A DNA stretch of 64,000 nt from Dehalobacter sp. DCA. Lineage in GTDB: Bacteria > Bacillota > Desulfitobacteriia > Desulfitobacteriales > Syntrophobotulaceae. This document shows, one piece after another, positions 1-64,000 of this stretch. Position 1 is the stretch's first letter. Each line of letters begins with the position of its first letter. The notes beneath the pieces are model-generated. The model worked only from the letters and a program-made list of their open reading frames with translations, was not told where the DNA came from and ran no database searches. A program made the translations under genes and the position numbers. The stretch lies in contig NC_018866.1 of assembly GCF_000305775.1 (NCBI RefSeq), positions 186,001 through 250,000 of the forward strand. Direction: 5' to 3'.

Positions 1-1331
1 CTAAGCCGTTTCATTTCCAGCGTTATCAACGTTGCTGTGATCAAAACGGATAAGATATCTGCAATCGGGGCAGCCCGCCAGACACCCTCAATTCCCCAAA
101 AATGAGGCAGGACCAAAAGAAGCGGTATATATAGCAGTACCTGCCGGGAAAGGCTCAGAACAGATGATTGAAGCGGTTTGCCGACTGCCTGAAAGTAACT
201 TGAGCAAATAATTTGAAAACCAATCAGCGGGAACATTGTAAAAAATATCAGTATCACGTGAGTTGCCAGTTCTGTAAGCGCCTTATCGTTATCACTGAAC
301 AAGCCAATGATTTGTTCGGGCCAGAAATGTATGACCAGATAGCCGACAACAGCAATACAGGTGCTCGCGATGATGGCCTTCTTCAATGTTGCCTTAACTC
401 TTTCAAACTGCCCGGCTCCATAGTTAAAGCCTATGATAGGCTGAGCACCCTGGCTGACACCGATAATCGGCATAAAGAACAATGTTGAAATACTCATAAT
501 GACGCCGATGGCAGACAGCGCTAGGTCGCCGCCATAAAGCATGACACTCTTATTCAGAAGCATATTCTGCACACTGTTGGCAAGTTGCATTGCAAACGGA
601 GCAAAGCCAATAGACAATATGGCCAGATAGATCGGAAAATCCGGTTTCAAATTTTTCAGGCGGAGCTTAAGCGTGCTATGGCCGAGAAGAAAATAGCCCA
701 ATACCCAAAGCGACGTAATGAATTGGCCCGAGACCGTTGCGAGTGCGGAACCCGCTATACCTAATCCCAAATGAAAAATAAAAATGTAATTCAACACCCC
801 GTTAATCACAGCGCCGAGAATTTGCGTTAGCATCGCAATTCTGGGGTTTCCTTCAGCTCTGATAAAATTGTTCATGCCAAAACCGATTGCGCCAAAAACG
901 GATCCTGCAACAATGATATTGGTAAAATCAAGTGCATTGGGCAATACTTCCTGATTAGCACCAAAAAAGACCAAAAGCTGTTCAGAAAATGAGAAATAAA
1001 AGACCATAAAAAGAAGCGGAAGCATAATTAAGAGAGTAAGTGCATTACCTACAATTTTTTCGGCTTCATCTTTTTTTTGTTCCCCGAGCCGAATGGAGAT
1101 TAATGCTGTTGCACCAATACCAACTAGCATCCCCAGTGCCATTAATAGAAGCATAATTGGGAAGGCCACTGTCGTTGCAGCAATTGCAAGTGTACCGACG
1201 CCGCGGCCCACAAAAATCCGGTCAACAATATTATATAAGGCATTCACCAACATACCGACAATCGCCGGCCAGGAGAATTGCCATAATAGCTTCCCAATGC
1301 TTTTATTACCGAATTCAAAACTTTTATCCAT
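1..1331 (-). CDS. MATE family multidrug/Na+ antiporter, 3' end outside window
   Basis: This is an inner-membrane exporter of the MATE family, expected to extrude cationic drugs or metabolites in exchange for Na+ or H+. I translated the 5' part by hand from an ATG at 1331. It begins MDKSFEFGNKSIGKLLWQFS, continues with WPAIVGMLVNALYNIVDRIF-type sequence, and then hydrophobic segments typical of MATE transmembrane helices 1-3. The frame stays open to the window edge (about 443 codons), close to the usual 440-460 residues, so only a short C-terminus is missing. The substrate cannot be told. The gene stands alone, convergent with nothing in view, and is followed upstream by a small XRE regulator on the same strand, which might control it. 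Confidence 0.85.
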   Translation of the reverse strand, partial: MDKSFEFGNKSIGKLLWQFSWPAIVGMLVNALYNIVDRIFVGRGVGTLAIAATTVAFPIMLLLMALGMLVGIGATALISIRLGEQKKDEAEKIVGNALTLLIMLPLLFMVFYFSFSEQLLVFFGANQEVLPNALDFTNIIVAGSVFGAIGFGMNNFIRAEGNPRIAMLTQILGAVINGVLNYIFIFHLGLGIAGSALATVSGQFITSLWVLGYFLLGHSTLKLRLKNLKPDFPIYLAILSIGFAPFAMQLANSVQNMLLNKSVMLYGGDLALSAIGVIMSISTLFFMPIIGVSQGAQPIIGFNYGAGQFERVKATLKKAIIASTCIAVVGYLVIHFWPEQIIGLFSDNDKALTELATHVILIFFTMFPLIGFQIICSSYFQAVGKPLQSSVLSLSRQVLLYIPLLLVLPHFWGIEGVWRAAPIADILSVLITATLITLEMKRL

Positions 1332-1529
1332 GTACAGTCTCCTTCTACAGTTTCTTCATAAATTGGGGATTATCAGAAAAACAACAATTATTCATATTAA
1401 CATTCTTAGTTGAAATTTTCAAGGAGCTCTTTGAAATATTCTTTTATGCATTTATCAAATAAAAAATAAAAGGACTTCATTCCGCAGAAAAATCCTTCTC
1501 ATTTAAAAAATACTAATATTATTCTGTTT

Positions 1530-1733
1530 CTAATATTCCTGATCGCCGAGGAGCGTCGACAGACGGACTCCAAGAGCTTGAGTGAGATGGAAAAGTGTTT
1601 TAATAGATGGATTTGTTTTATCTCTTTCGATTTCACATAGATAAGAAACGGAAATACCGGCAATCTCAGCCAGTTCCTTTTGTTTTAAATGCTTTTTCTT
1701 CCGGATCTCCCGAATTTTTGAACCAAGGGACAT
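1530..1733 (-). CDS. small XRE-family helix-turn-helix regulator
   Basis: A 67-residue protein that is almost entirely one Cro/C1-type (HTH_3) DNA-binding domain. It starts MSLGSKIREIRKKKHLKQKE, and the recognition-helix region is GISVSYLCEIERDKTNPSIKTL. The C-terminus (LGVRLSTLLGD) matches the end of the fold, so there is no separate sensory or oligomerisation domain. A good ribosome binding site (GGAGGTGGTGT on the minus strand) precedes the ATG. It is divergent from a second XRE gene at 1954. A perfect 10-bp inverted repeat lies 18 bases upstream of its start, a likely operator for autorepression. The target beyond itself is unknown; the neighbouring MATE exporter is the obvious candidate. 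Confidence 0.85.
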   Translation of the reverse strand: MSLGSKIREIRKKKHLKQKELAEIAGISVSYLCEIERDKTNPSIKTLFHLTQALGVRLSTLLGDQEY

Positions 1734-1750
1734 AACACCACCTCCGTCTA

Positions 1751-1775
1751 ATAATTACGCATATAGCGTAATTAT
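1751..1775. promoter_or_regulatory. perfect palindrome, likely XRE operator
   Basis: ATAATTACGC - ATATA - GCGTAATTAT: two perfect 10-base arms around a 5-base centre, just upstream of the small XRE gene and in the spacer of a divergent XRE pair. A related imperfect sequence (TTGCGCATATTTACGTCAA, 1847-1865) lies nearer the second gene. Position and symmetry fit a dimeric HTH repressor site; which of the two regulators binds is not determined. Confidence 0.6.
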
Positions 1776-1883
1776 GCAACGGTTAAATTTAGCCGTCTGC
1801 CAAAAATAGGTTCCAATCCCAAGCAAATATAGGATATTCTTCCACATTGCGCATATTTACGTCAAAAATGTATAGCAATTCAG

Positions 1884-1912
1884 TAGACCTGGCGTTTTTC
1901 AGCGATTATACT
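1884..1912 (+). promoter_or_regulatory. sigma-A-type promoter for the rightward XRE gene
   Basis: TAGACC (1884-1889), a 17-base spacer, then TATACT (1907-1912), about 40 bases upstream of the TTG start at 1954. The -35 is imperfect, the -10 good. Confidence 0.5.
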
Positions 1913-1953
1913 AGTATTAATTCGCTATTATCGAAAATTTGGGGGAAATTGCG

Positions 1954-2322
1954 TTGACTGTCGGTGATCGGATTAAAGAGCAAAGAAAAGAGAAGAAGCT
2001 CACACTTCGTAAGCTTTCTGAAAGAAGCGGTATTTCTATCTCTTATTTGAGTGATATTGAACAAAACAGAAGAAGACCTTCTTTAGATCGGCTGACAGAT
2101 ATTGCCCTGGGTTTAGGTGTATCGGTATCCTACCTTTTAGGGGAACAAACGAAGGATGCGGGTTCAAAACCTGAGATTTATTCACTGGCGGATAAAAGCG
2201 TCCATTTTAGAGAAGTCTTAGAGAAATTAGACGACTTTGATTTCTGGGAAGAAAAAGATCAGGAAGAATTGCTGACGTATCTGCAAATAAAAAAGAAGAT
2301 CAGGGATTCCGAACTCTACTGA
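1954..2322 (+). CDS. XRE-family transcriptional regulator with C-terminal extension
   Basis: An HTH_3 domain protein of about 122 residues. The DNA-binding domain occupies roughly residues 1-65 (TVGDRIKEQRKEKK, SGISISYLSDIEQNRRRPSL, VSYLLGEQ). An acidic helical tail follows (KVLEKLDDF-like, DQEELLTYLQIKKK), as in SinR/Xre-type regulators where the tail mediates oligomer or partner contacts. I prefer the TTG at 1954, because GGGGGA sits 8-9 bases before it; an in-frame TTG at 1939 would lie in front of that ribosome binding site. It is divergent from the small XRE gene and shares a control region with an inverted repeat. The two proteins resemble each other in the HTH part, so they may compete for the same sites. 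Target genes are unknown. Confidence 0.8.
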   Translation: MTVGDRIKEQRKEKKLTLRKLSERSGISISYLSDIEQNRRRPSLDRLTDIALGLGVSVSYLLGEQTKDAGSKPEIYSLADKSVHFREVLEKLDDFDFWEEKDQEELLTYLQIKKKIRDSELY

Positions 2323-2404
2323 GCCGTACACCGGCCTTTAAACGGATATGAGACGTTCTAAAGACACTATTAATAAAAAATAAATGTATATATATAATGG
2401 TAAT

Positions 2405-2431
2405 AGAGGAAATTAATGGTCCTCTTTTTTG
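2405..2431 (+). terminator. Rho-independent terminator after XRE gene
   Basis: AGAGGA, 9-base loop, TCCTCT then a run of T. A short stem, but well placed 80 bases after the XRE stop codon. The remaining spacer up to 2607 contains an 8-base inverted repeat (CTTGAGAT...ATCTCAAG, about 2490-2530), with no recognised riboswitch. Confidence 0.55.
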
Positions 2432-2607
2432 CGTTTCTTGGTTTGATGTGGTAAAATCGGTTGAAGTAAAAAAAATGTAGAATTTTGTCACTTGAGATAC
2501 AAGATAAAAATTATGGGAGGATCTCAAGTATTGGATAATTATATTCTGACAAAATAACAAAAGATGATGGCGAAAAGCTGTCAAAAAGTCCTTAAGGAGG
2601 AAAGACC

Positions 2608-3249
2608 GTGTTTCAACAGAAAAGGATTGGCCGTTTCCTGGCTATGTTCCTGGTAGCTTTTACGATTGCTGCACAGGTGATGTTTGTCGGGACAGCCGCC
2701 TTTGCCGAAGACAGGGAAAAAGTAAGCGAAGAAGAATGTAACGTCGTTAGTGTAAAAGAAGATCAAACATACAGGCAAGAGAATTTAGCACGAATTGCCA
2801 GAGACTATCAGGTTGATGCCGAATATCTAGCGTATATTGCGAGCGTAGAAGAGACCTTTCATCTGGAACCTTATGAACTGTTTGCCTTAATTGCCCAAGA
2901 ATCAAAATATGTACCTGCCACCAATATGGATGGAGGATCCTTATCCTACAATACGACCCAAATGAAATTGGCTACAGCAAAAACGGCCTACATGGCCATC
3001 ACCGAATATTATCATAAAGAGATCCCTTATCCGAACGGGGAACTCCTGTCAACAGACAAATATTATGCAACCTACTTAGCCGGTGGATATCTGAGGTATT
3101 TAGAGGATGTCTATATGAATAAATATGAATCGTATACGGCATATCGATTGGGTATCAACGGCAGGTTGACCTTTTACGAGAATAATGGGCATTACAAATC
3201 GGCTTATGCAGTTCAAGTCGAATCTTTAAGCCGTTCCTTTGCCCAATAA
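2608..3249 (+). CDS. secreted lytic-transglycosylase-like protein
   Basis: A 213-residue protein with a signal peptide (basic MFQQKRIGR, hydrophobic FLAMFLVAFTIAAQVMFVG, cleavage likely after TAAFA). The mature part carries an SLT-like pattern: FALIAQESKY, with the glutamate expected to be the catalytic acid, then YNTTQMKLATAKTAY, YYATYLAGGYLRYLEDVY and a C-terminal YAVQVESLSRSF. These resemble soluble lytic transglycosylases that cleave peptidoglycan between MurNAc and GlcNAc, so the protein probably acts outside the membrane on the wall. The start is a GTG with a strong AAGGAGG upstream. No wall-binding repeats are visible. It is monocistronic, bounded by terminators. Enzyme activity is inferred from motif order only. 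Confidence 0.65.
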   Translation: MFQQKRIGRFLAMFLVAFTIAAQVMFVGTAAFAEDREKVSEEECNVVSVKEDQTYRQENLARIARDYQVDAEYLAYIASVEETFHLEPYELFALIAQESKYVPATNMDGGSLSYNTTQMKLATAKTAYMAITEYYHKEIPYPNGELLSTDKYYATYLAGGYLRYLEDVYMNKYESYTAYRLGINGRLTFYENNGHYKSAYAVQVESLSRSFAQ

Positions 3250-3294
3250 TTGTTACATTCAAAAATTTCAAGTATACTTTTTCCTGGCAAAACC

Positions 3295-3333
3295 AAAAAG
3301 GATTTTCACCGATTACGGTGAAAATCCTTTTTT
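3295..3333 (+). terminator. strong intrinsic terminator
   Basis: A 16-base perfect stem, AAAAAGGATTTTCACC (3295-3310) with GGTGAAAATCCTTTTT (3317-3332), around a 6-base loop. It ends the lytic transglycosylase transcript and is the apparent insertion target of the adjacent group II intron. Confidence 0.9.
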
Positions 3334-3335
3334 AA

Positions 3336-3831
3336 GTGCGCCCGGCATGGGTAGCAACTCGGCGGTGAGAGTCCGCTGCACGCTTGGTAGTAGGAAGTGC
3401 TAGCCGAACGGCAAGGGTGTCCATCGTGAGGTGGAATCTGAAGCTATATACCACGGGGTGGCTTAATTATTACGCTATTGCCGGTATGAGGAGCAGAATT
3501 CAGGAACTGAACAGGTGGCTGAAACGACGGATACGGATGTATATCTGGAAGCAGTGGAAGAGACCAAAAACCCGAATCGGGAACCTGATAGCACTCGGCA
3601 TGTCGGTTTACTGGGCACACAAGAATGGGTACACTGGCAAAGGCTACTGGAGAGTAGCCGGGAGCGGGATACTTAATCATACGTTGACTGACAAATACCT
3701 CGAATCCCTCGGCTATGATGACATAGCCAAGAAATACGAGGTACTGCACTTAAACTATTGAACCGCCGTACGCGGAACCGCACATACGGTGGTGTGAGAG
3801 GTCGGGGGCGAGACGCCCCCTCCTACTCGAT
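3336..3831 (+). mobile_element. internally deleted group IIC intron
   Basis: The left end starts GTGCGCCCGGCATGGGT, the typical 5' end of group IIC introns such as the Oceanobacillus iheyensis one. The conserved domain I stretches GTGAGAGTCC and GCAAGGGTGTCC follow, up to GGAATCTGAAG near 3445. The sequence then jumps directly into the C-terminal part of the maturase gene. The right end holds a domain V hairpin (GAACCGCCGTACGCGG...TACGGTGGTGTGAGAGG, about 3761-3801) and a domain VI-like GC stem finishing at CTACTCGAT. About 1.3-1.4 kb is therefore missing compared with a full element, and it cannot make its own reverse transcriptase. It sits 3 bases after a perfect terminator stem, the classical class C target. 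Confidence 0.85.
3447..3761 (+). pseudogene. C-terminal remnant of group II intron reverse transcriptase/maturase
   Basis: From GWLNYYAIAGMRSRIQELNR to the stop, this reads as the maturase (domain X) end of an LtrA-type protein: LKRRIRMYIWKQWKRPKTRI, LIALGMSVYWAHKNGYTGKG, YWRVAGSGILNHTLTDKYLE. The reverse-transcriptase palm and fingers (including the YADD motif) are absent. An open frame reaches back to 3384, but that upstream part is ribozyme domain I read as protein. The fragment is not expected to be functional, and the intron would need a maturase supplied in trans. Confidence 0.85.
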
Positions 3832-3879
3832 TGGTTCAGATAGAAGAAGTGCTATTTAATATATTCGTATAGTCAATTA

Positions 3880-5141
3880 TTAATTCAGCATATTCCAGGC
3901 AGAATCGGAAGTCATCCCTTCAATGTCCGGATAGGCGCTTTCGCCATGCTGGCTGATATCAAGGCCTGTTTCCTGTTCTTCAGTTGTCGCTGCAAGAGGA
4001 GTAATGAGACTGATGACTTTAAGGATCAATAAGGTCATCACGCCGCAGTAAGCGTAAGTCGCGAGGATGGCCAAAAGTTGTATCCCAACCTGGGAAAATG
4101 ACCCGGAATAGAAAAGTCCATCCACACCATTGGGATTCAAGGCTGTGGTGCAGAAAATTCCGGCAGCCAGGGTTCCCCAGGTTCCGCCAATGCCATGAAT
4201 GCCAAAAGCATCAAGTGCATCATCGTAACCCAGTTTAACTTTCAGCCAAGCGACTGCAAAGTAGCACAAACCTGAAGAAACCAGTCCAATCAAGACAGCA
4301 GCAAGCGGAGTCACGTAAGCGCAGGCAGGTGTGATGGCGCCGAGCCCTGCAACCATGCCTGAGACAGCACCGAGTACGGTTGGTTTGCCATGAAGCAGTT
4401 TTTCAATGATTATCCATCCCAGTAGTCCGGCACAGGCAGACAGGTGGGTAGTGGTAGAGGCAAGCACAGCAATACCGTCTGCAGCCAGTTCACTGCCGCC
4501 ATTAAACCCGAACCAGCCGAACCACAGGAGACCTCCGCCAAGAATCACATATGGAATGTTATGCGGGATAGCCTGCTCTGAGTCTTTATGGTAGCGTTTG
4601 CCAATATATAAAGCGGCAATCAAGGCTGAAAAGCCCGAACTTATATGGACGACAATCCCTCCGGCGAAATCCAAGACGCCCAGATCAGCCAGCCAGCCTC
4701 CGCCCCATACCCAATGAGCAAGAGGCGCATAAACCAAAAGGCTCCACAGGGAGATTAAAAGGATATAGGCTGGAAAGCGCAGTCTCTCCGCTGTTGCTCC
4801 GGTCATAATAGCTGGAGTAATAATTGCAAACATCATTTGATAGAGCATAAACAACATATGAGGAATTGTTGCACTTTCCGTTTTGGGATTCAGACCGACA
4901 CCTCTTAAGCCTGCATAGTCCAATCCGCCAATCAAATGCCCGATATCCGGCCCAAAAGCCAGGGTATAACCGATAACAATCCAGAGAATTGAGATAATTC
5001 CGATTGCAGCGATGCTTTGCATCATAATCGACAGGACATGGCGTCTTTTGACGAGCCCTCCATAAAAAAAGCGAGTCCGGGTATCATTAAGAAAACTAGG
5101 GCGGTGCTGAAAAGCATAAAGGCAATATCGCCATAATTCAT
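3880..5141 (-). pseudogene. amt: ammonium transporter Amt, frameshifted near the N-terminus
   Basis: A membrane ammonium channel/transporter of the Amt/Rh family. From FFYGGLVKRRHVLSIMMQS onward the protein is normal: the FGPDIGHL loop, WVWGGGWLADLGVLDFAGGI, the conserved HISSG and DDALDAFGIHGIGGTWGTLA, ending TGLDISQHGESAYPDIEG. The true start is the ATG at 5141, with AAAAGGAGAGATTGTA in front, giving MNYGDIAFMLFSTALVFLMI then PGLAF. That frame does not join the rest. A run of seven T (5064-5070, minus strand) would need eight to restore LAFFYGG. The long open frame extending to 5196 reads the leader out of frame and is not the real N-terminus. It may be a true null allele, a phase-variable homopolymer or a sequencing error. 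Confidence 0.85.
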
Positions 5142-5196
5142 TACAATCTCTCCTTTTTATCTTTGTCGTCCTTGCCAGCATCTCCTTGCCATTCAT

Positions 5197-5290
5197 GGCA
5201 CCGCGACATTCGTCCAGTCGAATGACTTTGTCATCTATGACGTATTCGACACCGTGAAGGCTATTTAAACGCCTCCACGCTTCCTGTGCC
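5197..5290 (-). ncRNA. candidate structured leader element upstream of amt
   Basis: On the minus strand, GGCAC (5290-5286) and GTGCC (5201-5197) could close a multi-branch fold. Inside it, GTGGAGGC and GCCTTCAC form a hairpin. GTCGAAT and ATTCGAC form a second stem enclosing GTCAT-AG-ATGAC. It lies 56 bases before the amt start codon and after a terminator. No known riboswitch class is recognised, and the fold is by eye only. Confidence 0.35.
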
Positions 5291-5306
5291 GTCGTCCGTA
5301 GACATC

Positions 5307-5365
5307 AAAAAAAGAAGCCCCCAAAAAAACCAGCTTGCAGGCTGACTTTTTTTATGGCTTCTTTG
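5307..5365 (-). terminator. nested strong terminator between capA and amt
   Basis: On the minus strand AAAGAAGCC pairs with GGCTTCTTT, A7 with T7, and CAGC with GCTG around CTGCAA, followed by T7. It may simply end the capA transcript. Because a promoter-like sequence lies just upstream of it (5375-5403), it could instead be an attenuator in the amt leader. A T-tract also exists on the other strand, so it may work both ways. Confidence 0.75.
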
Positions 5366-5374
5366 CCTAAGAAG

Positions 5375-5403
5375 AATATAATGAACATTCAGCAGGCTGT
5401 AAA
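5375..5403 (-). promoter_or_regulatory. candidate promoter upstream of amt leader
   Basis: Minus strand TTTACA (5403-5398), a 17-base spacer, TATATT (5380-5375). Transcription would start near 5368, in front of the terminator, which would make that terminator part of the amt leader. Confidence 0.5.
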
Positions 5404-5450
5404 GAGATAATAATGATAAATAATGTATACAGAGAGATATACTGTATACA

Positions 5451-6695
5451 TTATTCGTTGGCGAAGCGAATCCTATTTCCAGAAGGGATAGTTTGCTTGA
5501 TTTGAGATACATAGGCCAGCATTTCCGCATAATCTGCGCTGTCCAGCAGAGGATCCTGCCCTGACTGATAATCGGCCAGGGCCTTTGTCACATTTAAGAC
5601 ACGATATGTCTTTGGACCGGCTCCCGGAGTTTCATCAACCCAGGTCGGATAGTACGCAACATGCGTAATAACTGGTTTTTCTGAAGAACGGATATCCAGA
5701 AAAATGTTAACCATGATACCCATATTCGCCGTATCTGTTTTCTGATCGGAGATAAAATTTCCCTGAGCATAGATCACCAATCCCTCTTTTTCTTTACCAG
5801 TGGACTTGTTTTTTACTTGGAGAAAGGTGATCGGTTGGACAGCATGGACATGATTGCCCGCGATGATATCGACCTCCGTATTTTCGAAAATCCAGGTGGC
5901 CAGATTGACCTGTTCAACGGACGGTTTTGTGGCATACTCCGTTCCCCAGTGCAAAGAGGCAATAACTAAGTCTGCTCCCAGAGTGCGTGCCTTCTCAGCA
6001 TCCCTAAGAATTTTTTCCCGGTCCAGATAATTCACAGCAAAAGCTTTACCTTCAGGAAGGGTAACCCCATTGGTGCCATAGGTATAGCTTAAGAAAGCGA
6101 TACGCAGGCCGGAAATTTCCTGGATCAGAATTTCCTGACTGTCTTCGGCGGTCTGATAGGTTCCCGTATGTTTCAGACCATATTGATCCAGAAAATCGAT
6201 CATCCGGCTTAGGCCCGAAAAATTTCGGTCTAAAGAGTGATTATTGGCGGTAGAGACAACATCCACACCAAGTGTTTTCCGGACAGTATCAGCTATTTGT
6301 TCCGGGGTATTAAAGGAAGGATAACCGCTGTAAGTCATTTCTTTCCCGGCCAGGGTCGTTTCAAGATTGGCGAGAGTCAGGTCAGCGAGCCTTGTATCCT
6401 CCCCGATTTCTTCAAAAGAAGGTCTGAAATCATAGCCTCCGCTTGTCTGGGCGGCCTCGTACTGTGTTGGGTGGCACATGATATCCCCAAGCAGCGTAAG
6501 TTTAATTTGTGTAGACTCAGCAGCCTCAGGTTTAGAAGCAGCAGTCTCTGACGGATCACTTTCTGAAGCAGCACTATTGGCGGCAGGCATCAGTTCTGTT
6601 TCAGAAGCCAGCGGCGTCATGGTTTTTTCCCAAACGGTAACACTAAGAAGTAAGATCACCGCTGTAAATACAGAAAGCCAACGTTTTCTTAACAT
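5451..6695 (-). CDS. CapA family (poly-gamma-glutamate synthesis-type) metallophosphatase-like protein
   Basis: About 414 residues, with an N-terminal membrane anchor or signal (KRWLSVFTAVILLLSVTVW) and then a low-complexity Ser/Ala/Glu linker to about residue 65. The CapA domain follows: LTLLGDIMCHPTQ (metal-binding GD), DLTLANLETTLAG, VVSTANNHSLDRN, IASLHWGTEY, and IIAGNHVHAVQPI, which holds the conserved GNHxH. CapA proteins belong to the calcineurin-like phosphoesterase fold and are tied to polyglutamate or other surface polymers, but no capB/capC genes are nearby, so the substrate is open. The start is taken at the ATG at 6695 (AGGTGA upstream); a GTG at 6704 and an ATG at 6701 are in frame. 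It is divergent from the VTC/DUF4956/CotH cluster. Confidence 0.8.
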   Translation of the reverse strand: MLRKRWLSVFTAVILLLSVTVWEKTMTPLASETELMPAANSAASESDPSETAASKPEAAESTQIKLTLLGDIMCHPTQYEAAQTSGGYDFRPSFEEIGEDTRLADLTLANLETTLAGKEMTYSGYPSFNTPEQIADTVRKTLGVDVVSTANNHSLDRNFSGLSRMIDFLDQYGLKHTGTYQTAEDSQEILIQEISGLRIAFLSYTYGTNGVTLPEGKAFAVNYLDREKILRDAEKARTLGADLVIASLHWGTEYATKPSVEQVNLATWIFENTEVDIIAGNHVHAVQPITFLQVKNKSTGKEKEGLVIYAQGNFISDQKTDTANMGIMVNIFLDIRSSEKPVITHVAYYPTWVDETPGAGPKTYRVLNVTKALADYQSGQDPLLDSADYAEMLAYVSQIKQTIPSGNRIRFANE

Positions 6696-6811
6696 AGCCA
6701 TCACCTAAATTCTTCACAAATTTGTTAACCAGCGTTCACATTAATGACACATAGAGTGGATAAAATAGCATCATCAAAAGATCGTTGGAATATGCGACAG
6801 GGGGTGAGCAT

Positions 6812-7492
6812 GTGAGCAAATATCGCCAGGAAATTAAAATGAGCATCAATAACTTCGACAGAGCAGTACTGGTCAACCGTTTAAATAGGGTGCTTCCCAA
6901 GGACAAACATACCGGGCCCGAAGGCTTTTATACCGTCAGAAGTCTTTACTTTGATGATATTAATGATACGGCATTATTAGAGAAGTTGATAGGGGTTAAA
7001 TATCGGGAAAAATTCAGAATCAGAACATATGATCATTCCACTGCAATCATCCGGCTTGAGAAGAAAGTCAAGAACGATGGGTCAGGTTTTAAAGAGAATG
7101 CGATTTTGACCGAAGGGGGATGTCGAGACTTAATCAACGGCAACTATCAATTTTTGAAAAATTGTCCGGAAGCTGTATGCCGACATCTTTATACGAAAAT
7201 GAGAACCGGTCTGTTTAAGCCGAAAACAATTGTAGAGTACCGGCGTCAGGCCTATATATGGGAACCGGGTAGAGTAAGGATCACGATCGACGGTGATGTA
7301 AAAACCGGACTCGCCGCGACCAGCTTTTTGGATTTCACCACCCCACTGGCCTATGCTTTAGCGAGTGATACGGCGATTCTGGAAATCAAATATGACTGTT
7401 ACCTGCCGAGTCATATTGCCAACCTGATTCAATTGGACAGCAGACAGAAGGCAGCAATCTCAAAATATGTTTTATCCCGGAAATACGGATAA
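6812..7492 (+). CDS. VTC-domain (polyphosphate polymerase-like) protein
   Basis: A 226-residue cytosolic protein matching the VTC domain family, a tunnel fold that in yeast Vtc4 makes polyphosphate from ATP. Visible family features are the basic and acidic pattern KYRQEIKMSIN, YTVRSLYFDD, KYREKFRIRTYD, IRLEKKVK, EYRRQAYI, RVRITIDGDVKTG, and ILEIKYDCYLP near the end. The GTG at 6812 is chosen because GGGGGTGA stands 6-12 bases before it; an in-frame TTG at 6785 has no such site. It is first of three genes (VTC, DUF4956 membrane protein, CotH kinase) that recur together in many bacteria. Whether the bacterial VTC protein makes polyphosphate here is inference. Confidence 0.8.
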   Translation: MSKYRQEIKMSINNFDRAVLVNRLNRVLPKDKHTGPEGFYTVRSLYFDDINDTALLEKLIGVKYREKFRIRTYDHSTAIIRLEKKVKNDGSGFKENAILTEGGCRDLINGNYQFLKNCPEAVCRHLYTKMRTGLFKPKTIVEYRRQAYIWEPGRVRITIDGDVKTGLAATSFLDFTTPLAYALASDTAILEIKYDCYLPSHIANLIQLDSRQKAAISKYVLSRKYG

Positions 7493-7589
7493 AACGCAAA
7501 ATATAAATAAATACAAAGAATGTGAATTAAATCCGTAAAATCGAATTTCAACATCAAAATAATTTAGAATCTTAATGGAGGATAGTATC

Positions 7590-8315
7590 ATGGATACAAC
7601 AACGACTGCCGTTACAACAGCGGCTACAGATCAAATGTTTACCTTTACAGATATTTTTAAAAACAGTTTTCTCGAAAACGCAGTCACAAATTTTTCTATT
7701 GTTGATGTGGCGATTACGTTGCTAATTTCTTTTCTACTCGGACTGTTTATCTATGCGGTGTATAAGAAGACGTTCAATGGGGTCATGTATTCCAGGAACT
7801 TTAATGTTTCTCTAGTAGGTATGGCGATGATTACCACACTCATTATCATGGGTGTCACATCTAACATCGTTCTTTCTCTCGGTATGGTCGGAGCTTTAAG
7901 TATCGTACGTTTCAGATCAGCGATCAAAGACCCAATGGACATCGTTTTTATCTTCTGGGCTATCGCAGCGGGAATCGTCAGTGGGGCCGGGCAGTATCTG
8001 CTTGTCATTAGCGGGTCGATTGTCATCGGAATCATGCTGATCATTTTTACAAGTAAAACAACCAATGAAATTCCCTATATGGTGGTTATAAATTGCAGTG
8101 GCAGCGAGGCAGAAAAAATGCTGCTAACAAAGCTGGCGGAGCATGTCAAAAGAATGAAAATTAAATCAAAAGCGGTTCGCGGTGGACAGGGAATTGAACT
8201 TACCATTGAAGTGCGATTAAGAGTTGACAATACGGATTTTGTTAATGCCTTGGCAGCTATAGAAGGTGTAAATGATGTCGTCCTGGTAAGTTATAACGGA
8301 GAGCTTGCAGTATAA
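7590..8315 (+). CDS. DUF4956 membrane protein
   Basis: A 241-residue protein with about four transmembrane helices in its first two thirds: VDVAITLLISFLLGLFIYAVY; VGMAMITTLIIMGVT; the conserved block LGMVGALSIVRFRSAIKDPM; and VFIFWAIAAGIVSGAGQYL with VISGSIVIGIMLIIF. A soluble alpha/beta tail (about 165-241) follows, ending in a ferredoxin-like pattern IEGVNDVVLVSYNG. The GxLSIVRFR...DP motif is diagnostic of DUF4956. The function is unknown; families with it sit beside VTC-domain and CotH proteins, as here, suggesting a membrane partner in a phosphate or surface-polymer process. The ATG at 7590 follows GGAGGATAGTATC; the in-frame ATG at 7575 precedes that ribosome binding site and is rejected. 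Confidence 0.8.
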   Translation: MDTTTTAVTTAATDQMFTFTDIFKNSFLENAVTNFSIVDVAITLLISFLLGLFIYAVYKKTFNGVMYSRNFNVSLVGMAMITTLIIMGVTSNIVLSLGMVGALSIVRFRSAIKDPMDIVFIFWAIAAGIVSGAGQYLLVISGSIVIGIMLIIFTSKTTNEIPYMVVINCSGSEAEKMLLTKLAEHVKRMKIKSKAVRGGQGIELTIEVRLRVDNTDFVNALAAIEGVNDVVLVSYNGELAV

Positions 8316-8370
8316 TCATCCTCCCTTAAGCAGCATTACATTCGACACCTGAAAAAAGAGGGATTAAAAC

Positions 8371-10047
8371 ATGGACAAAAAATTTACAGGGATCGTTGCG
8401 GCGCTGCTTACAGTATGCACCTTAACGACCGCCTATGCGGCACTGTCTTTCAAGCAGGGAGATAGTGCCAATGTCCGTTTGAACACTGGAAAAACAGGAA
8501 CAGGCAGCTCCTCTGCAGAGTCTGTTTATTCCGCTTATACGGAACGTTTCTTCGATCCTGACAAAGTCATCGAAATTCGCATTTCAATCCCTGAGGCGGA
8601 TTATCAGGACATGCTGCAAAATCCCGCAGAGGAAGAATATAAAGAGGCTCAGGTTGTGATCGATAGCGTGAAGACAAAAAATGTCGGAATCCGTACCAAA
8701 GGCAATTCCAGTCTTAATTCAGTCCTGAGAAGCAATTCCGACCGCTACAGCTTTAAAATTGATTTTGATCATTATATTGAAGGGCAAAGCCTCTCGGGGC
8801 TGACCAAACTGAATTTAAATAATGGCTGGGATGATGCGTCCTGCATGCGGGAATATCTATCCTACTCACTGCTGAAAGAGATGGGCGTTCCTGTTCCTGC
8901 TTATTGCTACGCGAACCTTTATATCAATGATCATCCAGCAGGTTTGTATCTGGCAGTTGAGGGCGTTGAAGAAGCATATGCGGAAAGGTACTTTGGCCAG
9001 GACCATGGGACACTTTATAAACCGTATGGCGATCGGGGTAAAGGAAACGATCTGGTTTACAGTGATGACAATATTGAATCTTACAGTGGCCTGCAAGCTG
9101 TGACCGACTCGAAAGAAGGCAGCAATGAGGCTTTAGTCAAGATGATCAGAGCACTGAATGAGGGCAGGGACTTAGAAACATACCTGAATATTGACGAGAT
9201 CCTGCGATATTTTGCAGTTAACACCGTACTTGTCAATATGGACAGCTATCAGGGACAGTTTACCCACAATTATTATTTATATGAGGAGAACGGTTTATTC
9301 AGTTTCCTCCCCTGGGATTATAATTTGTCCTTTGGCGGATTTGGCGGAGGCACTGCGCTGTCGATTGATCAGCCGGTCTCCGGAACGACCTTGGACCAAC
9401 GCCCGCTGCTGGGCAAACTACTCGAAGTACGGGCGTATAAGGATGTCTATCACCAATACATGAAAGCATTTATCGAAGGGCCTTTTGCTTTGGGGAAAAT
9501 GACGGCTAAAATCGAGAAAACCGCAGATCTGATTAGACCTTATGTCACAAGTGACCCAACCAAGTTCTATACGCTGGAACAATTTGAACAGGCGATCGGC
9601 GAAGGCTCGTCTCAGGAACCCACAACAGACAGTATGACCACGTTTCGAGGTGGCTTTGGAGCTAGAAAGAATATGCCGGGAAGCGGAAAGTTGATAGGAC
9701 TGGCTGCATTTATCCGGGACCGGATTGATAATGTCTCCAAACAGCTGAGCGGGGAACTGGCTTCATCAGGAACAACAGAAGATGGGGCCGGTGAAAATGC
9801 AGGCGGGCTGCAGCAGCCCCTGACAAGACAGGATCAACCGGGTATGCAGCCGCCGGGAGATATGCCTGAAGGAATAGAGCATAAGCAAAAGATGCCGGGC
9901 ATGAATTGGCAGGAAGCATCCAGTCAAGATCCTAATAACGGATGGATCGGAAACCGTCGGGACAATTATTTTATTGGCGGTGCGGCATTCGTGCTTATGA
10001 TTTTAAGTCTGGCTATCCTGAAAAAAAGAAACAAGCATTCGATCTAA
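8371..10047 (+). CDS. CotH kinase family protein, membrane-anchored
   Basis: 558 residues. The N-terminal signal/anchor is KKFTGIVAALLTVCTLTTAYA. The CotH domain runs from about 55 to 330: FFDPDKVIEIRISIPEADYQ, VGIRTKGNSSL, RYSFKIDFDHYIEGQ, and near 314-325 the catalytic FLPWDYNLSFGG. A Pro/Gly/Gln-rich linker (about 470-520) leads to a C-terminal helix (AAFVLMILSLAILKKRNK) that fixes the protein to the membrane. CotH kinases are atypical protein kinases; in Bacillus CotH phosphorylates spore-coat proteins. Here the domain would face outside the membrane, and with VTC/DUF4956 next door a cell-surface role is more likely than a coat role. The ribosome binding site is GAAAAAAGAGGG. It probably forms an operon with the two preceding genes, with short gaps. 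Confidence 0.85.
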   Translation: MDKKFTGIVAALLTVCTLTTAYAALSFKQGDSANVRLNTGKTGTGSSSAESVYSAYTERFFDPDKVIEIRISIPEADYQDMLQNPAEEEYKEAQVVIDSVKTKNVGIRTKGNSSLNSVLRSNSDRYSFKIDFDHYIEGQSLSGLTKLNLNNGWDDASCMREYLSYSLLKEMGVPVPAYCYANLYINDHPAGLYLAVEGVEEAYAERYFGQDHGTLYKPYGDRGKGNDLVYSDDNIESYSGLQAVTDSKEGSNEALVKMIRALNEGRDLETYLNIDEILRYFAVNTVLVNMDSYQGQFTHNYYLYEENGLFSFLPWDYNLSFGGFGGGTALSIDQPVSGTTLDQRPLLGKLLEVRAYKDVYHQYMKAFIEGPFALGKMTAKIEKTADLIRPYVTSDPTKFYTLEQFEQAIGEGSSQEPTTDSMTTFRGGFGARKNMPGSGKLIGLAAFIRDRIDNVSKQLSGELASSGTTEDGAGENAGGLQQPLTRQDQPGMQPPGDMPEGIEHKQKMPGMNWQEASSQDPNNGWIGNRRDNYFIGGAAFVLMILSLAILKKRNKHSI

Positions 10048-10083
10048 GTATAAACAGGGCTTGCTGTTTGAACATTGATTCAG

Positions 10084-10218
10084 AGTAAACCTATCATGTC
10101 TATTCTGAATCTATATTTCTACTGGTAAGATTTCTGTATGACTGTGTTGTCTTGCAGCTCCTTGCCATACAAAATTTCCCTCAATGGTTTACATAAATTT
10201 TAGGGTTGACAAGGCACT
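10084..10218 (+). repeat. MITE-like interspersed repeat, copy 1
   Basis: About 135 bp sharing blocks with the 130-bp element at 24934-25063. These are CTGGT..AGATTTCT, then CTGYGTTGTCTTGCAGCTMC followed by TTGCC, then ATAAATTTTAGGGTTGA and a GG(C/T)ACTA end. The left end (AGTAAACCTATCATGTCTA) is a decayed version of the copy 2 terminal repeat. Its right edge overlaps the stop codon of the convergent lipoprotein gene. Confidence 0.6.
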
Positions 10219-10885
10219 AGTGCTGGACATCATATTCTTTAAGCTGGGAGATTACTTTTTCATTTTCCGGCATCACGTACTCGGATTTGACCAGACCGAC
10301 GTCTTTCTTATAGTAATATAAGCTGTAATTTCCGCTTTCAGGATACGTGATTTTCACAGTCAGGCAATTTTCGAAAATCCCGGCTGGCACTTCTACCGTG
10401 GCGGCCGTGTCAATGATCTCATATGAATTTCCTTCACTGGTCCACGAATTGCCTGTAGTAAGCGGTAATTGCAGCAGGACGACCTCAATATTTGACGGTT
10501 GGTTCAAAATGTTTTTATCTTCATAGAATTCAGACTGTCTGAAGGTATTAACAACACGGTCTGCTGCAACTTTATACCTGTTAGCGGTAACAGTGCCGCC
10601 ATTGTCAATCATGACCTGGTATTGATTACGCTGCTGGTACGTAACTTTTTCTGTATACGAAGCATATTCGTTACCGATTCCTTCATAGAACCAGTAATTG
10701 CCGACACTCAACGGAATGTACGCGGCAATATTTTCAGTCTGCTCGCTGGAGGGAGAAGGGGCCGGTTTCGGTTCCGGTTTGGCGAGAGAGCATCCGTTAA
10801 AAAACAAGAGAGCCAGGACGATAATGCTCCAGAGGACATGCTTTTTCGTTAATACATGTGTAATAGGTTCGGGGACAATTTTCAT
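10217..10885 (-). CDS. putative surface lipoprotein
   Basis: 222 residues with a long n-region, a hydrophobic core HVLWSIIVLALLFF and a lipobox-like FNGC at about residue 32, so it should be lipidated on cysteine and held on the outer face of the membrane. A Pro/Glu/Ser linker (KPEPKPAPSPSS) precedes the globular part. That part reads IPLSVGNYWFYEG, YRYKVAADRVVN-like, LPLTTGNSWTSEGNSYEII, VPAGIFENCLTV and YYYKKDVGLVKSEY. The phrase 'PLxxGNxW' and 'YYxKxVGLVK' recurs in uncharacterised Firmicute lipoproteins. No enzymatic motif is seen. The ribosome binding site is AAAGGAGG. The stop codon coincides with the end of an interspersed repeat, so the C-terminus may have been altered by that insertion. 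Confidence 0.7.
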   Translation of the reverse strand: MKIVPEPITHVLTKKHVLWSIIVLALLFFNGCSLAKPEPKPAPSPSSEQTENIAAYIPLSVGNYWFYEGIGNEYASYTEKVTYQQRNQYQVMIDNGGTVTANRYKVAADRVVNTFRQSEFYEDKNILNQPSNIEVVLLQLPLTTGNSWTSEGNSYEIIDTAATVEVPAGIFENCLTVKITYPESGNYSLYYYKKDVGLVKSEYVMPENEKVISQLKEYDVQH

Positions 10886-11141
10886 TGAATTAGCCTCCTT
10901 TGCAGTCTAAAAAATGATATAACGCTATTTTCAGTATGCCAAAAAAATAATAATATAGCCAACTTTTCATTCTGTTTGATTTCCTATTTTGCAAAACGAT
11001 GTTGTCATGCTACAATGTCACTATAGTCATAAATTCGTGACTTCCGTATAAAATATAAATGGATAAACTGTATCACATCCTGTATGATATTGCTGAAACG
11101 GCAGAGAAAAAGAAAAGCATATTTGAAAAGGGGACGTGAAA

Positions 11142-11930
11142 ATGGCGAAAAAAAAGAAAATCGTGGCAGCCATTATTGCTGCAGCTGTATTGCTTTCAGG
11201 CTATCTGGGGTGGGAGTATTTTTATTTTTCCGATGATGGGACGGTTGAGGCATCCGGTACAATTGAAGCTACCACCGTGGACTTGCGTGTGATGATCGCC
11301 GGCAAGGTTCAGAATTTTCAGGTGAAATCCGGGGATAAGGTCAAGAAAGCAGATATCATTGCCGAGATACAGCGTAATGATCTGGCAGCCCAGCTGGAAA
11401 GGGATAAACTAAATGTAGCAATTGCTCAAAACAATCTGGATGCTTTGCCGTCGGGAAGCAGTGACCATACAATTACTGCTGCCCAAGATCAGGTAATGCT
11501 GATGCAGGCTGTCGTCAAAGCAACGGAGGCACAGCTGGCTGATCTGCAGATAAAATCTCCGATTGACGGGACCATTCAAGCCAAAGATTATGAAATTGGT
11601 GAATATGTCACGGCCGGATCCACGTTGGCCACGGTTGTCAATCTGGACCAGGTCTGGATTAACGTATATATACCGACAGATGACCTGCCTTTTATAGAAT
11701 TGGGGAGGGAAGCGAATTTCACGATCAGTGGTCTGGACAGGGTGTTTACAGGCACGATTGCTGAAATTGCCAGCCAGGGAGAATTTACGCCCAAAACGAT
11801 TCAAACCAAAAGAGAAAGGGCCAATATTGTCTACAAAGTCAAAATTGCAGTGGATAATCCCGAAGGATTATTAAAACCAGGCATGCCGGCAGATGTTATG
11901 ATCAAAATGGTAGAGACGGCCAATGATTAA
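11142..11930 (+). CDS. HlyD-type efflux periplasmic adaptor / membrane fusion protein
   Basis: About 262 residues, with one N-terminal anchor (KKIVAAIIAAAVLLSGYLGW). A biotinyl-lipoyl-like half follows (VEASGTIEATTVDLRVMIAG; VQNFQVKSGDKVKKADIIAE), then a short helical hairpin, the second lipoyl half (LQIKSPIDGTIQAKDYEIGEYV) and a beta-barrel part (VWINVYIPTDDLPFI; LKPGMPADVMIKM). This is the YbhG/HlyD organisation, shortened as in Gram-positives. It would connect to the ABC exporter encoded next, whose first gene overlaps its end by 8 bases. The start is taken at ATG 11142, 8 bases after GGGG; a GTG at 11136 is too close to it. It is the first gene of a five-gene efflux operon. Confidence 0.88.
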   Translation: MAKKKKIVAAIIAAAVLLSGYLGWEYFYFSDDGTVEASGTIEATTVDLRVMIAGKVQNFQVKSGDKVKKADIIAEIQRNDLAAQLERDKLNVAIAQNNLDALPSGSSDHTITAAQDQVMLMQAVVKATEAQLADLQIKSPIDGTIQAKDYEIGEYVTAGSTLATVVNLDQVWINVYIPTDDLPFIELGREANFTISGLDRVFTGTIAEIASQGEFTPKTIQTKRERANIVYKVKIAVDNPEGLLKPGMPADVMIKMVETAND

Positions 11931-12837
11931 GGTAAATCAACTGTCTAAAAAATTTGGATCTCTGCTGGCCGTTAACGATGTAAGTCTGAACGTCAGCGAG
12001 GGAGAAATTTTTGGTTTGATTGGTCCGGACGGAGCAGGTAAAACGACGCTCATCCGGGTCATCTGCGGGCTGCTAACCGCAGATGCCGGTGAAGTAAGGG
12101 TTTTGGGGCTCACGGACAGAGAACGGGAAAAAGGAAAAGACGCCGGTGCCAGAAATTTTGGTTATATGCCGCAGCGTTTCAGCCTCTATGGCGACCTTAC
12201 GGTCATGGAGAACTTACTCTTTTTCGGGGAGATGTACAGCCTTAAAAAAGAAGTCATTATCCATCGTTCGGAAGAGATTCTGGAAATCACCAACCTGGTT
12301 GCGTTTAAAAAAAGATTTGCGGATCAACTTTCCGGCGGAATGAAGCAAAAACTGGCGCTGACCTGCGCGCTTGTCACCAGGCCGAAACTGTTGATTCTCG
12401 ATGAACCGACCTATGGTGTTGATCCGGAATTCCGCAAGGAGTTCTGGAAGATTCTATACCAGTTGAACCGGGAAGGAATGACCATTCTGGTGTCTACCCC
12501 ATATATGGATGAGGCGGAACTTTGTACCTGGGTAGCGTTCATGAATGAAGGAAGCGTTCATGTGCTGGATACGCCAGTGGGCCTGAAAGAAAAATTCCCT
12601 TATCAGGTCTGGGAGGTTATGGCTGATACAAAAGAACCCTGGCTGTTCGGGGAAACAGATGGAATCCTGGATTATTCCCTATTTGGAGACAAGTACCGTT
12701 TGATCATCGACAAGAACGTCGAAGCAGAAGCCTTGATTGAACAGACCCTTACGACAAAGGGCTGCACCTTTAGCCAGCTGCAAAAAGCAGCCCCTTCCAT
12801 TGAAGATGTCTTTGTCATCATGGCAGGAGGAAAATAG
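11923..12837 (+). CDS. ABC transporter ATP-binding protein (first NBD of efflux operon)
   Basis: 304 residues, a single nucleotide-binding domain. Walker A is GPDGAGKTT (about 33-41), the Q-loop region YMPQRFSLYGDLTV, signature LSGGMKQKLAL, Walker B LLILDEPTYGVDP and the switch position VSTPYMDEAE, where the usual histidine is replaced by proline-tyrosine. That replacement is also seen in the N-terminal half of YbhF-type drug exporters. The C-terminal 80 residues are the regulatory extension typical of DrrA/CcmA-like NBDs. It overlaps the HlyD gene and abuts the second NBD gene, so the two NBDs, fused in enterobacterial YbhF, are separate here. The altered switch suggests one degenerate site in the NBD dimer. 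Confidence 0.9.
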   Translation: MIKVNQLSKKFGSLLAVNDVSLNVSEGEIFGLIGPDGAGKTTLIRVICGLLTADAGEVRVLGLTDREREKGKDAGARNFGYMPQRFSLYGDLTVMENLLFFGEMYSLKKEVIIHRSEEILEITNLVAFKKRFADQLSGGMKQKLALTCALVTRPKLLILDEPTYGVDPEFRKEFWKILYQLNREGMTILVSTPYMDEAELCTWVAFMNEGSVHVLDTPVGLKEKFPYQVWEVMADTKEPWLFGETDGILDYSLFGDKYRLIIDKNVEAEALIEQTLTTKGCTFSQLQKAAPSIEDVFVIMAGGK

Positions 12838-13761
12838 ATGGAAAATGTGATTATTACCGAAGGCCTGATAAAAAAATTTGGTGACTTTACCGCAGTTGAC
12901 AACGTTTCGCTTCGGGTCGGAAGAGGGGAGATTTTTGGTTTTTTAGGACCGAATGGCGCGGGTAAATCGACGACAATCCGAATGCTCTGCGGCATTTTGG
13001 AACCAACCGGAGGCTCTGCGGTAGTTCTGGGCTATGATCTCCGAAAGGAAGCTGAAAAAATTAAACAAAGCATCGGCTACATGTCTCAAAAATTTAGCCT
13101 CTATGATGACCTTACAGTGAAAGAGAATTTAAAATTCTATGCAGGTCTGTATGGAATTCCGCGCAAAAATTTATCCGGGAGAATGGATGAAATGATTGCG
13201 ATGGCCGATCTGACAGGAAGGGAAAATGAACTTGCCGGTAACTTAAGCGGGGGCTGGAAACAGCGGCTTGCCTTGGGTTGCGCTATCATTGCCAAACCAC
13301 CGCTGCTTTTCCTGGATGAGCCGACCAGCGGAGTTAGTCCGACCAGCCGCAGAATGTTCTTTCAGATCATCAAAAAAATGACGAATGAGGGAACCACGGT
13401 CATGGTAACAACCCACTTTATGGATGAAGCAGAACGCTGTCATCGGGCCGCGTTTATATCCGGCGGGAAACTGATGGCGGTGGATAGTCCGGACCAACTC
13501 AAGAAGAAATCAATTCAAGGTTGCATGGTTGAGCTGAAGCTCAAGGATGGCATGCAGCGCGTGAAGGAAATCGAAAAACTGCCTTATGTTAAGGAGTGTA
13601 CGATCCACGGGGCGCTCCTTCACGTCCTGCTGACAGGAGAGGATAATGTTTCGCAGCTGGAGCAGGACTTGGCCTGCGAACCTCAAATCATTATGCCTTC
13701 CCTGGAAGATGTTTTTGTAGCTTTGGCCAAACAGCAAAGAACCTCGGGATACGCCGAATAG
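12838..13761 (+). CDS. ABC transporter ATP-binding protein (second NBD)
   Basis: 307 residues. Walker A GPNGAGKSTT, Q-loop YMSQKFSLYDDLTV, signature LSGGWKQRLALG, Walker B LLFLDEPTSGVSP and switch histidine VTTHFMDEAE are all present, so this NBD looks catalytically complete. It starts on the codon directly after the stop of the preceding NBD gene, which implies translational coupling. The two proteins are related (DxxLFxxGDxxAV pattern, shared C-terminal SIEDVFV/SLEDVFV ending) and should form a heterodimer beneath the ABC-2 permease. The substrate is probably a hydrophobic drug or cation by analogy with the YbhFSR family; this is inference. Confidence 0.9.
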   Translation: MENVIITEGLIKKFGDFTAVDNVSLRVGRGEIFGFLGPNGAGKSTTIRMLCGILEPTGGSAVVLGYDLRKEAEKIKQSIGYMSQKFSLYDDLTVKENLKFYAGLYGIPRKNLSGRMDEMIAMADLTGRENELAGNLSGGWKQRLALGCAIIAKPPLLFLDEPTSGVSPTSRRMFFQIIKKMTNEGTTVMVTTHFMDEAERCHRAAFISGGKLMAVDSPDQLKKKSIQGCMVELKLKDGMQRVKEIEKLPYVKECTIHGALLHVLLTGEDNVSQLEQDLACEPQIIMPSLEDVFVALAKQQRTSGYAE

Positions 13762-13776
13762 ACGAGGAGGATACGA

Positions 13777-14892
13777 ATGGGAAGAATTCAGGCTGTTCTT
13801 TATAAGGAGTTTCTGCATATCCGCAGAGACAGACTGACACTGGGACTGGTGTTTATGCTTCCTCTGATTCAGCTGCTTCTATTTGGTTATGCGATCCAAA
13901 CGGAAGTCAAACATATCCCGACGGTAGTATTTGATCAGTCTCTTAGCGAGGAGAGCAGAGATCTGCTGGAGGCTTTCAGTGCTTCCGGATATTATGACGT
14001 CCTTTATGCGGCCAATAGTTTTCAGGAAGTTAATGATATGATTGACAGCGGCAAGGCGAAGGTCGGGATCGTTTTTCCGCCAGGTTTTGCCAATAACGTG
14101 CAAAAAGGCGAATCTGCCTCTGTCCAGGTGATTGTCGATGCGAGCGACAATATGGTAGCGAACCAGGCGATGGCGACAGCTAATTCCATCGGCCTGCTGA
14201 AATCACAGGAAGTCATTACTCAGAAACTGCATATCGATCTGACTAATCCGCCGTACGACATCCGAGTACGGGCCTGGTATAATCCGGACGGAATTACCGC
14301 TTATTATATGGTGCCCGGGATCCTGGGAATTGTTGTGACACTTTCTATGGTGATGATGACATCGATGTCCCTGGTCCGGGAGAGGGAAAAGGGAACGCTC
14401 GAGCAGCTTATCGTTACGCCGATCAAGTCGTATGAGCTGATGATCGGAAAAATTATTCCTTATATCTTTCTGGGGTATATCCAGATTACCGTTGCCCTGC
14501 TGGTCGGGGTCCTGGTGTTTGGGGTTCCGATCAAAGGGAGCCTGCTGGAACTGTATGGCTTGACGCTGTTCTTTATCACAGCGTCCTTAGGTCTGGGTAT
14601 CATGATATCCAATATTGCCAGAAATCAAATGCAGGCTTTCCAGATGTCCTTTTTTATCATGCTTCCGAGTATTATGCTTTCGGGTTTTCTTTTCCCGCGG
14701 GACGCCATGCCCAGGATCATTTACTATCTCAGCGATGTGATTCCGCTGACATATTACCTGGACATCATCAGAGGAATCGTTCTGAAAGGAATTGGTTTTT
14801 CCTACCTGGTCAGCCAGGTCATCTGCCTGATTTTATTTTCAGTGTTGTTTCTTACGATCAGTATTCTGAAGTTTAAGAAGAAAATAGCCTAA
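13777..14892 (+). CDS. ABC-2 type permease (YbhS/YbhR-like)
   Basis: 371 residues with the ABC-2 layout. The N-terminal amphipathic stretch and TM1 read VLYKEFLHIRRDRLTLGLVF and MLPLIQLLLFGYAIQTEVKH. A large extracellular domain (about 45-170; IPTVVFDQSLSEESRDLLEA) follows, then five TM helices from MVPGILGIVVTLSMVMMTSM to the C-terminus. The conserved cytosolic loop VREREKGTLEQLIVTPIKS is present. The signature VIPLTYYLDIIRGI before the last helix is typical. Only one permease gene is seen, so the channel is likely a homodimer. The ribosome binding site is GAGGAGG, 16 bases after the previous stop. Confidence 0.9.
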   Translation: MGRIQAVLYKEFLHIRRDRLTLGLVFMLPLIQLLLFGYAIQTEVKHIPTVVFDQSLSEESRDLLEAFSASGYYDVLYAANSFQEVNDMIDSGKAKVGIVFPPGFANNVQKGESASVQVIVDASDNMVANQAMATANSIGLLKSQEVITQKLHIDLTNPPYDIRVRAWYNPDGITAYYMVPGILGIVVTLSMVMMTSMSLVREREKGTLEQLIVTPIKSYELMIGKIIPYIFLGYIQITVALLVGVLVFGVPIKGSLLELYGLTLFFITASLGLGIMISNIARNQMQAFQMSFFIMLPSIMLSGFLFPRDAMPRIIYYLSDVIPLTYYLDIIRGIVLKGIGFSYLVSQVICLILFSVLFLTISILKFKKKIA

Positions 14893-14909
14893 AAAGAGGA
14901 GTTAACATC

Positions 14910-15536
14910 GTGGATACGAGAGAAAAAATTATTCTGGCCTGTGAACAGCTTGCTATAAAGAATGCTCTGGGTTTTTCCCGTCTTTCCATGGAAGAACTGG
15001 CCAAAGCGGCCGGATTAAGTAAAAGAACGATCTATCGTCATTTTGCCAGCAAAGAAGACTTGTTTGAAGCAACGATTGATAAGGTAACGGATGAAATTAT
15101 TGCCAGGAATTTGAGACTTTCCGATTCAAAAGATATCAACACGATCATTGTCGGGGCTCTTCAGAATATTTCTTATCTGATCAATCCTCAGTTTTTAGCT
15201 GATTTAAGCCATCATTATCCGATGCTCTGGCAAAAAATTGACCAGATCCGTCAGAAAAAGATTGACAGGTTGATCGATCACCTTCTGGTCAGCAGTAAAC
15301 TGCGTTTACGGGTAGATTCCAGGATTTTTAAGACATCACTGTTAACAGCGATGTCAGAGATTCTCAGTCCTGAGTTTATCCTGAAGAGCGGCATGTCTTT
15401 TGAACAGGTCGGATTGGAATTCCTGAATATGTTCATTTTCGGGGCCGTTGAACCGTTAAGCAATACAAAGCAGGAAGCAAGTTTAGCTAATTTGACAGAA
15501 CTGAAAGTAAATTTGGCTGATGAGCAGAACGGGTAA
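14910..15536 (+). CDS. TetR-family repressor, probable regulator of the efflux operon
   Basis: 208 residues. The N-terminal TetR HTH (about 5-55) reads REKIILACEQLAIKNALGFS, MEELAKAAGLSKRTIYRHFA and SKEDLFEATID. The C-terminal part is helical and variable (ligand pocket and dimerisation), with IIVGALQNISYLINPQFLAD and FEQVGLEFLNMFIFGAVEPL. GTG start after GAGGAG. Being last in the efflux operon, only 17 bases after the permease, it probably represses the operon and responds to a transported compound. IS copy 1 is inserted 31 bases after its stop codon without harming it. Confidence 0.85.
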   Translation: MDTREKIILACEQLAIKNALGFSRLSMEELAKAAGLSKRTIYRHFASKEDLFEATIDKVTDEIIARNLRLSDSKDINTIIVGALQNISYLINPQFLADLSHHYPMLWQKIDQIRQKKIDRLIDHLLVSSKLRLRVDSRIFKTSLLTAMSEILSPEFILKSGMSFEQVGLEFLNMFIFGAVEPLSNTKQEASLANLTELKVNLADEQNG

Positions 15537-15549
15537 AAGCTGTAGAAAC

Positions 15550-15567
15550 ATTAATATTGAATTAGAG
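15550..15567. repeat. left target-site duplication of IS copy 1
   Basis: 18 bases, ATTAATATTGAATTAGAG, perfectly repeated at 17026-17043 on the other side of the element. One flanking base (T) is ambiguous, so 18-19 bp. Confidence 0.9.
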
Positions 15568-17025
15568 TGTCAATAGTCTGCGATAATGTCACCCTGATAG
15601 GGTGATAACTGTGCAGCAGAAATGTCATCCCTAAGTTTCTTGGAATAGAAAATTTCGGTATAGCCAAACCAAGGGGAATTAGTTTTGTTTTTAGGTTTAA
15701 TTAAAGTCTCAGAAGGTAGGCAATTAGTAGAGTTGTCTGGCTGAGAGATATGTATTATACTTTCCTTAGGCTGAGTATTAAGCGGTTCTGGTTTAATCAC
15801 AAGGCCCTTGAAAAGAACCTGCATTCCGATATGTTTACTGGTTGCTACAGTAATCGTGTCATGAGGGGATGCAGGGATTTCTTTATTATCCTTAGAAATT
15901 GGCAACCGGTATTTCTGACCTCTATAAGAAAAGGAAAGGCCTGAATCAAGCTTTCTTGTTTCATGTATAGCAAAGGTTAACTGAAATGCAGCCAAATCCT
16001 GTTTGGGCAAATAGGCCTTTTCCATGCTGGCAGCCTGGACGGAGAATTTGCGGTTGTAATAGGGAATATATTGCCTCAGGAATTCATTAGCCTGTTCAAT
16101 TGAATTAATGCCTTTACGCTTCATATCTTTAGGCAAACGATCCTGCAAAGTTTCCCAGAGCCTTTCAATCCCCCCTTTAGCTTGTGCAGACTTGGCAATG
16201 ATAAGTAGAATTTTGGTTTCTCTGAGAGCTCTTGCGAAGTGGGGTTGACGCTCGACTTTACCAGTTAGTTCTTCATCTAGTGTCAGTTTCTTTTTTGTTT
16301 TACTGTCATAAGCAAAGACTGTTCTACCATCGGTGTAAATTTCCCTTGGCAAATGGCCGTCTTGATTCATCTGAAACATCAACTCACAATACCCTTCAAA
16401 GGTTTCTTCCTTTTCGAAATGAAGAGCTAGAATACGACCTGTGGCATCATCTACAGCACCATGAAGGTGCAGGTAGGAGTCATTGCCCAGCCAATCATAA
16501 CTGGAAGCATCCATCTGAACGAGTTCTCCTTCACGTTTACGGGCATTTCTTGACCGATGTTTCTTCGGTCTTCGTTTGGCCTTTGGGGATCGAATACCAC
16601 TGGCTTTTAGATGTCTTGAAACAGTGCTGACAGAGACAAATATCCCCTTGTCTTCAGCGAGAACATCGGTAGCATGGCAAAAGTTATAGTTGATCAATTC
16701 CTTTTCGTAAATCTCAATGATGTTCAAGGCTAACTTTGGATCTAAGGCATTAGCAGGCTTACGTCCTCTGTTTTTATGCAGAATGCTCATGACCCCATTG
16801 GCGGTGGCCTCCACTTTCAACCGCTGTACTTGTCTGACGCTGAGATTTAGAAGCCCTGCTGCTTGTTTGTTTAATAAATGGCCTGCCAATAATTCTTCGA
16901 TAATGGTTACTTTTCTTGCTTCTTGCTTGCTCATTTCTAATTTCATCCTCCCATTATATCTGTTTTGTGAGGGGATGACATTTTCCTTGAAGAATTATAC
17001 TATGACATTATCGCAGATCAACAAC
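15568..17025 (-). mobile_element. IS1202-group (ISNCY-type) insertion sequence, copy 1
   Basis: A 1458-bp element with one transposase gene. Its ends are imperfect inverted repeats: TGTCAATAGTCTGCGATAAT at the left, and the complement of TGTTGATCTGCGATAATGTC plus a few bases at the right. It is flanked by perfect 18-bp direct repeats, long duplications being a mark of IS1202-type elements. A second copy at 33090-34547 encodes an identical transposase and has the same ends. The right boundary lies 18 bp before the -35 hexamer of the tRNA-Ser promoter. Confidence 0.9.
15570..16946 (-). CDS. IS1202/ISNCY-type DDE transposase, copy 1
   Basis: 458 residues. The N-terminal helix-turn-helix (about 8-50) reads VTIIEELLAGHLLNKQAAGL then NLSVRQVQRLKVEA. 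A second HTH-like region (VSTVSRHLKASGI) and a basic linker (KAKRRPKKHRSRNARKREGE) follow. The rve-type catalytic core has D in VQMDASSYDW, D in EIYTDGRTVFAYD and E in AKGGIERLWETLQ, the DDE triad. A C-terminal beta-rich part follows (GLSFSYRGQKYRLP). The full length is intact and its translation is identical to the copy at 33092-34468, so recent activity is likely. The stop codon lies inside the left terminal repeat. Confidence 0.92.
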   Translation of the reverse strand: MKLEMSKQEARKVTIIEELLAGHLLNKQAAGLLNLSVRQVQRLKVEATANGVMSILHKNRGRKPANALDPKLALNIIEIYEKELINYNFCHATDVLAEDKGIFVSVSTVSRHLKASGIRSPKAKRRPKKHRSRNARKREGELVQMDASSYDWLGNDSYLHLHGAVDDATGRILALHFEKEETFEGYCELMFQMNQDGHLPREIYTDGRTVFAYDSKTKKKLTLDEELTGKVERQPHFARALRETKILLIIAKSAQAKGGIERLWETLQDRLPKDMKRKGINSIEQANEFLRQYIPYYNRKFSVQAASMEKAYLPKQDLAAFQLTFAIHETRKLDSGLSFSYRGQKYRLPISKDNKEIPASPHDTITVATSKHIGMQVLFKGLVIKPEPLNTQPKESIIHISQPDNSTNCLPSETLIKPKNKTNSPWFGYTEIFYSKKLRDDISAAQLSPYQGDIIADY

Positions 17026-17043
17026 ATTAATATTGAATTAGAG
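17026..17043. repeat. right target-site duplication of IS copy 1
   Basis: Perfect duplicate of 15550-15567, ending at the base before the TTGACG of the following promoter. Confidence 0.9.
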
Positions 17044-17072
17044 TTGACGTTCGCTGTCCGAGCCAGTATAAT
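17044..17072 (+). promoter_or_regulatory. sigma-A promoter for tRNA-Ser
   Basis: TTGACG (17044-17049), exactly 17 bases, TATAAT (17067-17072), 70 bases upstream of the tRNA. The IS target duplication ends immediately before the -35. Confidence 0.85.
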
Positions 17073-17141
17073 AACATTTGCGACTTTGTTAAATCTTTTG
17101 CGAAAAACTGATATTAATGAAATAATTACTGTTTCAGACCC

Positions 17142-17235
17142 GGAGAGATGGCTGAGTTGGTCGAAGGCGCTCGCCTGGAAAGCGGGTACATGGTGATGAA
17201 CTGTGTCGTGGGTTCGAATCCCACTCTCTCCGCCA
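17142..17235 (+). tRNA. tRNA-Ser (anticodon GGA)
   Basis: Acceptor GGAGAGA pairs with TCTCTCC, followed by G and an encoded CCA. The anticodon loop CTGGAAA gives GGA, which reads UCC/UCU serine codons. A long variable arm (about GGTGATGAACTGTGTC) is present as expected for a class II tRNA, and the T-loop GGTTCGAATCC is canonical. Confidence 0.95.
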
Positions 17236-17248
17236 TTGACATTATTCG

Positions 17249-17276
17249 AAGCCTTGACATTTAAAGGCTTTTTATT
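17249..17276 (+). terminator. terminator after tRNA-Ser
   Basis: AAGCCTT, 8-base loop, AAGGCTT, then TTTATTTATTT. It separates the tRNA from the SRP RNA. Confidence 0.65.
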
Positions 17277-17310
17277 TATTTACTTTCTTTTTCATGGTAT
17301 AATAAAGTTT

Positions 17311-17582
17311 GACCGTGCTAGACGGGGAGTCAGCGGTTCCTTGTAACCCGCAATCCGCTATAGCGGGGTTTAATTCCTTTGATGAGGATCTGGTCGTCGG
17401 AGCAGTCCATGTTTGAATGTGATGAGTTTCTGGTCTTGCGCAACGGAACGCTTTGAACCGTGTCAGATCCTGACGGAAGCAGCACTAAGGAGTTAGTTCT
17501 GTGTGCCGCGAGGTGACCGGGAATGAACATTTGAGCAGGGTTAACGTCCGGAGGTTTTGGTTCGATCAAAGGTGCACGGTCT
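17311..17582 (+). ncRNA. ffs: signal recognition particle RNA, large (6S-like Firmicute) type
   Basis: About 272 nt. The 5' end GACCGTGC pairs with the 3' end GCACGGTC, closing the long helix. The Alu domain is recognisable (GACGGGGAGTCAGCGGTTCC...CGCAATCCGCTATAGCGGGG). The Ffh-binding hairpin (domain IV) is GTGTCAGATCCTGACGGAAG followed by CAGCAC, with a UGAC (URRC-type) tetraloop instead of GGAA. A TATAAT at 17298-17303 is suitably placed as its -10, though the -35 is poor. Spore-forming Firmicutes carry this long form. It sits just upstream of dnaX, as in Bacillus. Confidence 0.93.
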
Positions 17583-17592
17583 TTATTCATAT

Positions 17593-17620
17593 AAGGTGGT
17601 TTTTGGAGACCATCTTTTTT
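17593..17620 (+). terminator. terminator after SRP RNA
   Basis: AAGGTGGT, 8-base loop, ACCATCTT running into T6. The spacer from here to dnaX (about 140 bases) shows nothing else clear. Confidence 0.75.
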
Positions 17621-17763
17621 GGTGTATCAGAAAATTCAAGTTTCTGGTCGTATATCCGAAAGTATATTGCTTTTTGATATATCTAAGTGCAACTAAGGCT
17701 TCCGCCAACGGCTTGGCGTCGGCCAAGTATTCTTTATGAATTTAGGAAGTGACGGGTGATAAC

Positions 17764-19440
17764 ATGGCATATCTTGCACTTTATCGAGAGTGGCGGCCCA
17801 AAAAATTCAGTGAGATGGTGGGCCAGGAACATGTCAAAATAACCTTGACTAATGCACTGAGCCAGAATAAGGTCGCGCATGCTTATATGTTCAGCGGGCC
17901 CCGGGGTACAGGAAAGACTTCGGCAGCGAAGATTTTGGCGAAAGCACTGAACTGCTCCGACCGGGATGGCGCTGAACCGTGCAGCCGGTGTGCATCGTGT
18001 CTGGATATTGAGCAGGGAAATGCGATGGATGTCCTGGAAATCGATGCCGCTTCCAACAGAGGCATTGATGAAATCCGGGATTTAAGAGAGAAAGTAAAGC
18101 TGGCGTCGTCTGGCGGCAAATATAAAGTATATATTATCGATGAAGTCCATATGCTCACACCTGAGGCTTTTAATGCTTTGCTCAAAACATTGGAGGAGCC
18201 ACCGGTCAATGTTGTCTTTGTCTTGGCAACGACGGAGGCCCATAAAGTGCCACTGACGATTTTATCCAGAGTGCAGAGATTTGAGTTCCACCGCATTTCC
18301 GCGGAAGGCATTGCGATGAGACTGCAGGAGGTGTGTCAGGCTTTAGGACGGGATATCGAGACCAAAGCACTGCGGGTTATCGCGGCTAAGGCCGAAGGTG
18401 GTTTGCGCGATGCATTAAGCATCCTGGACCAGTGTCTACTGCAGGATGATCCTATCAGGATGGAGCATATTTATCAGGTGATCGGCATGGTTGGGGAAAC
18501 ATTCAGTGCAGATCTGACGGATTCCCTGCTGAATCAAGATTATGCTTTGACCCTGGCTAAGCTCGGAGAAGGAATTTCTCTGGGTCGGGATCCCCGGCAA
18601 ATCATCCGCGAACTGTTGGACTATCTGCGGCAGGCGCTGTTATATTTGACCGGCGGTCAGGAACCTTTGATGGCACCTGAGATGACCCGACGGCTTGTTG
18701 CGCAGAGTCAGGCAATCGGTCTGAACCGACTTCTCTGCTGGATCAATGTCCTTCTGAAGGGTGAAGGGGAATTGCGCTACGCGACAAATGCCCGTCTGGC
18801 AGCGGAAATGATTCTGGTGCAGACCATTTTTGGAGCAGATATAGCGGGGGGTTCAACTGATACAACCGAAAACCGGCCTAAAGAAACGCACGTTAAACAG
18901 CCGCAAAAGGCTGTGCAGACGGCCGGTAAACATCCGGCTGAAAGTAAGGATGAGGCTCCAACGAAGGCAGTTGAAACCACCGAACAGGACCAGAATATGG
19001 CTGAAACCTTACCTGCTGCTGAACAAGGCAGTGTCAACTTCCAGACGGTCCAGGATAAATGGCCGGAAATACTCGAGGAAGTCCGGAAACGGAAAAGATC
19101 TACCCATGCTTTCCTGCTGGAGGGAAAACCGCTTGCCGTAAAAGATGATCAGGTCTATTTGGTTTTTAAAGACGGCTATTCTTTCCACCGGGACAAATTC
19201 AATCAGGTAGAAAATAAAAATGTTGTGGAAGAAGTACTTCTGCAAACATTTGGTAGAAAACTCAGTCTGAACAACCTTATTGAAAGTGAGGTTCAGGATC
19301 TGCCGGCTGAAGCTGCGGATTCTACAGAGTCAAAAAAAAGAGTAACGGACCGGATGGGACCAGCTGAAGACGACTATTTGGTCCAAAAAGCCCGCGAATT
19401 ATTTGGAGATCAGCTTGTGCAGGTGCGAAAAGAAAAGTAA
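17764..19440 (+). CDS. dnaX: DNA polymerase III subunits gamma/tau
   Basis: About 558 residues; the clamp-loader ATPase of the replisome. AAA+ features are YREWRPKKFSEMVGQEHV, Walker A GPRGTGKTSAAKIL, the four-cysteine zinc site (C in NCSDRDGAEPCSRCASCLDI), Walker B VYIIDEVHMLT, sensor 1 FVLATTEAHKVPLTILSR (with the arginine finger SR) and sensor 2 GGLRDALSILDQ. After about residue 360 there is a Lys/Glu/Ala-rich linker and then a tau-like C-terminal domain (WPEILEEVRKRKRSTHAFLL). No frameshift signal for gamma was sought in detail. The start is MAYLALYREWRP at 17764; the upstream GTG at 17749 is not conserved in the family. It heads dnaX-ybaB-recR-bofA. Confidence 0.95.
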   Translation: MAYLALYREWRPKKFSEMVGQEHVKITLTNALSQNKVAHAYMFSGPRGTGKTSAAKILAKALNCSDRDGAEPCSRCASCLDIEQGNAMDVLEIDAASNRGIDEIRDLREKVKLASSGGKYKVYIIDEVHMLTPEAFNALLKTLEEPPVNVVFVLATTEAHKVPLTILSRVQRFEFHRISAEGIAMRLQEVCQALGRDIETKALRVIAAKAEGGLRDALSILDQCLLQDDPIRMEHIYQVIGMVGETFSADLTDSLLNQDYALTLAKLGEGISLGRDPRQIIRELLDYLRQALLYLTGGQEPLMAPEMTRRLVAQSQAIGLNRLLCWINVLLKGEGELRYATNARLAAEMILVQTIFGADIAGGSTDTTENRPKETHVKQPQKAVQTAGKHPAESKDEAPTKAVETTEQDQNMAETLPAAEQGSVNFQTVQDKWPEILEEVRKRKRSTHAFLLEGKPLAVKDDQVYLVFKDGYSFHRDKFNQVENKNVVEEVLLQTFGRKLSLNNLIESEVQDLPAEAADSTESKKRVTDRMGPAEDDYLVQKARELFGDQLVQVRKEK

Positions 19441-19548
19441 TATAGATGATAGACAGCTTTAAGCGAGCCATAAGCGAGCAAACGAATGTTAGAAAAAAGA
19501 ATCAAGCAATAGCAAAAAAAGAATAGTCGAATAAGGAGAGTGTTATTC

Positions 19549-19887
19549 ATGGGATTTAAACAAGGCGGCGGCGGAATGGGCAATATGAACCAGATGCTGA
19601 AACAGGCACAGAAGATGCAAGAGAATATGATGAAAGCGAAGGAAGAACTGGAAAGTCAAAGTATTCAGGCATCTTCAGGCGGCGGCATGGTGGAAGTCGT
19701 TGTCAGCGGTAAAATGGAAGTTCTGGAACTCAAGATAAAGCCGGAAGCGATTGATCCGGATGACGCTGAACTACTCGAGGACATGATTAAAGCTGCAGTC
19801 AACCAGGGACTTAGGAATGCCCAGGCGATGGTCGAGAACGGCATGGCCAAAGCAACCGGAGGATTCAATATTCCCGGATTATTCTAA
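19549..19887 (+). CDS. YbaB/EbfC family nucleoid-associated protein
   Basis: 112 residues. A Gly/Met-rich start ([20 protein letters not shown]) leads into a long helix ([20 protein letters not shown]) and the beta-sheet core of the family ([37 protein letters not shown]). These small dimers bind DNA and sit between dnaX and recR in most bacteria, as here. The ATG at 19549 follows AAGGAGAG by 8 bases; a GTG at 19540 overlaps that site and is rejected. Between this gene and recR is a stretch, AAGGTTGACAAGGGACTAG, that resembles the right end of the interspersed repeat found at 10218 and 25063. Confidence 0.93.
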
Positions 19888-19968
19888 AACATTGATACCG
19901 TTTAATGCTAAATCTAATCAGTTTAAGGTTGACAAGGGACTAGAAAAATTCTGGAGAGTATACATTTT

Positions 19969-20565
19969 ATGGATTATCTATATTATCCTCAGCCAGTGTC
20001 CGATTTGATTGCGGCATTTTCTCGCTTGCCTGGAGTTGGGCCGAAGACTGCAGGGCGCCTTGCCTTTTATCTTTTGAGGCATCCGGATCAAGCCGGTGAA
20101 CTGACGCAGGCAGTGACAAAAGCGTTGCAGGATATCAAACAATGCACGGTTTGCGGGAATTATACCGATATTGATCCATGTAAAATTTGTTCAGGAGAAC
20201 GCAGGGACAGAACGCTTCTTTGTGTCGTAGAACAGCCCCGCGATGTGATTGCGCTGGAGAAGACCGGCGAATATAAAGGGCTTTATCATGTCTTACACGG
20301 TGTACTGTCGCCAATGGAAGGGATCGGGCCGGAGCAGCTTAATCTATCTCCATTATTCCACCGGCTGGAAGGGGTTCAGGAAGTTGTACTGGCAGTGAAT
20401 CCAACGGTTGAAGGTGAGGCCACCTCATTGTATATTTCAAAGCTCCTAAAACCCATCGAGATTAAAGTAACAAAGATCGCGCATGGCCTGCCGGTAGGCG
20501 GAGATTTAGAATACGCGGATGAAGTCACCATTGCCCGGGCGCTCGAAGGCAGACGTCAGCTGTAA
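19969..20565 (+). CDS. recR: recombination mediator protein RecR
   Basis: 198 residues. It has an N-terminal HhH ([20 protein letters not shown]), a C4 zinc finger ([16 protein letters not shown]), a Toprim domain ([52 protein letters not shown]) and a C-terminal Walker-B-like [15 protein letters not shown]. It acts with RecF/RecO in loading RecA at gaps. The length and all landmarks are normal. It is in the dnaX-ybaB-recR order and is followed by bofA, again as in Bacillus. Confidence 0.96.
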
Positions 20566-20710
20566 TTCAGATGTCGGTCCTTATTTTTAGATTGTATTGA
20601 TCATTGTGGGAGTATCTGAATTTGGGATACTCCCTTTGCTATTTTGGTTCTATCTTGTCCACTGTCGGCATAGCCTGATAACAGGATATACGGCGGGAGG
20701 AATCACCATC

Positions 20711-20965
20711 ATGACGTTCGTTTTTTTAGGGTTGTTTATTGTCCTATTAATATTGGTGACCGTGGCCTCATTAAGAAAACCCAATAAACTGATTAAGCTC
20801 TTCATTCACATCCTTGGCGGAATTGTCGGTTTATGGGTCGTGGATTTGCTGTTAAGCATTTTTTCATTTGAGATCCCGATTAATATTTTTACCGTGAGTG
20901 TTGTCGCGATACTTGGATTTCCTGGGGTAATTGTGCTTGCTGTTCTGCAATTAATAGGAATATAA
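20711..20965 (+). CDS. bofA: pro-sigma-K processing inhibitor BofA family protein
   Basis: 84 residues with two or three membrane helices: TFVFLGLFIVLLILVTVASL, LFIHILGGIVGLWVVDLLLS, and the family-defining end IPINIFTVSVVAILGFPGVI. BofA in Bacillus holds the SpoIVFB protease inactive in the outer forespore membrane. The ATG at 20711 with GGGAGGAATCACC upstream is chosen; an open frame reaching back to 20597 adds an implausible segment. The position right after recR is the same as in Bacillus. It implies an endospore-forming (or recently spore-forming) host. Confidence 0.85.
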   Translation: MTFVFLGLFIVLLILVTVASLRKPNKLIKLFIHILGGIVGLWVVDLLLSIFSFEIPINIFTVSVVAILGFPGVIVLAVLQLIGI

Positions 20966-21024
20966 ATTGTCTGATTGAATACAGTATTCTTTTTTAAATA
21001 AGCCCTTTTGCAGCAAAATTAAGC

Positions 21025-21054
21025 TTGACGAATAGAAGAAATAAAAAGTATACT
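21025..21054 (+). promoter_or_regulatory. promoter for PFOR gene
   Basis: TTGACG, 18-base spacer, TATACT. It leaves a leader of about 190 nt before the PFOR start at 21255. Confidence 0.7.
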
Positions 21055-21061
21055 AAAATAG

Positions 21062-21092
21062 CAGGGGACTATCGTAAAAAAATAGTTCCCTG
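21062..21092 (+). promoter_or_regulatory. 5'-proximal hairpin in the PFOR leader
   Basis: CAGGGGACTAT pairs with ATAGTTCCCTG around a 9-base A-rich loop, right at the predicted 5' end of the mRNA. No long T-run follows, so it is more likely a stabilising or regulatory hairpin than a terminator. The rest of the leader (21093-21236) shows no recognised element. Confidence 0.5.
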
Positions 21093-21200
21093 TATTTGTA
21101 GCCTAATCCAGGTAGTTTAATCGCATACTACTGGCCGAAGCAACATTTTCAATCCGTTAATGTTATTTTTTTAGTTTCTTTTATTTAGTTGGTCGGATAG

Positions 21201-24791
<3,591 letters not shown>

Positions 24792-24816
24792 CACTGCAAA
24801 ATTGGAGAACAAACGG

Positions 24817-24867
24817 AAGCTGCTGCAGGCAGATGATGAACATTTGCCGCAGCAGCCTCTTTTTTTA
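24817..24867 (+). terminator. terminator after PFOR
   Basis: AAGCTGCTGC-AGGCA pairs with TTGCC-GCAGCAGC, followed by CTCTTTTTTT. Very stable. Confidence 0.85.
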
Positions 24868-24933
24868 GTTTCCATATCCGGCAAAAGGGTACTAATAACT
24901 CTTTTTTAAGGGAAGAATATACTATAAGCATCA

Positions 24934-25063
24934 AGTACCATATCAACCCTAGATCTTATAATATCCTGGTGGCAGATTTCTTTTAATACTGCGTTGTCTT
25001 GCAGCTACTTGCCTTAAAAAAATCTGATCCCATTATATAATAATTTTAGGGTTGAAAGGTACT
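24934..25063 (+). repeat. MITE-like interspersed repeat, copy 2
   Basis: A 130-bp non-coding element bounded by imperfect terminal inverted repeats: AGTACCATATCAACCCTA at the left, and TAGGGTTGAAAGGTACT at the right (the complement of AGTACCTTTCAACCCTA). The core CTGCGTTGTCTTGCAGCTAC is nearly identical to copy 1 at 10084-10218. It fills most of the PFOR-gin spacer. No clear target duplication was found. Confidence 0.65.
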
Positions 25064-25108
25064 AAATAAACAGTAAGCATTCTGGTTAACCGAAAGGAAT
25101 GAGTCTCA

Positions 25109-25330
25109 ATGCATAATATTTATCCACGTTGTTCACTGTGCCGGAATACTCCCTTAAATGGTCTGTATGACGGGTTTCGCCTTGCCGGAAGGTTTATTTG
25201 CTCAGCTTGTGAAGAACAAATTATGACAGCCGATGTCCGGACCCCAACATATCAGGAGAATTTACTGCTTATACGGAAAGTCCTATACGGACAGTCTGCT
25301 GATTACATATGTGGACAGTCAAATCGCTAA
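25109..25330 (+). CDS. Gin/CsfB-type anti-sigma-G factor
   Basis: 73 residues. A zinc-binding treble of cysteines (CSLCRNTPLNGLYDGFRLAG then RFICSACEEQI) matches the sigma-G inhibitor Gin family, which in Bacillus (csfB) keeps sigma G inactive until engulfment is done. The spacing C-x2-C...C-x2-C and the 'GxxxxGxFICxxCE' pattern are conserved. The C-terminal 35 residues are helical. The ATG follows AAAGGAATGAG. It stands directly before the yaaO-type decarboxylase, the same order as csfB-yaaO in related genomes, which supports the call. Confidence 0.8.
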   Translation: MHNIYPRCSLCRNTPLNGLYDGFRLAGRFICSACEEQIMTADVRTPTYQENLLLIRKVLYGQSADYICGQSNR

Positions 25331-25396
25331 AACAAAGGTGAAATACAAGTGAAAATATGCTAAAATAAAATGATACCTATTGTGGGGAGGAACCCG

Positions 25397-26842
25397 GTGG
25401 ATTCACTGAGAAAAGGACTTGATGACTACTGTGGGCAGGGTATGGTTTCGTTTCATACGCCTGGTCATAAAGGCAGTAAGGAACTACTGTCCGGAATGAT
25501 GTTTCCGGATTATGATTTAACGGAACTTCCAGGGTTGGATATGCTCCATCATCCACATGGGATTATCGCTGAAGCACAGAAAAAAGCTGCGGAAGCTTAT
25601 GGATCGGAAGAGACCTTTTTTCTGATTAACGGAGGTACCGCGGGTAACCAGTCTATGTTTGCTGCGCTGATGGCCGGTATGCGGCTGACAGACAGAAAAG
25701 TCCGAATTGACCGCAGGGCGCACCGGTCAGTTTTTGGTGCCTTGATCCTGTCGGGAGTTGTTCCCGAATATATTGCTCCGATTATTCATCCGGATTTTCA
25801 TTTGGCGCTAGGAATGGATGCGGTAGAATATTCCGACGATCTGGCAGGAATTGGGGCGCTGCATCTGACGAGTCCAAGTTATTACGGAACAGTCACAGAT
25901 CTCAAAACAATCATCAAGCAAAGGGACGGGAATGCTCCGTTTATTCCGATCCTGGTGGATCAGGCTCATGGCTCCCATTTGCAGGGAGGGCTGTTCCCTG
26001 CCGGTGCCGTAGCCGAAGGAGCAGACCTGGTGCTCCATAGTTCCCATAAGACCCTCGCGGCGCTTACTCAGGCCGGAATGCTCCATGTGCAGGGCAGCAG
26101 AGTTGACCGTACGGCCCTGAAAAAATCATTGGAATTTTTGCAGACTTCCAGTCCGAGCTATCTTCTGATGGCTTCTCTGGAAACGGCGCTTGAAGGATTA
26201 ACACAGACACAGATCTGGCAGGATCTTTACGTGGAAGTATGTCTGCTGCACCAAAAACTGGAGGGACCTTTTCGGATACTTACAGGTAAGGACTCCGGGA
26301 AATATGGCATTTATGATGTTGATTGGTCCAAAATTCTGATCAATGTTTCGGGTTTGGGCTTGACTGCGTTTGAAGCTGTAGATTTTTTAAGAAAGGTATT
26401 CCAGATTGAGCCTGAATTATGGGACAAAGAAAATATTCTTTTTATGCTCGGCGCAGGCAGCAGGCCTGAGGATGTACGTCATTTGACGAAGGCGCTGGAA
26501 TACCTGGTGGGCAAGTACCGTGGGCTGGTAGGACAGCAAAAGGAGCGAAGAACGGATCAATCTCAGAATTCTGCCGGATCAGGCTTCACTCTGCTTATCC
26601 CTCCGATGCATTTGACACCGAGGGAAGCATGGCTGGCAGCCAAGAAACCGGTGAAACTAAAGGATGCCCTTGGTTTAATTTCCGGAGAAACTATTTCGAT
26701 TTATCCCCCTGGCATCCCGCTTATTGCAGGAGGAGAAGAGATCACCTCTTATGTGCTGGAATATCTGAACAGGGCCAGGGAGTATAATTGGCAGGGGTGG
26801 GATGGTTCGGAACGCGGAGAAATTCTCGCAGTGAATATTTAA
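25397..26842 (+). CDS. PLP-dependent Orn/Lys/Arg decarboxylase family protein (YaaO-like)
   Basis: About 481 residues, fold type I PLP enzyme. It shows FHTPGHKGSKE near the N-terminus, the cofactor-binding FLINGGTAGNQSM, VDQAHGSHLQG and the Schiff-base lysine in LHSSHKTLAALTQAG. The C-terminal domain has PPMHLTPREAWLA and IYPPGIPLIAGGEEI, the usual end. Members decarboxylate arginine, lysine or ornithine to the polyamine precursors; the exact substrate cannot be read from motifs. GTG at 25397 is preferred because GGGGAGG ends 7 bases before it; ATG at 25370 lies before that site. It is next to gin and holB; a tmk gene, present here in many relatives, is absent from this spot. Confidence 0.88.
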   Translation: MDSLRKGLDDYCGQGMVSFHTPGHKGSKELLSGMMFPDYDLTELPGLDMLHHPHGIIAEAQKKAAEAYGSEETFFLINGGTAGNQSMFAALMAGMRLTDRKVRIDRRAHRSVFGALILSGVVPEYIAPIIHPDFHLALGMDAVEYSDDLAGIGALHLTSPSYYGTVTDLKTIIKQRDGNAPFIPILVDQAHGSHLQGGLFPAGAVAEGADLVLHSSHKTLAALTQAGMLHVQGSRVDRTALKKSLEFLQTSSPSYLLMASLETALEGLTQTQIWQDLYVEVCLLHQKLEGPFRILTGKDSGKYGIYDVDWSKILINVSGLGLTAFEAVDFLRKVFQIEPELWDKENILFMLGAGSRPEDVRHLTKALEYLVGKYRGLVGQQKERRTDQSQNSAGSGFTLLIPPMHLTPREAWLAAKKPVKLKDALGLISGETISIYPPGIPLIAGGEEITSYVLEYLNRAREYNWQGWDGSERGEILAVNI

Positions 26843-26855
26843 GGTGGATAGGATC

Positions 26856-27701
26856 ATGGGGATCAATTATACATTATTAACAAAAGCAGCACTTGAAGGA
26901 AAACTGGCCCATTTTCTCTTATTTCACGGCAGTGGGATGATCGAAAGAGAAAGGGCTGTTCGAGATCTTGCTCTCATGTTAAACTGTAGAAAAGAAAATA
27001 AACCCTGCAGGGAGTGTCCGGATTGCAAAAAAATGTTATCCGGCAATCACCCTGATTTTCATATGATCAGGCCCCAAAAGACATCGATTGGCATCGAACA
27101 GATTATTCAGATTCAGGGGAAACTATATCGCAAGACCTATGAAGGGAAATTCCGGATATGTTTGATTGACCAGGCAGACAAGCTTACACTCCCTGCTGCG
27201 AATGCGCTGCTTAAATTGGCCGAGGAGCCACCGGATCATACGTTAATTGTCTTAAGTGCAGGAAATGCCGAGGGAATTATAAATACCTTAAGGAGCCGTG
27301 CTCAGGAAGTCTATTTCTCTTCACCGGCAGAAAGCGATTGGCTGGAGGAGACGGATGCTTTCAGGCTTAGCGGTGGAGACCCAGATCTGGCAAGGAAAAT
27401 CCAGGAGGTTGGTCTAAGCCGGATCAAGAGCCTGTCGGGAAACTATCTGGAGGCCATCGAAAAAAAAGATTTCCTGAAAATGTTTGCGCTTTTTCCGATG
27501 GAAAGAGAAGAAGGCCAGCTTCTTCTGCAGGTCCTGGCTGTTGTCCTGAAAGAAATGGTGATTAAAGGGCAGCAGTCACCTCAGGTTCTCAAAGAAATTA
27601 CACAAATGACAGAAGCCGTCCGCAGACAGGTTAATCACAGGCTGGCGCTGGAAGTACTGGCCCTAAAACATTTGAAATTGGGAGGAACCGATATTGGCTA
27701 A
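26856..27701 (+). CDS. holB: DNA polymerase III delta' subunit
   Basis: 281 residues. An AAA+-like clamp-loader subunit with the pattern HFLLFHGSGMIERERAVRDL, where the P-loop is degenerate (GSGMIERERA rather than GKS/T), as is normal for delta'. A cysteine zinc site (CRKENKPCRECPDCKKML), IEQIIQIQGKLYRKTYEGKF, ICLIDQADKLTLPAANALLK and the sensor region LSAGNAEGIINTLRSRAQEV follow. The start ATG at 26856 follows AAGGTGGATAGG. It overlaps ricT by 8 bases, indicating coupling. With dnaX at 17764, two clamp-loader genes lie in the window. Confidence 0.9.
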   Translation: MGINYTLLTKAALEGKLAHFLLFHGSGMIERERAVRDLALMLNCRKENKPCRECPDCKKMLSGNHPDFHMIRPQKTSIGIEQIIQIQGKLYRKTYEGKFRICLIDQADKLTLPAANALLKLAEEPPDHTLIVLSAGNAEGIINTLRSRAQEVYFSSPAESDWLEETDAFRLSGGDPDLARKIQEVGLSRIKSLSGNYLEAIEKKDFLKMFALFPMEREEGQLLLQVLAVVLKEMVIKGQQSPQVLKEITQMTEAVRRQVNHRLALEVLALKHLKLGGTDIG

Positions 27702-28446
27702 AGTTGTTGGTATTCGTTTCAAAAAAGCCGGCAAGATCTATTATTTTCTTCCCGGCAGCCTCGATATAAAGCCGAACGACGGTGTTATTGTGGAGACGGT
27801 ACGGGGAATGGAATACGGTAAAGCGGTCATTTCGTTAAAAGAGATTTCCGAAGAGGAAGTGGTATCGCCGCTCAAAGAGGTGCTGCGCTTAGCAACACCC
27901 GAAGATGAGGAAATCTATCAAAACAATGAGAAGAAAGAAAAAGAGGCTTTTCAGATATGCCTCAAAAAAATTCATGCCCATCAGCTTCCGATGAAACTGA
28001 TTGATGTGGAATATACTTTTGATGGCAATAAGATTATTTTTTCTTTTACAGCCGAAGGCCGGGTGGATTTCAGGGAACTGGTGAAAGATCTGGCCTCCGT
28101 ATTCCGTACCCGCATAGAACTTCGACAGATCGGGGTGCGGGATGAGGCGAAGATGCTCGGAGGACTCGGTTCCTGTGGCAGGGAACTGTGCTGCAGCTCT
28201 TTCCTGGGAGATTTCGAACCGGTATCGATCCGGATGGCCAAAGATCAGAATCTTTCGCTTAACCCGACAAAAATTTCCGGCATCTGCGGAAGGCTGATGT
28301 GCTGTCTTAAATATGAGAATAGCTGCTATGAATGTCACAACACATTAAATAAGGGACCCAAAGAGAATCGAGTTTTCTCTGAGGTATATGATAAGGAGAG
28401 CCAAGAAGAATTGCGCAAACTTGTTGCCGAAGAAGCGGAGGAATAG
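27694..28446 (+). CDS. ricT: PSP1 domain protein RicT (YaaT)
   Basis: 250 residues. The PSP1 domain is seen in DVEYTFDGNKIIFSFTAEGR, VDFRELVKDLASVFRTRIEL and RQIGVRDEAKMLGGLG. The cysteine-rich block GSCGRELCCSSFL, ISGICGRLMCCLKYENSCY, where cysteines can hold 4Fe-4S clusters, is intact. In Bacillus, RicT works with RicA and RicF (Y-complex) in RNA maturation, phosphorelay and sporulation control. TTG start with GGGAGG at 8 bases. Located holB-ricT-yabA as in Bacillus. Confidence 0.9.
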   Translation: MAKVVGIRFKKAGKIYYFLPGSLDIKPNDGVIVETVRGMEYGKAVISLKEISEEEVVSPLKEVLRLATPEDEEIYQNNEKKEKEAFQICLKKIHAHQLPMKLIDVEYTFDGNKIIFSFTAEGRVDFRELVKDLASVFRTRIELRQIGVRDEAKMLGGLGSCGRELCCSSFLGDFEPVSIRMAKDQNLSLNPTKISGICGRLMCCLKYENSCYECHNTLNKGPKENRVFSEVYDKESQEELRKLVAEEAEE

Positions 28447-28448
28447 AG

Positions 28449-28757
28449 TTGGGCCAGCTATATCAGGCAATTACGGAAGTTGAAGAAAATATCTCAACGC
28501 TTTTAAGTGAAGTAAAAAGCCTTAGGCAATATGTTGAGTATCTGGAAGAAGAAAACGTCAAACTAAAAAGGCAGCTTTGTGCCGTCTCAGAGGCAGATAC
28601 GGTCAGAGTACAGAAAAATGCAGCCAAAATCCAAAAGGAAGCACAGGAAAATCTCGAAAAGCTCTATCAGGAAGGTTTTCATGTCTGCCATATTTATTTC
28701 GGCGAACCCGTTGAAGGAAGCTGCCTTTTCTGCAATGCTTTTCTTCGTAAAGACTGA
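28449..28757 (+). CDS. yabA: YabA-like replication initiation control protein
   Basis: 102 residues. An N-terminal coiled coil (about 1-50: YQAITEVEENISTLLSEVKS then LRQYVEYLEEENVKLKRQL) for tetramerisation, a linker, and a C-terminal zinc-binding end, GFHVCHIYFGEPVEGSCLFC. In Bacillus, YabA bridges DnaA and DnaN to limit over-initiation. TTG start 2 bases after the ricT stop. The C-terminal CHxxxG...CLFC motif and the gene order make the call firm, though identity outside the motif is typically low. Confidence 0.85.
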   Translation: MGQLYQAITEVEENISTLLSEVKSLRQYVEYLEEENVKLKRQLCAVSEADTVRVQKNAAKIQKEAQENLEKLYQEGFHVCHIYFGEPVEGSCLFCNAFLRKD

Positions 28758-28772
28758 CGACCGGAGGATATC

Positions 28773-29606
28773 ATGCCGCAAACAGGGATTTTGTATGTCT
28801 GTGCCACCCCAATCGGCAATTTAGGAGATATTACGCTTCGGGTGCTCGAAACACTGAAAGCAGTCGATTTTATAGCCGCGGAAGATACGAGGCATTCGAG
28901 AAAACTTCTTGATCATTATCAGATTAAGACCCCTCTTTTAAGTTACCATGACCATAATGAAAAATCGCGTGCCGAGGAGATTGTTCGCTTCTTAAAAGAA
29001 GGAAAAAGCGGTGCGTTGGTCTCTGATGCGGGAATGCCCGGGATATCTGATCCCGGTCATATACTTATTGCCCGCTGTCAGGAAGAAAAAATCTGTGTTG
29101 ACGTTTTGCCTGGCGCCAATGCTGCTTTAACAGCACTTGTTCTGTCGGGAATGCCGGCGGAGAATTTTCTCTTTCTGGGATTTTTGCCTTCAACAAAAAC
29201 AGAGCGCAAGAAAATCCTTAGAGAAATGACCGAGATTCCTTACACCATTATTCTCTATGAGGCACCTCACCGGATCAAAGCAACGCTGGAAGACATTCTG
29301 GAGATTCTTGGGGACCGTCAGACCGCAGTAGCCAGGGAGCTGACTAAACTGCACCAAACGGTACACAGGGGTCTCGCAAATGAACTTCTGCAGGAATTCC
29401 GGCTTGCACCAGTAAAAGGTGAATGCTGTATTATTCTGGCACCTGCAGAAAAAAACATTGATCCCGGGGACCCTTCCCTTTGGATGGAGGACCTCCGAAA
29501 ATTTGAAAAAGACGGCAAAGATCGCAAGGAAGCAATGAAAATGGTTGCTAAAAAATATGGTATGAGTAAGAGTATGATTTATAAGGCTTTTCTGGATCAG
29601 AAGTGA
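28773..29606 (+). CDS. rsmI: 16S rRNA 2'-O-ribose methyltransferase RsmI (C1402)
   Basis: 277 residues of the tetrapyrrole-methylase fold. LYVCATPIGNLGDITLRVLE at the N-terminus, FIAAEDTRHSRKLLDHY, LVSDAGMPGISDPG, the SAM-binding GANAALTALVLSGM, FLGFLP and IILYEAPHRIKATLEDI are all canonical. It adds the 2'-O-methyl of C1402 in the decoding centre, acting with RsmH. The C-terminal 40 residues (KDRKEAMKMVAKKYGMSKSM) are the usual winged-helix-like tail. The ribosome binding site is GGAGGATATC. Convergent with abrB, with a shared terminator between. Confidence 0.95.
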   Translation: MPQTGILYVCATPIGNLGDITLRVLETLKAVDFIAAEDTRHSRKLLDHYQIKTPLLSYHDHNEKSRAEEIVRFLKEGKSGALVSDAGMPGISDPGHILIARCQEEKICVDVLPGANAALTALVLSGMPAENFLFLGFLPSTKTERKKILREMTEIPYTIILYEAPHRIKATLEDILEILGDRQTAVARELTKLHQTVHRGLANELLQEFRLAPVKGECCIILAPAEKNIDPGDPSLWMEDLRKFEKDGKDRKEAMKMVAKKYGMSKSMIYKAFLDQK

Positions 29607-29615
29607 CAAAATGGA

Positions 29616-29649
29616 CAAAAAAAACAGGAAGTAACTATTTACCTCCTGT
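29616..29649 (-). terminator. terminator between rsmI and abrB
   Basis: ACAGGA(A)GTAA and TTAC(C)TCCTGT form a stem. On the minus strand it is followed by T8, so it clearly ends abrB; it may also serve rsmI. Confidence 0.75.
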
Positions 29650-29665
29650 CTGGAAAGCCAGATGT

Positions 29666-29932
29666 TCAACCGGCCTTATTTTCTGAAGCAGCAGCTTCCC
29701 CCATTGCCGCGGCACATTCACGACAGACATTCTTTCCGCGGAATACTTGAACATTGGAAGCATTGCCACAGAAGACGCAAGCTGGCTCATACTTTTTAAG
29801 TATGATTTTTTCTTCGTCAACATATATTTCCAAAGCGTCTCTTTCATCAATTCCTAATGTTCTGCGAAGTTCGATTGGTAATACGACTCGACCCAATTCA
29901 TCAACTTTTCTCACAATTCCTGTGGATTTCAT
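29666..29932 (-). CDS. abrB: AbrB/SpoVT-type transition-state regulator
   Basis: 88 residues. The N-terminal swapped-hairpin DNA-binding domain reads MKSTGIVRKVDELGRVVLPI then ELRRTLGI and DALEIYVDEEKIILKKYEP. The C-terminal half has two cysteine pairs (CVFCGNAS, NVCREC), giving a small zinc-ribbon instead of the Bacillus AbrB multimerisation tail; this variant is common in Clostridia. It would repress stationary-phase and sporulation genes during growth. ATG at 29932 follows AAAGGGGATGAAAATT. Longer in-frame starts (29941, 29956) lie before that site. Location between rsmI and metG as in Bacillus. Confidence 0.9.
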   Translation of the reverse strand: MKSTGIVRKVDELGRVVLPIELRRTLGIDERDALEIYVDEEKIILKKYEPACVFCGNASNVQVFRGKNVCRECAAAMGEAAASENKAG

Positions 29933-30224
29933 AATTTTCATCCCCTTTCTCAACAAGTTTCGACATATATCATCCTAATGTTACCAATCATGCCTGAAAA
30001 AGTCAATAGGCGAAAAGTTTTAAAAACGCTTTTTTATCACAAAAAATATATAGTATATTCATGATATCCAAAATTATAATATTTAGTTCGTCGAAATAAT
30101 CTCATTGGCCTTGACAGTATTTGCTGAAGTTTCTTATATTTATTAAGAAAATGCAAACAAAGCAAACCTTGAAACTGCTGATGATAACGAATTGTCTACC
30201 GTAAATAAAAGGAGGTCTATTCCT

Positions 30225-32222
30225 GTGAAATATTATATTACCACACCTATTTATTATCCCAATTCCAGTCCTCATATCGGGACTGCGTACACGACTATTG
30301 CTGCGGATGCGATGGCCCGTCTGCGAAGAATGAAGGGCGATGATGTCTATTTTTTGACCGGGACGGATGAGAATGCGCAAAAAATTGTACGGACTGCTGA
30401 AAATGCCGGGATGGATCCGCTTACATATGTTGACGGAATCGTCGATAAATTTAAGGAATTCTGGAGACTGCTTGACATTTCCAATGATGATTTTATCCGG
30501 ACAACAGAAGAACGGCATGCCAAAGTCGTACAGCAAATATTTACAAGGCTTTATGAAAAGGGCGATATTTACAAATCCGAATACGAAGGTTGGTACTGTA
30601 CACCTTGTGAAACTTTCTGGACAGAGAACAAACTTGTTGACGGAAAATGTCCGAATCCGGATTGTGGAAGAAATGTGGAACTTCTGAAAGAAGAAAGTTA
30701 CTTTTTCAGGATGTCCAAATACAGTGGCAGACTGCTGCAATATATTCAGGACCATCCCGATTTTATTCAGCCTGCTTCGAGAAGAAATGAAATGATCCGG
30801 TTTATTGAAGGCGGGCTTGAAGATCTCTGTGTATCGCGTACGACCTTCCAGTGGGGCATCAAGGTCCCTTTTGATCCGAAACATGTGGTCTATGTCTGGC
30901 TCGATGCCCTGATCAACTATATCTCTGCGCTGGGCTATCCTGACGGCGAAAAATACAAAACTTACTGGCCGGCCAATGTTCATCTTGTTGGCAAAGATAT
31001 TGTCCGTTTCCATACCATTATCTGGCCAATTATTTTGATGGCGCTTGATCTTCCTTTGCCCGAGAAGGTTTTTGGACACGGATGGTTCTTAAGTAAAGAA
31101 GGTGGAAAAATATCCAAGTCAAGAGGAAACGTTCAGGATTCGTTTCAGCTGATTCAGAGATATGGTGCTGATCCCATTCGGTATTTCCTGTTAAGAGAAC
31201 TACAGTATGGGTTGGACGGTACTTTCTCAGAGGACGATCTGGTCGAAAAATTAAACAGTGATCTGGCGAATGATCTTGGAAATTTTGTGTCTCGCACCTT
31301 GGCCATGGTCGTAAAATACCGGAATGGAATTGTCCCGGAACCCGGAGAAGATACCGATCTGGAGAGGGAGATCAGAGATTTAAGCAGCAGGGTAAAACAA
31401 GGGACAGAAGAAAAAATGCTGGCCTGTGATACGGCGGCTGCGCTTGAGGTCATCTGGCAGTTTGTCAGCAGGTGCAATAAATATGTCGATGAGACAGCTC
31501 CCTGGAATCTGGCAAAAAGTGAGGATAATCAGGACAGGCTGGATACGGTGCTTTATACATTTATGGAGTGCATTAGGATCCTAGGTATTTTATGCGCCCC
31601 CTTTATGCCGGGAGTACCGAGAAAAATCAAACCCCTCCTGGGAGATACAGATTTCTTCAAGGACTGGGAACAGGCAGACAGCTGGAATGTTATTCAGCCG
31701 GGCACAGCCATCCGAAAGGGAGAAGCCATTTTCCCGAGAATCGATGTCTCCGCATATCTTGAGCAGGTCAATTCTGAAATAGAAAGGTGTGTCACACAGG
31801 TGCAGGGGAATACAGACCATCAACAAGAAGTAAATCTAGAAGTCAGTCCTTCGCAGCCGGAAGATTCGCAGCACATGGCGGAGATGGCTCCGCTCAAGGA
31901 AGAAATCAGCATTGAAGAGTTTGCCAAAATGGATTTTAGGGTTGTTAAAGTGCTGCAGGCAGAAAAAGTAGAAAAAGCCGACAAACTGTTAAAACTGGAA
32001 GTAGAAATGGGTGGGGAGCGTAGAACGATTGTATCTGGTATTGCCCAGCATTACAGCCCCGAAGAGCTTGTCGGCAAAAAGGTTATTCTGGTTGCGAATC
32101 TTAAGCCTGCCAAGCTCCGCGGAATCATGTCCCAGGGAATGATTCTGGCAGCGTCGCAGGACGGAGAGCTGGAGGTGCTTAATGTTCAGAAAGATCTTCC
32201 GACAGGGGCTCAGGTCAAATGA
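30225..32222 (+). CDS. metG: methionyl-tRNA synthetase
   Basis: 665 residues. A class I synthetase with YYITTPIYYPNSSPHIGTAY (HIGH-type signature), the zinc knuckle CTPCETFWTENKLVDGKCPN then PDCG, the KMSKS equivalent KISKSRGNV, anticodon-binding helices (WNLAKSED) and a C-terminal EMAP/Trbp111-like tRNA-binding domain (about 560-665: FAKMDFRVVKVLQAEKVEKA, GKKVILVANLKPAKLRGIMS). GTG at 30225 follows AAAGGAGGTCTATTCCT; a TTG at 30192 is earlier in frame but precedes that site. It overlaps tatD by 4 bases. The 240-base upstream spacer shows no T-box. Confidence 0.95.
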   Translation: MKYYITTPIYYPNSSPHIGTAYTTIAADAMARLRRMKGDDVYFLTGTDENAQKIVRTAENAGMDPLTYVDGIVDKFKEFWRLLDISNDDFIRTTEERHAKVVQQIFTRLYEKGDIYKSEYEGWYCTPCETFWTENKLVDGKCPNPDCGRNVELLKEESYFFRMSKYSGRLLQYIQDHPDFIQPASRRNEMIRFIEGGLEDLCVSRTTFQWGIKVPFDPKHVVYVWLDALINYISALGYPDGEKYKTYWPANVHLVGKDIVRFHTIIWPIILMALDLPLPEKVFGHGWFLSKEGGKISKSRGNVQDSFQLIQRYGADPIRYFLLRELQYGLDGTFSEDDLVEKLNSDLANDLGNFVSRTLAMVVKYRNGIVPEPGEDTDLEREIRDLSSRVKQGTEEKMLACDTAAALEVIWQFVSRCNKYVDETAPWNLAKSEDNQDRLDTVLYTFMECIRILGILCAPFMPGVPRKIKPLLGDTDFFKDWEQADSWNVIQPGTAIRKGEAIFPRIDVSAYLEQVNSEIERCVTQVQGNTDHQQEVNLEVSPSQPEDSQHMAEMAPLKEEISIEEFAKMDFRVVKVLQAEKVEKADKLLKLEVEMGGERRTIVSGIAQHYSPEELVGKKVILVANLKPAKLRGIMSQGMILAASQDGELEVLNVQKDLPTGAQVK

Positions 32223-32998
32223 TTTGGGATACGCATGCGCATTTAGAGGATAGCCAGTTTAGCCCGGACAGGGATGAGACCATTGCCCGAGCTACCGCAG
32301 CTGGTGTAACGACGATTGTAAACGTCGGCTCTACAGAAAAGACAAGTCAGGATTCGGTGAGGCTGGCTGAAGAATCCCCGTTTATTTATGCAGCAGTAGG
32401 CATTCATCCGCACGATGTTGAAACTTGTACGGATAAAACCTGGGAAACGTTGTTCAGATTGGCGCAGAACCCGAAAGTTGTTGCCTGGGGAGAAATTGGT
32501 CTGGATTATTACAGGGACATTTCGCCACGGGATGACCAGCGCAAGTGGTTTATTCATCAATTAAAACTGGCCAATGAAGCCGGTTTACCGGTGATCATTC
32601 ATAACCGGGATGCACACGGGGATGTTCTCCAAATTATTAAAAATCATCTTCCTGAGGCAGGCGGCGTTTTTCATTCTTATTCAGGCTCCTGGGAAATGGC
32701 AAAAGAACTTTTGGCCATGGGTTTTTATTTGTCTTTTTCAGGACCGCTTACTTTTAAAAATGCCCGTCATGCCCCTGAAGTCGCGGCGAAAGTGCCGGAA
32801 GATAGGTTCTTAATTGAGACAGATTGTCCGTATCTCACTCCTGAACCCTATCGTGGCAAACGAAATGAGCCTGCTTATGTGTGTAAAGTGCTAGCCAAAA
32901 TTGCGGCAATCAGGGGAATGGAGATCAGGGAAGCAGCCCGTCTGAGCAGTGAAAATGCCCGCAGATTGTTCAGAATGGATCAGCTTCAGTGTGAATAG
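32219..32998 (+). CDS. tatD: TatD family metal-dependent hydrolase (YabD-type)
   Basis: 259 residues, amidohydrolase-like TIM barrel. It shows DTHAHLEDSQF, VGIHPHDVE, WGEIGLDYYRDISP, PVIIHNRDAHGDVL, GGVFHSYSGSWEM, LIETDCPYLTPEPYRGKRNEP and a C-terminal helix (EAARLSSENARRLF), the metal ligands being H, H, E, H, H and D. TatD proteins are 3'-exonucleases/DNases acting in DNA repair or RNA quality control. The start ATG overlaps the metG stop (ATGA), a translational-coupling arrangement. The next gene in Bacillus (yabE/rnmV) is not here; IS copy 2 follows. Confidence 0.93.
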   Translation: MIWDTHAHLEDSQFSPDRDETIARATAAGVTTIVNVGSTEKTSQDSVRLAEESPFIYAAVGIHPHDVETCTDKTWETLFRLAQNPKVVAWGEIGLDYYRDISPRDDQRKWFIHQLKLANEAGLPVIIHNRDAHGDVLQIIKNHLPEAGGVFHSYSGSWEMAKELLAMGFYLSFSGPLTFKNARHAPEVAAKVPEDRFLIETDCPYLTPEPYRGKRNEPAYVCKVLAKIAAIRGMEIREAARLSSENARRLFRMDQLQCE

Positions 32999-33071
32999 GT
33001 AGTAATCTTCAGTGATCTGCAAACCGAACGAAGAGATGCATTATTCTGAAAATTTTGGCGGTTTTTTGTCA

Positions 33072-33089
33072 AAATGGTCATCTTTTCTA
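33072..33089. repeat. left target-site duplication of IS copy 2
   Basis: AAATGGTCATCTTTTCTA, 18 bases, perfectly repeated at 34548-34565. Confidence 0.9.
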
Positions 33090-34547
33090 TGTCAATAGTC
33101 TGCGATAATGTCACCCTGATAGGGTGATAACTGTGCAGCAGAAATGTCATCCCTAAGTTTCTTGGAATAGAAAATTTCGGTATAGCCAAACCAAGGGGAA
33201 TTAGTTTTGTTTTTAGGTTTAATTAAAGTCTCAGAAGGTAGGCAATTAGTAGAGTTGTCTGGCTGAGAGATATGTATTATACTTTCCTTAGGCTGAGTAT
33301 TAAGCGGTTCTGGTTTAATCACAAGGCCCTTGAAAAGAACCTGCATTCCGATATGTTTACTGGTTGCTACAGTAATCGTGTCATGAGGGGATGCAGGGAT
33401 TTCTTTATTATCCTTAGAAATTGGCAACCGGTATTTCTGACCTCTATAAGAAAAGGAAAGGCCTGAATCAAGCTTTCTTGTTTCATGTATAGCAAAGGTT
33501 AACTGAAATGCAGCCAAATCCTGTTTGGGCAAATAGGCCTTTTCCATGCTGGCAGCCTGGACGGAGAATTTGCGGTTGTAATAGGGAATATATTGCCTCA
33601 GGAATTCATTAGCCTGTTCAATTGAATTAATGCCTTTACGCTTCATATCTTTAGGCAAACGATCCTGCAAAGTTTCCCAGAGCCTTTCAATCCCCCCTTT
33701 AGCTTGTGCAGACTTGGCAATGATAAGTAGAATTTTGGTTTCTCTGAGAGCTCTTGCGAAGTGGGGTTGACGCTCGACTTTACCAGTTAGTTCTTCATCT
33801 AGTGTCAGTTTCTTTTTTGTTTTACTGTCATAAGCAAAGACTGTTCTACCATCGGTGTAAATTTCCCTTGGCAAATGGCCGTCTTGATTCATCTGAAACA
33901 TCAACTCACAATACCCTTCAAAGGTTTCTTCCTTTTCGAAATGAAGAGCTAGAATACGACCTGTGGCATCATCTACAGCACCATGAAGGTGCAGGTAGGA
34001 GTCATTGCCCAGCCAATCATAACTGGAAGCATCCATCTGAACGAGTTCTCCTTCACGTTTACGGGCATTTCTTGACCGATGTTTCTTCGGTCTTCGTTTG
34101 GCCTTTGGGGATCGAATACCACTGGCTTTTAGATGTCTTGAAACAGTGCTGACAGAGACAAATATCCCCTTGTCTTCAGCGAGAACATCGGTAGCATGGC
34201 AAAAGTTATAGTTGATCAATTCCTTTTCGTAAATCTCAATGATGTTCAAGGCTAACTTTGGATCTAAGGCATTAGCAGGCTTACGTCCTCTGTTTTTATG
34301 CAGAATGCTCATGACCCCATTGGCGGTGGCCTCCACTTTCAACCGCTGTACTTGTCTGACGCTGAGATTTAGAAGCCCTGCTGCTTGTTTGTTTAATAAA
34401 TGGCCTGCCAATAATTCTTCGATAATGGTTACTTTTCTTGCTTCTTGCTTGCTCATTTCTAATTTCATCCTCCCATTATATCTGTTTTGTGAGGGGATGA
34501 CATTTTCCTTGAAGAATTATACTATGACATTATCGCAGATCAACAAC
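33090..34547 (-). mobile_element. IS1202-group (ISNCY-type) insertion sequence, copy 2
   Basis: Same length (1458 bp), same ends and same orientation as copy 1 at 15568-17025, but with a different 18-bp target duplication. It therefore arrived by its own transposition event. The right-hand duplication is immediately followed by a TTGTGA -35-like hexamer, mirroring copy 1. It separates the tatD end of the housekeeping block from the one-carbon region. Confidence 0.92.
33092..34468 (-). CDS. IS1202/ISNCY-type DDE transposase, copy 2
   Basis: 458 residues, translation identical to copy 1 (15570-16946). Intact HTH, DDE catalytic core and C-terminal beta domain; see copy 1 for motif positions. 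Full identity between two copies 16 kb apart points to recent spread, or to sequence homogenisation by recombination. Confidence 0.92.
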   Translation of the reverse strand: MKLEMSKQEARKVTIIEELLAGHLLNKQAAGLLNLSVRQVQRLKVEATANGVMSILHKNRGRKPANALDPKLALNIIEIYEKELINYNFCHATDVLAEDKGIFVSVSTVSRHLKASGIRSPKAKRRPKKHRSRNARKREGELVQMDASSYDWLGNDSYLHLHGAVDDATGRILALHFEKEETFEGYCELMFQMNQDGHLPREIYTDGRTVFAYDSKTKKKLTLDEELTGKVERQPHFARALRETKILLIIAKSAQAKGGIERLWETLQDRLPKDMKRKGINSIEQANEFLRQYIPYYNRKFSVQAASMEKAYLPKQDLAAFQLTFAIHETRKLDSGLSFSYRGQKYRLPISKDNKEIPASPHDTITVATSKHIGMQVLFKGLVIKPEPLNTQPKESIIHISQPDNSTNCLPSETLIKPKNKTNSPWFGYTEIFYSKKLRDDISAAQLSPYQGDIIADY

Positions 34548-34565
34548 AAATGGTCATCTTTTCTA
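34548..34565. repeat. right target-site duplication of IS copy 2
   Basis: Perfect duplicate of 33072-33089, directly followed by the promoter-like TTGTGA at 34566. Confidence 0.9.
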
Positions 34566-34595
34566 TTGTGAATACTCCCGGTCTAATGGTAAAAT
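34566..34595 (+). promoter_or_regulatory. candidate promoter for the corrinoid protein gene
   Basis: TTGTGA (34566-34571), 18-base spacer, TAAAAT (34590-34595). It leaves a leader of almost 290 nt (34600-34887), in which I could recognise no cobalamin, SAM or THF riboswitch. Confidence 0.55.
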
Positions 34596-34887
34596 ATATA
34601 GTGTATAGGAAAAATGCAAATACCAAATCAGATTAGACTCGTTCAAGTTTCGAGAGGGCTAATAATTTTTTTCACCAGCTTGTAGATACAGCTATACACC
34701 GATAGCGGAAAGATGTGTTTTGAAACTGGAGTCTTTGATTAAGAAAACACGTACCAGACAGGAGGAGTGCAATATTTCTCGGTTACCGGAGGATATTATT
34801 TCAGTCCTAGAAACAAGATATTAGTATTAAGCGGATGCGAATTTTTTATAATTGCTTTGCGTTATTAATTTTAAGGAGGAAATAAAA

Positions 34888-35526
34888 ATGATTGATCTGA
34901 AAGTGTTAACAGATGCCGTAGGTGACCTGGACGAAGATAAACTGATGGGGATGCTGAATGACTTTGTTGCATCGAAGCCTACCGAAGAAGAGGCTCAGTC
35001 CGTCGTTGGTGCCTGCCAGCGCGGGATGGCAAAAGTAGGCGAACTGTTTGAAAGCGGCGAGTACTTTATAGGCGATTTGATTTTTGCTGGTGAGCTCTTA
35101 ACCCAGTCCATCGATATCCTGGAACCGGTAATCGGCAGCGACGAATCCGCCAAAGTAGGCAAGATCGTGCTGGCCACTGTCGAAGGCGATTTGCACGATA
35201 TCGGCAAGAACATTTTCAGAAGCATGTCTGAAGCAGCCGGATTTGAAGTCTTTGATTTGGGGATCGACCAAGGCCCGAGCGCATTCATTGAAAAAGTCAA
35301 AGAAGTACAGCCTGATGTCGTAGGGATGAGCGGTGTACTGACGCTGGCCCTGGAAGCGATGAAAAAAACGGTAGATGAATTGAAAGCTGCTGGCGTGCGT
35401 GACAGCCTCAAAATCATTATTGGCGGAAACCCTGTAACAGAAGAAGCCTGCAGACAGATTGGGGCAGATGCATTTACCACGAATGCAGCCGAAGGCGTTA
35501 AGATTTGCCAGAGCTGGGTAAAGTAA
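34888..35526 (+). CDS. methyltransferase corrinoid protein (MtaC/MtbC/dimethylamine-type)
   Basis: 212 residues. The N-terminal helical cap (B12-binding 2; MIDLKVLTDAVGDLDEDKLM) covers about 1-85 and the Rossmann B12-binding domain about 90-212. The latter carries the base-off motif GDLHDIGKNI (D-x-H-x2-G), whose histidine coordinates cobalt, then VVGMSGVLTLALEAMKKTV and IIIGGNPVTEE. Such proteins carry a methyl group from a substrate-specific MT1 to an MT2 that methylates THF or CoM. No MT1 gene is adjacent. The MT2-like gene at 49224 and activators at 36596 and 56729 are candidate partners. ATG at 34888 with AAGGAGGAAATAAAA; the frame open from 34852 is not used. Confidence 0.9.
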   Translation: MIDLKVLTDAVGDLDEDKLMGMLNDFVASKPTEEEAQSVVGACQRGMAKVGELFESGEYFIGDLIFAGELLTQSIDILEPVIGSDESAKVGKIVLATVEGDLHDIGKNIFRSMSEAAGFEVFDLGIDQGPSAFIEKVKEVQPDVVGMSGVLTLALEAMKKTVDELKAAGVRDSLKIIIGGNPVTEEACRQIGADAFTTNAAEGVKICQSWVK

Positions 35527-35596
35527 ATATCTGATGTAAAAGCCGAAGCGACCATGTTCAGCAAAACTAAGGCGTTTTGGATGTTAGCGAGGAGAT

Positions 35597-35628
35597 AAGG
35601 GAAATAGTCCACTGGGACTGTTTCCCTT
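35597..35628 (+). terminator. terminator-like hairpin between convergent genes
   Basis: AAGGGAAATAGTCC pairs with GGACTGTTTCCCTT over 14 positions around a 4-base loop, followed by ATTGCTGTTT. It is probably bidirectional, serving the corrinoid protein gene and the long leftward acs operon. Confidence 0.7.
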
Positions 35629-35712
35629 ATTGCTGTTTGGAGCTGCAAAAATGCCTCAATATAATGAAGCGTCCTTGTTAAGCTTGCTTGGATTCATGTT
35701 ATAATGATCTAT

Positions 35713-36318
35713 TTACTTCGCGAGCTCCTTCAAAAAGCTTAGCGCAATATCGCAGACAACAGCATGATCTTCAGCGTTGAAGTAATCCAGTGTATTGGCA
35801 TCAAAAAGAATATTGGCTCCCGTGGCAAATTCCTCGTCGCCGTTCCAGAGAATAAAGGTGACATAAATGTTGTTTATAAACTGAAAACGGTAGCTGAGGT
35901 CTCCGTGCGTTGTTTTCACTGCATTCAACTTTTGCATCGCGCGTTCCAAGGCGGGGAAATCCTTGCCGAACATCCTGGCAAGCCGCATGATACAACGGCC
36001 GTAAAAATTCGGGTAGTAAACCTGTCCGCCCGAGACTTCCCGATAGGTGATGTCCCTTTGTGTAGGAGCTGTACCCTTGGCGTTGACCAGGTAACGCAGG
36101 AGTAATGTTATAACCGGAAAGTTTGTAATTTTGGCACCGTCAGAATCACAGATTTCCCCTGAAGGGTAGGAGACAAAATAAGTTGTGCCCATTAATAAAA
36201 CATGAAACTCTTGCTTTTGCCTGTCATACGTTGCTCCCGATTTCCGGGATATTTCCACAGGGTCACAGTCTTTGAGTTTCGCGCGAATAAATTCATAGTG
36301 CATAGGTGTATCAGACAC
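35713..36318 (-). CDS. DUF3786 domain protein, last gene of acs operon
   Basis: 201 residues, cytosolic, no signal or membrane segment. Sequence landmarks of DUF3786: DPVEISRKSGATYD, FHVLLMGTTYFVSYPSGEIC, ITLLLRYLVNAKGTAPT, RDITYREVSGGQVYYPNFYG and a C-terminal FILWNGDEEFATGANILFDA. The function is unknown; the family is found mainly in anaerobes beside CO dehydrogenase, corrinoid or nickel genes. It starts with GTG (AAAGGA upstream), 11 bases after cooT, so it is almost certainly co-transcribed with the acs genes. A role in assembling or protecting the metal centres is a guess from context. Confidence 0.75.
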   Translation of the reverse strand: MSDTPMHYEFIRAKLKDCDPVEISRKSGATYDRQKQEFHVLLMGTTYFVSYPSGEICDSDGAKITNFPVITLLLRYLVNAKGTAPTQRDITYREVSGGQVYYPNFYGRCIMRLARMFGKDFPALERAMQKLNAVKTTHGDLSYRFQFINNIYVTFILWNGDEEFATGANILFDANTLDYFNAEDHAVVCDIALSFLKELAK

Positions 36319-36329
36319 GTGCTATTCCT

Positions 36330-36521
36330 TTACGCTTTTTCGGTGATCAGGATTTTATGTTCCAAGAGTTTTATTTCCTGAATGATGCCGTTAATTGTTT
36401 TTTCGTCTCCCAATAAACCTGTTAAAAAGATCTTACCAGAGTCAACCTTCATGTTTGCAATATTTTCCATAACCATTTTCTCTCCATTAGGAGTCAGAAC
36501 ATAAGCGTTAGATTCACACAT
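36330..36521 (-). CDS. cooT: CooT-type small nickel-binding protein
   Basis: 63 residues, beginning MCESNAYVLTPNGEKMVMEN, with the Met-Cys-Glu start typical of CooT, and ending IQEIKLLEHKILITEKA. CooT binds one Ni(II) per dimer through its N-terminal cysteine and helps nickel delivery to CO dehydrogenase. The all-beta, SH3-like pattern (IANMKVDSGKIFLTGLLGDE) and size agree with the family. Its position between acsV and DUF3786 in an operon that also encodes two CooC ATPases supports the nickel role. Confidence 0.85.
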   Translation of the reverse strand: MCESNAYVLTPNGEKMVMENIANMKVDSGKIFLTGLLGDEKTINGIIQEIKLLEHKILITEKA

Positions 36522-36595
36522 ATTAAATCACCTTTCTTAACAGTTATTTTTATGCCTGTCAGATGGGGCTTCAATCCAGCTGCTTACGCATTAAT

Positions 36596-38530
36596 TTAGA
36601 CGATTTTTCGCTGGTTCTTAACGGTTGGGAATCTTTCAATTTCGGTGTGGGGGAGGAAACAGGCAGATATGAATTCTCCCATGTAGGAGCTGTCGGCACT
36701 GAGTTCAAGGTAAGTCATATGGGAGGCAATATCCTCGGCTTTTTTTCTGGCGTCAGTGCTTTGCAGAGTCAGATAACTGCCTAACAAGGAACTATTGCCG
36801 AGATATTCAAACTTCTCGACCGGGAGATCCGGGAAAAGCCCAATCGTAATTGAGTTATTCATATTGATATTCGTGCCGATCCCACCAGCTATATATATTT
36901 TGTCTATTCCGGAATAATCCATACCCATGCTTTTTAATAATACGACCACGGCAGAGTAGACAGCACCTTTGGCCCGGATAAAATTTTCTAGATCAATTTC
37001 GGTAATTGTGATATCTTTGGGGATATGGTATTCTCTGCTGAAAGCCAGCACATATTCGCCGATTCCATATTCATCAGAACGGATACGGTGGGTTTTCAGA
37101 TGGCGGTTCAGACGGCCCCGGCTGTCAATGATCCCTGCCTTGAACATTTCGGCTATGGCGTCGATGATCCCTGAGCCGCATAAGCCGAGCGGCAGTTGAT
37201 TATCAATTGTATCTATGGTAGGTTCAAAAGTTTTTCTATCAATCCTGACATTTTCAATCGCGCCTGGTGCCGCGCGCATTCCGGAACTTATTTCTCCGCC
37301 TTCAAATGCAGGTCCGGCCGAACAGGCACAAGTGAGCAAGAAGTCTTTATTGCCAAAAACAATTTCACCATTGGTACCCAAGTCCATAAAAAGAATATTT
37401 TGATCTTCCGACCACAGGCCAGAAGCGAGCACGCCGGCAGTAATGTCTCCGCCAACATAGCTTGATACTGAAGGCAATATATAGATAATGCTTTCAGCGT
37501 AAGCCTCTAATCCGAGGTCGCCAGCTTTAAGGTATTCAGAACTAAGGAAAGCGGGAATATAGGGATCCTTCCGCAAATAGTCCGGATAAACCCCGAGCAT
37601 GAGGTGCATCATGGTTGTATTTCCTGAGGCGACGATCACGCTGATCGCGTCTTTGGAAATACCAATTTCCTGTCTCATTTTCTTAAGCAAAGGATTAATT
37701 GTTTCTTTAATAATTGCATTGGTTAATTCCTGTAAGCCATTTTTTTTGGTTGAGTGGATGATTCTGCTGATCACATCAGCGCCATATCTAATCTGGGCGT
37801 TTCCGGCAGAGGATTTGGCAATAATCTGTCCGTTATAAAGATCGACCAGGATGGTAGCTATAGATGTAGTGCCTACATCTATAGCTACCCCATACAGCTT
37901 GTCGGATGTATCTCCGGGCTCAATATTAATGACTCTGATTCGCTCGCTGGTTTCTGCGAAATACGTTACGGTCGCCTGAAAATCATTTTCCCTTAGAACA
38001 TGAGGGATTTTTTTGAGGATAGGCAGTTGGCAGACGACTTTGTGATAAGCGCTGTTCTTAAGCAGATGTCTTTGGATTCTGTCCCAGTCGGAGAGGCAGT
38101 CATCAAGGCTTGGCAGGTCTAACTCCATATAGACCTTTTGCACTGGAGAGCTAAACAGAATATGATTCTTGGCAGCCATGTTAATAACGCTGTCGATGAT
38201 ATGTTGATCTTTCGTTCCAGCCAAATCTTCAACTTTCATTCCGCTTAGTGCGGATGTCTGGATAGCCGGCACTTCAACAGTAATATCGCCATTAATTTTG
38301 GAATTACATGCTAAGACAAAACCCTGTGCTAGTTCAGATTCAGTAATGTGATGGTTTTTACGAAAATTTACACTGCCTTTAAGAACCTTTAGCTTGCATT
38401 TGCCGCATGATCCGAGTCCATTGCAAGGCGCATCAAGGAAGATACCAGCTTTGCGGGCCGCATCGAACAGTGTCTCACCTAATTTGGCAATCACAACGGT
38501 GTTTTCAGGGATAAATTTTACTTTAAACAT
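36596..38530 (-). CDS. acsV: corrinoid/FeS-protein reductive activator (AcsV/RACo-like, DUF4445)
   Basis: 644 residues. The N-terminal 2Fe-2S ferredoxin domain (about 1-90) has CNGLGSCGKCKLKV and a fourth cysteine in FVLACNSK. After a linker, the ASKHA ATPase part shows YGVAIDVGTTSIATILVDL, VIVASGNTTMMHLMLG, FMDLGTNGEIVFG, CSAGPAFEGGEISSGMRAAP and IYIAGGIGTNIN. It uses ATP to push an electron onto cob(II)alamin of the corrinoid/FeS protein, restoring Co(I). It follows acsB closely, where acsV lies in acetogens. The ATG at 38530 is chosen over the GTG at 38542. A second, shorter relative is at 56729-58522. Confidence 0.9.
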   Translation of the reverse strand: MFKVKFIPENTVVIAKLGETLFDAARKAGIFLDAPCNGLGSCGKCKLKVLKGSVNFRKNHHITESELAQGFVLACNSKINGDITVEVPAIQTSALSGMKVEDLAGTKDQHIIDSVINMAAKNHILFSSPVQKVYMELDLPSLDDCLSDWDRIQRHLLKNSAYHKVVCQLPILKKIPHVLRENDFQATVTYFAETSERIRVINIEPGDTSDKLYGVAIDVGTTSIATILVDLYNGQIIAKSSAGNAQIRYGADVISRIIHSTKKNGLQELTNAIIKETINPLLKKMRQEIGISKDAISVIVASGNTTMMHLMLGVYPDYLRKDPYIPAFLSSEYLKAGDLGLEAYAESIIYILPSVSSYVGGDITAGVLASGLWSEDQNILFMDLGTNGEIVFGNKDFLLTCACSAGPAFEGGEISSGMRAAPGAIENVRIDRKTFEPTIDTIDNQLPLGLCGSGIIDAIAEMFKAGIIDSRGRLNRHLKTHRIRSDEYGIGEYVLAFSREYHIPKDITITEIDLENFIRAKGAVYSAVVVLLKSMGMDYSGIDKIYIAGGIGTNINMNNSITIGLFPDLPVEKFEYLGNSSLLGSYLTLQSTDARKKAEDIASHMTYLELSADSSYMGEFISACFLPHTEIERFPTVKNQRKIV

Positions 38531-38581
38531 GTTGCACCACACCCCTTCTGATAGGACAGTCCTATAACAGTACTGCTTAAA

Positions 38582-40708
38582 CTACATCAGCGGATCCATT
38601 GTTAGTGCAGGGTGGCCTCTTTCACTTAGATACTCTAAGACTGCTTCGGACTCTGAAGCGATGGTTTCATCACAAATCATATCGACAAAGTTATCAATTC
38701 CATACACTTCTTTCGCAGTTGCATTCAGTCTGTCAGCAACGAATTCCTTGAGTTCTTTCGGCATCCAGACAATACGTCCGGGACCGCCTTCAGCTGAGAT
38801 GAACTTCTTAGAGGAAATAAACTGTCTGCCATGTCCCATAAATCCAGGAGTCTGAACGCCGCCGCCTGTCATGGAAGCCAGTTCGCCGAATGTCATGCCT
38901 ACCGGAGATACGCCGGAGAACTCTCTGTTCACAATGACAATGCCGTTGGCTTCCGGCATAATGCCAGCAATACATTCAAAGCAGCCGCAGGAAGTCATCG
39001 GATCTTCCAGTAAACTGTACAGCGTAATCTGGCTCAAAGCGCCTTGGGAGTGCCGTTCCACGGTTTTGTTGACTTCTTGCCAGATACCTTTGACAGGATC
39101 ATCAACAGGACCTTTGTTAATTGGCTGACAAGGACCGGTTGGATCGAGCTCAAAAGTAGCTTTGGAATCAAGCCAGCTTACGGCGCCGCATAATCCTAGT
39201 CTTTCCGGTGTAACAAGGCACACAGGGGATAGGGCAAAGGACTGGCAGAGAATACAGGTATAAAAAGTGTCGACACTTTCATCAGTCAAACTGGCAATAC
39301 GCTCGTCTCTTGCTGCATATTTGGGAACAACCTGCTGGGTTTTCACTTCTTTGACTTTGTCAGGATCAGTAATAATCGTGACCTGACATTTGTCGACGAC
39401 TGCACCAAACTCGTCCAGCATCTTGGCATACAGCACTTCACCAAAATGGCGTAGTCTGAAGCCTTTTTCGTAAGCATCCTTGCTGATACGGATCCAGGTG
39501 GCGTCTCTCTGGCCGACGTGCATGATGCCTTCAATATAGTTCATAAAATAGTGGATTCTTCTTTCCAGAACCGGCTCAAAATCTGAATGCATGCTCTTGC
39601 CGGCTACTTCGACGAGTACTGCCAGAGGCATTCTTCCGGGGACCTGCTGCACGGTGTCAATATCGTCACCAATGATCACAATCTTATGATCCTCAATCTC
39701 ACTGGCTTCTCTTTGCGTAACAAGCTCCCAGGACTCTGTTTTGCTGCCGCCGAATTCAACAAACATAGCATCTTTTCTGATTCTCTCTCCTTCAAAAGCA
39801 GCAGCAAAAGCAACCGGAATCGGAATTTCTGTGATCTTTATCTTAATGCCTCTGATCTCAAGGGAAGTTGCAGCCATTTTATCGTAATCTTTTTGAGTGA
39901 TAAGCTTCATCGGGACTTCGGCAACATCCTGGTCGGTTACAACCGGGAAGCCGAGGTTAATCGCAGCTGCGCCTGCAGCAACTTTGTAATTGCTTAAAGG
40001 TCCTACTGCATTGACAAAAGCTTTCAATCTTTTATAGGTATAACGCTTGAATTCTTCCCAGTCGCCAGGGGTCAAGGCTCCAAAGATTAAAGCAGCGCGG
40101 ATGGTTACCGTAACGACGTGGATTACAGAGGTCATGTTATAACCTAAAGGCATGACCCTGAACTCAAGTCCTACTTTGACCCCGCCTTCAATGGCCTGAT
40201 CGATGACTTTACCGACAAGGAAGGTTAAAAGCCCTTTAGCTTGGTATTCTTTGATGACTTTGGCGGCTGATTCGGGGTCCGGAAACTCACCAATGATAAC
40301 CGCTTGCCCCGGGATATCGTCCATTACGAGACCAACACCCCAACCGCGGATAATCGCATCCGTCAAAAAACCCATGCACGGAGCTTCATAGGGCTTTTCG
40401 TCCACGACATACTTTAAAGCTTCAATAATTTCGGAAGAGACAGCAGCTGCCATACCGGCATTCTCTGCTTCTCGAAGCTGTTCTCTTTCCACAATAAGGC
40501 TTCTGACAAGGTCTAAAGCACCTTCAAGTTCTCCCAGGGTGCCTATTTTTTTGCCGGTAATGGCATAAATAAGGGACAGGGAGTAAGCGGTATCCGGAAA
40601 AGCAACTTTATGCTCTCTTCCTTTTAAGGAGATTGCTTTTTCAACATATCCGGCAGCAGTATCGAGAGCTTGCTTGGCGCCTGCAAATATGGTGCTATAT
40701 AAATTCAT
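38582..40708 (-). CDS. acsB: acetyl-CoA synthase (CODH/ACS alpha subunit)
   Basis: 708 residues (Moorella AcsB 729). It joins CO, a methyl group from the corrinoid protein and CoA into acetyl-CoA. A-cluster ligands are visible: CILCQSFALSPVC and LGLCGAVSWLDSK supply four cysteines, and MTSCGCFECIAGIMPEANG supplies the C-G-C pair binding the distal nickel. N-terminal CO-channel domain (MNLYSTIFAGAKQALDTAAG), the middle domain (VEFGGSKTESWELVTQREAS) and the C-terminal GGGVQTPGFMGHGRQFISSK are present, so the protein is full length. Ribosome binding site AAAGGGGA. It lies between acsE and acsV. Confidence 0.97.
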   Translation of the reverse strand: MNLYSTIFAGAKQALDTAAGYVEKAISLKGREHKVAFPDTAYSLSLIYAITGKKIGTLGELEGALDLVRSLIVEREQLREAENAGMAAAVSSEIIEALKYVVDEKPYEAPCMGFLTDAIIRGWGVGLVMDDIPGQAVIIGEFPDPESAAKVIKEYQAKGLLTFLVGKVIDQAIEGGVKVGLEFRVMPLGYNMTSVIHVVTVTIRAALIFGALTPGDWEEFKRYTYKRLKAFVNAVGPLSNYKVAAGAAAINLGFPVVTDQDVAEVPMKLITQKDYDKMAATSLEIRGIKIKITEIPIPVAFAAAFEGERIRKDAMFVEFGGSKTESWELVTQREASEIEDHKIVIIGDDIDTVQQVPGRMPLAVLVEVAGKSMHSDFEPVLERRIHYFMNYIEGIMHVGQRDATWIRISKDAYEKGFRLRHFGEVLYAKMLDEFGAVVDKCQVTIITDPDKVKEVKTQQVVPKYAARDERIASLTDESVDTFYTCILCQSFALSPVCLVTPERLGLCGAVSWLDSKATFELDPTGPCQPINKGPVDDPVKGIWQEVNKTVERHSQGALSQITLYSLLEDPMTSCGCFECIAGIMPEANGIVIVNREFSGVSPVGMTFGELASMTGGGVQTPGFMGHGRQFISSKKFISAEGGPGRIVWMPKELKEFVADRLNATAKEVYGIDNFVDMICDETIASESEAVLEYLSERGHPALTMDPLM

Positions 40709-40763
40709 GTATATTCCCCTTTCCGTAGAATCCCCCCAGGCCGTTGCAAGACGAGGCTATCAA

Positions 40764-41549
40764 TCATAGCTCCAGGTAGGAATCGGCATATAACATATTG
40801 CCTTTAATCATGTCACAGGTTTTGATTGTCTCCATAAGCCTGTGGTCGCAAGGGTTTACAATGGCTGCAGTCAGACCGCATTGCATGGCCATTGCACAAT
40901 AGGTGGCGTCAATGATCGGACGGACATGTTTTGGAGCACCATTGGAGACATTGCTTAATCCAGCATTGGTTCTGAGACCCATTTCCGTGATCTGGCGAAT
41001 GGTCTCAAGGACTTCCGGTGCTTTTTCCTGCATGCCCTTGATGACCAGAAACAGCGGGTCAAATAAGAGATCCATCGGGTCGATACCGAGCATCATTGCT
41101 TTTTCCAGCATTTCGGTGCAGTAGGTGATGCGCTCTTCAACGTCAGAAGGAATGCCGTCTTTAGCACACAGGGCAATAGCCATGGCATCGTTGGCGGCGG
41201 CGACTTCTAAGAGCCCCAGTCTCGGACCGGCATCGGCAGAATTGATAATCGGTTTGCCTTTGGAACGGTTGTAGACTCTGATACCGGCTTCAATTGCTTT
41301 TTTATTGGCTGTATCCAAACAAATCGGAACATTATCAAATTCATTCTGCAGAAGCTGAACGGCCCAGGCCATGACTTCTTCGCCGTCTCTTTCAGCAGGT
41401 CCAATATTCAGGTCGAGGTAAACAGCGCCGGCATCAAGCTGTTCTTTAGCCCTCTGGAGAATCGGGGCAGGATTACGGTCAGCGATGGCCTGCCGAATGA
41501 CCGGAGAAATACAGTGGATTCTTTCACCAATGACTAAAAATCTATCCAT
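40764..41549 (-). CDS. acsE: methyl-THF:corrinoid/FeS protein methyltransferase
   Basis: 261 residues, DHPS-like TIM barrel. Begins MDRFLVIGERIHCISPVIRQ; DAGAVYLDLNIGPAERDGEE, FDNVPICLDTANKKAIEAGI, KPIINSADAG, MDLLFDPLFLVIKGMQEKAP and TNAGLSNVSNGAPKHVRPII correspond to the pterin-binding site of Moorella MeTr (262 residues). It passes the methyl group from methyl-THF to Co(I) of AcsCD. Ribosome binding site GGAGGTGC. It is in the order acsC-acsE-acsB. A second MeTr-like gene lies at 49224, more distant in sequence. Confidence 0.95.
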   Translation of the reverse strand: MDRFLVIGERIHCISPVIRQAIADRNPAPILQRAKEQLDAGAVYLDLNIGPAERDGEEVMAWAVQLLQNEFDNVPICLDTANKKAIEAGIRVYNRSKGKPIINSADAGPRLGLLEVAAANDAMAIALCAKDGIPSDVEERITYCTEMLEKAMMLGIDPMDLLFDPLFLVIKGMQEKAPEVLETIRQITEMGLRTNAGLSNVSNGAPKHVRPIIDATYCAMAMQCGLTAAIVNPCDHRLMETIKTCDMIKGNMLYADSYLEL

Positions 41550-41630
41550 GTTAGGAGCACCTCCGAATTTTTTTATTGAGAACAGAATACTTCGGGTTAA
41601 TACTTCAGGTTAATTCGTATCTTTTTCAGT

Positions 41631-42986
41631 TCAGTTAATGCCTTCCATCGTCCTTAAGAATTTAGGAAGATGCATGGCTTCATCAGGACCAATGATAACT
41701 TCCCAGTTAGGAAGACTGTCCTGGATGTCACCTTTCAGAACGGCAACTTTTCCAGGGATAATAAGCTTTCTGCATTTCGTTTTGCTTTCAATGCCGGACT
41801 CTTTAATGAATTTGGCAATGACCGAGCCGCTAAACTTGCCTGCGGCCCATGCTGTCAGTACAGAGTAACCGCCGGCATCAGGGATTCCCATCCAGGCCGG
41901 TACTTTGGATCTTTCCACTTCACCGGAAACAACAAAGTAAGTCAGGGCAAAGTCGACCGTAATCAAAACAGGTGAGTTGTCACCAGGGTTATTGATCGGA
42001 TAGAATTCCGGTTCAACTCTCATCGGTTTCTGCGGGTCAGTATAGATATTCTGTCTTAAACCGAAGAGCGGGAGAGCGCGGGCGTAATCCATATCGTCCA
42101 TAACAATAAGGGAACCATATTTCATGGTGAACAGGGAGGCCAGAGCAACCTCCATAAATTTGTCGCCTTTGGCCAGCTCGTTGACAAAGGCTACGGAAGG
42201 ATAACCAAAGGTTCTGTCTTGTTCTTTTAAAGCTGTTCTGCGGATCTGCACAGCGTTGGTAAAAGCTTCACGTGCGGAAGCGTTGCCGATATCCAGCAGT
42301 AATTCTTTGTAATCAAGTTTCTGGACATTTTCAACCAGATCATACAATTCAGCAAGTGAGGGTGCTTTTAAGCCGAGAGGCAGTTTGAGCTCCTTGACCA
42401 AAGCAACCATTTCCTGATAGTTGTTGCTGTTAGCACCGAATACGATCGGGAGTTCATCTTTGACCAGTTCCAAAGCATCTTTCAGCACGGAAACATCGGC
42501 GCATACCAGCATATAGGCTACTTTTAAACTGGAAGCTTTGACTTTGTTGATTAAAGCCAGATAAGCGTCTTTGTTGCCAACATACTGTAGGGCAGCAATT
42601 TCAGCTCTCATTTCTTCGCCGATTCGGACATAGTCGACGTTTTTCATATTGGCGATTTTCGCATCGATTTGTTCCTGGGACATCGCATCGGAAAGCAGTA
42701 CAGCAAATCTGTTGCGGTTGACAAAAGTTTTCTCGTGACGGAAAAGAACAGTTTCACCGCCAAGTTTACATTCGGTTTCTCCTTTGCCGAAAGTCACGAT
42801 CTTCATCAGGGGAGCCGTGGACTCAGAGAGCTTTGCCATCGCATCATCACTCATGTGCGAGCACTTGCTTATTTCTACACCACCGGCTGCTACCTTCATC
42901 GCAAAAGCCATACAGGTAGGAAAGCCACATTCTTTACAGTTGGTTTTGGGAGTCAGTTTATAGATATCCAATCCGGACATTGCCAT
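41631..42986 (-). CDS. acsC: corrinoid/iron-sulfur protein large subunit
   Basis: About 451 residues. The N-terminal 4Fe-4S domain reads LTPKTNCKECGFPTCMAFAM with a fourth cysteine in VEISKCSHMS. The middle is a TIM barrel (FVNRNRFAVLLSDAMSQEQI, IVFGANSNNYQEMV, ELLLDIGNASAREAF), and the C-terminal domain binds the corrinoid base-off (PDAGGYSVLTAWAAGKFSGS). It is the methyl carrier between AcsE and AcsB, in a heterodimer with AcsD. Several ATG codons lie close (42992, 42986, 42980); AAGGAGG fits 42986 best. The gene is 45 bases after acsD. Confidence 0.96.
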   Translation of the reverse strand: MAMSGLDIYKLTPKTNCKECGFPTCMAFAMKVAAGGVEISKCSHMSDDAMAKLSESTAPLMKIVTFGKGETECKLGGETVLFRHEKTFVNRNRFAVLLSDAMSQEQIDAKIANMKNVDYVRIGEEMRAEIAALQYVGNKDAYLALINKVKASSLKVAYMLVCADVSVLKDALELVKDELPIVFGANSNNYQEMVALVKELKLPLGLKAPSLAELYDLVENVQKLDYKELLLDIGNASAREAFTNAVQIRRTALKEQDRTFGYPSVAFVNELAKGDKFMEVALASLFTMKYGSLIVMDDMDYARALPLFGLRQNIYTDPQKPMRVEPEFYPINNPGDNSPVLITVDFALTYFVVSGEVERSKVPAWMGIPDAGGYSVLTAWAAGKFSGSVIAKFIKESGIESKTKCRKLIIPGKVAVLKGDIQDSLPNWEVIIGPDEAMHLPKFLRTMEGIN

Positions 42987-43037
42987 TTTCATTTTCCTCC
43001 TTGAATCAAAATTACTATCAAAGTCTTCAAATATTAA

Positions 43038-43982
43038 TTATTTCAGGTTATTCACGAAAGCACGGATCGTCTCTGCTGAACGCGGATGACGCAGAACAAC
43101 AGCATCAGAACCGACGGCGATAACACTGGCGGCGGTGGAAACCTCCATGGCAATTCCACGCTCTTCCTGGCAGCCCCATTCCGGAGAATCTTCCTCTGTA
43201 GAGGCAGACTCTTTAACGTCCCACGTATCAAAAGCAACCGGTGTAATAATCGGCATCTGTAAGGTTTTATCATTTTGACCCAAAGCGGCCAGTCTGATTC
43301 TGTCAATGGTTGAAGCGACATACTCAAAACCATAACCGACAGGTGCGGTCCCGACATTCATTACGATATTTTCGTTTTTGACTTCCAGTTGGTTGATTAA
43401 AATGTTTAATTGCTTAGCCAGGTTGATGTCAACCGAGGACTCAGCAGCTACTTTATGTTTATAAGCTGTTACGCCGGCTGCAGCAACAGTCTTATAGTTA
43501 TCTTCAACAGCGGATAACAGAAGGACATTTTTACCTTCCAGCTCTTCGGCTACTTTCTCAAATAATTTAAGGTCTTTCTCATAATTTTGTGTCCCGGCAA
43601 TAACAAGAGGCAGTTTAACAGCATTAGCAACTTCCTTAGCCAGAGTGGCACATTCTTCAACGGATTTATTTAGGCCGTTCGGATCTGCGCCTTCAAACCG
43701 TAAGCAAATGAAATCAGGTGCAAATTTTTCTTCCACATATTTGGCCCATTCTACAGTATTTCCAACAACCGAACCATAAAGCTCTTTAAGGCCTTTTACC
43801 CAATTTTCCGGGTAAACATCAAGAATTTCTAAACCAATCTTTGTACCGCTACCGGTATCACCGTCAAAACTGTAAAACGGAAACACATTCTGTCCACCGA
43901 GCGCTAAGGTGTTTTCCCCTGTCCCTAATTCCAAGTTGCAAATGCTTCCACTATACTTTTGGACTGAGGTTTTAAAAGCCAC
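43038..43982 (-). CDS. acsD: corrinoid/iron-sulfur protein small subunit
   Basis: 314 residues, TIM-barrel partner of AcsC. It shows AFKTSVQKYSGSICNLELGT, ALGGQNVFPFYSFDGDTGSG, ADPNGLNKSVEECA, LPLVIAGTQNYEKD, IVMNVGTAPVGYGFEYVAST, TPVAFDTWDVKESAS and a C-terminal DAVVLRHPRSAETIRAFVNN. GTG at 43982 follows AAGGAGGAGATTCTA; the longer frame from 44012 would run back into cooC without its own ribosome binding site. The length agrees with acetogen AcsD (about 320). Confidence 0.95.
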   Translation of the reverse strand: MAFKTSVQKYSGSICNLELGTGENTLALGGQNVFPFYSFDGDTGSGTKIGLEILDVYPENWVKGLKELYGSVVGNTVEWAKYVEEKFAPDFICLRFEGADPNGLNKSVEECATLAKEVANAVKLPLVIAGTQNYEKDLKLFEKVAEELEGKNVLLLSAVEDNYKTVAAAGVTAYKHKVAAESSVDINLAKQLNILINQLEVKNENIVMNVGTAPVGYGFEYVASTIDRIRLAALGQNDKTLQMPIITPVAFDTWDVKESASTEEDSPEWGCQEERGIAMEVSTAASVIAVGSDAVVLRHPRSAETIRAFVNNLK

Positions 43983-44001
43983 TAGAATCTCCTCCTTCTT
44001 C

Positions 44002-44769
44002 TTATAAACCAATTATTTGGCAGATATCTTTAATTGCCCGTTTTGATAAACTGTCATCAGGCAAATTAACCAAGGCTTTTCCCTGAGAATCATACGCATA
44101 TATCAATGGATCCAGGGCAATGATTCCCAGCAGTTCCAACCCCTGCAAGGAGATTTCTTCAATAATTCCCTCGTTTAATTTCCCATCCGGGGCTTTATTG
44201 ATAATTAAATATTGTTGAGCTACTTTTAAACCTAGTTCTTTGACCAGCTTGTTAATACGGCCTACCGCCTGAACACCGCGGCGCGAACAGTCGCTGACGA
44301 GAATCAAAATATCAATGTTTCTTGCTGTTCCGCGGCTTAAGTGCTCCATGCCGGCTTCATTGTCAATCACAACATATCTGTATTTATCAGAGACCTTATC
44401 AAGCTGTTCCCGCAAAATCCCATTGACGAAACAGTAACAGCCTTTACCTTCGGACCTTCCCATGACGAGGAGGTCATATCCATTTCCTTCGGTGATCGAG
44501 GTATTCAGCTGGTACTGAAGATACTGGGCTTTGGTCATTCCTCCGGGAAAACCATCGCGCATGGTTTCTCTCAAGTTGACTTCTTCTCTGATTTCGCCAA
44601 GCGTAACTTCAATTGTTTCTCCCAGCACTTCATTCAAGTTGGCATTGGCATCTGCATCGACAGCAAGTACAGGTCCTTGCTTGTTTTTTACAAGGTAATC
44701 GATCAGAAGTCCAGTAATGGTTGTTTTTCCGGTTCCGCCTTTACCTGCTACCGCAATCGTTTTTCCCAT
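44002..44769 (-). CDS. CooC-type nickel-insertion ATPase, second copy (AcsF-like)
   Basis: 255 residues of the MinD/ParA-type deviant P-loop class: GKTIAVAGKGGTGKTTITGL, VLAVDADANANLNEVLGE, YVVIDNEAGMEHLSRGTARN. The C-x-C pair (KGCYCFVNGILREQL) at about 115 is the site at which CooC dimers bind nickel or zinc. It probably matures either the C-cluster of CO dehydrogenase or the A-cluster of AcsB. It is placed between the other cooC and acsD with short gaps. The two CooC proteins are only moderately alike, so they may serve different enzymes. Confidence 0.9.
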   Translation of the reverse strand: MGKTIAVAGKGGTGKTTITGLLIDYLVKNKQGPVLAVDADANANLNEVLGETIEVTLGEIREEVNLRETMRDGFPGGMTKAQYLQYQLNTSITEGNGYDLLVMGRSEGKGCYCFVNGILREQLDKVSDKYRYVVIDNEAGMEHLSRGTARNIDILILVSDCSRRGVQAVGRINKLVKELGLKVAQQYLIINKAPDGKLNEGIIEEISLQGLELLGIIALDPLIYAYDSQGKALVNLPDDSLSKRAIKDICQIIGL

Positions 44770-44785
44770 CGAAACTACCTCTTTT

Positions 44786-45556
44786 CTAGATCAAAGCATC
44801 GAGCTTAACTTTAATTGCTTTGACTTCCTCAACAATCTTGCTGTTCATGAAGGGAGACTGATCTGGCCGGTCAGAATTGACGACGTCTACGTTGTAAGAG
44901 ATAAAGCCCAAGCAGGCTTCAGGATCGATATTTTCCAGGATATACGCTTTATCCGAATCGTTTTTGATCTTGTTGCCCACAGCATAAATTTTAGGTATGC
45001 CGATATCGGAAGCCAATTTCTTAATCTTGTGGTACGTCTGGAGACTCCTGGCTCCGGGCTCAACGACCACAATAAAGGTATTCACACCCTGGGCTGTTCC
45101 TCTGCCGAGATGCTCAATCCCGGCTTCCATATCCATAACGACAACATCTTTATTTTGCAGGACTAAATGAGAAGTAAGTCTTTTCAACAGGACATGTTCC
45201 GGGCAAACGCAGCCGCTGCCGCCGCTTTCGACGGTACCCATCGTCAACAGATTTACACCGTTGCAGCAGGTACAGTATTTGTCCGGGATATCATCTACCT
45301 GAGGATTTAATTTGAACATTTTACTAAAGGAATCGGTCGGGGTACTTGTTCTTTCTGCAATCAGTTCTTTCATTTCGGCAATCGGCACGATCTTGGAAAT
45401 AATCTCGTCAGGAAAACCAAGGGCCAAAGCCAGATTGGCATCAGGATCGGCATCAACTGCCAGAACCCGGTAGCCTTCCGCTGCATACAGCCTGCTTAGA
45501 ATTGCTGCAAAAGTTGTTTTTCCGACGCCACCTTTACCTGTAATTGCTATCTTCAT
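44786..45556 (-). CDS. cooC: CooC-type nickel-insertion ATPase, first copy
   Basis: 256 residues: MKIAITGKGGVGKTTFAAIL (deviant Walker A), YRVLAVDADPDANLALALGF, CTCCNGVNLLTMGTVESGGS, then GCVCPEH as the C-x-C metal site, and VVVMDMEAGIEHLGRGTAQG (Walker B region). It closely follows the textbook CooC of Carboxydothermus in motif content. It lies immediately after cooS/acsA, so it most likely inserts nickel into its C-cluster. The cysteine-rich CTCCN stretch before the C-x-C is a feature of this copy and absent in the second. Confidence 0.93.
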   Translation of the reverse strand: MKIAITGKGGVGKTTFAAILSRLYAAEGYRVLAVDADPDANLALALGFPDEIISKIVPIAEMKELIAERTSTPTDSFSKMFKLNPQVDDIPDKYCTCCNGVNLLTMGTVESGGSGCVCPEHVLLKRLTSHLVLQNKDVVVMDMEAGIEHLGRGTAQGVNTFIVVVEPGARSLQTYHKIKKLASDIGIPKIYAVGNKIKNDSDKAYILENIDPEACLGFISYNVDVVNSDRPDQSPFMNSKIVEEVKAIKVKLDALI

Positions 45557-45644
45557 TTAAATCACCCCGACGCATCATTTATCTTTTGTTATCTGTTGCC
45601 TGAAGAAATTCTTCTGGCAAAAAAAACGACCATGGCCGCGTTTT

Positions 45645-47609
45645 TTAAAAGCCGGCAGGAGCTAAATCGTCATAGTCGGTAACATTCATTCTCTGAACGT
45701 TAAGCGCTTCGACTTTGGCTCTCTTTTCTTCAATTCTGGCCAGCATTTTTTCTGCGGCTACAGCCGGATCTGTTTCAAAGTAGAATTTTGCCCCTACCCA
45801 GTCTTCCAGTCTGTTTGTCAGGATATCCGTAACTTCCGGGCTTCCGGTTACCGGAGGAACAACGCCTAGAAAGGTATCGATTCCGGAGCTTACCACGTAG
45901 GTACCGATGGCGACAGCTTTTTCGGACATCCATTCCGGAGCTGCGCCGACAACCGGCAGTTCGCTCATATCGAGTCCCAGAATCTTGGCTACTTCACCAA
46001 CCAGTTCAAGGATACGGCTGTTGTCAACACAGGAACCCATATGCAGAACAGGAGGAATATCGGCCAGTTCGCATACTTTTTGTAATCCTACTCCGCAATA
46101 CTTGACGGCATCTTTGCTTAAGAGACCAGCTTTGGCAGCAGCCTGAGCCGCACAGCCGGTAACAACAACAATGACGTCATTGGCGAGCATCTTTTTAATA
46201 ATTTCGATATGGCTGTGGTCACCTTTCACCTTCGGGTTATTGCAGCCGACGACACCGGCTGCGCCTCTTAATACACCAGAGACTAAGCATTGCGCCAATG
46301 GTTCAAACGTGCCTGGCTTATGCGTATAAGAATTGACAACGCGGTCCAACTGGCCAATAATAGCCTGGTTGCTGTAACCGATCGTGCCGGTTGATTTATG
46401 TGTTGGGATGGAAATTTTTTCGTGCTTTCTGTTTGTATAGTTCTCTACTGCTTTCCGAATTATTCTCTTTGCGCATTCATAGGCGTTGTTCTCATCAAAT
46501 TCAATATGAACGGCGTCTTTAATTTTGGCAAGTCTTGAGGTTGTGATAAATTTGGTATGGTAACATTGAGCCAGGTTGGCCAGGGCAGGGAAGATACATT
46601 GAACGTCCACAATCATGGCTTCAACGGCACCGGTAACAATCGCGAGCTCCTGCTGATTGAAATTCCCGGCAATTTTAATGCCGTGACGCATCGCGACTTC
46701 ATTGCCGGTACAGCAAATGCCGACCAGGTTGATTCCCTCTGCGCCGACACTCTTGGCCAGAGCCTTCAGCTCAGGGTCATCAGCGGCAACAACGATCATT
46801 TCCGATAAACTGGGTTCATGACCATGCAAGACAATGTTCACCATGTTTTTCTCAATAACACCCATGTTGGCTTCGATTTCTCTCGGCATCGGGGTTCCAA
46901 AGATAATATCGCTGAATTCAGTACCGATATAGGAACCGCCCCAACCGTCGGTCAAAGATGTCCGCATAGAAAGATTGATCATACTTTCAGCATCAGCGGT
47001 ACAGCCCATATGTGTAGCATGCATAATCGATACAACTTCTTTGTCAATAGCATCGGGGAGGATATCATTATTTTCCCAGACTTTTAATCTTTGTTTAGTA
47101 ATACTTGGCGGAATAACCATTGAACCAAAAGGCTTGCCAAAATCATTCAGAGCTGCTTCAGCAACTTCATGGGCAACCTGGTAGATATCTTTGCCTTCTG
47201 TAGCCACACCCCATCTGGCTGCAACATTCAGCAGTTTTTTCTCGTCACGGATTTGATAATCTCCGTCCGGACTTGCCATATGAAGTACATGGGCAATATG
47301 TCTGCCGTGATCGGAGTGTGCAGATGAACCGCCTGCTACCATTCGGGCATAATGCCTGGAAGCAATAACATCCGCAGTGGCGCCGCAAATACCTTTTTGA
47401 ACGCCTTTTCCTGGAATCGGGCTGACGCGGCAAGGACCCATGGTACAAATCCGGCAGCATACACCTTGCTCACCAAAACCACATTGGTTTTTGAGAGCGG
47501 CCTTTCTGTCCCAGAGTGTTTCAGAACCGTCATTTCGGGCCTTGACGTAAAGTTCTTGAGTAGCTAAATCTACTGACAGTGTTGTTTCGTCCAGTAATTT
47601 TTCGTCCAT
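45645..47609 (-). CDS. cooS: Ni-Fe-S carbon monoxide dehydrogenase catalytic subunit
   Basis: 654 residues; also named acsA. It interconverts CO2 and CO, supplying CO to AcsB. The N-terminal B/D-cluster cysteines are in CGFGEQGVCCRICTMGPCRV and GICGATADVIASRHYARMVA, and the proton-relay histidines in SSAHSDHGRHIAHVLH. C-cluster ligands are seen in GICCTGNEVAMRHG, VVGCNNPKVKGDHSHIE, VVTGCAAQAAAKAG and HMGSCVDNSRILELVG. The start is the ATG at 47609 after AAGGAGG; an upstream GTG extends the frame to 47633. First gene of the roughly 12-kb leftward acs operon, with a long AT-rich control region upstream. Confidence 0.96.
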   Translation of the reverse strand: MDEKLLDETTLSVDLATQELYVKARNDGSETLWDRKAALKNQCGFGEQGVCCRICTMGPCRVSPIPGKGVQKGICGATADVIASRHYARMVAGGSSAHSDHGRHIAHVLHMASPDGDYQIRDEKKLLNVAARWGVATEGKDIYQVAHEVAEAALNDFGKPFGSMVIPPSITKQRLKVWENNDILPDAIDKEVVSIMHATHMGCTADAESMINLSMRTSLTDGWGGSYIGTEFSDIIFGTPMPREIEANMGVIEKNMVNIVLHGHEPSLSEMIVVAADDPELKALAKSVGAEGINLVGICCTGNEVAMRHGIKIAGNFNQQELAIVTGAVEAMIVDVQCIFPALANLAQCYHTKFITTSRLAKIKDAVHIEFDENNAYECAKRIIRKAVENYTNRKHEKISIPTHKSTGTIGYSNQAIIGQLDRVVNSYTHKPGTFEPLAQCLVSGVLRGAAGVVGCNNPKVKGDHSHIEIIKKMLANDVIVVVTGCAAQAAAKAGLLSKDAVKYCGVGLQKVCELADIPPVLHMGSCVDNSRILELVGEVAKILGLDMSELPVVGAAPEWMSEKAVAIGTYVVSSGIDTFLGVVPPVTGSPEVTDILTNRLEDWVGAKFYFETDPAVAAEKMLARIEEKRAKVEALNVQRMNVTDYDDLAPAGF

Positions 47610-48159
47610 TGCGTTTCCTCCTTCAATAACCATACGTTGTCTTTAAATTCGTTTAGCTGCTACAGATGGCGAATACTTAAAGTAAAAAGTGTCGTGTACT
47701 GAGGTTTTAACTCAAAATCGGGTCATTTATGAGTAAATTCACAAACTTTTTTAAAAATATAAGGATCAGAGCTTTATCTCTGGCAGTAAAAAGTTAAAAA
47801 AGACATTGTAATTTAAGATTATTATAGTACGAAATTTTTCGGGAATATATTGATCCGTTGTTAACGAACGAAACGGGGGGCTGAATAGCAATTATTCAAT
47901 TCTTAACAGCATAATTTATATATACTTGTATATAGATAAAAATTAAAAAAGTTATCTGTATAGGCCTGTATATTTTTGTATATACAAGAATAATTACACC
48001 AAAAGAATTTTTTCACAAGATATCACTTATCGATCTCACTTAGTAACTTAGCACGTAGGGTTATGGTCTCGGGATGTTATGATATTCTGAGGAGATCCAG
48101 ACGACAGGATAGTGTATGCCAGTTTTCCGATGATGGCAGAAAGCTCGTTTTTCAACATT
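47610..48159 (-). promoter_or_regulatory. control region of the acs operon
   Basis: About 550 non-coding, very AT-rich bases. A perfect 12-bp palindrome is at 47976-47987, and a related inverted sequence TATATAC-TT-GTATATA is at 47919-47934. Upstream of the palindrome on the minus strand stands TTGTGA, 16 bases, TAATTA, a possible promoter whose start would fall in the palindrome. A TATAAT (minus strand, 47826-47821) without a good -35 is a second candidate. Nothing else was recognised. Confidence 0.5.
47976..47987. promoter_or_regulatory. GntR/HutC-type operator candidate 1 (acs operon)
   Basis: TTGTATATACAA is a perfect 12-bp palindrome containing GTATATAC, which fits the HutC-subfamily consensus GTMTAKAC. 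The same TTGTATATACA word occurs before the second methyltransferase gene (50053) and metF (56483). A HutC-family gene is at 58624. Confidence 0.55.
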
Positions 48160-49125
48160 TTACAGCAAATCACTACTGTCTTCATCATAATTCCTCAACT
48201 CAACCGATTTTTTTGCTTGGAAAATATAATCTAATTCTTTATTATTGAGATTTAAAGCGTCGATTCCGTTTGCAGTGGCCAGCTCCAAAATGGCGTGTTT
48301 GCTTATTCCTGTCATAACCATGTGACCAACTTCATCATAGAAACCTTTTCCGTGGGATACCCCGTATGACCCCGCATCGCTGCCAACGGCGATTTTTACG
48401 CCTAATTCAAAGGCTTTTTTGACCTGAGCTTTCTGCGCATCATAGATCCGGGCAATATTCGGCAATTGGTCTGTAAAGCGGCTGTCTTTTGAAACAATCA
48501 GGTTTCCCAAAGGTGCTAACGTAGGAATCCAGATAGTATCGTGTTCCAGCATCAGCTGCAATTCATTTTCTGTCAGAAAATAACCATGCTCAATTGTATT
48601 TGCACCGGCTTTCACAGCGATACCAACTGCTTCTGCCGAATTAGTGTGGACCATTACGGGAAGGTCTTGATCCTTTGCCGTCTGTATCATGTAGTACATT
48701 TCATCATAACTGAAATGTGAGCCGTCAACTTTCCCGAATTGATTAAAATCTACAAGTCCGGTAAGTAGTATCTTAAGATGATCAGGATTTGACGCAAGCA
48801 GCTTTTTAAAAACATTTTTGAAATCAGCCATATCGGCGACCGGCTTGCCTAAGAAACTGCCGTAGCATCCTTGTTTGTAGATCGCAAAACCAGGGGTCCG
48901 GAGAATCATTCCTTCTTCAAGGGCCAGTTCTCTGGCCAGAAGAGATACATTTAAGTTGTCTCCTCCGTCGCGCAGTGCACAAATGCCCATCTTTTTATAT
49001 TTTCTAAGGAAATTGGTAATTATAGTTGAATTGGGGTTATCTTTGTGCTGCAGACGTGCCTCTTGAAAAGCTATTCCATCCAAAGCCAAATGAACATGGG
49101 TGTCAATCAATATGCTTTTAATCAC
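48160..49125 (-). CDS. amidohydrolase family protein in the one-carbon cluster
   Basis: About 321 residues, metal-dependent TIM-barrel hydrolase: LIDTHVHLALDG (H-x-H metal site), MGICALRDGGDNLNVSLLAR, PVMVHTNSAEAVGIAVKAGA, NTIEHGYFLTENELQLMLEH, WIPTLAPLGNL and the conserved aspartate in IAVGSDAGSYGVSHGKG. This resembles imidazolonepropionase/prolidase-like amidohydrolases; the substrate is unknown. It lies leftward between the second methyltransferase and the acs control region. It is separated from the methyltransferase by about 90 bases with a small tandem repeat, so it may be in that transcription unit. The start is uncertain among GTG codons at 49134 and 49125. Confidence 0.8.
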   Translation of the reverse strand: MIKSILIDTHVHLALDGIAFQEARLQHKDNPNSTIITNFLRKYKKMGICALRDGGDNLNVSLLARELALEEGMILRTPGFAIYKQGCYGSFLGKPVADMADFKNVFKKLLASNPDHLKILLTGLVDFNQFGKVDGSHFSYDEMYYMIQTAKDQDLPVMVHTNSAEAVGIAVKAGANTIEHGYFLTENELQLMLEHDTIWIPTLAPLGNLIVSKDSRFTDQLPNIARIYDAQKAQVKKAFELGVKIAVGSDAGSYGVSHGKGFYDEVGHMVMTGISKHAILELATANGIDALNLNNKELDYIFQAKKSVELRNYDEDSSDLL

Positions 49126-49198
49126 TTTATTCACCTGGCTTTAAAAGGTTTTGCAGACCACCAGAAAGGGGAAGCCTTTTTGGTGGACACGACGTTTC

Positions 49199-49229
49199 AT
49201 TTATTTTATTTATTTTATTTATTTTATTT
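49199..49229. repeat. short tandem repeat, about 3.5 x 9 bp
   Basis: A run of (ATTTATTTT)n-type units that includes the stop codon of the second methyltransferase gene. A slippage-prone tract; possible effect on the C-terminus or on downstream expression. Confidence 0.7.
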
Positions 49230-50027
49230 CACAGGACCAATTTTGCCTTGTCTGAAAGCGGTGCTGAACTTTCTGCAGTTCTTGTCTTTGCCCATTAATG
49301 CTTCAGTTGCGAGCAGGGTTGCAATCATATCTCTGCTGCAGGGATCCATAATCGCTGAATCCATACCAAAGAAAGTAGCCAGGGCAAGGAAGTTCTGGTT
49401 GACAACTTTTCTTAAAGGCATTCCGAAAGAGATGTTGCTCAAACCGGAAGTGATTTTGATTGTCGGGTACATTTCTTTGATTCTTGTCATGCTTTCATTA
49501 AAGGAGTACATGGAATTGTTATCAGTAGACAAAGCAATAACCAAGGGGTCGACATGCATCCTGTCAGGAGTAATATCATATTTAGCAGCTTCCTCAACCA
49601 TTTGCTTTGCAATTCTAACTCTGGTGTCAATGTTTTTGGGAATTCCGTCATTGTCGCAAGTTAGCGCAATGACTTCCCAAGTCGTTCCCTTAATCAACGG
49701 GAAAATGACATCGCATTTGTCGCCTTCCATGGAAACGGAATTGATAAGTCCCGGTCTCTTGGCATATTTAAAAACGGCTTCAATCGCACGCGGATTCGGG
49801 CTGTCAATACAGAGCGGAGTGTCAACGGCATCCTGAACAATATCCATTAGCCATTTCAGTGTTTCCACTTCAACATCAGGTGATGTGCTGGCACTGACAT
49901 CTAGGTAGTGGGCGCCGTCATTGGTCTGGTCAATCGCACGCTGGCGGATAAAGTTAGCATCTCTCTCTTCAATCGCTTTTTTCACGATAGGGATTGTACC
50001 ATTGATTTTTTCACCAATAATAATCAT
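49224..50027 (-). CDS. second methyl-THF:corrinoid methyltransferase (AcsE/MtrH/MT2-like)
   Basis: 267 residues, DHPS-like barrel: MIIIGEKINGTIPIVKKAIE, DGAHYLDVSASTSPDVEVET, DTPLCIDSPNPRAIEAVFKY, GLINSVSMEGDKCDVIFPLI, RMHVDPLVIALSTDNNSMYS and TSGLSNISFGMPLRKVVNQN. It is related to, but clearly different from, AcsE at 40764. Such proteins act as MT2 in O-demethylase and methylamine systems, linking corrinoid proteins to THF. The corrinoid protein at 34888 is a likely partner. It has its own strong promoter (50077-50105) with an operator-like palindrome at the start site. The stop codon is embedded in a small tandem repeat. Confidence 0.88.
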   Translation of the reverse strand: MIIIGEKINGTIPIVKKAIEERDANFIRQRAIDQTNDGAHYLDVSASTSPDVEVETLKWLMDIVQDAVDTPLCIDSPNPRAIEAVFKYAKRPGLINSVSMEGDKCDVIFPLIKGTTWEVIALTCDNDGIPKNIDTRVRIAKQMVEEAAKYDITPDRMHVDPLVIALSTDNNSMYSFNESMTRIKEMYPTIKITSGLSNISFGMPLRKVVNQNFLALATFFGMDSAIMDPCSRDMIATLLATEALMGKDKNCRKFSTAFRQGKIGPVK

Positions 50028-50052
50028 CTATCAAATTCACTCCTTATGAAAT

Positions 50053-50065
50053 TTGTATATACAGG
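50053..50065. promoter_or_regulatory. GntR/HutC-type operator candidate 2
   Basis: TTGTATATACAGG, with the perfect 10-bp core TGTATATACA, lies 12-24 bases downstream of the -10 of the second methyltransferase promoter, so a bound repressor would block initiation or early elongation. A GTATAC follows directly. Confidence 0.55.
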
Positions 50066-50076
50066 TATACGCTTAG

Positions 50077-50105
50077 AGTTTAACATTGTTTCTACATACG
50101 GTCAA
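50077..50105 (-). promoter_or_regulatory. promoter of the second methyltransferase gene
   Basis: Minus strand TTGACC (50105-50100), 17-base spacer, TAAACT (50082-50077). Confidence 0.75.
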
Positions 50106-50214
50106 TATCTTTTTCGACAAAGTATACTATATTCTAAAAAGATTTAAAAAATAAAAGTATCCTACATATTCTATCTTTCATAGACTATTTAAATTGCTTG
50201 GTCAACAAGGTTTA

Positions 50215-51063
50215 TCAGTGCTTTTTTCTGGCTGCCCGCAGACAGTTTTTCATCAAAATCGCGGTGGTAATCGAACCTACGCCGCCCGGTACAGGAGTGA
50301 TCGCACTGACTTTGTCCACGACTGCATCATAATCGACATCCCCGCACATCTTGCCGTCACCGGCATCGTTGATGCCAACGTCGATAACGACAGTGTTTTC
50401 GGATACGTATTTGTCATCGATCATTTTGGCTCTGCCCATCGCAGCAATGATGATGTCCGCTTTCTTCGCAATTCCGGCCATGTCTTTGGTCTTGGAATGG
50501 CACATCGTTACGGTCGCATTCTCTTTTAAGAGCATCATGGCCAGTGGCTTTCCTACAACTAGGCTTCTTCCCATAACCACTACATTCGCGCCGCTAAGAT
50601 TGTAGCCGTAATGGCTCAAAGTTTCCATACATGCTGCGGGCGTGCAGGGCAGGAGTCCGCTCATATCGCCTTCAAATACCTTGGCCAGGTTCAGCGGATT
50701 CATGCAGTCAATGTCTTTATCTGCCGAGATCAGGTGCTTGATGACTTCTTCGTCCAGCTGTTTCGGTAGTGGACGGAACAGCATGATGCCATGAATGGTA
50801 CTGTCATTGTTGACCCCCGTCATGACTTTTGTGAATTCTTCCATGCTGATATTTAAGTCCAAAGGATAGGTCTTGGTTGCAATGCCAAGATTATTGCAGT
50901 TTTTAATAATACTGTTTTCATAGTAAACGTCATCCGGACGGCTGCCGACGCGAATGATACCTAAGGTCGGGTTGATGCCTTCAGCCTTTAAAGCCGCAAC
51001 TTCCTGCTGGAGGTTTTCTTTCATGGCCTGGACAACGGGTTTAGCGTTAAGAATCTGAGTCAT
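50215..51063 (-). CDS. folD: methylene-THF dehydrogenase (FolD)
   Basis: 282 residues. QVMKENLQQEV-like start, LGIIRVGSRPDDVYYENSII (catalytic Y-x3-K region altered: Y-E-N-S-I-I-K-N), the loop DSTIHGIMLFRPLPKQLDEE, DKDIDCMNPLNLAKVFEGDM, LPCTPAACMETLSHYG, NAD(P)-binding GANVVVMGRSLVVGKPLAMM and the C-terminal ITPVPGGVGSITTAILMKNC. FolD normally has both dehydrogenase and cyclohydrolase activity. A separate FchA cyclohydrolase is encoded just upstream, so division of labour is likely. In the pathway it reduces methenyl-THF to methylene-THF. Ribosome binding site GGAGGTAAATAAGC. Confidence 0.93.
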   Translation of the reverse strand: MTQILNAKPVVQAMKENLQQEVAALKAEGINPTLGIIRVGSRPDDVYYENSIIKNCNNLGIATKTYPLDLNISMEEFTKVMTGVNNDSTIHGIMLFRPLPKQLDEEVIKHLISADKDIDCMNPLNLAKVFEGDMSGLLPCTPAACMETLSHYGYNLSGANVVVMGRSLVVGKPLAMMLLKENATVTMCHSKTKDMAGIAKKADIIIAAMGRAKMIDDKYVSENTVVIDVGINDAGDGKMCGDVDYDAVVDKVSAITPVPGGVGSITTAILMKNCLRAARKKH

Positions 51064-51068
51064 GCTGC

Positions 51069-51701
51069 TTATTTACCTCCCGTAATTGCATTCTGAACAT
51101 CCGCAAAGATGCGGTCGGCTTTGGCGGTATATGTGGTGACAAGTTCGTTCAGTTCGGTCTCGATTTTCTGTTTTAGAACCTGATCTTTCATGATTTGGGT
51201 GTTGATTAAGACATTCAGCTTGGCGCCTTCGAGCGCAGCTTTCAGGAAGGTTACGCCGACACCGACGTCGCTGATCGCAATACGGGTGCCCTTCTGAGCA
51301 AATTCTTCCTGAAGATTGATGCCGTCAGCGCAGCATCTAACAATATCGAGCGGTACAAGTGTTGCTTTAACCAAAGCAGCCTGCAGGGTTTCTTCTTTGG
51401 TCCGGATTTCTTCTTCAGTATTTTTGGGCAGTCCGTAAGCCTGGGAAAGCGGATAGAAAGCATCAGCATCTTCTTTGACCAGAACCTGCAGTTTTTCAAT
51501 GATCTTCTTGCCTTTTTCCATCAGGACGAGTACGTCGGCTTCAACATCAGCATATTTCTTCTTGCCGACAGTTAAACTTCCTACCATGACACCCAGCGCC
51601 ATGCCGATGGAGCCAACATATGCAGAAGCACCGCCGCCGCCAGGAACCGGCTCTTTGGAAGACAGCGCATCTACAAATTCGATACAGCTCTTTTTCAACA
51701 T
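51069..51701 (-). CDS. fchA: methenyl-THF cyclohydrolase FchA (cyclodeaminase/cyclohydrolase family)
   Basis: 210 residues, all-helical FTCD_C fold. The start has KKSCIEFVDALSSKEPVPGG and GGASAYVGSIGMALGVMVGS; YADVEADVLVLMEKGKKIIE; DAFYPLSQAYGLPKNTEEEI; and LNVLINTQIMKDQVL follow. It converts 5,10-methenyl-THF to and from 10-formyl-THF. It precedes folD by only 5 bases, so the two are coupled. ATG at 51701 is preferred (CAGGAG at a suitable distance); the ATG at 51710 touches that site. Its upstream region holds a MITE-like element. Confidence 0.92.
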   Translation of the reverse strand: MLKKSCIEFVDALSSKEPVPGGGGASAYVGSIGMALGVMVGSLTVGKKKYADVEADVLVLMEKGKKIIEKLQVLVKEDADAFYPLSQAYGLPKNTEEEIRTKEETLQAALVKATLVPLDIVRCCADGINLQEEFAQKGTRIAISDVGVGVTFLKAALEGAKLNVLINTQIMKDQVLKQKIETELNELVTTYTAKADRIFADVQNAITGGK

Positions 51702-51857
51702 AATATTCATCTCCTGTTCTTGATTTTTTTCTAAATTTTTAGCTACTAATTATTGCGTAACAACCAATATATAGCGATCCCATAGTTATGTTATCTTAAG
51801 GCAAATATTCTAGAAAATACTCAAATCTCAAATTCTGGCATCTTGCTCTAGAAACTA

Positions 51858-52009
51858 GTCTGTGTATGTAATACATAGACGGCGTCAGTGGAGCACGCAA
51901 GCACGGGAGGTGTCTGGGGTCGAGTGCGTCACGGATGACATAGCATTCGACAAGGAGCAACTTGCCACGGAGGGCACAAAAGCCGAAAGCGGCAATATAT
52001 TACACAGAC
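51858..52009. repeat. 152-bp MITE-like element with terminal inverted repeats
   Basis: The ends are a perfect 9-bp inverted repeat (GTCTGTGTA at 51858-51866, TACACAGAC at 52001-52009), bordered on both sides by CTA. The core is much more GC-rich than the surrounding spacer and contains a GTCGA...TCGAC stem. On the plus strand an open frame of about 50 codons crosses it. It lies in the fhs-fchA spacer upstream of fchA. No transposase. Confidence 0.45.
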
Positions 52010-52038
52010 CTACCCAATAAAGATTAAGAGCATTTATA

Positions 52039-52076
52039 GAATGAGATGGTAGTACAAAGCTGCCATCTCATTCTTA
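52039..52076 (-). terminator. hairpin after fhs
   Basis: AGAATGAGATGG pairs perfectly with CCATCTCATTCT around a 14-base loop, 25 bases beyond the fhs stop codon. The T-tract is poor on the minus strand, so it may be a stabilising hairpin or inefficient terminator. Confidence 0.6.
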
Positions 52077-52100
52077 TTGGAAACAATATTAAACTTTATC

Positions 52101-53777
52101 TTAGAATAAGCCGGAAATCTTACCGGTGCTGTCTACGTCAATGTTTTCAGCGGACGGTACTTTCGGCAGGCCGGGCATGGTCATGATGTCTCCGGTAAGT
52201 GCAACAGCAAAGCCCGCACCAGCAGAAATCTTCACGCCACGGATCGAGATTCTGAAGCCTGATGGACGTCCCAGTTTCTTCTGGTCATCAGACAAGGAAT
52301 ACTGGGTCTTCGCCATACAGACCGGAACATCACGATAGCCGATTTTTTCAATGTTCTCGATATCTGCGGAGCTGCTGCCAATGAAGTCAATACCGTCTGC
52401 ACCATAGATCTTGGTGGCAATTGCGGTAATTTTGTCTTTGAGACCCATGTTGATGTCATAAGCAAAGTTAAAGTTTTTCGGGCTGTCAATGATGCGAAGG
52501 ACTTCTTCAGCCAGTTTCGCGCCGCCAGGGCCGCCCTTTTCCCAAACTTCGGAAAGGGCTACATTAACGCCCAGTTTCTTGCACTCGTCTTCAATCATTG
52601 CCAGTTCAGCTTCGCTGTCGATCGGGAATTTATTGATCGCAACAACGGCAGGCAGACCAAAGTTGACGGTGACGTTTTCAACGTGTTTTAAGAGGTTCGG
52701 CAAGCCTTTTTTGAGAGCCTCCAGGTTTTCTTTGTTGAGATCAGCTTTAGCTACGCCGCCATGGGATTTGAGCGCACGAACAGTTGCAACGATAACAACG
52801 GCTTCCGGACGCAGGCCACTTAAACGACATTTGATATCAATAAATTTCTCAGCGCCGAGGTCAGCGCCGAATCCAGCTTCAGTTACAACATAGTCGCCAA
52901 GCTTTAAAGCCATCTTGGTCGCCATAACACTATTGCAGCCGTGAGCAATGTTCGCGAACGGTCCGCCGTGGATGAAAGCTGGTGTATGTTCAAGAGTTTG
53001 TACAAGGTTCGGTTTTAAAGCATCTTTCATCAGGGCACCAACAGCACCTTGACATTTCAGTTGACCGGCAGTTACGGGCTCACCGCTTCTGTTGTAGGCG
53101 ACAATGATTCTCTCAACTCTCGCTTTGAAGTCGTCAATATCGCTGGACAGGCACATGATCGCCATGATTTCAGAAGCAACCGTGATGTCAAAGCCGTCTT
53201 CTCTCGGAGTACCATTGGCTTTGCCACCAAGTCCGTTGACAATGGAGCGGAGCTGACGGTCATTCATGTCCATGCATCTTTTCCAAGTAATTCTGCGAAC
53301 ATCGATATCCAGCGCGTTGCCTTGTTGGATATGGTTGTCTAGCATCGCTGCAATCAGATTGTTAGCAGCACCAATGGCATGAAAATCACCTGTGAAGTGA
53401 AGGTTGATATCTTCCATTGGTACGACCTGAGCATAACCGCCGCCAGCGGCGCCACCTTTGACACCAAATACAGGGCCTAAGGATGGTTCGCGTAGTGCAA
53501 TAACAGTTTTTTTGCCGAGATAATGGAGAGCATCTCCTAAACCGACGGATGTCGTAGTTTTACCTTCTCCGGCAGGAGTCGGGTTGATGGCAGTAACCAG
53601 AATCAGTTTGCCATTCGGTGTGTCCGCTTTTTGATTCAATAAGTTGTAGTCGACTTTGGCTTTGTATTTGCCATAGGATTCCAGATAATCCTCGGGGATT
53701 CCGAGTTCTTTTGCTACATCTAATACAGGCAGCATGGTTGATTCCTGGGCGATTTCAATATCACTTTTGAAAGCCAT
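52101..53777 (-). CDS. fhs: formate--tetrahydrofolate ligase
   Basis: 558 residues. It activates formate with ATP to 10-formyl-THF, the entry to the methyl branch. Landmarks: the P-loop [130 protein letters not shown] and the C-terminal [20 protein letters not shown]. The length is normal (557-560). AAAGGGGGAAAACC precedes the ATG. It follows the FNT channel by 43 bases, suggesting co-transcription with formate transport. Confidence 0.97.
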
Positions 53778-53820
53778 TGGTTTTCCCCCTTTTTTTAATT
53801 ATGGACATCTTTGCTTAACT

Positions 53821-54726
53821 TTATTTAGATTTTACGTAAGCACTATCAAATTTTTTCTGGACAAGATGGTCTATATCCATAACAGCAGTAGGTTTCTTTT
53901 TGTACATGAAACTCATCCAGTAAATAATCCCGACAAACAGGCTGCCGCCGACAATATTTCCGAGCGTAACAGGAATAAGGTTATTCACAACAAACGTTCC
54001 CCAGTTAAGGTGAGCAAGTTTTTCAGGTGTTACACCGAGCGTTGCAGCCTGGGCCACCCAGGTTGGGTTGGCTTTGGCGAGAATGCCGGCAGGAATGTAA
54101 TACATATTGGCTACACAGTGTTCAAAACCGGAAGTAATAAACAGCCAGATCGGAAAAAAGATAGCGAGGAGTTTACCGGTAATATCCTTGGCTGCATTCG
54201 CCATCCAAACGGCCATACAAACCAGCCAGTTGCACAAGATTCCCATGAAGAAAGCTTTCGGAAAAGTCAGGCCCGTCTTGTATGCGGCGACTTTGATTGT
54301 AAACCCTCCGAGCAAACCTGAGGAAAAGTCAAACTGGCCGGAGTAAAGGATAAACAGGACGATAAGCATGGAACCAATAAAGTTCCCGACATAGACAATC
54401 GTCCAATTCCGCAGCATCTTTAGCCATCTTGATTCTTTTTCCATACAAGATACCACAATCAGGGTGTTTCCGGTGAATAATTCAGCTCCGGTGATAACCA
54501 CCATCATCAGTCCTGTGGCAAATAAGGCACCAGCGAGTGCTTTGCCTAAGCCAACAGAAGTGATGGTGTGAATGGCAGTATTAGAGCCTTCCGCCGCGAA
54601 GGCAATAAAGGCTCCTGCTAGTATTGCCAACAGCAGCAATTTCAATATAGAAGAATTGGTTTTATTCTTTCCATATTCTACAAATCCCTCAGTAATCTCT
54701 GAAGGAGTTTTAAACATTTTTTCCAT
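53821..54726 (-). CDS. formate/nitrite transporter (FocA-type)
   Basis: 301 residues, six membrane helices: ILKLLLLAILAGAFIAFAAE, GLGKALAGALFATGLMMVVI, the family motif TGAELFTGNTLIVV, WTIVYVGNFIGSMLIVLFIL, the second motif AFFMGILCNWLVCMAVWMAN, FPIWLFITSGFEHCVANMYY and a last helix NIVGGSLFVGIIYWMSF. Its position directly upstream of fhs argues for formate as substrate, feeding formyl-THF synthesis or exporting formate. Ribosome binding site AGGAG. Confidence 0.92.
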   Translation of the reverse strand: MEKMFKTPSEITEGFVEYGKNKTNSSILKLLLLAILAGAFIAFAAEGSNTAIHTITSVGLGKALAGALFATGLMMVVITGAELFTGNTLIVVSCMEKESRWLKMLRNWTIVYVGNFIGSMLIVLFILYSGQFDFSSGLLGGFTIKVAAYKTGLTFPKAFFMGILCNWLVCMAVWMANAAKDITGKLLAIFFPIWLFITSGFEHCVANMYYIPAGILAKANPTWVAQAATLGVTPEKLAHLNWGTFVVNNLIPVTLGNIVGGSLFVGIIYWMSFMYKKKPTAVMDIDHLVQKKFDSAYVKSK

Positions 54727-54762
54727 TTCTCCTACCCCTATTATAAGTGTATTTAGGCTGAT

Positions 54763-54829
54763 TTAAAAGGTCATAAAGTTTAAAGGACGGTTACAAAGAC
54801 TGAATGGCCTTCAAACCTTATGACCTTTA
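54763..54829 (-). terminator. long imperfect hairpin between metF and the formate channel
   Basis: AAAGGTCATAA(A/G)GTTT pairs with AAAC(C/T)TTATGACCTTT, extended by AAAGG/CCTTC. On the minus strand it is followed by TTTTAAAT. It overlaps the metF stop codon and should end that transcript. Confidence 0.65.
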
Positions 54830-56389
54830 TTCTTTTTCTTCGAAATTTGTTCTAGGTTTAATGCCAAGTCTTTCCGCAGAGTGGTCCTGGCCTTCAAAAA
54901 AGTTTATCCAGCCTGAAGTATGTTGTTTTTCCCAATTGTAAGGGCTCACATGATAGGAATTCAGCTTTTCTTCCTCAGAATAGCCTTTTAAGCGGTAATA
55001 GGCTTTGACCCAGATGCACTTCTGCTTGTTCGGATACACTTCACACCAGCCGTTGTAGCTTCCTTCACATGGGCCGTTCCGTTGGTTCTTGGGACAATTG
55101 CCCATTGGACAGACGTAGGCTACATCAATCAGCGCACAGTCACCGCAGTCCTGGCAATTGTACATGCAGGATTTGGCGAGGTGCTCAATGCCGTGAAAAG
55201 GTTTTTCCAGCGCAGAATCCTTTATGGCATGACAAAATCCGCGCATAAAGCCGAACATTCCTTTGTTGGGCTCAAACATCATCTTGTGAACAACTCTGGA
55301 CATCTTATAATTTAAATCAAAGCTCTTCTCATAATTGTTGTAGTCATTGGATTTTTGAGCAGTATTCAGGCCGGTCTTTTCATCTTTGGCGTAAACATAG
55401 AAACCGTTTTTCTGAGGATAGTCAAACTCCCGGACATAATCCTGCCAGTTGGCGGCCAGTTCGTTTCCGCGGTCAATAATATATTCAACTTGTTCGTACG
55501 TCGTATTATGCCCCCCGAGATGAACGCCTTTATAGCCCATACCTTTCAGGATAGCAAAGAGTTTCGCTGCCCTATCCAGCATGGCGGCGGCACCCTTGTC
55601 ACTGCTTTGTTTTTCTTGTTCCAGTTCAGCAACGAGCTTGTCCGTAATAACACATCCGGGGACTTTATTCATACTCATCGCTTTGGCAGCACCATAAGTC
55701 AGCAAGTAAATATTTCCCATTAAGCATCCGTGCAGGTTATTGTGCTTCACAAATTGATAGAGTTCGTGGTACTTCCTGACATCGTAGCCAACTTGGGGTA
55801 TAATGAACTGAGCACCGTTCTCGATCTTCTTTCTGAGCTTGGTGTACTGGAGCATCTGTTCGGCTTCGGTGGCTTTAAAAGGTGAAACAGCAGCACCCGC
55901 AAAAAGATGGGTCGGCTGAAGTTTATGGACACCTTTAGCTGTGGGGAGTTCCAATCCGTCATTCATCTTGGCGATAAAGGCCAAGAGCTGAGTGGAATCA
56001 AGGTCAAAAACCGGTTTGGGCCGTCCGAAAAAGTTACCCGGATCATGGTCGCCGGTCAGTACCAACAAGTTATGGAGTCCCGAACGTTCCAGGGAAAAAA
56101 GCTGGCTTTCCAGTTGCGTGCGGTTTTTGTCCTTGCAGGCAACATGAATGATTGCATCTAAGCCTAGGCCCTTGATTTCCCTGCCAATGCCCTCAGGATT
56201 AATACCGACGCTTCCACCCGGGTTGTCAGTCAGACTAACCGCATGGATCTTTTTTCCTTTAGCAGCCTGCTCCGCCAATTGAAGCGCTTTTTCCTGGGAA
56301 ACTTCTTTGGAGCCACGGCCAGGTACGAGTTCCCATGTTACAATAAACTCATTGTTGTCCTGTATTGATTTGCGAAAAGCGTTCTCCAT
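54827..56389 (-). CDS. metF: methylene-THF reductase fused to a MetV-like zinc/FeS C-terminal domain
   Basis: 520 residues. The N-terminal 310 residues are a MetF-type barrel: NEFIVTWELVPGRGSKEVSQ, IHAVSLTDNPGGSVGINPEG, HVACKDKNRTQLESQLFSLE, NLLVLTGDHDPGNFFGRPKP, FAGAAVSPFKATEAEQM and FIIPQVGYDVRKYHELYQFV. The C-terminal part (about 390-480) is the MTHFR_C domain found in MetV: SCMYNCQDCGDCALIDVAYV, CPMGNCPKNQRNGPCEG and CEVYPNKQKCIWVKAYYRLK, with about ten cysteines for metal or FeS binding. In typical acetogens MetF and MetV are separate subunits. The enzyme makes methyl-THF for AcsE. It has its own promoter and an operator-like palindrome upstream. Confidence 0.88.
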   Translation of the reverse strand: MENAFRKSIQDNNEFIVTWELVPGRGSKEVSQEKALQLAEQAAKGKKIHAVSLTDNPGGSVGINPEGIGREIKGLGLDAIIHVACKDKNRTQLESQLFSLERSGLHNLLVLTGDHDPGNFFGRPKPVFDLDSTQLLAFIAKMNDGLELPTAKGVHKLQPTHLFAGAAVSPFKATEAEQMLQYTKLRKKIENGAQFIIPQVGYDVRKYHELYQFVKHNNLHGCLMGNIYLLTYGAAKAMSMNKVPGCVITDKLVAELEQEKQSSDKGAAAMLDRAAKLFAILKGMGYKGVHLGGHNTTYEQVEYIIDRGNELAANWQDYVREFDYPQKNGFYVYAKDEKTGLNTAQKSNDYNNYEKSFDLNYKMSRVVHKMMFEPNKGMFGFMRGFCHAIKDSALEKPFHGIEHLAKSCMYNCQDCGDCALIDVAYVCPMGNCPKNQRNGPCEGSYNGWCEVYPNKQKCIWVKAYYRLKGYSEEEKLNSYHVSPYNWEKQHTSGWINFFEGQDHSAERLGIKPRTNFEEKE

Positions 56390-56482
56390 GAGTATCCCCC
56401 TTTTCCAATTATTCTCTGAGAAAATCTAACATAAGATAAGATAATGAAAAGAGATAAATTGTGTCCAGAATGATGTATACTA

Positions 56483-56495
56483 TTGTATATACAGG
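56483..56495. promoter_or_regulatory. GntR/HutC-type operator candidate 3 (metF)
   Basis: TTGTATATACAGG, identical over 13 bases to the site at 50053, located 16-28 bases downstream of the metF -10. It would act as a roadblock just after the start site. A GTATAC lies a few bases to its left, as near the 50053 site. Confidence 0.55.
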
Positions 56496-56510
56496 AGTTT
56501 TGCTTACTCT

Positions 56511-56539
56511 AATATATCACCCAAATTTTCAATAGTCAA
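56511..56539 (-). promoter_or_regulatory. metF promoter
   Basis: Minus strand TTGACT (56539-56534), 17-base spacer, TATATT (56516-56511). The leader is about 120 nt. Confidence 0.75.
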
Positions 56540-56613
56540 TATATTCAAAAGATAAAAAACAAGAGATTTTTTAGAAAATAATTTCTATTTCGACAATAGC
56601 CTCAACCACCGAC

Positions 56614-56643
56614 TTGTAATTAAGGAAAGTTACGTTTTATAAT
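56614..56643 (+). promoter_or_regulatory. promoter for the second corrinoid activator gene
   Basis: TTGTAA, 18-base spacer, TATAAT, divergent from the metF promoter in the 339-base spacer 56390-56728. Confidence 0.65.
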
Positions 56644-56728
56644 ATGATATGTTAGAATGATTCTTGGAAAAAGACGGTTGTCCTTCGCTGAAAATGATAG
56701 GTTTTATTATAACAGAAAGGAAAACAAT

Positions 56729-58522
56729 ATGATGAAAAAAGTTCTATTTCCAAGCCAGAATAAAGAAATCTTATGCCAGAAGAATGACACGGTTGCTGTT
56801 GCATGTTCAGGCCTTGGATATCCGCTTGATCTTGTTTGCGGAGGAAAAGGCACATGTAAAAAATGCACAGTCGAAATAGAAAAGGACGGCATACGGCAGG
56901 AAGTATTGGCGTGTCAGGAGCCAGTAAGCGACGGCTTGATCGTTTATCTTAAATATGGAGACTACAAACATGAAGCCTCGATTTTAACGGACCGCATTGA
57001 AACAGAGCTGAACATCGATCCGACGGTTAAAAAGATTTTTATCGATAAGAAGTTTCTAAAAACACCATTCTATTACGGGGACTGGGAACATATTCAAGCC
57101 AAGGTTCCGGTCCGGATTAATACGCCAGCTTTATGCCTTCTGCAAAAATTATCACAGCTGATGCAGAAACAGGAAATGGACGGTATTACTTTGGTCTTAA
57201 GAGACGAACAGCTGCTTGATATTGAGCAGGGCGACACCTCAGCCAGCAATTATGGATTTGCCGTTGACCTTGGGAGTACCTCTGTTGTGGCCTACTTATA
57301 TGACCTTAATAGCGGTAAAAAAGTAGGGGTATATTCCGCCTTGAACGGTCAGATTACGGAAGGCGCAGATGTTATATCCCGTATCATGGCGGCGATGAAG
57401 AATCCTGAAGGGCTAAAAATTCTTCAGCGTAAAGTGGCAGAGACCATTAACGCTCTGATTCTGGAAGCGATACAGCAAAACCAGATCAGCGCCGAAAATA
57501 TCTATACGATGGTGATTTGCGGCAACAGTGCCATGCAGCACCTCTTTTTAGGTTTGCATCCTGGATCTCTTGGCAGGACGCCTTACACCAACACGATTTT
57601 AAGTGAAGTGTTAACAACAGCACGGGAGTTGAGCCTTAACATTCATCCCAATGCCATTATTGATTTTTTACCTTTGATCGGGGGCTTCGTCGGAGCGGAC
57701 ACTTTAGCTGTCCTGCTGGCTTTGCCTGAAGGGGAACGTCAAGGGAACAGATTGATTATTGACCTTGGAACAAACGGCGAAATTTTATTGGGGAACGAGA
57801 AGAAATGGCTGGCCACATCAACTGCTGCCGGACCGGCCCTCGAAGGAGCAACGATCTGCTTTGGAATGCGTGGAACAAACGGAGCCATCGAACGGGTAAA
57901 ACTGTCGGAAGGTAAAATTGAATTAAAAGTGATTGGCGGAGAACATCCCAAAGGGATTTGTGGCTCCGGTATTGTTGATGCAGTTGCAGAAATGCTGAAA
58001 GCCGAGCTGATCAGTAAAGAAGGCAGATTGCTGTCTCCCGACAAATATTTAAAAGTTTGTCGGCCGGAAAATCAAAGATTTGCCAATAATCTGGCAAATC
58101 TTGACGGGGTCAGCGTTTTCTACCTGATGGATGAGGGACAGTCCGGTGATAACGACCGAATTTACATCAGCCAAAAGGATATTCGTGCTGTACAGCTTGC
58201 CAAAAGCGCCATTTATACAGGATGCATGCTATTAATGAAAGAATATGGGCTGGAAGGAGAAGATCTCGAGGAAATTCTGATTGCCGGGGCCTTCGGCAAC
58301 TATATCGACGCTCCAAGTGCTCAGGTACTCGGTTTGTTTCCCAATTTTTCGAATGTACCCATCCGGTCCATAGGCAATGCGGCAGGAGCCGGAGCATCGA
58401 ATTTTCTACTGTCCAGAAATATACGGATAAATACTTTGATATTATTGGCAAAGACAACCCATTTTGACCTGGCGGCAAATCCTGCTTTTCAACAGGAATA
58501 TCTGCAGAATACAGGTTTTTGA
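56729..58522 (+). CDS. second corrinoid-protein reductive activator (RamA/RACo-like, DUF4445)
   Basis: About 598 residues. The N-terminal 2Fe-2S domain has LVCGGKGTCKKCTVEIEKDG and LACQEP. The ASKHA ATPase part shows YGFAVDLGSTSVVAYLYDLN, VICGNSAMQHLFLG, IIDLGTNGEILLGNEKKW, TSTAAGPALEGATICFGMRG, GICGSGIVDAVAEML and ILIAGAFGNYIDAPSAQVLG. It is shorter than, and only moderately like, the AcsV at 36596; members of this group reactivate corrinoid proteins of methyltransferase systems. It might serve the free corrinoid protein at 34888. ATG at 56729 with AAAGGA upstream; the ATG at 56657 lies too far upstream and has no ribosome binding site. Confidence 0.87.
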   Translation: MMKKVLFPSQNKEILCQKNDTVAVACSGLGYPLDLVCGGKGTCKKCTVEIEKDGIRQEVLACQEPVSDGLIVYLKYGDYKHEASILTDRIETELNIDPTVKKIFIDKKFLKTPFYYGDWEHIQAKVPVRINTPALCLLQKLSQLMQKQEMDGITLVLRDEQLLDIEQGDTSASNYGFAVDLGSTSVVAYLYDLNSGKKVGVYSALNGQITEGADVISRIMAAMKNPEGLKILQRKVAETINALILEAIQQNQISAENIYTMVICGNSAMQHLFLGLHPGSLGRTPYTNTILSEVLTTARELSLNIHPNAIIDFLPLIGGFVGADTLAVLLALPEGERQGNRLIIDLGTNGEILLGNEKKWLATSTAAGPALEGATICFGMRGTNGAIERVKLSEGKIELKVIGGEHPKGICGSGIVDAVAEMLKAELISKEGRLLSPDKYLKVCRPENQRFANNLANLDGVSVFYLMDEGQSGDNDRIYISQKDIRAVQLAKSAIYTGCMLLMKEYGLEGEDLEEILIAGAFGNYIDAPSAQVLGLFPNFSNVPIRSIGNAAGAGASNFLLSRNIRINTLILLAKTTHFDLAANPAFQQEYLQNTGF

Positions 58523-58623
58523 AGAAAGTAAATAAGTTAGTTGCTTAAAAAATATTGATGGATTTATTAATCTGTTCCTATGTATAATATATGATAACTA
58601 AATAATTGCCGAGGAGTAAGAAG

Positions 58624-59337
58624 ATGGAATTACCAATCTATCAACATATTATTGAAGAGATAAAGAAAAAAATTAAAGAGGGTGTTTTGAAGCCGGGAGA
58701 TGCGATCCCTTCAGAAAATTCATTGTGCGATACCTATGGCGTGAGCCGGATGACGGTCCGCAAGGGTCTGGCAATCTTAGTGAATGAGGGATATATCACC
58801 TCTATCCCTGGCAAGGGTAGCTTTGTGAATGAGCCGGATTCCAAGAAATACATCTTATATTACAACGAGATGGCAAATCTGATTAACACCATCGATACGA
58901 CCAAGCTGATTGAAGTTAAAATTATCCTGCCGACACCAAGACTCATTGACAGTCTGAATATACCCCAAAGCAAAAAAATAATTATGGTTAGACGGATCCA
59001 TTACAGCAATGGAGAAGCAGTCGCGTATGATGAAAAATACCTGATTTACTACAAGGGAATGCCTATCGTTGAAAAAGAAATCAAATACAGTACTTTCCCG
59101 GAAATTGTTTCTCGGTATACTTCTCTGTTTGCGATTAAGAAAGAATTAACAATTTCTGCCCAAATGCCTGATGAAAAAATATCGAAATACCTGTCCCTGT
59201 ACAATGCCCTCCCACTTTTGGTTGTTGAGCAAAGACTGTTTAATACACAGGATAAGCCAATCGGGCTGGGTATTACTTATTATCGAGGAGACAGCTGCAA
59301 GCTATCCGCATCCTGGCCGTTTATCGATATGGAATAG
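58624..59337 (+). CDS. GntR/HutC-family transcriptional regulator
   Basis: About 237 residues. The winged HTH (about 1-70) reads PIYQHIIEEIKKKIKEGVLK, PGDAIPSENSLCDTYGVSRM and TVRKGLAILVNEGYITSIPG then KGSFV. The C-terminal UTRA effector-binding domain (about 85-235) has IIMVRRIHYSNGEAVAYDEK and LLVVEQRLFNTQDKPIGLGI. The HutC subfamily usually binds palindromes of the type GTMTAKAC. Three such sites stand at one-carbon promoters in this window (47976, 50053, 56483), and the gene follows the second corrinoid activator, so it is the natural candidate regulator. The effector is unknown. ATG at 58624 follows CGAGGAGTAAGAAG; the TTG at 58606 lies upstream of that site. Confidence 0.88.
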   Translation: MELPIYQHIIEEIKKKIKEGVLKPGDAIPSENSLCDTYGVSRMTVRKGLAILVNEGYITSIPGKGSFVNEPDSKKYILYYNEMANLINTIDTTKLIEVKIILPTPRLIDSLNIPQSKKIIMVRRIHYSNGEAVAYDEKYLIYYKGMPIVEKEIKYSTFPEIVSRYTSLFAIKKELTISAQMPDEKISKYLSLYNALPLLVVEQRLFNTQDKPIGLGITYYRGDSCKLSASWPFIDME

Positions 59338-59414
59338 ACCATTTAACTTAATAAGACAGTTCGTCATCCATCCTGTCTCTAAACAAAACTAGGGAAGCTA
59401 TCGTCTGGTAGTTT

Positions 59415-59440
59415 TAGGGCAGTTACATGCCCTTTTTATT
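59415..59440 (+). terminator. terminator after the GntR gene
   Basis: AGGGCA, 6-base loop GTTACA, TGCCCT followed by TTTTATTTT. Confidence 0.8.
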
Positions 59441-59496
59441 TTAACATCCATGGACAGCAAGGGGTGGCAAACTTTTGGATCATTATTTATTATTAG

Positions 59497-59670
59497 GAGA
59501 AAAATAATGTTGCTTATTCTTTATTTAGCATCCTGACCTGGGATTTTGTGCCGAATGCAGTACTTGGGCAGTTTGCTGTTAAGAGTCTGATGCAAATGCT
59601 CGGAATAAGCATTCTGTTTATGATTAAGAACCGCTGGGAGGTTACCGTAAATGAAAAACAAGGAAACTGA
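59497..59670 (+). pseudogene. decayed fragment of a membrane protein upstream of queF
   Basis: In one frame the sequence after a TAG at 59494 reads EKNNVAYSLFSILTWDFVPN then AVLGQFAVKSLMQMLGISIL and [17 protein letters not shown] before a stop at 59668, overlapping the queF start by 20 bases. It looks like the last membrane helix and tail of a longer protein. No in-frame start codon precedes it. In another frame AGGAGAAAAATA plus an ATG (59507) gives only nine residues. Given queF next door, a former queuosine-precursor transporter is possible, but I did not recognise its family motifs. Confidence 0.35.
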
Positions 59671-60115
59671 GGGCCTGTCACTTCTGGGATCGGGACAAAC
59701 ACGCTATGTTTTTGATTATGATTCGGACATACTGGAGAGTTTTGCAAACAAGTATCCCGATAATAATTATTTTGTCCGCTTAAATTGCCCTGAATTTACC
59801 AGCTTGTGTCCAATTACCGGCCAACCGGATTTTGGAACGATGATTATCAATTATATCCCGGATCAAAAATTGGTAGAAAGCAAATCGTTGAAGCTATATC
59901 TTTTCAGTTTCCGCAACCATGGTGGTTTCCACGAAGATGTCGTCAACATCATCATGAAAGACCTGATCCGGCTGCTTGAACCCAGATACATCGAGGTTAT
60001 AGGAGAATTCAGCCCCAGAGGAGGGATTTCCATTCATCCTTACAGCAATTATGGACAGCCGGACAGCAAATGGGTAGAATTTGCCGTGAAGAGGCTGCTT
60101 AAGTACGGGAAATAG
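59651..60115 (+). CDS. queF: NADPH-dependent preQ0 reductase QueF
   Basis: 154 residues, the short unimodular type. [20 protein letters not shown] contains the catalytic cysteine; [40 protein letters not shown] and [16 protein letters not shown] complete the T-fold. It reduces 7-cyano-7-deazaguanine to preQ1 in tRNA queuosine synthesis. GGGAGG lies about 14 bases before the ATG. No other que genes are in view. Its 3' end overlaps the convergent pcm by 17 bases. Confidence 0.95.
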
Positions 60116-60800
60116 ACGAGCGGGGACATGGAAGCGCTTCTTTTGTCCCCGCTGCTGTCCCAGAGAGCAGCGGTACAAAGCGGCAGTAGTCATCCCAGCT
60201 GTCAATATAGCTTTCCGGATTTGTATTGGTCTTTTGTCTGACCAGCAAACGCTGACAGGCTAGCCCTTCGCCGGCTTCAAGCGGGACAACGATTCTCCCG
60301 CCGACATCGAGCTGTTCAAGCCAGCAAGGTTCAATGACCGGTGCCGCTGCCGTTACGATGATTCCCCGGTACAGTGCATTTGGTTCATAACCGTTTCGGC
60401 CGTCAGCAATGATACTGCAGATCGGATAGTTCAGCTGTTCAAATAATATTCGAACTTTAAGGGCGAGCGCTTCGATTCTTTCGATGGTTGTCACGGCCAT
60501 ACCCATCTCGGCCAGCAAAGCAGACTGATAGCCGGAACCCGTACCTATTTCAAGGACTTTGTCACCAGGTTCCAAAGCCAATAGTTCGGTCATTTTAGCT
60601 ACAATAAAGGTCTGGGATATCGTCTGCTTCTCTCCGATCGGAAGCGGTTCATCATCATAACTGTAGGGCCATAAATCTTCAGGAATGAACAAATGTCTGG
60701 GGATTTTTTTAATGGCGTCCAGGATGCGTTTGTCATGAATTCCTTGAGGAGCTACATACTCATCAACGAGTATAGCTGCTTTTTCCTGCCAGTCTTGCAT
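60099..60800 (-). CDS. pcm: protein-L-isoaspartate O-methyltransferase
   Basis: 233 residues. [40 protein letters not shown] and the SAM-binding [20 protein letters not shown] are the PCMT signatures; [40 protein letters not shown] and [11 protein letters not shown] follow. It repairs isoaspartyl residues in ageing proteins. The C-terminal 25 residues ([20 protein letters not shown]) are atypical and coincide partly with the overlap with queF, so they may have been acquired when the stop codon shifted. Ribosome binding site GAGGAGGGTAGTG. Confidence 0.9.
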
Positions 60801-60975
60801 AGTCTGATCACTACCCTCCTCAGATAATTCCGGTGGCCGTGTTCATCTATTCAGCTTAATCGGGTACCGATTGGAATTATTTTGGCCTGTTTTCTCATTA
60901 ATTATAGTATAATAAAAATATTTACGGAAAGTATTCGGGCTTTGGCTCATTGAACTGGTTAATGGAGGAACATAA

Positions 60976-62469
60976 ATGGTCCAAAAATATATTATTGCGC
61001 TCGATCAGGGGACGACAAGCTCACGGGCTGTCGTTTTTAACCATGAAGGAATGATTGTAGGCAAAGCCCAAAAAGAGTTTGCTCAGATCTATCCGTTCCC
61101 GGGGTGGGTTGAACATGATCCTTTGGAAATCTGGGACACCCAGCTGGCTGCTATCAGAGAGGTTCTGGATCAGACGGACATAAATCCGGATGATATTGTT
61201 GGGCTAGGGATAGCAAATCAAAGGGAGACGACTGTGGTTTGGAACCGTTTTACCGGCAAACCTGTCTATCATGCGATTGTCTGGCAATGCCGCAGAACGA
61301 CGGAACTTTGCGAGCAGATACTGAACAGTACCTTAAACGAGTATATTTCAGATGCGACCGGCCTTGTTGCGGATGCTTATTTTTCCGGAACAAAAATCCG
61401 CTGGATCCTCGATCATATCCCGGATGGCCAGGTGATGGCCGAAGAAGGAGATTTGCTTTTTGGCACAATTGACAGCTGGCTCGTCTGGAATCTTACCAAA
61501 GGCCGGCTGCATATCACGGATTACAGCAATGCCTCCCGAACCATGCTCTATAATATCAGGGAACTAGCGTGGGATGACAAAATATTATCTTATCTGGATA
61601 TCCCCAGATCACTGCTGCCGGAAGTCTGTCCGAGCAGCCTCTGCTGCGGGGTAACAGATTCTTCGATATTTGGCGCTGAAATACCGATAGCTGGAATAGC
61701 CGGTGATCAGCAGGCCGCACTTTTTGGGCAGGCCTGCTTTACAGAAGGAATGGTCAAAAATACCTACGGTACGGGTTGTTTTATCCTAATGAATACCGGT
61801 AAAAATATGATCCGGTCTCAAAATAAATTGCTGACGACAATTGCCTGGGGGATTGACAACAGGGTGGAATATGCGCTGGAAGGCAGTGTATTTATTGGCG
61901 GAGCAGTCATTCAGTGGCTTCGTGATGAACTTGGATTGCTGAAAACTTCTGCCGAAAGCGAGTATTATGCAACTCAGGTCAAAGATACGAACGGTGTCTA
62001 TATTGTTCCGGCCTTCGTCGGACTCGGCGCACCATACTGGGATATGCATGCCCGCGGCATAGTGACCGGACTTACCCGGGGAGCAAACCGCTTCCACCTT
62101 GTAAGAGCCGCGCTGGAGAGCATTGCTTATCAGACAAATGATGTTCTTACGGCAATGGCTAAGGATGCCAATATCCCTCTTAAGGCCTTGAAAGTAGACG
62201 GCGGCGCAGCCGATAATAATTTTCTGCTGCAGTTTCAGGCGGATCTCAGCGGGATTCCGGTTGAACGGTCAGAAATTTGTGAGGTTACGGCTTTGGGAGC
62301 AGCATATCTGGCAGGTTTGGCAGCCGGATACTGGAAGGACAAGGAAGAGCTAAAATGCCTCAGTAAAGGGCGTTTTATTTCTGATTCGAACATCACCGAA
62401 TCTGAGCGTCAGCAATACCTGAGCGGATGGAAAGCGGCAGTCAGTCAGGCAACCTATCGGACGGTATGA
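60976..62469 (+). CDS. glpK: glycerol kinase
   Basis: 497 residues, FGGY family. [135 protein letters not shown] and the second signature [20 protein letters not shown] are all intact, with [20 protein letters not shown] near the end. It phosphorylates glycerol to glycerol-3-phosphate. No glpF or glpD is adjacent. AATGGAGG lies 7-8 bases before the ATG. Confidence 0.97.
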
Positions 62470-62613
62470 TGGGATTATGAACGGAAAATACAAATAACAG
62501 ATATATTCAGATAATATTTATTGGCGTAAAGGTTTCTTTTTTTCCCTTAGTCGTAGTAAAATAGTCTTGCTTGATTTTTTGCACAGGGCAATATCATTAT
62601 TTTCGGGAGTAAA

Positions 62614-63354
62614 GTGGAAGGCAAAATGGAATACCTTCGTATAGGCAAAAGGCAAATTGAATATGAGCTTCGAAAAAGCAGCAAAGCAAAAAGATTGATT
62701 GTTACCATCAAACATCAGAAGTTAAAGGTTTCTGTTCCTGCCGAAATTACTTTTACCCAGGCCAGACGATATCTGGAAAACAATAAAGACCTGATATTAA
62801 AGCATATCGAAAAACAAAATTCAGCAGCAGGTGAAACTGCTGCGAAGGAATATGTTTCAGGTGAAAAACTACTGTACAGGGGCAGGCATTATCCTCTGCT
62901 GATCGAGGAAAAGGCCGGACCCGGAAGCTCCTCAGCATCGTTTATTGGAAGCAGGATCGTTGTAATCGTTCCACCGGGGTTATCAAAAGAGAAGAAAAGT
63001 CAATCAACCAAAAAGATACTGGAAGAATGGTATATCCGGCAGGCCCAAAAGCTTCTTCCTGAACAGGTCGAATATTATGCCAGACAGCTGGATATTACCT
63101 ACCAAAAACTTAGAATTAAGGATCAAAAAACAAAATGGGGAAGCTGTTCAAGCAAAGGATACATCAACTTAAATTGGCGCATTATCATGGCACCGAACCA
63201 GGTTGCGGCTTATGTGATTATTCATGAATTGGCCCATCTTAAGTACATGAACCATTCCAAGGAATTTTGGGCATTCGTGGAACAAATTCTGCCGGACTAT
63301 AAGAAGTGGAAAAGCTGGCTGAAAAAACATTGTAATGAATTGATGGACGGATGA
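62614..63354 (+). CDS. YgjP-type (DUF45/SprT-like) zinc metallopeptidase
   Basis: 246 residues. The C-terminal half carries LRIKDQKTKWGSCSSKGYIN then LNWRIIMAPNQVAAYVIIHE and LAHLKYMNHSKEFWAFVEQI, i.e. the HExxH zinc site with a third histidine in NHSKEFW, as in YgjP/M48-type enzymes. The N-terminal half is a beta-rich region (EYELRKSSKAKRLIVTIKHQ; YRGRHYPLLIEE). The substrate is unknown. Both a GTG at 62614 and an ATG at 62626 are plausible starts. It converges with the DUF4130 gene, with 2 bases between the stops. Confidence 0.85.
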   Translation: MEGKMEYLRIGKRQIEYELRKSSKAKRLIVTIKHQKLKVSVPAEITFTQARRYLENNKDLILKHIEKQNSAAGETAAKEYVSGEKLLYRGRHYPLLIEEKAGPGSSSASFIGSRIVVIVPPGLSKEKKSQSTKKILEEWYIRQAQKLLPEQVEYYARQLDITYQKLRIKDQKTKWGSCSSKGYINLNWRIIMAPNQVAAYVIIHELAHLKYMNHSKEFWAFVEQILPDYKKWKSWLKKHCNELMDG

Positions 63355-63356
63355 GA

Positions 63357-64000
63357 CTAAAGCAGCTCCGATTTTCGAAATTCCACCAGGTTATGACGAT
63401 AGCGCTGGGGGATAAAATGGGATTGGAGCTTTTTATTTTTGCGGTTTTCAATGCTGATACCGGTAAAATATTTAGCCCAGAGCTCCTGGTATAATTGTTC
63501 TGTCTCTGAATCAGGAATGGCTGCTTCCTCGGAGAAATCGGAAAGGTACCAGTCTTTTTTATTGCAGATGATCGCAAGGCTTCTTTTTTTGTCATGTATA
63601 ATGAAACGTTCGCCTGCTAGCCTGTCGGCAAAATGGTCGGCCAGAAGAATTAATATATTATGATCCGGCTCCAGAACCGCATAAAGATAATTGCGGGTAT
63701 CCGTAAAGCGAAGTAGCCCCAAAAAGCGTTCTGCTTCAAAAGATACTTTCTTGGCTGTTTGCCGGATCGGCAATACCTCGGGATGAGAATGAATGCTGTC
63801 AATTTTCGGACCTAATTGAAAGCCAAGCTGAAGGTATTTTAAGATGAGGTTTTCTTTAGCGGTATTGTTCGAGAGGTATACATAATAGATTTGCATTAAG
63901 GAGTAGACAGAAATTTTTCTGTCTATCGCATCATAAACCCTGGCAGCAAGCACAGGATCACTTTGGATAACGGTAGATGGCGTGAACATATTGAACTGAT
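63357..64000 (-). CDS. TIGR03915/DUF4130 family protein, 5' end outside window
   Basis: At least 210 residues. VYDAIDRKISVYSLMQIYYV, LKYLQLGFQLGPKIDSIHSH, RFLGLLRFTDTRNYLYAVLE, PDHNILILLADHFADRLAGE and RFIIHDKKRSLAIICNKKDW match the 'probable DNA metabolism protein' family usually encoded beside a radical-SAM DNA-modification protein (TIGR03916). The end (ENRKNKKLQSHFIPQRYRHN) is typical. Family members have about 40 more N-terminal residues, and the frame stays open beyond the ATG at 63989 to the window edge, so the true start and the expected partner gene probably lie just outside. Confidence 0.8.
   Translation of the reverse strand, partial: QFNMFTPSTVIQSDPVLAARVYDAIDRKISVYSLMQIYYVYLSNNTAKENLILKYLQLGFQLGPKIDSIHSHPEVLPIRQTAKKVSFEAERFLGLLRFTDTRNYLYAVLEPDHNILILLADHFADRLAGERFIIHDKKRSLAIICNKKDWYLSDFSEEAAIPDSETEQLYQELWAKYFTGISIENRKNKKLQSHFIPQRYRHNLVEFRKSELL

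Follow-up and report, generated by a model that had tools for sequence, protein, structure and literature searches.

In this study, we describe a leader of the ammonium transporter gene amt whose terminator (5364-5307, minus strand) probably acts as a transcription attenuator under the control of an ANTAR-domain RNA-binding protein, as judged from sequence comparison. The leader is located in a window of 64,000 nt, the whole stretch of DNA analysed here, from Dehalobacter sp. DCA; coordinates without prefix refer to this window. Table 1 lists the features of the locus.

Table 1. Features of the amt leader and its surroundings in the window.
Feature	Position	Strand	Basis
capA-like gene (PGA_cap), same strand, upstream of amt	5451..6704	minus	Pfam PF09587
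Inverted repeat AATGTATACAG-n9-CTGTATACATT, likely operator upstream of the amt promoter	5422..5452		sequence
Sigma-70-type promoter TTTACA-17-TATATT of amt	5375..5403	minus	consensus match and conservation in relatives
Hexaloop hairpin GGC-AAAGAA-GCC, ANTAR P2-like, predicted antiterminator; loop 5364-5359 (A1, G4)	5356..5367	minus	
Intrinsic terminator, exclusive with the hexaloop hairpin	5307..5364	minus	folds, covariation, model R1
Terminator parts: 5' arm, 3' arm, T run	5364-5356, 5319-5311, 5313-5307	minus	
Repeat-derived segment including the 94-nt element (5290-5197)	5159..5306	minus	parts dispersed, no compensatory change
Ribosome binding site of amt, AAGGAGAG	5148..5155	minus	sequence
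amt, ammonium transporter, ATG at 5141, frame interrupted near the start in the assembly	3880..5141	minus	Pfam PF00909 on the main part

Read on the minus strand, the capA-like gene is followed by the inverted repeat, the promoter, GGCAAAGAAGCC (5367-5356), the terminator, approximately 150 nt of further leader, AAGGAGAG and the ATG of amt. GGCAAAGAAGCC starts 7 nt after the -10 box and opens a nested terminator that ends in T7 (5307). A sequence-only reading of this DNA had already named the promoter, the terminator with its T7, a 94-nt segment closed by GGCAC/GTGCC and the ribosome binding site, and all of these are found where it had placed them on the minus strand. The hexaloop hairpin, the inverted repeat and the frame break in amt are additions to that reading. 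The amt gene itself is split over two frames, with the break in a T run (5064-5070) approximately 24 codons past the start. The break may be a real mutation, a slippage site or an assembly error, and intact amt homologues are present in the same genus. As the frame is broken in the assembly, the gene behind the attenuator may be a damaged one. The genome has a second amt, which is one open frame and is preceded by the same element. Downstream of amt, a group II intron match (RF00029) was observed at 3761-3831 on the plus strand, with 41.4 bits against a cut-off of 40.

The promoter of amt, TTTACA (5403-5398) and TATATT (5380-5375) with a 17-nt spacer, matches the consensus at 10 of 12 positions and is the best such site between 3000 and 8000. 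Since this range holds 10 sites with at least 9 of 12 matches while 10.3 are expected, the consensus match on its own proves nothing, and the promoter is credible because relatives keep it. It had been proposed from the sequence alone and proves to be conserved together with amt: among 12 leaders of the window's family, CTCTTTACAG is present in eight, and TATATT serves as the -10 box in seven. Only 7-8 nt separate the end of the -10 box from the P2-like hairpin (P2 in the following) in the window, in L006-L008, which are nearly identical to it, and in L009-L012, so that with a normal start P2 would come first in the transcript; in the window, transcription would presumably start at A5368. The other leaders of the order mostly have a larger gap of 15-57 nt (L025 excepted). 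Upstream of the amt promoter, the inverted repeat at 5452-5422 is perfect and comprises two TGTATACA boxes. The pattern TGTATACANTAT has three matches in the whole genome, all at this inverted repeat, while the same pattern read backwards, used as a control, has one. Of the 24 motif-bearing amt leaders, 19 also carry GTATAC ahead of the hexaloop. The inverted repeat is likely an operator for a DNA-binding regulator, as far as its sequence tells.

The hairpin at 5367-5356, located within the 5' arm of the terminator, has a C:G closing pair and a hexaloop with A at position 1 and G at position 4 (A1 and G4). We searched 41 genomes for amt, found it in 32, and inspected the 500-nt upstream regions of 31 amt loci, of which the window's own genome contributes two. 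The motif RGCAANGRNGCY (RGC-AANGRN-GCY) was found close behind the promoter at 24 of these 31 loci, as compared with 40 of 15,500 mononucleotide-shuffled regions. Some of the 24 are nearly identical to one another (L006-L008 and the window; L022 and L023). In all 24 motif-bearing leaders, the GCY half forms the 5' arm of a terminator, and at least seven T are present in the 12 nt after the arm. Seven amt loci are without the motif, six of them in genomes that encode an ANTAR protein. The motif also occurs in six of 80 listed amt loci of other, mostly distant organisms (one of them G013 again), some of these perhaps by chance.

For the analysis of covariation, 17 of the 24 leaders, all from other genomes, were aligned (alignment A3). 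The alignment omits the two own-genome leaders L003 and L004 as well as L006-L008, L023 and L030; the element of L023 is identical to that of L022. The terminator pairs in 91% of the cells, and 37 cells are changed on both sides, compared with 11.4 in shuffled alignments, none of which (0 of 500) reached as high a value. The covariation score is 0.54 for the terminator in register and at most 0.19 when slid. As the sequences in A3 are related, the covarying changes represent few evolutionary events. The nested terminator of the sequence-only reading is thus conserved with amt and covaries in 17 leaders. The hexaloop hairpin pairs in 51 of 51 cells, and its outer pair is A-U in ten leaders, G-C in seven and broken in none, although the 5' base of this pair (column 2) lies outside the terminator stem. 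Column 13 covaries with column 2 in the hairpin and with column 51 in the terminator. All 17 leaders share loop positions A1 and G4 and the C:G closing pair; G4 is retained even in the 6 of 17 in which the terminator places a U opposite it. Two mutually exclusive structures which both covary are what an antiterminator/terminator switch would predict, unlike a plain terminator.

The published targets of EutV carry AGCAANGRRGCUY at the 5' base of the terminator and hexaloops with A1 and G4 (PMC3369931), and the selection with NasR yielded a C:G pair at the top (PMC3369931 and PMC7496416). The leaders of the order read AGCAAAGAGGCUC and similar, which makes their recognition sequence the same as the published EutV motif.

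A covariance model, R1, was built from A3 and hence contains no sequence of the window's own genome; its E-values are rough. In the own genome (3.07 Mb), two matches fall below E 0.001, each before an amt gene: one of 42.4 bits before the second amt, and one of 31.2 bits (E 7.4e-4) at 5307-5368 of the window. The third match has an E-value of 0.11. In relatives, we picked 20 R1 loci by hand and took the first open frame of at least 80 codons as the downstream gene. In 13 of them this gene is related to nitrogen, namely GSIII glutamine synthetase (glnN, four), glutamate synthase (gltB, five), nifH, PII, glnA and amt (one each), the last with two tandem elements. The other seven precede hutP, a chemotaxis-type sensor, a GntR regulator, a solute-binding protein, DUF5665 and two genes without an assigned family. 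Three loci (L131, L138 and L145) have neither a proper hexaloop with intact outer pair nor a nitrogen gene downstream, which indicates that R1 has false positives; the model also matches the opposite strand of some strong terminators. At L142, positions 346-488 (G006:C8:82645-82787), two near-identical tandem hexaloop/terminator units were observed before a second amt. The links to hutP at L132 and L028, which are described below, may mean that a second RNA-binding antiterminator is wired into the same circuit.

The genome encodes a single ANTAR protein of 188 aa (G000:C1:575766-576332), with one PF03861 match of 47.8 bits against the curated cut-off of 27.3. ANTAR proteins were aligned with an HMM, types were told apart by eye, and residues were compared in the EutV numbering of PMC8934654. 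The protein keeps the equivalents of R142, K143, Y164 and M172, while K147, an RNA contact in EutV, is replaced by Q. At the position of D54 it has G instead of the phospho-accepting Asp, so that its receiver is a pseudo-receiver and phosphorylation is unlikely as the signal; Asp is found there in 8 of 50 aligned ANTAR proteins. All 11 genomes of the window's family with an amt motif have a sole ANTAR protein with Gly (Ser in G010) at the D54 position and Gln at 147, but Gln at 147 also occurs in other ANTAR types of the order and is thus not specific. Among the aligned proteins, the ANTAR types did not sort cleanly by target gene; G037, G039 and G040 carry strong amt elements, yet their ANTAR proteins are of Ser type and Asp type. 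In the 3.2 kb around the ANTAR gene in L001, no AmiC-like gene was found; the neighbours are a phosphodiester glycosidase and a weak Transglut_C-like match.

An ANTAR protein is encoded in all 23 genomes with an amt motif, compared with 9 of 18 others. Across 82 genomes of the class, an R1 match at E <=0.001 was found in 56 of the 69 genomes with ANTAR and in one of the 13 without (Fisher p 7e-7, uncorrected for kinship). This one genome, G057, is 85% complete. Thirteen of the 69 ANTAR genomes lack a match at E 0.001, e.g., G042 and G052, and at E 0.1 the ANTAR-less genomes G008 and G012 match weakly (E 0.004 or more). In two genera, element and ANTAR protein are both present or both absent (G072 versus G035; G021 versus G009 and G017). 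In G040, an ANTAR gene follows glnA behind an R1 element. The control of amt by termination or antitermination, which the sequence-only reading had considered, thus gains support from the conserved promoter-terminator layout, from the covariation of the exclusive structures and from the co-occurrence with ANTAR.

Implementing these observations, we propose the following course of events. A polymerase starting at TTTACA/TATATT would make GGC-AAAGAA-GCC first, and these approximately 12 nt would fold into the hexaloop hairpin; a regulator bound to the GTATAC repeat may modulate initiation. An active ANTAR protein, presumably binding the hairpin, would hold it in place, and because the 3' half of the hairpin is the 5' arm of the terminator, the latter could not form and amt would be transcribed. 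Without active ANTAR protein, the terminator would win and transcription would stop at approximately 5307; readthrough from capA would face the same gate. The folding of the hairpin and its hold by ANTAR are proposed here on account of conservation and of what is known from the family. The likely trans-acting factor is the only ANTAR protein of the genome, the 188-aa pseudo-receiver, which in the absence of a phospho-accepting Asp presumably takes its signal from a partner or ligand that reports nitrogen status. PII proteins are candidate partners; the genome has four PII matches, one of which contains an internal stop. Judging from the target genes, which suggest both direction and signal, amt would be on when nitrogen is scarce.

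In the known systems, a second hairpin, P1, precedes P2, with a P1-P2 linker of 5-12 nt in the eut genes of E. faecalis (PMC3369931), and P1 is required for antitermination in that organism (Ramesh 2012, PMC3369931; Walshe 2022, PMC8934654). No P1 hairpin was found in the window. Among the 24 motif-bearing leaders (60 nt searched), P1-like A1/G4 hairpins occur in two (3.1 expected), and none has one whose 5' closing base is G or C (0.9 expected). Among 38 distinct leaders (45 nt searched), a strict P1 with A1, G4 and a G:C closing pair is found in none (0.6 expected), and A1/G4 with any closing pair in four (5.2 expected). A hairpin upstream of P2 with G4 only is, in turn, present in seven of the 38, compared with 1.5 in shuffled sequences, with none of 300 shuffles as high. 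All seven belong to one genus (g12) of another family and represent three distinct hairpin sequences, which makes a degenerate P1 possible in that genus. These leaders (L102, L104, L151, L152, L153, L156 and L158) have C or another base at position 1 and may be intermediates between dual and single hexaloop.

As a positive control, the 80 listed amt loci from other, mostly distant organisms were scanned in a similar way; they come from a listing of named genomes that by its own description excludes near relatives. A loose pair-of-hexaloops rule matched six of them (L169, L181, L206, L213, L216 and L231), of which L169, L181 and L206, all from other phyla, are convincing by eye as dual hexaloops. 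At L169, P2 is part of a terminator, while L181 and L206 have none. The dual hexaloops of the latter two, from Deltaproteobacteria MAGs, are located close to the start codon before amt, as seen by eye; this layout suggests translational ANTAR control. Among the same 80 loci, L171 and L182 show a single hexaloop with terminator.

The element of the window thus seems, from its sequence, to be a single-hexaloop variant in which the upstream P1 is missing. Whether it belongs to a class of single-hexaloop ANTAR attenuators, in which the transcript would start at the hairpin and a pseudo-receiver ANTAR protein (Gly or Ser, Gln at 147) would act without a recruitment hairpin, we consider evenly balanced. 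As P1 is required for antitermination in E. faecalis, an element without P1 might not be controlled in this way.

Between terminator and ribosome binding site, the leader contains the 94-nt segment, for which the sequence-only reading had suggested a structured regulatory element. The fold of 5300-5190 is modestly stable (z -2.4 against shuffled sequences, 6 of 200 as good). When 31 genomes were searched, the whole 148-nt stretch 5306-5159 was found in the amt leaders of only G000, G001, G002 and G004, all of one genus, and pieces of it recur both in the family and in the own genome, where one at C1:1476555, for example, shows 88% identity over approximately 75 bp. A dispersed repeat family was observed within 5159-5306, with a 35-bp piece like TGGACNAATGTCGCGGTGCCATGGATGGCAAGGAG that has many copies in the own and related genomes. 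Eight of 19 own-genome piece loci that were fetched matched at E 0.001; seven of these eight pieces are located outside stop-to-stop frames of at least 150 codons, three of them inside shorter frames. The predicted 94-nt fold keeps 22, 28 and 27 of its 31 pairs in three relatives, with no compensatory change; two of these relatives have lost two of the five closing pairs, and six pairs are gapped in G002. Covariation of its stems, which the sequence-only reading had named as the test of its own proposal, was found in none of these three relatives. A search of the leader against Rfam gave no family at gathering scores, only weak unrelated matches below the threshold. The stretch 5306-5159 is best read as a putative repeat-derived filler between terminator and ribosome binding site. 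Two hexaloop-like stems of the 94-nt segment (AUAGAU and ACUGGA) were considered as a dual ANTAR site for translational control; this idea was rejected because the first stem is absent from G002, the second is broken in G001, and the segment derives from repeats.

Several other explanations have to be weighed against the attenuator. That the hairpin is solely the intrinsic terminator of capA, followed by an unrelated spacer and an amt that is constitutive or separately regulated, would agree with a strong terminator located downstream of capA on the same strand, and it was the alternative offered by the sequence-only reading. However, such a terminator would sit downstream of a conserved promoter and would block amt. 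The same layout precedes amt where the upstream sequence differs (by eye: L010, L011, L013 and L014), the element recurs before the second amt of the genome, and the bases on the 5' side of the terminator stem either do not vary or take part in a pair. The element thus stays with amt rather than with capA, and we regard the capA explanation as very unlikely. A role of the 94-nt segment as a regulatory RNA for amt, be it riboswitch, leader or ANTAR-type translational element, could call on its modest stability and on the two hexaloop-like stems, but a dispersed repeat mosaic that is whole in only four of the 31 genomes searched, all of one genus, and is free of compensatory changes and of any Rfam match at gathering score, is an extremely improbable regulator.

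Two further explanations retain the exclusive hairpin. A canonical dual-hexaloop ANTAR target, with a P1 that is degenerate or located further upstream on a longer transcript, is suggested by the excess of G4-only hairpins and by a start site deduced from the position of the -10 box. The G4-only leaders are, however, confined to genus g12 of another family, a strict P1 is found in none of the 38 leaders, the similar scan does recover dual hexaloops at amt loci of other phyla, and the -10 box of the window and of L006-L012 is too close to P2 for a P1 to fit in between; there is hence little likelihood of a hidden P1. Another RNA-binding regulator, e.g., a HutP-like one, could act on the exclusive hairpin instead of an ANTAR protein. 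An R1 element is located before hutP in G027 (L132), in G034 a hutP-like gene is the immediate upstream neighbour of amt (L028, by eye), and the co-occurrence of ANTAR and element could come from kinship. Against this stand the agreement of the hairpin with the published ANTAR recognition sequence and the A1/G4/C:G rules, and the ANTAR gene that follows glnA behind such an element in G040, and we hold a regulator other than ANTAR to be hardly probable.

Like the dual-hexaloop targets (eutP/eutG of E. faecalis, nasF of Klebsiella, amiE of Pseudomonas; PMC3369931, PMC8934654), the hairpin described here has A1, G4 and a C:G closing pair. Its 3' half likewise lies in an intrinsic terminator, the gene belongs to nitrogen metabolism, an ANTAR protein is encoded in the genome, and the 13-nt recognition sequence agrees. 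Unlike in these targets, the leader of the window is without P1, and its P2 would be located at the 5' end of the RNA. The ANTAR protein resembles the AmiR-type pseudo-receivers (PMC7496416, PMC8934654) in its N-terminal receiver-like domain without phospho-Asp and its C-terminal ANTAR domain; it differs from them in the lack of an AmiC-like neighbour, in Q at the position of EutV K147, and in its presumed target, ammonium transport. The clostridial nitR/glnA antitermination (PMC4676874) likewise ties an ANTAR-type antiterminator to ammonium assimilation, and the order glnA-ANTAR is found in G040; here, in contrast, amt would be the target, and it is not linked to the ANTAR gene.

The idea that ANTAR proteins control amt is in itself not new, as ammonium transporters are among the genes with putative ANTAR targets in Ramesh 2012 (PMC3369931). 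In Walshe 2022 (PMC8934654), one hexaloop is proposed as the minimal ANTAR binding site, two hairpins are kept as necessary for antitermination, and the role of single hexaloops is left open. In a literature search of titles and abstract openings, we found no report of the single-hexaloop arrangement, and 'single hexaloop' together with ANTAR gave only Walshe 2022. If the single-hexaloop reading is true, P1 would be dispensable for antitermination in nature. With conserved single-hexaloop candidates before ammonium-assimilation genes, and with the dual-hexaloop amt leaders of other phyla as a natural contrast, the role of single hexaloops becomes directly testable. From a biological point of view, the attenuator would provide this group of bacteria with a circuit that places ammonium uptake under nitrogen control.
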